A DNA stretch of 22,995 nt from Planctomycetota bacterium. Its GTDB lineage: Bacteria; Planctomycetota; Brocadiia; JAJRTI01. Positions 1-22,995 of the stretch are shown one piece after another (position 1 is the first letter of the stretch; every line of letters begins with the position of its first letter). The DNA is taken from the NCBI GenBank assembly GCA_024278415.1, contig JAJRTI010000819.1, forward strand, positions 1 to 22,995, read 5' to 3'. Made by a program: the position numbers and the translations under genes. Below the pieces are notes generated by a model. That model was given only the letters and a program-made list of their open reading frames with translations. It made no database searches and had not been told where the DNA came from.

Positions 1-17
1 CGGTCAGCGAGGCTCAT
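1..17 (-). CDS. Possible start of a further minus-strand gene (partial)
   Basis: An ATG lies at 17-15 on the minus strand and opens a frame reading MSLAD before the window ends. A weak purine-rich stretch (AGAAGA) lies upstream. It sits 64 bases after the stop of the lipoprotein gene on the same strand, so it could be the next gene of that operon. Five codons cannot identify a product. Confidence 0.2.
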
Positions 18-57
18 GTTCGGTCTTCTTCTACAGGTTCTGCGCCGCGTGCGGTAG

Positions 58-77
58 CCGCACCCGCCAGGGTGCGG
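58..77. repeat. REP-like hairpin, copy 1 of the TAGCCGCA family
   Basis: A perfect 8-bp stem (58-65 with 70-77) closes a GCCA loop and is preceded by TAG at 55-57. The same architecture, including TAGCCGCA and the GCCA loop, recurs at 9055-9077 and, with one stem mismatch, at 9785-9807. The changed stem bases compensate each other between copies 1 and 2, so the fold is kept while the sequence varies. It lies just after the stop of the lipoprotein gene and has no T-run, so it is not a standard intrinsic terminator, although it could protect an mRNA 3' end. Confidence 0.6.
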
Positions 78-81
78 GCGC

Positions 82-663
82 TCACTCGCCCAGCCCGCGC
101 AGCGTCTGTGCGACGGCCTGTCGCTGCTGCGCGAGTTCGCGCATGCGCTGGGCGGTCTGCTGGGCCAGGCGGGTCAACAGCGTTCTCACCTCTTGAGGCG
201 GGTCGTCGCCAACGAGAGTGGCAATGGCGGTGTTGACCTCCTCCCATTGCTCCGCCATAGCCGCCATGGTTCGGCCCTGCGCTTCAGCAAGGGCCAGCAG
301 GCCGGCAGCCAGATCGTCGTTGGCCCCGGACGCGACAGGCTGTGCCTGCTGTGCAGAGGGGGCGGCTGGCTCAGTGGCCAGGTCGAGCAGCGGATCGAGG
401 GGCACGGCTGGGACCGCCGGCCGCTTCGCCAGCCTGACATAGGCCTCTTCGAGTCCGGCGAGATGCGCCTTGTGCTTGGCCATCAGGCGCTCGAGGTCGC
501 GCACGCGCTTCTGGAGCGTCGCCACTTCCTGGCGTAAAACCTGCGCGTCGTTGCGCCGGCCGCAGCCGAGCACAACGACAACGCAGGCGGCGCCGGCCGC
601 GGGTCCCAGCCATGACCGAACGACCGGCGCCTGATGTCGATGCACCTGAGAGGAGGAGTTCAT
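82..663 (-). CDS. Predicted coiled-coil lipoprotein of unknown function
   Basis: This is a 193-aa protein that I do not recognise as a named family. It has a basic N-terminal stretch, a hydrophobic segment (about residues 18-32) and a lipobox-like VLGC ending at Cys34, so it is probably an exported lipoprotein. Residues about 41-80 have strong heptad character (LRQEVATLQKRVRDLERL), followed by a Pro/Ala-rich linker (82-113) and a second helical part rich in Gln, Ala and Arg up to the C-terminus. It starts at ATG 663 with no clear ribosome-binding site, 29 bases after the stop of the upstream secreted protein, so the two are probably cotranscribed. A periplasmic scaffold or tether is a guess from shape only. 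The Leu before Gly-Cys makes the lipobox slightly atypical. Confidence 0.7.
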   Translation of the reverse strand: MNSSSQVHRHQAPVVRSWLGPAAGAACVVVVLGCGRRNDAQVLRQEVATLQKRVRDLERLMAKHKAHLAGLEEAYVRLAKRPAVPAVPLDPLLDLATEPAAPSAQQAQPVASGANDDLAAGLLALAEAQGRTMAAMAEQWEEVNTAIATLVGDDPPQEVRTLLTRLAQQTAQRMRELAQQRQAVAQTLRGLGE

Positions 664-692
664 GATCGGCGCGCCTGGACGCGTGCGGGGTG

Positions 693-1331
693 TCAGTCGA
701 GGACTCCGTTCATAAGCAGCACGGCCTCTTGGCGGAGGGTCACAATCTGCTTGAGGTCTCCGCGCAGTTGCTTGAGTTGCGCCTCGGCCTGCTCACGCTT
801 GCGCTCGGCTTCTTCGCGCCGGGCCGTCTGCGCGGCGGTGTACTGGGCGCGCACGTCGCGGTACTTCTTCATCGCGGCCTGGAGTTGGCCGGCGTCTGGG
901 TTGTCTTGTTCGAGCAGTTTCTTGAGTTCCTCATACGCGCTGCGGGACTGATCCCGAAGCTGCTGCTCGGCCTCGGAGCGCTCGTGGCCACGGGTGTACA
1001 TCGAACGCCGCGTGTCGAGGATCTGCTTGATCTGCATTTCTAGGATCTGCCACTCCTCAGCATTTGCGGGCTTGAGTTGCTCCTTGACCCGCGCCATGAA
1101 CTCCTTGCGGCGCTGCTCCATCTGCTGCTGCCGTCGCTCCGTGAACCACGCGCGGCGCTCCTCTGTGGACATGTTCCGCAGCTTCTCGCGGTCCTCCTGC
1201 GACAGGCGCATGAATCCGCCACGGCCGCCGCGGCCGCTGCGGCCAGGCCGGCCTCCTCTGTCTTGGGCCACGGCCAGGGACGCAAACAGGCCAACCAAGC
1301 ACAACACCCATGCAATGCGCAGCATCTTCAT
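693..1331 (-). CDS. Secreted helical protein with RGG-rich N-terminus
   Basis: This 212-aa protein begins with a clear Sec signal peptide (basic MKMLR, a hydrophobic core at about 6-20, cleavage near AVA-Q at 22/23). An Arg/Gly-rich segment follows (residues 25-39, several RGG units), and the rest is charged and almost wholly helical, with many Gln, Glu, Arg and Lys residues. The conserved-looking pieces are AEEWQILEMQIKQIL (91-105) and, near the end, VTLRQEAVLLMNGVLD. These resemble the helical hairpin and TxRQEA tail seen in some small periplasmic proteins of PVC-type genomes and are loosely like Spy/CpxP LTxxQ proteins. That likeness is from memory and is weak. The start is well supported: AGGAGG-type ribosome-binding site at 1337-1344, five bases before ATG 1331. 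It is followed closely by the lipoprotein gene. Confidence 0.75.
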   Translation of the reverse strand: MKMLRIAWVLCLVGLFASLAVAQDRGGRPGRSGRGGRGGFMRLSQEDREKLRNMSTEERRAWFTERRQQQMEQRRKEFMARVKEQLKPANAEEWQILEMQIKQILDTRRSMYTRGHERSEAEQQLRDQSRSAYEELKKLLEQDNPDAGQLQAAMKKYRDVRAQYTAAQTARREEAERKREQAEAQLKQLRGDLKQIVTLRQEAVLLMNGVLD

Positions 1332-1383
1332 GGCGACCTCCTCCGGCGGCTATGCGCCGGCCAATGGGACGAAGAAAACTCGC

Positions 1384-1402
1384 CGCCAACTCGATGTTGG
1401 CG
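1384..1402 (-). promoter_or_regulatory. Hairpin in the leader of the secreted protein gene
   Basis: CGCCAAC (1384-1390) pairs perfectly with GTTGGCG (1396-1402) around a five-base loop. It lies 52 bases upstream of the ATG at 1331, in the presumed untranslated leader, and is not followed by a T-run. It may influence mRNA stability or translation, or it may be chance in GC-rich DNA. Confidence 0.35.
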
Positions 1403-1736
1403 ACTTGCGACTAGATGGAGCTACGCATGCCACATGCCACAGCGCAGCTAGCGCAAGCCATTGGGGGAGGAAGGGTATTGCGCCAAGAGGCCATCTGTAT
1501 GCCGTGCTATGTCAATGTGTTCCGCCACTCGCCCCCGCGTGCGCTTGTGCGCGGCCATGCCGCTCCGCCCGTACCGCAGGAACACGCCTGCAAGACGTTC
1601 ACAGCGCTTGCGCGCGCTCCGTGCAAATATTGCAGGCCAAACACGTAAACAAGTTTTGCTTGCGCGTGACTACTGCTTTGACGCCCCAAAGGCAAGCGAT
1701 TGGCAAGTCCGGCGTTGTTTGCGCGGGCAACCTCTC

Positions 1737-1936
1737 CGTGCCGTAGGCACGTTTGAGAATAGCCCAGCACTTCAGTGCTGGGGATAGGTTCGCCCACAGG
1801 TTCTCCCGCAGTCCCGTAGGGACGGCTGAACCCGTCCTCGCCGGGCCAATCAGCCGTCCCTACGGGACTCGCCGCCTTTCTGTTCGGCTACCCAGCGCTG
1901 GAGCGCTGGGCTATTCTCGGTCGTCCCTACGGGACG
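1737..1936. repeat. Cluster of REP-like palindromes (five hairpins, inverted units)
   Basis: Five perfect hairpins lie within 200 bases: 1737-1751 (6-bp stem, GTA loop), 1763-1782 (9-bp stem, TC loop), a 20-base inverted repeat at 1810-1829 against 1850-1869 whose arms each contain a GTCCC-GTA-GGGAC palindrome, 1891-1910 (9-bp stem, GG loop), and 1922-1936 (6-bp stem). The block GAGAATAGCCCAG at 1755-1767 reappears as its exact reverse complement at 1906-1918, so the cluster is two units in opposite orientation, the usual layout of bacterial interspersed mosaic (BIME) elements. Such elements are normally mobilised by REP-associated tyrosine transposases (RAYT, IS200/IS605 relatives). No transposase gene is visible in this window. 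Confidence 0.8.
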
Positions 1937-2073
1937 AAGCGGAGATGGAAATCAGTGGTTACTCCCTTTTCTGTTGTCGGCCGCGAACACCAACAACCCG
2001 CCAAGACAGCAGGGCCGCGTAACGACCGGCCTGGCTTCTGCCGCAGCGCGTCTCGTGCTGACCCGTATCGGGG

Positions 2074-5000
2074 TCACGCCGTCTTGAAGATACGCTTGAC
2101 CCACTGCCCCACGTCGTCGATGAGCGAGTACATGGAGGGCATCACCACCAGAGTGAGAATCGTCGAAGTGCTCAGGCCCGCCACCAGAGCGAGGCACATG
2201 GGCGCGTACATGCGATCCCGGCCCTCGACCGGCCCAAAGACCGAAGGCAGCTTGACTTCCGCCCACGCGAGGGCCGCGTGGTACCACTGGCCCACGAAAC
2301 TGGGCAGCCACTGCCACCCGTCGACCCACTTGGTCGTCATGGCGATCAGCAGCGGCAGGACCATGGGCAGCAGGCCGAGGATCGTGGTGAGCGTGGTCAT
2401 GAGAATGGGCCGCAGCCGGTCGCACCCGCCCTTGAGGAGCGCCTCGCGCCGGTCCACGCCCTCGCGGCGCAACTGGTTCACGTGGTCGATGAGCACGATC
2501 GCGTTGTTCACGACTAGGCCGCACAGCAGAAGGATACCGATGATGGACATGTGGTCCACGGGCGTGCCGGTGAAGTGGAAGCCAAACGCGACGCCAAAGA
2601 ACGCGAAGGGGATCGAGAACATGATCACAAACGGATGGACGAACGACTCGAAGAGCGAGGCCATGATCATGTACACAAGCCCGGCCGCGAGGAGCAGCCC
2701 AAAGCGCGTGTCGCTGTCCTCCTGGCGATACCAACGCGACTGGCCGAAGGACCACGAGTACCCCGGCGGCATCGGGAACTTGGACATGGACTTCTCGATC
2801 AGGGCGCGGGCCATGCCGCTGTGCCGGCGGTCGGTGTTCGCGGTCACGTTCACCACGGATTGCCGGTCTTGCCGGCGCAGCCGATTCGGGCCTCGGACGC
2901 GGGTGAAGCTGGCGATTTGGTCGAAGGTCACCAGTTCCTTGCTGCCGCTCTCGAACTCCAAGTTCTTGAGTTGCTCCAGGCTCACCCGATCCTTCTCGCG
3001 CAGCTCCACCTTGATGTCCACTTCCTTGTCGCGCGTCTTGAACCGGCTCGCCGCGCGCGACGAGAGTGCGGACATGACGCCCCTCGCGACGCGGAGGGGC
3101 GTGAGTGCGAACCCCTGAGCGCGGTCGCGGTCGATGACCGCGCGAATCTCCTCCCGGCCGTTCTCAATGCTCGTGTCGACGTCCGAGACGAAGGGGACCT
3201 TCTCAAGGCGCTCTCGCACCAGGCCGGCGAGGCGCTCGATTGCGTCGGTGCGCGGGCCCTTGAGGTCGACGGACACGCCGGCCTGCTCGCCGCTCATGCC
3301 GTAGTGGCGCCCCGCCCGATAGCGCACGCCGGCGATGCTCGGCAGCGCGGCTTTGATCTCCTCCTTGAGCACGTCCGTGCTGCGCTTGGCCTTGTCCTCC
3401 TCGGTCAGGTACACCTCCAGCATGCCGCCGTTGCGCTGAATGCGGGAGCTAATGGTCTCGATCTCCAGCTCCGCGCGGCGCGGGTCGAGCGCCCGCTCGA
3501 GCCGGTCGAACACCTTGCGCGTATCCTCCAACTCGAACGTGCGGGGCGTGTCCACGCGAATGCGGACGCGTCGGGCGCCCCTGCCGAACCGGCGAGACTT
3601 CTCGATGTGGAAGTACATGTAGATGCTGAACACGCCCAGCACCAACGCCATGAACACGGTGACCATGCGAAACCGCAGCGTGGCCGAAAGCACGCCGTGG
3701 TAGAGGCGGATGAGCATCTGCACAAACCACGATTTCTTGTGCGTCTTGCCCACGAGCACCCTCGACGCCGCCAGCGGCACCAGCGTGAGCGCGACGAGCA
3801 GCGACGCGGAGAGCACGAGGCAGATGGTCATGCCAAAGTCCTTCATGAAGAACCGCATGCGGCCCGACTGGAAGAACATCATGGGCACGAACACGCACAT
3901 GGTCGTCGCGGTCGCGGCCAGCACGGCCGTGCCCACCTGCGACGCGCCGGCCACAGCCGCGTCGCGCGCGGAGAGATCGTGGTCCTCGCGCATGCGGAAC
4001 ACGTTCTCCAGCACCACCACGGCCGGGTCCACGAGCATGCCCAGCGAAAGCATGAGCCCAGACAGCGACACGATGTTGATCGTGATCGAGGATCCCAGCA
4101 GGCGTATGGCCAAGAACATGAGCCCAATCGCAAACATGACGCTTAGCGGGATCGCTGCGCTCACGATCAGCGTGCTGCGAACACTGCGCAGGAAGAAGTA
4201 CAGGATGATCATCACGAGCACGCCGCCGCTGAGGCCCGCGTTCTTGAGGCTGTTGAGGCTCTTGAGGATATCCTTCGAGCGGTCGCGGTACACGTACATG
4301 CGAATGCCCGCGATGCTCGGCTCGGACTTGAGCTTCTCCAACTCGGCCTGCACGCGCCTGGACACGGCGACGAGATTCGCGCCGCTCGATTTGAAGACGC
4401 GCAGCCCCACGGCCTCGCGGCCGTCGACCAACTGGTAGGAAGTTTTGTCCGGGAAATCGTATCGCACGTCGGCCACGTCGCCGAGCCGCACTTTGCCGCG
4501 CTTGAGGGGCAGGCGTTCCAGATCTTCCGGCTTCTGTAACTCGCCCATGATGCGCACCACGTAGCGCCGGCCCGCGTCCGTGATGTTGCCGGCGGACATG
4601 GTGATGTTGTTGTTGCGCAACGCCGCGCGGATGTTGAACGGCTCCACGCCGCAGGCCTTCATGCGCGCGAGGTCAAGTTCCGCGAGGAGTTGGCGCTCCT
4701 CCAGGCCCCACACATCCACGTTGGCCACGCCCTCGAGGCGCTCGAGGCGGCGCCGAATGACGTTCTCGACCGCTTCTTGGAGCGCCGCCTTGCCGTACAC
4801 ACTGGACATGGCGATCTCGACGACCGGCAAGTCCGTGGTCTGCCAGCGCCAGATGTTGATGCGTTCCACGTCGTCCGGCAGCTCCGGCCGCACGCGGTCG
4901 ATCCGGTCCCGCACCTCCATAGCCGCCAGGTCCATGTTCACGTCGTTGCCAAACTGCCACGTCACGCCTCCGCCGTTGCTGTCGGAATCGCCATAGAGCG

Positions 5001-5235
5001 CCTCGACTCCCTTCACCGTGCCCATGGCCTCTTCGAGGGGCCGCGTGATGAGCCTTTCGCACTCCCGCGGCGACGACGACGGGTAGCTCACGCGCACGCG
5101 CAAGTGCCGCGACGAAATCTCGGGGAGGTACTCGAGTGGGATCAGCCTCAACGAGATGGCGCCGATGACCACGACGCTCAGCACGAGCATCATCGTCGTG
5201 ATCGGCCGGCGCACGGCGAAGGCGGGTAGGCTCAT
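2074..5235 (-). CDS. RND efflux permease (second of pair)
   Basis: This is a 1053-aa inner-membrane proton-driven exporter of the HAE-1/AcrB-like RND superfamily. The family layout is intact: TM1 at about 11-30, a first periplasmic porter region, TM2-TM6 at about 334-492, TM7 at about 523-541, a second porter region, and TM8-TM12 at about 845-1038. In TM4 the proton-relay motif reads LGMLVDPAVVVLEN: Asp403 is kept, but the neighbour that is Asp or Asn in most relatives is Pro404. TM10 has VVNNAIVL in place of the AcrB lysine. About 40 extra residues (966-1005, Trp-rich) sit between TM11 and TM12 on the predicted periplasmic side. The ATG at 5235 overlaps the stop of the preceding permease as ATGA, indicating translational coupling. 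The frame stays open upstream of 5235, but that is a shadow of the other permease. Confidence 0.93.
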   Translation of the reverse strand: MSLPAFAVRRPITTMMLVLSVVVIGAISLRLIPLEYLPEISSRHLRVRVSYPSSSPRECERLITRPLEEAMGTVKGVEALYGDSDSNGGGVTWQFGNDVNMDLAAMEVRDRIDRVRPELPDDVERINIWRWQTTDLPVVEIAMSSVYGKAALQEAVENVIRRRLERLEGVANVDVWGLEERQLLAELDLARMKACGVEPFNIRAALRNNNITMSAGNITDAGRRYVVRIMGELQKPEDLERLPLKRGKVRLGDVADVRYDFPDKTSYQLVDGREAVGLRVFKSSGANLVAVSRRVQAELEKLKSEPSIAGIRMYVYRDRSKDILKSLNSLKNAGLSGGVLVMIILYFFLRSVRSTLIVSAAIPLSVMFAIGLMFLAIRLLGSSITINIVSLSGLMLSLGMLVDPAVVVLENVFRMREDHDLSARDAAVAGASQVGTAVLAATATTMCVFVPMMFFQSGRMRFFMKDFGMTICLVLSASLLVALTLVPLAASRVLVGKTHKKSWFVQMLIRLYHGVLSATLRFRMVTVFMALVLGVFSIYMYFHIEKSRRFGRGARRVRIRVDTPRTFELEDTRKVFDRLERALDPRRAELEIETISSRIQRNGGMLEVYLTEEDKAKRSTDVLKEEIKAALPSIAGVRYRAGRHYGMSGEQAGVSVDLKGPRTDAIERLAGLVRERLEKVPFVSDVDTSIENGREEIRAVIDRDRAQGFALTPLRVARGVMSALSSRAASRFKTRDKEVDIKVELREKDRVSLEQLKNLEFESGSKELVTFDQIASFTRVRGPNRLRRQDRQSVVNVTANTDRRHSGMARALIEKSMSKFPMPPGYSWSFGQSRWYRQEDSDTRFGLLLAAGLVYMIMASLFESFVHPFVIMFSIPFAFFGVAFGFHFTGTPVDHMSIIGILLLCGLVVNNAIVLIDHVNQLRREGVDRREALLKGGCDRLRPILMTTLTTILGLLPMVLPLLIAMTTKWVDGWQWLPSFVGQWYHAALAWAEVKLPSVFGPVEGRDRMYAPMCLALVAGLSTSTILTLVVMPSMYSLIDDVGQWVKRIFKTA

Positions 5236-8200
5236 TTGCCGGCCTCCTGGCCCGCGGGGGATTCGTCGGCCACCGGCGAGAGCCGGCGCAGCCCGGCGAG
5301 GAAGGCTTGCTTCGCGCCCTCGACCACGTCGTACACGGTCGGCACGAAGAGCAGCGTGAGCAGCGTCGACGTGAGCAGGCCGCCGATGACGGTGATGGCC
5401 ATGGGCTGCCGCAGCTCCGAGCCTTGGCCTAGGCCGAGGGCCATGGGCAGCAGGCCGAGCACGGTCGTCGCCGTGGTCATCAGGATCGGCCGCAGGCGCA
5501 TGCTCCCGGCCTCGACGATGGCCTCGCGGCGGGCCATGCCTTCGGCCATGCGGCTGTTGATGCAGTCCACGAGCACGATCGCGTTGTTCACGACGATGCC
5601 GGCGAGCATGACCACACCGATGAGCACGAGCACGCTGATGGGCGTGTGCGTGAGCCAGAGCGCGAGCACCACTCCGATGAGCGCGAAGGGGATGGTGAAC
5701 ATGATCACGAACGGGTGCAGCAGCGACTCGAACTGCGACGCCATGACCAAGTAGACCAGGAACGCCGCGAGCGTAATCGCGAAGCGCATGCTGTTGAACG
5801 CGGTCGACATCTCCCGGCTCTGGCCGCTGACCCGTGCATCGAAGTCGCGCGGCATCTCGATGGCCGGCAGCCGGGCCTCGATCTCGGCAACCGCGCTCTT
5901 GAGATCGCGGCCGCGCAAGTTCGCGGTCACCAGCGCGACGCGCTCGCCGCCGATGCGCCGAATCTCGTTGGGCCCGGCCGTGCGCACCACGCGGGCGACC
6001 GACGCGAGGGGGATGGGCGTCTTGCCGCCGGGGTTGACGGTGAGCCGTTCGAGCGCCGGCACGCCGCGCAGGTCGGACTTGCGCGCCTGGACGCGAATGT
6101 CCACTTGCCGATCCTCGCGGCTGAGTTCCGTCGCCACGTCGCCCTCGACGTTGGCGCGAATGATGCTGGCAATGGACGCGATGTTGAGCCCAAGCCGCGC
6201 GGTCTTCTCGCGGTCGAAGATGACCTGGAGTTCCGGGTTGCCGCCGACGAGGCTCGTCTTCACGTCCGTCAAGCCCCGCATGCGGGCGAGCAGATCGACG
6301 ACCTTGCGCGAGACAGCTTCGAGCTTGAGAAGGTTGTAGCCTCGCACTTCGATCTCGATCGGCGTGGCGTAGCTGAACAGGCTCGGCCGGGAGAACTTGT
6401 ACGTGAGCGCGGCGATGGGGTTGCGGTGCAAGTGGTCCCGCAGCCGGGCCATCATGGCATCCTCGCCTGCCCGGCCCAGCCCCGGCTTGAGCCGCACGTT
6501 GATCTGGCCAATGTGCTCGAGTTCGTCGCTGGCATAGCCGCCAGTCTGCCCGGTCGTGCCGACGATGGTATAGACCTGGGCGACGGCCGGATCCGCCCGC
6601 ACCATGGTCTCGAGCCGCTCCGCGGATACGAGGGTTCGGGCAAGGGGCGTGCCCACGGGCGTCTCGTAGTCGATGTTGACTTCGCCTTGGCTCAACTCGG
6701 GAATGAGTTCCGACCCCAACCGGCCGTAGAGCACGTAGCAAAGCCACAGCGCGGCGACGGAGAGGACGAGCACGAGGGGCTTGTTCGCCAGCGCGGCGCG
6801 CACGACCCCTGGATAGGCCCTCGCGACAAGCGAGAACACGAGGTTGAATGCGAACACGAACGGCCAAAGGAGCGCGTGGAAGACGCGGCCGATTTCGGAG
6901 TAGACGATCTTGATGCAGGCCGCGGCGAGCATGCCGCCGCCCATGCTGGAGAGCAGGTAGAACCCCAGCAACACGAGCGCGGCGCCGCCCCAGGTCTTGT
7001 TCGAGAACCGGTCGATGGTCGCGTGGCCGAACTGCACCGCGTAGTTCTTGAGCGTCGGCCCTTCCGGCTTGCCGCCGCGCAGGAAGGCCGGCCCCGTCTC
7101 AACGGCCTTGGGCAGGCTCGCGTGCACCCGCTCAGGCGAGACGATCGTGAGCACAAGCAGCCAGCCTAGGAAGAGGACGACCGCAAGCCGCATGAGATGC
7201 CGCAACACGTTCGACGCGAGTTCACGGCCAATGAGGGCAAACGCGTGGCCGATGCGCACGATGCCGCCCGATAGGATAGACGCAAAGAGGAAGAACGCGA
7301 ACAGCATGCCAAGAATCCGAAGGGCCACGCCGGCCCGGTGGGCTTTCCACGCGTCGAGAGCCTCGCCAACGGGCCGCGGCCCCACCGTGCGCCACAGCCC
7401 GTATGAAGCCGCAGCGCCCCCTGCGAACAGGCACACCACCAGCACGCTCACAACCGCTGGATGGAACAGCCCGCGGGAGCCGGAGGCGCGCTCCCCCTCA
7501 GGGTCGTGATGGCCGCGGCCCCAGATCGGCAGCGACGCAAGCATGGGGATGAACGTGAGCGCGACGAAGAGGCTCACCATGAGCGATGCAGTCACGGTGA
7601 GGGCCTGATCCTGGAAGAGTTGCCCGGCGATGCCCTGCACGAAGACGATGGGGAAAAACACACACACGGTCGTGAGCGTGGACGCCACGACCGCGCGGCC
7701 CACTTCGTCCGTGCCCTTGCTCGCGGCGTCGAGCGCGGACATGCCCTCGTCCCGGCAGCGGGCGATGCTTTCGAGCACGACGATCGCGTTGTCCACGAGC
7801 ATGCCGATGCCGAGCGCCAGGCCTCCCAGGGACATGACGTTGAGCGTCACGTCGGTCGTGTACATGAAGAAGAACGTCGCCACGACCGACAGGGGGATCG
7901 ACACGCCCACGATGATCGTGCTGCCGAAGTGGCGCAGAAAGAGGTAGAGGATCGCGATGGCCAGCAGACCGCCGACCTTCGCGGTGCTCAGCACCTCGTC
8001 GATGCTCTGTTGGATGAACCGCGACTGGTCGGACACGATGGTGACCCGGGCCGTGGTCGCTCGGCGCTCCAGATCCCTCTGGACGTCCTTCAGCGCCTTC
8101 TTCACGAGATTGGCCACGCTCACCGTGTTCGCGTCGGCCTCCTTGTAGACCGCCAACTCAACGCTCTCGCGGCCGTCGATGCGGGTGATGACCGTGCGCT

Positions 8201-9011
8201 CGCGGTGGCTCTTGACCACGGACGCCACGTCCTTGAGGCACACGGGCCGGCCTTGGCGCGTCACGAGTCTGATGTTCGCGATGTCGTCCACGTTCGCAAA
8301 CTCGTTGACCGTGCGCACGAGAAACTCGGCCCGTCCGTCCTTGAGGATGCCGCCGGTGAGGTTCACGTTCTCTTGCGCCAAGCGAGAGACCACGTCCCGC
8401 ACGGAGATGCGCAGGCGCGCGAGCTTGGCTTCGTTCACGTTGACGTGGATCTCTTCCTCGAGTCCGCCGCTGACCTTGACCGCGGCCACGCCGCCGCCCT
8501 CGCCGTTCTCCGTCGCTAGGCTCTCGAGCGCGGGCTTGAGTTCGTCCTCGGCCATGATGCGCAGCGCAACGAGGCTGTCGTCCCCAGTGAGGCCGATTCT
8601 CATGATGGGGTCGAGCGAAGGGTCGAAGCGCAGCAGCATCGGCGCCTTCGCGTCGTCCGGCAGGCGGATCATGTCCAGCCGCTCGCGGATGTCGAGCGAC
8701 GCCATGGCGATGTCCGTCTTCCACGCGAACTCGACGATCACGTCCGAGCGCCCGGGCCGCGAGATGGAGCTGACGTGCACCACGCCGGGGATGACGCCGA
8801 CCGCGTCTTCGATGGGCTTGGACACGAGCGTCTCGACTTCGTGCGGCGACGTGCCGGGGTAGTCGGTGCGCACCGTGAGCGTGGGGTACGAGATGTTCGG
8901 CAGCAGGTTGATGGGCAGCCGCTTGTAGGCGATGAGCCCGAACACGACCATCGCCACCATGAGCATGAAGGTTGTGACCGGGCGTCGGATGGATACGTCG
9001 GCGAGTTTCAT
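5232..9011 (-). CDS. Enlarged RND efflux permease with extra membrane helices (first of pair)
   Basis: This 1259-aa permease of the HAE-1-like RND family is about 200 residues longer than usual. The N-terminal half is canonical: TM1 at 12-29, porter region, TM2-TM6 at about 343-495, and TM4 with LVDNAIVVLE where Asp407 and Asn408 fall at the AcrB proton-relay positions. Canonical TM7 (NKPLVLVLSVAAL) begins near 743 rather than near 538. The segment between, about 500-740, contains four strongly hydrophobic stretches (about 518-540, 563-585, 606-625, 677-698), then FNLVFSLVARAYPGVVRAAL, which looks like the normal amphipathic helix before TM7. The C-terminal half is canonical, with VVNNAIVLVD in TM10. 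The start is ATG 9011. It lies 129 bases after the adaptor gene, with REP-like hairpins between. Export substrate unknown. Confidence 0.94.
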   Translation of the reverse strand: MKLADVSIRRPVTTFMLMVAMVVFGLIAYKRLPINLLPNISYPTLTVRTDYPGTSPHEVETLVSKPIEDAVGVIPGVVHVSSISRPGRSDVIVEFAWKTDIAMASLDIRERLDMIRLPDDAKAPMLLRFDPSLDPIMRIGLTGDDSLVALRIMAEDELKPALESLATENGEGGGVAAVKVSGGLEEEIHVNVNEAKLARLRISVRDVVSRLAQENVNLTGGILKDGRAEFLVRTVNEFANVDDIANIRLVTRQGRPVCLKDVASVVKSHRERTVITRIDGRESVELAVYKEADANTVSVANLVKKALKDVQRDLERRATTARVTIVSDQSRFIQQSIDEVLSTAKVGGLLAIAILYLFLRHFGSTIIVGVSIPLSVVATFFFMYTTDVTLNVMSLGGLALGIGMLVDNAIVVLESIARCRDEGMSALDAASKGTDEVGRAVVASTLTTVCVFFPIVFVQGIAGQLFQDQALTVTASLMVSLFVALTFIPMLASLPIWGRGHHDPEGERASGSRGLFHPAVVSVLVVCLFAGGAAASYGLWRTVGPRPVGEALDAWKAHRAGVALRILGMLFAFFLFASILSGGIVRIGHAFALIGRELASNVLRHLMRLAVVLFLGWLLVLTIVSPERVHASLPKAVETGPAFLRGGKPEGPTLKNYAVQFGHATIDRFSNKTWGGAALVLLGFYLLSSMGGGMLAAACIKIVYSEIGRVFHALLWPFVFAFNLVFSLVARAYPGVVRAALANKPLVLVLSVAALWLCYVLYGRLGSELIPELSQGEVNIDYETPVGTPLARTLVSAERLETMVRADPAVAQVYTIVGTTGQTGGYASDELEHIGQINVRLKPGLGRAGEDAMMARLRDHLHRNPIAALTYKFSRPSLFSYATPIEIEVRGYNLLKLEAVSRKVVDLLARMRGLTDVKTSLVGGNPELQVIFDREKTARLGLNIASIASIIRANVEGDVATELSREDRQVDIRVQARKSDLRGVPALERLTVNPGGKTPIPLASVARVVRTAGPNEIRRIGGERVALVTANLRGRDLKSAVAEIEARLPAIEMPRDFDARVSGQSREMSTAFNSMRFAITLAAFLVYLVMASQFESLLHPFVIMFTIPFALIGVVLALWLTHTPISVLVLIGVVMLAGIVVNNAIVLVDCINSRMAEGMARREAIVEAGSMRLRPILMTTATTVLGLLPMALGLGQGSELRQPMAITVIGGLLTSTLLTLLFVPTVYDVVEGAKQAFLAGLRRLSPVADESPAGQEAGK

Positions 9012-9057
9012 GGCTGCCTATTGAATGGGAGCACTGTTGGGCGAAGATGGCGGGTAG

Positions 9058-9120
9058 CCGCATGCGCCAGCATGCGGGGCGTTGGGAGCGCGGCACGCGC
9101 TCCCGCGCCCTGGCGGGCGC
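9058..9120. repeat. Three consecutive hairpins between adaptor and permease genes, including copy 2 of the TAGCCGCA family
   Basis: 9058-9065 pairs with 9070-9077 around GCCA (copy 2, TAG at 9055-9057). 9084-9092 pairs with 9096-9104 (9 bp, GCA loop). 9105-9110 pairs with 9115-9120 around TGGC. All stems are perfect. They fill most of the 129-base space inside the efflux operon and have no T-run. In other bacteria, intra-operon REP hairpins stabilise upstream mRNA or dampen downstream expression, so these may set the adaptor-to-permease ratio. Confidence 0.7.
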
Positions 9121-9140
9121 GGCCGCCATCAACCATTCTG

Positions 9141-11021
9141 CTACCGTCCGCCGCGGCGGCGAGACTGGATGAAGCCCTTCTTGCGCATGTCGCCGTAGAA
9201 CTTCATGAACTTCTTGTCGTCGGTCGCGAGTGTGGGGTCTTGCTTGAGGCGCTTCTCGTACTCCGCCTTCGCTTTCGCGTTCCGGCCCAGCCCTTGGCGC
9301 ATGCGCACGATGACGGACGCCGGCGGCATGCGGATCTCAGGCTGGGGCGCGGCCTGGGGCTTGGCCTCTTGCACCGCGCCCTGGGCCTCGGTGCCGATGA
9401 TCCGCACCGCGGAGCCCTGCTTCAGATCCTCATGGCCCACGGTCACGACGCGGTCGCCTGGCTCGACGCCGCTGAGGATCTCGATCTCGTTGCCTTCCGA
9501 GAAGCCCACCTTGACGATGCGCTTCATCGCAAGTTGCCGCAGCGCGTATGATTCGACCTTCAGGGCCAGCGGCTTTAGGGTTGGCGTTTGGGGGGCCTTC
9601 AGGCCTTCCTTGGCGTCCGTATCCGCTTCAGTTGGTGCGGCGGGTATGGTCGTCCTCAGCTCCAGCGTCATGCCATCGGAGAGGCCGTGTTGGTCTGGGA
9701 GTGCGATCAAACACTCGACCGTCTCATCGCTCTCCTCAGGCTCAGGCATGCTGTGGAAGGTCGTCTCGACAATGATGGGCTTGCTAGCCGCACGCGCCAG
9801 CGTGGGGGACAATGTGCGCTCGCCCTGCGCGCGCGTGGCGTCGCCAGGTTTCTCCTGCTGGCCGCCGCGCCGTCCCGAAGGCTTGGCTTTGGCTTCGGCG
9901 CCCGGTTTCTTCTCCGCCTTCGGCTTCGGCGTCGCCACGACCGTCACCTTGCCGCCGGTCTTGAGGATCTTGGCGTACTTCGCGGGGATCTTGGCCGCCA
10001 GGAAATCCTTGACCACGAACACCTCGTTCAGATCGCTCTCAATCACGAGCGACTTCTTGGGCAACACCAGCGCGTTGTCGTGGGTTTCGGTGATGAGGTA
10101 CGTGGACGCGAACATGCCCGGGCACAGGCAGTACTTGTCCGGATCGGCGATCTCAAAGGTGACCTTCACCGTGCCGCTATCGCTGTCCACGACCGGGCTG
10201 ATCATGCTCACCTTGCCCAAGAACTCCTTCTCGGGCACGGACTCGACCTTCACCCGCACGGGCAGGCCGACCCGGACCTTGCTCAGATCGCGTTCGGGCA
10301 CATGGATGCGGCCCAAGATCGGATCGTAGTTTGCGACGCGGAATAGGGCCTCGTTCGCCTTCACGTTCTGGCCCACGTCCACGTTGCGCTCGACGACGAC
10401 ACCGTCGATGGGCGAAGTCACCTCGGTGTAGCTCAGCGTCAGCGTGGCGCTCTCATAACCGACCTGGGCCGTCTCGTAGGCCACCTGCGCCGATTCAAGA
10501 TCCTCCTGGCTCACGATGTTGTTGGAGAACATGCGCTTCAGGCGTCCGTACACGGATTTCGCCTGTTCGAGTTGCGCCTTCTCTTGGCGCGCCTTGAGGG
10601 CCATCTCCCGGTCGTTGAGCCGGGCCAGGAGTTGGCCTTGCTTCACGCGGTCGCCCTCCTCGACCTGGATTGCAACCACTTCCTCGGAAATGCGCGCGAT
10701 GACATCGACGGCGACGCGGGCTTCGAGCGTGCAGGTGCTCAAGAGGAAAGCCTCGATGGGCTTGCGCACGACCGGGGTGATGACCACCGGCACGGAGGCT
10801 TGCCCGGTGGCCTGCGACCGCGGGCGGCCCCATCCCCCACGGCCGCGCATGCCGCCGCGGCCTCCGCGGCCGCGGGCCGCGGCTTGGCTGGCGCCTTGGG
10901 CCGCCTCGCCCTTGTCCTTCGGCCGCGTCGCCAGCCAAATGCCGGCAACCAGCAGCACGACGAACACCGCTTGAACGATGATCTGGTCCTTCAATGTGCT
11001 ACGACTCATGGGCGATCTCAT
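9141..11021 (-). CDS. RND efflux periplasmic adaptor (membrane fusion protein) with split terminal domain
   Basis: This 626-aa adaptor bridges an RND permease and an outer-membrane channel. It has one N-terminal membrane anchor (about 13-31), an Arg/Gly/Trp-rich linker (50-69), then lipoyl half-motifs (about 104-136 and 202-232, with VTSPIDGVVVERNVDVGQ) flanking a helical hairpin (137-198), and a beta-barrel domain (about 235-310). The membrane-proximal domain starts at NALVLPKKSLVIESDLNEVFVV (316-337) and resumes only at about 497-541 (RIVKVGFSEGNEIEILSGVE). Between lie about 160 residues rich in Lys, Pro, Ala and Glu, and a charged tail follows (545-626). Relatives are usually 350-450 aa. 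Met5 (11009) is an alternative start; neither candidate has a strong ribosome-binding site. It begins 39 bases after the MarR gene. Confidence 0.92.
   Translation of the reverse strand: MRSPMSRSTLKDQIIVQAVFVVLLVAGIWLATRPKDKGEAAQGASQAAARGRGGRGGMRGRGGWGRPRSQATGQASVPVVITPVVRKPIEAFLLSTCTLEARVAVDVIARISEEVVAIQVEEGDRVKQGQLLARLNDREMALKARQEKAQLEQAKSVYGRLKRMFSNNIVSQEDLESAQVAYETAQVGYESATLTLSYTEVTSPIDGVVVERNVDVGQNVKANEALFRVANYDPILGRIHVPERDLSKVRVGLPVRVKVESVPEKEFLGKVSMISPVVDSDSGTVKVTFEIADPDKYCLCPGMFASTYLITETHDNALVLPKKSLVIESDLNEVFVVKDFLAAKIPAKYAKILKTGGKVTVVATPKPKAEKKPGAEAKAKPSGRRGGQQEKPGDATRAQGERTLSPTLARAASKPIIVETTFHSMPEPEESDETVECLIALPDQHGLSDGMTLELRTTIPAAPTEADTDAKEGLKAPQTPTLKPLALKVESYALRQLAMKRIVKVGFSEGNEIEILSGVEPGDRVVTVGHEDLKQGSAVRIIGTEAQGAVQEAKPQAAPQPEIRMPPASVIVRMRQGLGRNAKAKAEYEKRLKQDPTLATDDKKFMKFYGDMRKKGFIQSRRRGGR
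9785..9807. repeat. REP-like hairpin inside the adaptor coding sequence (copy 3)
   Basis: TAGCCGCA, GCCA loop and a stem of 7 of 8 matching pairs (9788-9795 with 9800-9807; mismatch at 9805) repeat the pattern of 55-77 and 9055-9077. On the coding (minus) strand it is read in frame as about residues 405-413 (SPTLARAAS), within the low-complexity insert of the adaptor. The gene remains open, so the element appears to have been accommodated as a peptide. Confidence 0.6.
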
Positions 11022-11060
11022 AGAAGTGGAAGGGAGCTGCGAGTCCGGGCCGTCCCGCGC

Positions 11061-11522
11061 CTAGCCATCCTCAACCTGTTGCAGGACTTCACCGATCGTC
11101 TCAAAGGCATCGACGAGCCTCCGCCGGTCGGCACTGCTCAACTGCGACAACACGCAGTCGATCTTCTCCCCGCGCAGGCGCCGAAACCGGTCGCGCAGGC
11201 CCTTGGCCTTGCGCGTGAGTTGCACGCGCACCACCCGGCGGTCGTCCGGATCATCCACCCGCACCACGAGCCCGTTCTCGACCATGCGGTCGACGAGGCC
11301 CGTCGCAGTGGGCGTCGAGATGCCGGCCAGGCGAGCCAACTCTTTCATGGCCACGCTCTCGTGCTGGCCGAGCAGCCGCAGCAGCTTAAGCTGACGCATG
11401 GTCACGTCGGGCAGGTTCGACATTTTGGGCTTGCGCGTCATGCCGGAGAAGAGGCGATGCTGGATCTCGCTCATCAGCAGGTTGACGCGCTCTGCCGCGT
11501 CGCCGATCGATTGTGAGGCCAT
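11061..11522 (-). CDS. MarR-family transcriptional regulator
   Basis: A 153-aa winged helix-turn-helix protein of typical MarR length. Helical N- and C-terminal parts (about 5-25 and 105-150) would form the dimer interface. The DNA-binding core runs from about 41 to 103: MKELARLAGISTPTATGLVD supplies the helix-turn-helix and RVDDPDDRRVVRVQLT is the classic MarR wing, with the DxRxxxV signature. It starts at ATG 11522 with AGGA about eight bases upstream. It is first in the minus-strand unit ahead of the RND adaptor and permeases, and a promoter with an overlapping inverted repeat lies upstream, so autorepression relieved by a small ligand (as in MexR, MarR or EmrR systems) is the likely role. 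The ligand is unknown. It might also influence the divergent dehydrogenase operon. Confidence 0.93.
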   Translation of the reverse strand: MASQSIGDAAERVNLLMSEIQHRLFSGMTRKPKMSNLPDVTMRQLKLLRLLGQHESVAMKELARLAGISTPTATGLVDRMVENGLVVRVDDPDDRRVVRVQLTRKAKGLRDRFRRLRGEKIDCVLSQLSSADRRRLVDAFETIGEVLQQVEDG

Positions 11523-11554
11523 GGCGGGTCCTGCGCCTAAGCGGCGTCAATGTG

Positions 11555-11595
11555 AAACTGTTCTGATCTCAAATAGTTCTGTATCCGAACAGTTT
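11555..11595. promoter_or_regulatory. Putative MarR operator (inverted repeats)
   Basis: AAACTGTTC at 11555-11563 is the exact reverse complement of GAACAGTTT at 11587-11595. A further half-site AGTTC at 11575-11579 pairs with GAAC at 11587-11590 across seven bases, giving one compact dyad of MarR-operator size plus an additional arm. The right arm overlaps the -10 box of the marR promoter and the rest covers the expected transcription start, the position expected of a repressor site. Binding by this regulator is inferred. Confidence 0.6.
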
Positions 11596-11620
11596 ATATC
11601 CCAAAATAGTAGCGTGTCAA
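11593..11620 (-). promoter_or_regulatory. Sigma-70-type promoter for the marR-efflux operon
   Basis: Read on the minus strand: a perfect -35 TTGACA (11620-11615), a 16-base spacer, and -10 TATAAA (11598-11593), giving a start of transcription near 11586 and a leader of about 64 bases to ATG 11522. The region is clearly more AT-rich than its surroundings. Confidence 0.7.
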
Positions 11621-11638
11621 GCCCTTTGTGCCACCGTC

Positions 11639-11667
11639 TTGCCATCGACACGGAAGTGGCGTAACAT
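11639..11667 (+). promoter_or_regulatory. Candidate promoter for the dehydrogenase operon
   Basis: TTGCCA (11639-11644), 17 bases, TAACAT (11662-11667), followed 50 bases later by the ATG at 11718. The -35 is five of six and the -10 four of six to consensus, so this is plausible but not strong. It lies back to back with the marR promoter. Confidence 0.35.
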
Positions 11668-11717
11668 GATCCGCCTCCAAATATGGCCTGCCGCCAGCCT
11701 CCCATAAGGATACATCC

Positions 11718-12740
11718 ATGAAAGCCGTCGCCGTCACCGACGTGGGCAAAATCGAGTTCGTCGAACTGCCCGCGCCCAAGTTCCACGATTACGAATGCCT
11801 CGTCAAGATGACCGCCTGCGGCCTGTGCAACGGCACGGACCTCAAGCACATCGACGGCACGCTCGGCAACGTGCGCGAGCAGTACCCGATCATCCTCGGC
11901 CATGAGGCTGTCGGCGAAGTCGTCGAGGTCGGCCGCAAGGTCAAGAACTTCAAGGTCGGCGACATGATTACCGACCCCGTGCCGGCCGTCGACGATCCGC
12001 GCTACAATTCCGGCTGCGCCGGCTTCTGCGAGTACGGCGTGGTGCAAGACCACGAGGTGATGCAAGAACTGGGGCTTGGCGACGACGCCAAACGTTGGCT
12101 TTCCGACCGCGCCAACGTGGTGCGCGCGGAGATGGCGCCCGTGGACGCGGCGATGCTCGTGACGTTCAAGGAGACGTACAGCGCGGCCAAGAACTTTGGC
12201 ATTGGCGGCGGCACGGACGTGCTCATCTACGGAGACGGCCCCAACGCCGTCTCGCTCGCCGCTCTCGCGCGCGTCAACGGCGCGGCGTGGCTCGGCATGG
12301 TCGGCCACTGGGACAGCCGGCTCGCGCGCGCGGCCGAAGTGGCCAAGCTCGATCAGACCATCAACTCGAACGACGCGGACGTGGCAACTGCGCTCGCAGG
12401 CCGGAAGGTCGACGTTGTGATCGACGCGGTCGGCCGCGTCGCGATCATCCAGGACGGCTTCCGCTGCGTGAAGCGGCTGGGCAAGGTCGGCGTGTTCGGC
12501 GTGCTCCGCAACACCGAGCCCGATCTGTCCATCCGCGCCATCCCCACGGGCGCATCGCTTCAGATGCTGTCGTGGCCCGTCGGCGCCAACGACGTGCACG
12601 ACGAGGTCGTGGACATGGTCGCGACCGGCGCACTCAAGCCAAGCGTGTTCTACAGCGAAGTCGACTCGTGGGGAAACATCGAGGACGCGGTCGCGCGGGT
12701 GCGTTCCCGCGACGCGTTCAAAATCATCCTCACGATCTGA
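11718..12740 (+). CDS. Zinc-dependent alcohol dehydrogenase family protein (MDR superfamily)
   Basis: A 340-aa medium-chain dehydrogenase/reductase, expected to oxidise an alcohol or polyol, or reduce the matching carbonyl, with NAD(P). The GroES-like N-terminal domain has CGLCNGTDLK, where Cys37 is the expected catalytic zinc ligand, and GHEAVGEVVEVG, where His62 and Glu63 complete the site. The four-cysteine structural-zinc loop of classical enzymes is missing. The Rossmann part has YGDGPNAVSLAALA (the GxGPxG dinucleotide motif with Ala for the last Gly), and KVDVVIDAVG follows. AAGGA at 11706-11710 lies seven bases before the ATG, which fixes the start. It is the first gene of the plus-strand operon with an isomerase-like protein and a glycyl radical enzyme, so it probably handles a substrate or product of that route. 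Exact specificity cannot be read. Confidence 0.9.
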   Translation: MKAVAVTDVGKIEFVELPAPKFHDYECLVKMTACGLCNGTDLKHIDGTLGNVREQYPIILGHEAVGEVVEVGRKVKNFKVGDMITDPVPAVDDPRYNSGCAGFCEYGVVQDHEVMQELGLGDDAKRWLSDRANVVRAEMAPVDAAMLVTFKETYSAAKNFGIGGGTDVLIYGDGPNAVSLAALARVNGAAWLGMVGHWDSRLARAAEVAKLDQTINSNDADVATALAGRKVDVVIDAVGRVAIIQDGFRCVKRLGKVGVFGVLRNTEPDLSIRAIPTGASLQMLSWPVGANDVHDEVVDMVATGALKPSVFYSEVDSWGNIEDAVARVRSRDAFKIILTI

Positions 12741-12807
12741 CGCGGCCCGCGCCGCGGCGATCGGGCCGAGGGATCTCAACGCACAGCAAGACACCACGGA
12801 ACCCGCC

Positions 12808-14334
12808 ATGCCCATCACCCCCCACCGTTCGAAAGTGCTCTGTCTGCCCGTGATACGCGGCTTCTACGACCGGGCCATGACCCGGCGCGTGAAGGCCGGC
12901 ATGCGGCAGGCCTGCGCCGCCCTCGACGTGGACGCCATCTTCCCCGCGGACGACGCGTGCACCGAGGGCCTCATTTGCAGAGACCGCGGCGTGCGCGCCT
13001 ATTGGGAAACCTGGCGTGGCGACCTCGCAGACATCAAGGCCCTCATCGCGTTTAGCTCCGACTTCATGGACGAGCGCTCGGTGATGGACACGGTGCGCCT
13101 CCTGCCCGAGGACGTGCCGATCTTCCTGATCGTCAACAACGACAGCGTCTCCGCGCAGGTCGAAGGCGAATCGGTGGGCGATGGCCTCTGCGGGTCGCTG
13201 TCCGTGCACCACAACCTGCGCATGATCGGCCGATCCATGACGCGCTCGTGCCGCATCGACATGAACGACGCGGGCACGCTCCAAGCAAAGCTCGCCGAGT
13301 GCCTGCGCGTCAGCGACGGCATCGAGGCGCTGCGGCACATGCGCATCGCGCTCCTCGGCGTGAACCCCACTCCCTTCGCTACGACGTTCTCGAACCAGAT
13401 GGAGCTGTTTCGGCTCGGTTTTTCGCTCCACACGTACGAACTGCTCGACATGTGGGGCGACGTGATGCTCGGCGGGCAGCTCGACGCAGGCACCAACGAA
13501 TACGAAGCCCCGTTCGGCAAGGTAAAGCTCGCCCGGCCCGTGCGCAAAGACGACCCGCGCGTGGCTCAAGCCAAAGCGCGCATCGCCGCGGCCGTGCCCC
13601 ACCTGCCGGGCGACGAGAAGGCATTCGACGTCATCGCGCGGTGCTTCGTGTGGGTCGAGGAGACGTTCGAGCGCGACGCGATCGACGCGGGCGCAGTGCA
13701 CTGCTGGCCCGAATTCGCTCGCTTCTTCGGCGTCGCGCCCTGCGCGTTCAGCATGTTCGCCAACCTGCTGCTCGACAAGCCGGTCGTGTGCGAGGTCGAT
13801 GTCTGCCACGCGATCATGGCGAAGCTCGGCAACGTCATGAGTGGCGAGGCGAGCGTGATTCTCGACGTGAACAACAACGGCTGGGACCCGCGCGTGTTCA
13901 ACGTGTTCCATTGCTCGCAGACGCCGGCCAACTGGCTTGTAGGCGGCGGCGAGGTGACCGACCGCGGCGAGGTCGCAGGCGTGATCCAGGCCGCGCCGTT
14001 CACCGCGGTCTCGGCCGCGACGTCGTGCGACGCGTTCCACGCGATCGTCTTCACCGGCCAGTTCCTCGCCGAAAACCCTGGCCGTCGCGGGTCAAGCGGC
14101 TGGGCGTTTGTGCCCAACAACCAGGACGTGCTCAAGGCCATCGAGCAGGTCGGCATCCACCACTTCGTCGCGATGAAGGGCCTCCTGCCGCACGACGTGG
14201 CGGATGCCCTGCGCTTCAAAGGGCTGGTCGTGAACGACCTCTCGTGTCCCGTGCCGTCGCTCGAAGAGATTGCGGCGGAATTGCCGAAGCTGGACGCTAT
14301 CACTTGCGCGACGCCGGCGGTATACTCGGAGTAG
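12808..14334 (+). CDS. L-fucose isomerase-like protein (COG2407-type)
   Basis: A 508-aa protein of the FucI/AraA-like isomerase superfamily, in the divergent group often annotated only as fucose-isomerase-like. Known relatives interconvert aldoses and ketoses with a metal ion. Recognisable pieces: an N-terminal alpha/beta domain (about 8-180) with FLIVNNDSV and the GSLSVHHNLRMIGR segment, RIALLGVNP at 179-187, HCWPEFARFFGVAPC (298-312), CEVDVCHAIMAKLG (328-341) with Glu329 and Asp331 as likely metal ligands, ILDVNN at 351-356, and His451-His452 near the end. Overall similarity to true FucI is low, so fucose should not be assumed as substrate. The start at ATG 12808 has only a weak ribosome-binding site (CGGAA). 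The gene lies 67 bases after the dehydrogenase and its stop is two bases from the next ATG. Confidence 0.82.
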   Translation: MPITPHRSKVLCLPVIRGFYDRAMTRRVKAGMRQACAALDVDAIFPADDACTEGLICRDRGVRAYWETWRGDLADIKALIAFSSDFMDERSVMDTVRLLPEDVPIFLIVNNDSVSAQVEGESVGDGLCGSLSVHHNLRMIGRSMTRSCRIDMNDAGTLQAKLAECLRVSDGIEALRHMRIALLGVNPTPFATTFSNQMELFRLGFSLHTYELLDMWGDVMLGGQLDAGTNEYEAPFGKVKLARPVRKDDPRVAQAKARIAAAVPHLPGDEKAFDVIARCFVWVEETFERDAIDAGAVHCWPEFARFFGVAPCAFSMFANLLLDKPVVCEVDVCHAIMAKLGNVMSGEASVILDVNNNGWDPRVFNVFHCSQTPANWLVGGGEVTDRGEVAGVIQAAPFTAVSAATSCDAFHAIVFTGQFLAENPGRRGSSGWAFVPNNQDVLKAIEQVGIHHFVAMKGLLPHDVADALRFKGLVVNDLSCPVPSLEEIAAELPKLDAITCATPAVYSE

Positions 14335-14336
14335 CC

Positions 14337-16718
14337 ATGACCCCGCGCATCGAACAACTCCGCCAACTCATCCAAGAACTCAACGACGCCGGCGTGCGCC
14401 GCACGACACACTTCGGGCTCGTCGCAGAGTCGCTCGAACAGACGCGCGGCGAGCCGCGGCCCATTCGCCGCGCCAAGGCGTTCGCACACTTGCTCGACCG
14501 CGTCGAGCAAGTCGTGCTGCCCCATGAGTTGATCACGGGCTCTATCCTTGGCATGTGGCCGCTGGCGGAAGGGCTGCCGCCATTCGAGCAACGTAGCGAG
14601 GAGGCCGCGGAGGTCATCGAGCGCTTCATCGAGGACAAGCGCACGAAGGGCCGAGGCGCGGAAGGGCAGCGCTGGGGCAGCCTCATGTTGCGCGACCACT
14701 ACGACGCGAACATCGAGTTCCGCGATCTCCAGAAACTCATCGCGGAGATGTCGGACCGCTACGCGGGCGGCGAGATCACACAGCGCGAGATCGGCGTGTT
14801 GCTGGAGCAGCACTTCCAGTTCGACTACAGCCGCGAGCAGAAAGTCATGCGCGAGTTGCCGTGGTTCGTGGCCAACCACGTCGATCTGAATTACGGCAAG
14901 GCCGCGCGCCGCGGACTGGGTTCGATCCGCGACGAGGTCATCGAGCGGCTCGCCGCGGCCGAAGACGATGAGAAGCGGGTGTTCTACGAGTCCGCCAAGA
15001 TCGCCATTGACGCGGCCATTCGCTTCGTCGAGCGGTACGCAGACACGGTGGAGGCCATGTGCGAATGGCCGGACGTGGACGAGGCCCGCGCGGCGGAGCT
15101 GGCCGACATGGCCGCGGTCCTCCGCAAGATCGCGGCCGAGCCGCCGGAGACGTTCCGCGAGGCGATCCAGCTCGTGTGGATGCTGCACGCGATCATCAGC
15201 ATCGGCGGCGGGTCGGCCATGTCCTTTGCGCGCTTCGACCAATACATGGAGCCATTCTATGCGCGCGACATCGAGCGGGGCGCGGCCACGCGTGAGGAAG
15301 CCAAGGATCTCGTGAGCTGCCTGTGGCTCAAGGTGAACGAGCCGCACATGCGCACGGTGCAGAGCATGTGCCTCGCCGGCGTGCGGCCCGACGGCTCACC
15401 CGGCGCCACGGACTTCACGCGGCTCTGCCTCGAAGTTTGCCGCGAGGTGGGCCAGCCCTACCCGAACCTGGCCGTGCGCGTGGGCGCGGAGACACCGGAG
15501 TGGCTGTGGGATGAGATCGCTGTGACAATCAAGAGCGGCGCGGGCCATCCCATGATTCTCAATGACGACACGTGGGTGGGCAACTTCCACCGGCTCGGCT
15601 ACCCGATCGAATCCGCGCGGGACTACTACAACATGGGCTGCGTGGAGATGATGATCATGGGCCAGACCGCGGAGTGGCGCGGCGCGGGGAACATGGACCT
15701 GCCGGGCATGCTCGAACTCGTGTTCCGCAACGGCGAGGCGAACCTGGCCGGCGAGACCGGCGCCAAGACGGGCGCGCTCGATGCGTTCGAGACGTTCGAC
15801 CCATTCCTCGACGCGTGCCTCGAGCAGGTGCGCCACCGCGTGCGCGAAAACCGCCGCCTCGTCGAGCAGCAGGACGCGGGGCGCCGCGGCAAGGCGTACG
15901 ATCCGTTTGGGTCGCTCTTCATCGACGATTGCCTCGAGCGCGGGCGCGACATGTACCAAGGCGGCGCGCGCTTCGGGCCGATTCGCCCCATGATCGGAAA
16001 GGGCCTCGCCACCACGGCCGACGCGTTGGCCGCGGTGAAGAAGCTCGTGTTCGACGAGCAGCGCTTCACGCTCCAGGAGCTGTGGGCGATCCTCGAACGC
16101 GACTTCGAGGGCCACGAAGGCCTGCGCGTCGAGTTGGGCCGGCGCCTGCCGTGCTTCGGCAACGACGACCCCGAGGTCGACGCCATCGCGCAGAAGGTGT
16201 TCGCGGCGTACACCGACGCGGTGCACGCGTGCAACGACGGCTCCGCGCCAGGCACGTTCGTGACGGGGATGTTCAGCTACACGGGCCACATCAGCGCGGG
16301 CGAAGTGACCGCAGCCACGCCCAACGGCCGGCGCCAGGGAGAAACCGTGAGCAACGGCATCGCGCCGAGCCAGGGCAAAGACACGAACGGGCCGACTCGC
16401 GCGATCCTGTCGGTGGCGAAGCTGGACCACTCGCGGATCACCGGCGCATGCGCGTACAACCTGAAGCTCTGCTCGGCGCTCGTGAGAGGCGAGAAGGGCT
16501 CGGCCACACTCGTGGCCCTGCTCAAGACCTACGTCGCCCAAGGCGGCTGCCAGATGCAGGTCAATTTCGTCGACCAAGACACGCTCAAGGACGCGCAGCA
16601 GCAGCCCGAGCAGCATCGCGACCTGATCGTGCGCGTGGCGGGGTACTCCGAGTACTTCAACAACCTCGACCACCGGCTCCAAGACGAGATCATTGCGCGG
16701 ACCGCGCACGCGGTGTGA
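14337..16718 (+). CDS. Glycyl radical enzyme, pyruvate formate-lyase-like
   Basis: A 793-aa oxygen-sensitive enzyme of the PFL/diol-dehydratase superfamily. The active-site cysteine is Cys435 in YNMGCVEM, with Glu437 as the usual acid/base partner. The radical-bearing loop near the C-terminus reads RVAGYSEYF with Gly769 as the expected radical site, followed by QDEIIARTAH. Other family landmarks are IRRAKAFAHLL (43-53), LPHELITGS (61-69) and ATPNGRRQGETVSNGI (660-675). The residue after CVE is Met rather than the Pro of glycerol/diol dehydratases and CutC, so the subclass is unclear: dehydratase, C-S or C-N lyase, or decarboxylase. The ATG at 14337 is two bases after the isomerase-like stop, with GGAG at 14328-14331. 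The frame is open further upstream, but that is an overlap with the previous gene. No radical-SAM activase lies nearby. Confidence 0.92.
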   Translation: MTPRIEQLRQLIQELNDAGVRRTTHFGLVAESLEQTRGEPRPIRRAKAFAHLLDRVEQVVLPHELITGSILGMWPLAEGLPPFEQRSEEAAEVIERFIEDKRTKGRGAEGQRWGSLMLRDHYDANIEFRDLQKLIAEMSDRYAGGEITQREIGVLLEQHFQFDYSREQKVMRELPWFVANHVDLNYGKAARRGLGSIRDEVIERLAAAEDDEKRVFYESAKIAIDAAIRFVERYADTVEAMCEWPDVDEARAAELADMAAVLRKIAAEPPETFREAIQLVWMLHAIISIGGGSAMSFARFDQYMEPFYARDIERGAATREEAKDLVSCLWLKVNEPHMRTVQSMCLAGVRPDGSPGATDFTRLCLEVCREVGQPYPNLAVRVGAETPEWLWDEIAVTIKSGAGHPMILNDDTWVGNFHRLGYPIESARDYYNMGCVEMMIMGQTAEWRGAGNMDLPGMLELVFRNGEANLAGETGAKTGALDAFETFDPFLDACLEQVRHRVRENRRLVEQQDAGRRGKAYDPFGSLFIDDCLERGRDMYQGGARFGPIRPMIGKGLATTADALAAVKKLVFDEQRFTLQELWAILERDFEGHEGLRVELGRRLPCFGNDDPEVDAIAQKVFAAYTDAVHACNDGSAPGTFVTGMFSYTGHISAGEVTAATPNGRRQGETVSNGIAPSQGKDTNGPTRAILSVAKLDHSRITGACAYNLKLCSALVRGEKGSATLVALLKTYVAQGGCQMQVNFVDQDTLKDAQQQPEQHRDLIVRVAGYSEYFNNLDHRLQDEIIARTAHAV

Positions 16719-16733
16719 CGGCTGTTGGGAGTC

Positions 16734-16747
16734 CCGCGTTCAGGCGG
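16734..16747. repeat. Possible degenerate REP-like hairpin
   Basis: CCGC (16734-16737) and GCGG (16744-16747) surround GTTCAG, and the TTCAG loop resembles that of the 1763-1782 hairpin. It lies between the converging glycyl radical enzyme and ceramidase-like genes. The stem is only four pairs, so this may be chance. Confidence 0.25.
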
Positions 16748-16828
16748 CCAGCGAAAGAATGATGATGGCTGAAGGCGGGGGCCGGGTGGATCAGAGTTGC
16801 TCGGCCGGCCGCGGCCCAAGGCAAGACT

Positions 16829-18130
16829 CTAGGACACGGCCGCTAGCCGCCGCGCGGCCGCGAGCAGGATCGACTCGGCCTCTGGGGCGAGCGCCGCGGG
16901 CTCACCGTACACGTAGATGTTGGTCAGGGCCTCGTATCCGCCTTCAGGCAGCATGTCCGCGGTCGGCACGTAGGAGCGCGAGGAACCGCAGTACGCAGCC
17001 ACGAGCGCGGGCGCGGGCGCGAGCGCTTCCTTGACTGCAAGCTGGTAGCCCAGGCACGTTTCGTCGTTGAACGCGACGAGCCGGAAGGGGCCGATGCCGA
17101 TCGACTGGACCGTGCTCGGCCGGGTCGTGGGCAGCGCGCCGGGGTTGCGATCGAGCACGATCTGCGCCCACTTCGCCTTCTTGTTGTCCGACCCACCAGC
17201 GATCTCGGCCAGTTCCTCCTTTGTCGGCACATCCTGGTAAGGCAAGCTGACGACCTCCATGCCGTATGACAGCGGCCCGCTGATGTCTTGCGTGTCGCCC
17301 GTGAGGCCGGCCATGACCGCGAGCGAGAGTTCGCGGCCGAGCGCACGCACGTCGTCCAGCGTGCCGGCGCAGAACCGGCCGCTCGCGTTGACCATGCGCG
17401 GCCGCACGTCGCCAAAGCAGCCGGCCAGGAACATCGCGGCCGCGCCGGGGAACTCGCGTTCGAGGCAAAGCTGCGCGTGGCCAGGGTAGTCGCCGCCAAT
17501 GAGTTGGCCGCCCATGGTCGTGGCGTGGCAGGCATAGGAGAAGAGGAGCGCCGCGGTCGGGCCGCCGGGTTCGGACAGCCGCACGATGGCCACGTCGGGA
17601 TCCCACCGGCCGTTTGGGTTCGGCAGCATGGGGCAGCCGTCGAGATCGGGCCGGCGCCGGTTGATGCCGAACGCGGCCCGTCCCACCGCGAACTCCGCCT
17701 GCACCGGGCGAAGGGTCTTGGCCGCGTCGCAGATCGCGTTGGCGCACGTCTGGCCCAGCCACTCGACGTAGGCCATGTCGACCTCGTCGTACAGCCACGA
17801 GATGGCGTCGTCCACGACCGGGCCGCAGTGCGTGTGCGACGCGGAGAGCAGCACCTGGCTCTCGTCGAGCCCAAGCCGCTCCTTCACCCCCGACTTGATC
17901 GCGGCCACGAGCGATTCGCTGAAGTCGAGCAGCTCCGCGGTGAGGATCGCGACGCGTTCGTGTGCTTCGTCTTCGAGCACGAGCGCGCGTGCATAGATCT
18001 GTTGATACACTCCGCTCGACTTCTGGTCGCGGCCGTATCCGCTCTGGAAGACCGGGCGCGTTGGCGTGATGCAGCGCGTGGCCGTGCCGGCGGACAGAGT
18101 CTGGGCCGCGTTGCTGTTGTCGCTGGTCAA
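16829..18130 (-). CDS. Neutral/alkaline ceramidase-like hydrolase
   Basis: A 433-aa protein resembling the N-terminal catalytic domain of neutral/alkaline ceramidases, which are zinc amidases, but much shorter than the 650-700 aa secreted enzymes. Counting from the proposed start: SASHTHCGP (96-104) matches the first zinc-histidine motif, FSYACHATTMGG (197-208) the second, followed by GGDYPG (212-217) and GCFGDVRPR (237-245), the usual Gly-Asp-Val motif. No signal peptide is visible. I prefer the TTG at 18130 because AGGAG (18142-18138) lies exactly seven bases upstream. The alternative GTG at 18196 overlaps the xseA stop as GTGA but has no ribosome-binding site of its own, and the ATG at 18163 has none. 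Ceramide as substrate is doubtful; many such short homologues in environmental bacteria are uncharacterised. Confidence 0.82.
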   Translation of the reverse strand: MTSDNSNAAQTLSAGTATRCITPTRPVFQSGYGRDQKSSGVYQQIYARALVLEDEAHERVAILTAELLDFSESLVAAIKSGVKERLGLDESQVLLSASHTHCGPVVDDAISWLYDEVDMAYVEWLGQTCANAICDAAKTLRPVQAEFAVGRAAFGINRRRPDLDGCPMLPNPNGRWDPDVAIVRLSEPGGPTAALLFSYACHATTMGGQLIGGDYPGHAQLCLEREFPGAAAMFLAGCFGDVRPRMVNASGRFCAGTLDDVRALGRELSLAVMAGLTGDTQDISGPLSYGMEVVSLPYQDVPTKEELAEIAGGSDNKKAKWAQIVLDRNPGALPTTRPSTVQSIGIGPFRLVAFNDETCLGYQLAVKEALAPAPALVAAYCGSSRSYVPTADMLPEGGYEALTNIYVYGEPAALAPEAESILLAAARRLAAVS

Positions 18131-18137
18131 TGTGGTT

Positions 18138-18142
18138 CTCCT
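18138..18142 (-). promoter_or_regulatory. Ribosome-binding site deciding the ceramidase-like start
   Basis: AGGAG on the minus strand, seven bases before a TTG codon at 18130-18128. It favours TTG over the upstream GTG (18196) and ATG (18163). Confidence 0.6.
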
Positions 18143-18192
18143 GTGGCTGTGGCGACCGGCCATCACGATCTTGCCAAGACACTTGCGGCGAG

Positions 18193-19560
18193 TCACGCCC
18201 CGCCCGGGCCTCCCTGTTCCGCAGCATCCTCTCCAAGCGCGACTTCGGCCACGACCGACCGCAGGCGGCCCTTGGCCAGGACGGTGTGGATTTCATCGGC
18301 CGGCGCGAGTTGCCCAGCATCTCGCACGACTTCGCCGTCCGCGGTTGTTGTCACGGAATAGCCTCTTCCCAGCACGGCTAGCGGGCTGAGGCCCTCCAGC
18401 CGCGCACCGCCCGAAGCGAGCCGTTCGCGTGCATGCTTGAGCCGGCTGGCCATAGCGGTGTGCCCGCGCTGGGCGAGGTCGTCGGCGCGCTGCTGGCGCT
18501 GCCGAATGGGGTCCAGGGGGCGGCTCAGGCCGTAGCTTCGCGCGAGCGTCTCCAGCCGCTGTTTGGCCACGCTCAGTTGGCCCAGCAAAGCCTGCGCGAG
18601 CCTGCGTTTGGCCACGCGCAGCATGTCGAGCAGTGCGCCCGCGTCCGGCACGACCATCTCGCCGGCCGCGGTCGGCGTCAGCGCACGCCGGTCCGCCACG
18701 AGGTCCGAGATGGTCACGTCGATCTCGTGGCCGACGGCCGAGATGATAGGGATGTCGGACGCGAAGATGGCCCGCGCCACGGCTTCCTCGTTGAACGCCC
18801 AGAGGTCTTCCAGGCTGCCGCCGCCCCGGCCCACGATCAACACGTCCGGCTTGCCCCATGTGTTGAAGTCGGCAATGGCCTCTGCGATCTCCGCGGCCGC
18901 GCCGTCGCCTTGCACGCGTACGGGCCGGATGTAAACCTCGATGGCCGGGAAGCGGCGCAGAATCACGTCGAGCATGTCGCGGATTGCCGCTCCCGTGGGC
19001 GAGGTGACGATGCCGATGCACCGCGGCAATTCGGGCAGAGGCTTCTTGTGGGCTTCATCGAACAGGCCCTCCTGGCGCAGCTTCTCCTGGAGTTGCTTGA
19101 ATGCGAGTTGGAGCGCGCCTTCGCCCTTGGGCTCGATTCGTTCGACGATGATCTGGTAGTTGCCCCGCGGCTCGTAGACCGTGATGCGGCCGTGCACGAC
19201 CACTTCGAGCCCATCTTCGAGCCGAAAGCGGGCGCGCTGCGCGACGTTGCGGAAGGCCACCGCGGAGATCTGCGACTGCTCGTCCTTGAGCGTGAGGTAC
19301 ACGTGGCCGGAACTGGGCGTGCGCGCGTTCGAGATCTCGCCGGTCAGCCACACGCGGCCGAAAGTGCCCTCTAGGCACTTCTTGATGTCGCGCGTCAGCT
19401 CGGCGACGGTGTAGACCTTGCGTTCGGCCTGGGCCGCCTCTTGTTTCGCGTCGGCGCTCACCTGTTTGGCCGCAGCCACTTTCCGCCCGCCTCCGGCGCC
19501 CCTCTGCTTGGCTGCATCGAAGAGAGGCAAGTCTGCTTGCTTCTGTCCTCGCCGCGCCAT
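18193..19560 (-). CDS. xseA: Exodeoxyribonuclease VII large subunit
   Basis: A 455-aa XseA, the catalytic subunit that with XseB degrades single-stranded DNA to short oligonucleotides during repair. After a basic Ala/Gln/Lys-rich extension (1-47) comes the OB-fold (about 48-145, with VWLTGEISNARTPSSGHVYL near its start), then the catalytic domain with GIVTSPTGAAIRDML (183-197), GRGGGSLEDLWAFNEE (244-259) and SAVGHEIDVTISDLVADRRA (274-293) followed by TPTAAGE, then a coiled-coil region and the C-terminal LAVLGRGYSVTT. The start at ATG 19560 (AGGGG about nine bases upstream) is five bases after the original stop of the YmdB-family gene. The frame is open upstream to 20028, but this is a shadow. 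No XseB-sized gene follows; the next gene is the ceramidase-like one. Confidence 0.95.
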   Translation of the reverse strand: MARRGQKQADLPLFDAAKQRGAGGGRKVAAAKQVSADAKQEAAQAERKVYTVAELTRDIKKCLEGTFGRVWLTGEISNARTPSSGHVYLTLKDEQSQISAVAFRNVAQRARFRLEDGLEVVVHGRITVYEPRGNYQIIVERIEPKGEGALQLAFKQLQEKLRQEGLFDEAHKKPLPELPRCIGIVTSPTGAAIRDMLDVILRRFPAIEVYIRPVRVQGDGAAAEIAEAIADFNTWGKPDVLIVGRGGGSLEDLWAFNEEAVARAIFASDIPIISAVGHEIDVTISDLVADRRALTPTAAGEMVVPDAGALLDMLRVAKRRLAQALLGQLSVAKQRLETLARSYGLSRPLDPIRQRQQRADDLAQRGHTAMASRLKHARERLASGGARLEGLSPLAVLGRGYSVTTTADGEVVRDAGQLAPADEIHTVLAKGRLRSVVAEVALGEDAAEQGGPGGA

Positions 19561-19565
19561 GGGGC

Positions 19566-19757
19566 TCACCCCTGCTCCGCTGGGTCTGGCGCGTCGACTT
19601 GCACGCGCGTGATGTCGCGGGCTTGGCCCGTGCCGGCATTGACGGTCACGATCGCTCCGCAGATTTTCACGTCGCCCTTGGCCACGTCGAACCGCGTGGG
19701 CATCTGTGTGGTGAGGTACTTGAGGACGCGGTCCTTGCGCCGGCCGATGACCGAGTC
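19566..19757 (-). pseudogene. Detached C-terminal part of the YmdB-family gene, downstream of an amber codon
   Basis: Directly after the TAG at 19760-19758 the same frame continues for 63 codons to a TGA at 19568-19566. It encodes DSVIGRRKDRVLKYLTTQMP, then TRFDVAKGDVKICGAIV, which is the conserved C-terminal region of the YmdB family (DSVIGR and MPTRFxVAKGD). There is no start codon or ribosome-binding site for separate translation. The full frame, counting the amber position as a residue, would be 283 aa, close to normal for the family, and would end five bases before xseA. Confidence 0.85.
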
Positions 19758-20417
19758 CTATGGCCCGGTCATGCCCAGGTCGGTGAGGTACGCGGTCCCT
19801 TGCGGCAGGATACGCTCGTCCGCGGTCTGCACGTGTGTGTGCGTGCCCAGCACGGCGCTCACTCTGCCGTCGAGATGCCAGCCCATGGCCATCTTTTCTG
19901 ACGTGGCCTCGGTGTGAAAGTCGGCGATCACGACGGGCGTCTGCCCGCGGAGCTTCGTGGCCAGTTCGGCCGCCGCGCGGAACGGGCAGTCCGACATGCT
20001 CGTCATGAAGGCGCGGCCAATGATGCACATGACGCCCACACGGTGGCCCCCGCGGGTCTCATAGCAGCCGTATCCTCGGCCCGAGGCCTGGGAGGAGAAG
20101 TTCGCCGGCCGCAGGAGGCGGTCGGTGCTCTCCATGTAGGCAATGATATCCTTTTTCTTGTACACGTGGTCGCCGGTGGTGATCACGTCGACCCCGGCCG
20201 CGAGGAGCGCCTTGGCCTCGTCGGGCATGATGCCGGCTCCGCCGGCCAGGTTTTCGCCGTTGGCGATGCAAAAGTCGATCTGCTGCCGCTCCTTGAGAGC
20301 GGGCAGGAGGGCGACGATGGCCTGGCGGCCGGGCTTGCCCACAATGTCGCCGATGACCAGGATCCGCAACGAGTTCGGGGGCACATGGGCCGGTTCGGGG
20401 ATGTCAGTCAGGTGCAT
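19758..20417 (-). CDS. ymdB: YmdB-family metallophosphoesterase, truncated by an in-frame TAG
   Basis: A 219-codon frame for a YmdB-like (TIGR00282) calcineurin-type phosphoesterase; characterised homologues hydrolyse cyclic nucleotides such as 2',3'-cAMP. Metal-binding motifs visible: VIGDIVGKPGR (Asp24), ANGENLAGG (Glu55, Asn56), TTGDHVYKKK (Asp83, His84, where many homologues have Asn-His), ADFHTEATSEK (His168) and GTHTHVQTAD (His193, His195). The frame stops at TAG right after TDLGMTGP, where homologues typically continue with an aromatic residue and then DSVIGR. All metal ligands precede the stop, so the truncated protein may keep part of its site but lacks the terminal strands. The start is ATG 20417, with AGGA unusually close. 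It lies 82 bases after lptD. A sequencing error is possible. Confidence 0.88.
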   Translation of the reverse strand: MHLTDIPEPAHVPPNSLRILVIGDIVGKPGRQAIVALLPALKERQQIDFCIANGENLAGGAGIMPDEAKALLAAGVDVITTGDHVYKKKDIIAYMESTDRLLRPANFSSQASGRGYGCYETRGGHRVGVMCIIGRAFMTSMSDCPFRAAAELATKLRGQTPVVIADFHTEATSEKMAMGWHLDGRVSAVLGTHTHVQTADERILPQGTAYLTDLGMTGP

Positions 20418-20499
20418 ATCCTGTCCGCTTGCTCTGTGCGCGGGTGGTGCGGCGTGGTGTGTGCCATCCCCCGGGCGGGCCGGCCGGGAGCCCCTGCGC

Positions 20500-22995
20500 C
20501 TAGTACCGTCGCAGCCGCGACTCCGATCCCACGTGCGAGAGGGCCAGGCTCAAGCGCACGTCATCTTTGCCCTTGTCGAATTCGAAAGTCATGTCCAGGA
20601 ACCATTTGTGCAGGCGCCTGCGAAGCGTCAGGGCGGAGTCCAAGTTCTTGCCGCTGCTCTTGCCATCGAGTTGGTAGCTGAAATCGTACTGCTCGAAGAA
20701 ACGGATCGTCCATCTCTCATTGATCAAGTGTTCGACTTCGAGGGCCATGGCGGAACTGGTGTCGCGGATGTAGCGGTGGCCCACGTAGACGCTCCACCGC
20801 GGCCTCATGTCCAGCTTCAGCCCCACGTTGGCGGTCTCCCACTTTGCGGTGTTGAAGTTGAATTCGTTGTCCTGCGAGGAAAGCGTGAGCCATTGGCGGA
20901 TCGCGTAGCTGTAATCCGCCTCGAACCAGTCGTCGAACTCCTTGCTGCGGCCGGTGCTGCTGGGGTGCAAGTACAGCTCCAGGTCCAGATCCATGAAGTT
21001 CGCGGTGTACTCTTGGCCGGGCTCGCCGCGCTTGGTTTGCAGCCTGTTTCGGTACCCGAGCATGAGGCGTTGGAACGTGTCGATCCGGTCGACTTCGTCG
21101 AACTGGTTGAATTCCGCCGCGCTGGTGGTGGAGGCGGGGGTGAACTCCCACCGCACTTCTGGGGTCATGATGTGCTTGATCCGGTTCACGTCCAACCGTT
21201 CGCTCTGCACGTCGTACACGCGCCACAGGTCGGTGCTGGCGTTCACCCCCACGGTCTGGGCCAGGCGCGTGGTCATGCCGGAGGCGGGGGTGCCCACGAG
21301 CGCGCGCTCGGCCACGGCTTCCGCGAAGACCGAGCGGGGCTGCGTCACGGTCGAGCGCCGGCGCCGGCCGGTGCGCGGCGCGAGCGGCCCGCTTCGGCCT
21401 TGGTTGGCCGCGGTGAACTGAATCTTGTAGAACGGGCTGAAGCGCATGATCCAGAGCTTGAACGGCGTTGCGAACTCCTGGTCGGTGTGGAACCGCAGGG
21501 TGCGCTTGGGGTCGGCCACGTGGAGGTTGTCGTCGATCTTGCGGCTCAGGTTGGCGGCCTCGTAGGACGAGGTGTACACGATCGTGTCGCCCCAGAAGGG
21601 CTGGCCGATGACGTCGAAGTTGATCGCTGGCTGGCGCTCGACTTGGGTGTCGAAGTCGTTGATCCGCGCGCTTGCGGTGACGCGCAGGCCCTTGTTGCCG
21701 TTCAGTTTGCGGAGGTAGAGGACGGTTTCTTGCTCCTTGCCCTCCTTGAACTCGTCCTCGAAGTAATCGCGCAGGAAGGTGCGGTCGGTCAGGTACGAGA
21801 GTTCCGCCTCCGCGCGCCAGCCATTGGCGAACTCGCTTCGGTGGCGCCAGAGGAACCGGCCGCGGTTCTTTTTCTCCACGGGCCGGCCGGCGAAGTCATG
21901 GTTCGCGGAGTCATTGATGAAATAGCCCAGCGCGTTGCCAAAGTAGCCGGCGCCGCCGTAGTCGAAGTCGAGCCCCACGCCCAGCCCGCGGTCGGCGTAG
22001 TAGTCCAACAGCAGGTCGGCGTTCGTATTCTTGCTCTTGATGCCCAGCAGTTGGTACGCCGCCCACCGCGTCTCCACAAACGGGCCCAGGTACGACGATT
22101 GGCCCGCTCGGAACGAGCGGATGACGAATTCGTTGTCTCCGACGTCGTGCGTGACCGACGGCACGTAGAACACGGGCACGCCCCCGATGCGCAGGAAGTT
22201 GTGCACGGACGACACGACCGTTGCTTCCGGCGTTTGGATGATGCGCACGACCTTGCCGCGCACGTCGTAGTGCGGCGTGGCGTCGTCGCAGGTCGAGAAG
22301 CTGGCGTTCCGGGCCTCGTACTGGCCCTTGCCCGTGTGCCAGACTTCCTTGGCCTGGCAGTACACCCCCGGCTTGCCTGATTCGAGCGCCAAGCGGCAGT
22401 CGTAGTACACGCCCCTGTCCTTGGCGATGTTCTCATACACGCGGGACGCGGTGATGATATCCTTGCCGCGCGTGAGCGTCACGTTGCCCTCCGCGTAGAA
22501 CTCCTCGAAGCTCTTCATGCCGCCCTGCTTCTTGCCCTCGCCGCCCTTGCCGGGCCGGGCCCAGACGATAATGTTGTCGGCCGTGACCGTCGTGTCGCGG
22601 CGGCGGATCTCGACGGGTCCGATGATGGTGAAGACCATCTGGCCGGTGGCCTTGTCCTCTTGGAAGGAAAAATCCCTGTACTTCGGGATGCTCACTTCCT
22701 CGAACTTGGGCAGCCGCGCCTTGCCGGGGGTTTCGATGTAGGGCTCAGTCGTGGCGAAGTCGGTGTAGCTCTGTGCGCGCTGTGCCGCGCCGCGCAGCAG
22801 GAACTTGTCGGCGGGCTTGGCTTTGAGGGTCTCGACGGCGCCATCGATGCACAGCCCCGCGCCTGCGCCGCCGCTGCTGGCGTGGATGAGGATGCGCTCG
22901 TAGCGGGCCACCTCGCCCCGTTGGAGGATCGTCACGCGGCCCTCGGCGTAGATGTCGACCACCGCCTCCCCAGTCTCCTTCGCCTGTTGCTCGTC
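20500..22995 (-). CDS. lptD: LPS-assembly outer-membrane protein LptD (5' end outside window)
   Basis: The frame is open from the right edge to TAG at 20502-20500, giving 831 residues without the N-terminus or signal peptide. The GTG at 22962 is an internal codon, not a start. The N-terminal part contains OstA/LptA-like beta-jellyroll repeats (VDIYAEGRVTILQRGE near the edge, then VTADNIIVWA and FYAEGNVTLTRGKDIITASR). Next come the LptD hallmark SFSTCDDATPHYDVRG and VPVFYVPSVTHDVG, then a long barrel domain of alternating aromatic and polar strands ending in Arg-Arg-Tyr. LptD with LptE inserts lipopolysaccharide into the outer leaflet, so the host should be a diderm making LPS-like lipid. A basic RTGRRRR segment in the barrel is probably a loop. 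Likely the first visible gene of the lptD-ymdB-xseA unit. Confidence 0.9.
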   Translation of the reverse strand, partial: DEQQAKETGEAVVDIYAEGRVTILQRGEVARYERILIHASSGGAGAGLCIDGAVETLKAKPADKFLLRGAAQRAQSYTDFATTEPYIETPGKARLPKFEEVSIPKYRDFSFQEDKATGQMVFTIIGPVEIRRRDTTVTADNIIVWARPGKGGEGKKQGGMKSFEEFYAEGNVTLTRGKDIITASRVYENIAKDRGVYYDCRLALESGKPGVYCQAKEVWHTGKGQYEARNASFSTCDDATPHYDVRGKVVRIIQTPEATVVSSVHNFLRIGGVPVFYVPSVTHDVGDNEFVIRSFRAGQSSYLGPFVETRWAAYQLLGIKSKNTNADLLLDYYADRGLGVGLDFDYGGAGYFGNALGYFINDSANHDFAGRPVEKKNRGRFLWRHRSEFANGWRAEAELSYLTDRTFLRDYFEDEFKEGKEQETVLYLRKLNGNKGLRVTASARINDFDTQVERQPAINFDVIGQPFWGDTIVYTSSYEAANLSRKIDDNLHVADPKRTLRFHTDQEFATPFKLWIMRFSPFYKIQFTAANQGRSGPLAPRTGRRRRSTVTQPRSVFAEAVAERALVGTPASGMTTRLAQTVGVNASTDLWRVYDVQSERLDVNRIKHIMTPEVRWEFTPASTTSAAEFNQFDEVDRIDTFQRLMLGYRNRLQTKRGEPGQEYTANFMDLDLELYLHPSSTGRSKEFDDWFEADYSYAIRQWLTLSSQDNEFNFNTAKWETANVGLKLDMRPRWSVYVGHRYIRDTSSAMALEVEHLINERWTIRFFEQYDFSYQLDGKSSGKNLDSALTLRRRLHKWFLDMTFEFDKGKDDVRLSLALSHVGSESRLRRY

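Follow-up and report, generated by a model that had tools for sequence, protein, structure and literature searches.

Organization of the pump gene cluster

The window analysed here is the whole 22,995-nucleotide stretch of contig JAJRTI010000819.1 from a Planctomycetota bacterium (assembly GCA_024278415.1). Read along its minus strand, it encodes in succession a MarR-type regulator, a membrane fusion protein, an RND permease of 1259 residues (P0001; 5232..9011) and a second RND permease of 1053 residues (2074..5235). The regulator (11061..11522), assigned by Pfam and profile scans, lies upstream of the periplasmic adaptor on the same strand; the adaptor itself (626 residues; 9141..11021) matches RND_mfp above the cut-off (E 4.5e-66), and its gene adjoins that of P0001, with which it would work. 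The two permease genes overlap in an ATGA at 5235-5232, such that the start codon of the second lies within the stop codon of P0001, a usual sign of translational coupling. From their order and strand, the four genes would form one operon.

An adaptor gene followed by two adjacent RND permease genes is the layout of MdtABC and MuxABC, as described in PMC12802153 and PMC7015380; the likeness to the present cluster is one of gene content. A Pfam scan of 13 proteins of the window matched no TolC-type channel. The second permease has a feature of its own at residues 967-1014, where 46 residues separate the TM11 and TM12 peaks versus 10 in P0001.

The surrounding DNA was also inspected. Just downstream of the permease genes, at 1737-1936, two matches to the Acido-Lenti-1 RNA (RF01687; 52.5 and 51.5 bits) lie in opposite orientation; GTCCCTACGGGAC occurs there in three exact copies, along with two palindromic hairpins (CCCAGC..GCTGG). 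In the table of the 2010 source paper (PMC2864571), this motif carries a 'y' under 'RNA?' for Acidobacteria and Lentisphaerae; the region at 1737-1936 resembles intergenic repeats arranged as an inverted pair of the REPIN type more than it does one sRNA gene. On the other side of the cluster, a divergent gene set (11718-16718, plus strand) encodes a zinc-type dehydrogenase, a 508-residue protein with a weak sulfoquinovose isomerase match (36.7 bits against a cut-off of 700) and a glycyl radical enzyme whose nearest model is PFL2-3 (482.6 bits against a cut-off of 678.2). Beyond it, at 16829-18196 (minus strand), a 455-residue protein is encoded whose N-terminal domain is of the ceramidase type (PF04734, E 1.2e-12); genes for the exonuclease VII large subunit, YmdB and LptD lie nearby.

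Four additional helices between TM6 and I-alpha

RND efflux permeases normally cross the membrane twelve times, and their transmembrane domain is commonly regarded as an invariable set of 12 helices joined in the middle by a short connector. P0001 belongs to this family (ACR_tran, PF00873; E 1.2e-249, 831.5 bits against a cut-off of 28, in two stretches), MdtB is the nearest protein of solved structure by sequence, and P0001 has the AcrB-like fold, with twelve canonical transmembrane helices and both porter halves. It departs from the classical 12-TM layout, in which a short amphipathic helix alone joins TM6 to TM7, in having four more helices ahead of this connecting helix, I-alpha. None of the 21 named RND subfamilies of NCBIfam that matched did so above its cut-off (best NF033617, 697.5 against 1250; MdtB/MuxB NF007798, 419.4 against 1584); the scores are lowered by the insert, which divides the match into two parts.

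The inserted module spans residues 498-710 (6882..7520, minus strand; residues 497-742 correspond to bases 7523-6786), as delimited by hydropathy and by comparison with 70 insert-free relatives and seven other carriers. An earlier note on this DNA had claimed four strongly hydrophobic stretches in the TM6-TM7 loop, and Kyte-Doolittle profiles (19-residue windows) agree with it in number and position, with peaks at 515-533 (2.08), 562-580 (2.37), 606-624 (2.52) and 679-697 (1.72). These lie between the peaks of TM6 (470-488) and TM7 (745-763) and come in addition to the twelve canonical ones; a fifth intervening peak, at 711-729, aligns with I-alpha.

An AlphaFold2 model of residues 31-1230 (1200 residues, 78 sequences; coordinates given here are model numbering +30) reached a mean pLDDT of 76.7 and a pTM of 0.69. 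It draws H1 at 516-543 (7383..7466; pLDDT in this block 54-72), H2 at 560-581 (7269..7334; 69-74), H3 at 602-624 (7140..7208; 86-91) and a predicted 43-residue H4 at 672-714 (6870..6998; 73-84), all on the minus strand like the elements that connect them. An amphipathic helix at 583-600 (7212..7265; 74-80; hydrophobic moment 0.42 in P0001), presumably cytoplasmic, joins H2 to H3, and a putatively periplasmic loop of 46 residues (626-671; 6999..7136), which contains a helix at 654-670 and in part has a pLDDT below 50, joins H3 to H4. Then follow I-alpha (residues 715-742, 6786..6869; drawn at 716-742), which is what normally connects TM6 to TM7 in pumps of the AcrB type and whose role in AcrB is treated in PMC8277102, and TM7 (744-762). 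The pLDDT falls below 50 at 501-503, 510-514, 544-546, 549-552 and 640-649.

Hydropathy was compared with chance by shuffling. When the 213-residue segment was shuffled, at least four peaks of at least 1.7 appeared in 9 of 2000 sequences and at least four of at least 1.6 in 27 of 2000; at a threshold of at least 1.8 the segment has three peaks, a number that 49 of 2000 shuffles reach. Across all eight known inserts, at a threshold of at least 1.4, the shuffles that matched the observed count ranged from 2 of 1000 (P0003) to 387 of 1000 (P0009), with 149 of 1000 for P0001. The peak count alone thus exceeds what composition yields only moderately, or not at all. Since hydrophobic composition by itself produces peaks, the case for the module is carried by the comparison with relatives.

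Candidate homologies of the segment were also pursued. Modelled with only TM6 and TM7, the module reached a pTM of 0.46, and H4 and I-alpha fused into one 71-residue helix. Searches gave no convincing sequence match for the segment and, from this weak model, no fold match. A search with the insert alone returned only P0001 at E ≤ 10 among 7990 candidates scored, despite the seven other carriers. An internal duplication (H1-H2 against H3-H4) was considered and rejected, as hhalign aligned only 16 columns with a probability of 1.4%.

Distribution among relatives

Two protein searches, each scoring 8000 candidates, were evaluated on their best 120 of 7702 and best 120 of 7925 matches. The matches listed comprise 133 distinct proteins, the query included, and 124 of these are 1030-1095 residues long. 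The nine proteins longer than 1200 residues are eight carriers of the module (1244-1283 residues, P0001 among them) and one ORF of 1806 residues (P0008). In all eight carriers listed the module occupies the same place.

We aligned 78 sequences: the window fragment (residues 31-1230), the seven further carriers and 70 shorter proteins out of the 124, with P0008 set aside; the remaining 54 were judged insert-free by their length. The stretch equivalent to residues 491-745 measures 233-268 residues in carriers versus 47-90 in the 70 aligned non-carriers, and between residues 495 and 743 all eight carriers have 4-6 peaks of at least 1.4, versus 0-1 in 70 of 70 non-carriers (I-alpha being counted where it passes). 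By length and by peak count, therefore, the insert is real and its position fixed, and few of the relatives listed have it; it is not an assembly oddity or artefact.

Permeases from Scalindua rubra (P0011), Brocadiales (P0032) and Brocadiia (P0047), which are 58-59% identical to the P0001 fragment 31-1230, lack the module, unlike P0001. On the carriers' side of the tree, entries from Scalindua, Brocadiales and Planctomycetes are among the named relatives without the insert, and the carrier P0009 comes from a Planctomycetota MAG. A quick tree of the 78 core sequences groups seven carriers (support 98) with P0041 beside them, so that the carrier label needs two changes; a careful tree of 29 rows (the eight carriers and 21 hand-picked from the 70) recovers the eight as one weakly supported group (46/20). 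These sequences are compatible with a single origin of the module. In a contig search for relatives, one actinobacterial locus was returned; no relative was found in viral contigs, and the 5000 best plasmid records all fell below 60% identity (best 39.6% among the matches listed).

An intact pump core with an altered proton relay

The positions of the AcrB proton relay (numbers from PMC8277102) were assigned by alignment to MdtB and an AdeB entry. Equivalents of Asp407 and Arg971 are kept in all 78 rows, which, together with the AcrB-like fold and its two porter halves, bears out the statement in the earlier note that Asp407 and the porter regions look intact. The complete Asp407/Asp408/Lys940/Arg971 relay is not found in P0001, where residues 408 and 1142 (the Lys940 position) are both Asn. 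This substitution pattern is shared by relatives with and without the module: at the Asp408 position all eight carriers have Asn, and the 70 non-carriers Asn (66) or Ser (4); the Lys940 position is Asn in all 78 rows, including P0011, P0032 and P0047. Compared with AcrB and MdtB of E. coli, then, P0001 differs by the four extra helices between TM6 and TM7 and by Asn at the Asp408 and Lys940 positions.

The module changes rapidly but keeps its helices

The seven other carriers are 62-82% identical to P0001 over residues 1-330 and 68-88% over 331-496; over 497-708 identity is 13-39%. Averaged over the five close carriers, identity is 20% in H1, 31% in H2, 27% in H3 and 43% in H4; around these helices it is 41% in the link before H1, 30% in the H2-H3 stretch, 29% in the loop and 41% in the periplasmic helix. 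Outside the module, I-alpha averages 50%, TM7 40% and the other eleven transmembrane helices 78-97%. The ends of the module (link, periplasmic helix and H4) are thus better kept than H1-H3, and since the identity of the module helices (20-43%) is close to that of TM7, the module changes like an exposed helix. Throughout this change all eight inserts retain 4-5 peaks of at least 1.4.

In these comparisons the pattern is that of lipid-facing helices tied most tightly to the pump at the ends of the module, and it is at odds with a conserved site for binding or catalysis. A fast pace of change is also compatible with a co-evolving partner or with weak constraint. On the latter account, a harmless segment was gained once in a permissive cytoplasmic loop and kept by chance or by ratchet-like dependence; the low identity over 497-708, an insert length that varies from 198 to 233 residues among the eight carriers and the presence of just two residues invariant across them (Pro634 in the loop and Gly691 in H4) agree with this. 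Decay without selection should nevertheless have broken some of the hydrophobic stretches, and at least four are present in 8 of 8 inserts, even though whole-protein identity to P0001 falls to 52%, and that of the second porter half to 48% (P0041). We consider such an elaboration improbable.

The module might instead have a function of its own and bring cargo to the pump, either as a site for a lipid or hydrophobic substrate or as a fused, formerly separate membrane protein. Its size and four-helix layout resemble those of a small membrane protein, and its 46-residue, probably periplasmic loop keeps Pro634 and carries a helix that is among the better kept parts in the close carriers; this possibility appears very slight.

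Charges give some indication of topology. Over the eight carriers the H2-H3 stretch has a mean net charge of +2.6 and the part from the end of H4 to I-alpha one of +3.1, compared with +0.25 for the H1-H2 loop and +1.6 for the H3-H4 loop, both putatively periplasmic; the link that precedes H1 and is expected to be cytoplasmic has a mean of just +0.75. In P0001 itself the loops carry +1, +1 (the H2-H3 stretch), +2 and +3 in order, so that the contrast is slight.

A proposed lipid-facing accessory module in a two-permease pump

Taken together, P0001 is a 16-TM RND permease in which an AcrB/MdtB-like core carries a four-helix membrane domain between TM6 and I-alpha. It is probably a subunit of a proton-driven exporter, which would be assembled with the co-translated second permease. 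We suggest that the four helices form two hairpins with both ends in the cytoplasm, and that they pack at the lipid-facing edge of the protomer beside I-alpha and TM7, outside the path of substrates and protons. At that site the module would widen the membrane footprint, prop the spacing of protomers, set lipid contacts and tune the pump allosterically through I-alpha and TM7. AcrZ, which sits at the membrane edge of AcrB, offers an analogy, as an extra membrane helix on an RND trimer; unlike the P0001 module, it is a separate small protein and not four helices inside the chain. Together with cardiolipin, AcrZ modulates AcrB according to PMC7267776, and the module may act in a similar manner. 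We judge the full reading, a lipid-facing accessory module in a subunit of a MarR-MFP-RND-RND pump that serves as an AcrZ-like modulator or a protomer spacer, to have about an even chance of being correct. The interpretation in the earlier note, which took P0001 for an elaborated working pump and suggested that the module could bind the partner permease, a lipid substrate or a cytoplasmic factor, is partly supported.

The nearest rival is that the module is a mark of subunit identity, filling the space between protomers and fixing the ratio in which P0001 pairs with its co-encoded partner. The two permease genes, the second of which begins inside the stop codon of the first, favour such a role, and PMC12802153 and PMC7015380 report MdtB2C as the active form in E. 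coli. However, MdtB, whose alignment breaks off at residue 496 and resumes at 516, lacks the module, unlike P0001, and pairs with MdtC all the same, so the module is not required for pairing, and the heterotrimer containing P0001 is a putative one, deduced from gene layout.

P0008 also bears on this rival. In this single ORF of 1806 residues, two RND permease halves lie in tandem, the first without the module; the second is 42.5% identical to the partner permease over 489 residues, with a BLASTP match that ends at residue 492 of this second half. Following TM6, this partner-type half has hydrophobic stretches at 508-526 and 545-563 (half numbering), which would agree with identity marking, but their assignment to the TM6-TM7 loop depends on one weak TM7-like peak (1.38). 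We regard P0008, a single sequence, as no more than a lead. Overall, a role in heterotrimer identity seems unlikely, if less so than weak constraint.

In the open-access literature searched, no paper was met that describes additional helices between TM6 and TM7. The novelty is the four-helix insert in the loop of P0001; the pump type itself is already known, and this is not a new system.

Looking forward, otherwise intact pumps that keep four additional helices while the sequence of these helices drifts constitute a natural experiment on how helices at the protomer edge tune a pump, and the carriers of the P0001 type offer the same experiment on how two-permease pumps tell their subunits apart. 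More speculatively, and with a likelihood we rate as low, RND pumps may have acquired built-in, fast-evolving TM6-TM7 membrane domains by which two-permease pumps define the identity of their subunits and their contacts with lipids; on this view the loop was colonised at least twice (by four helices in the first permease and perhaps by two in the partner-type half of P0008). If true, the central loop would be a general docking point for extending the rigid 12-TM transporter, and pumps of the P0001 type would be members of the AcrB type with a covalent AcrZ-like regulator.
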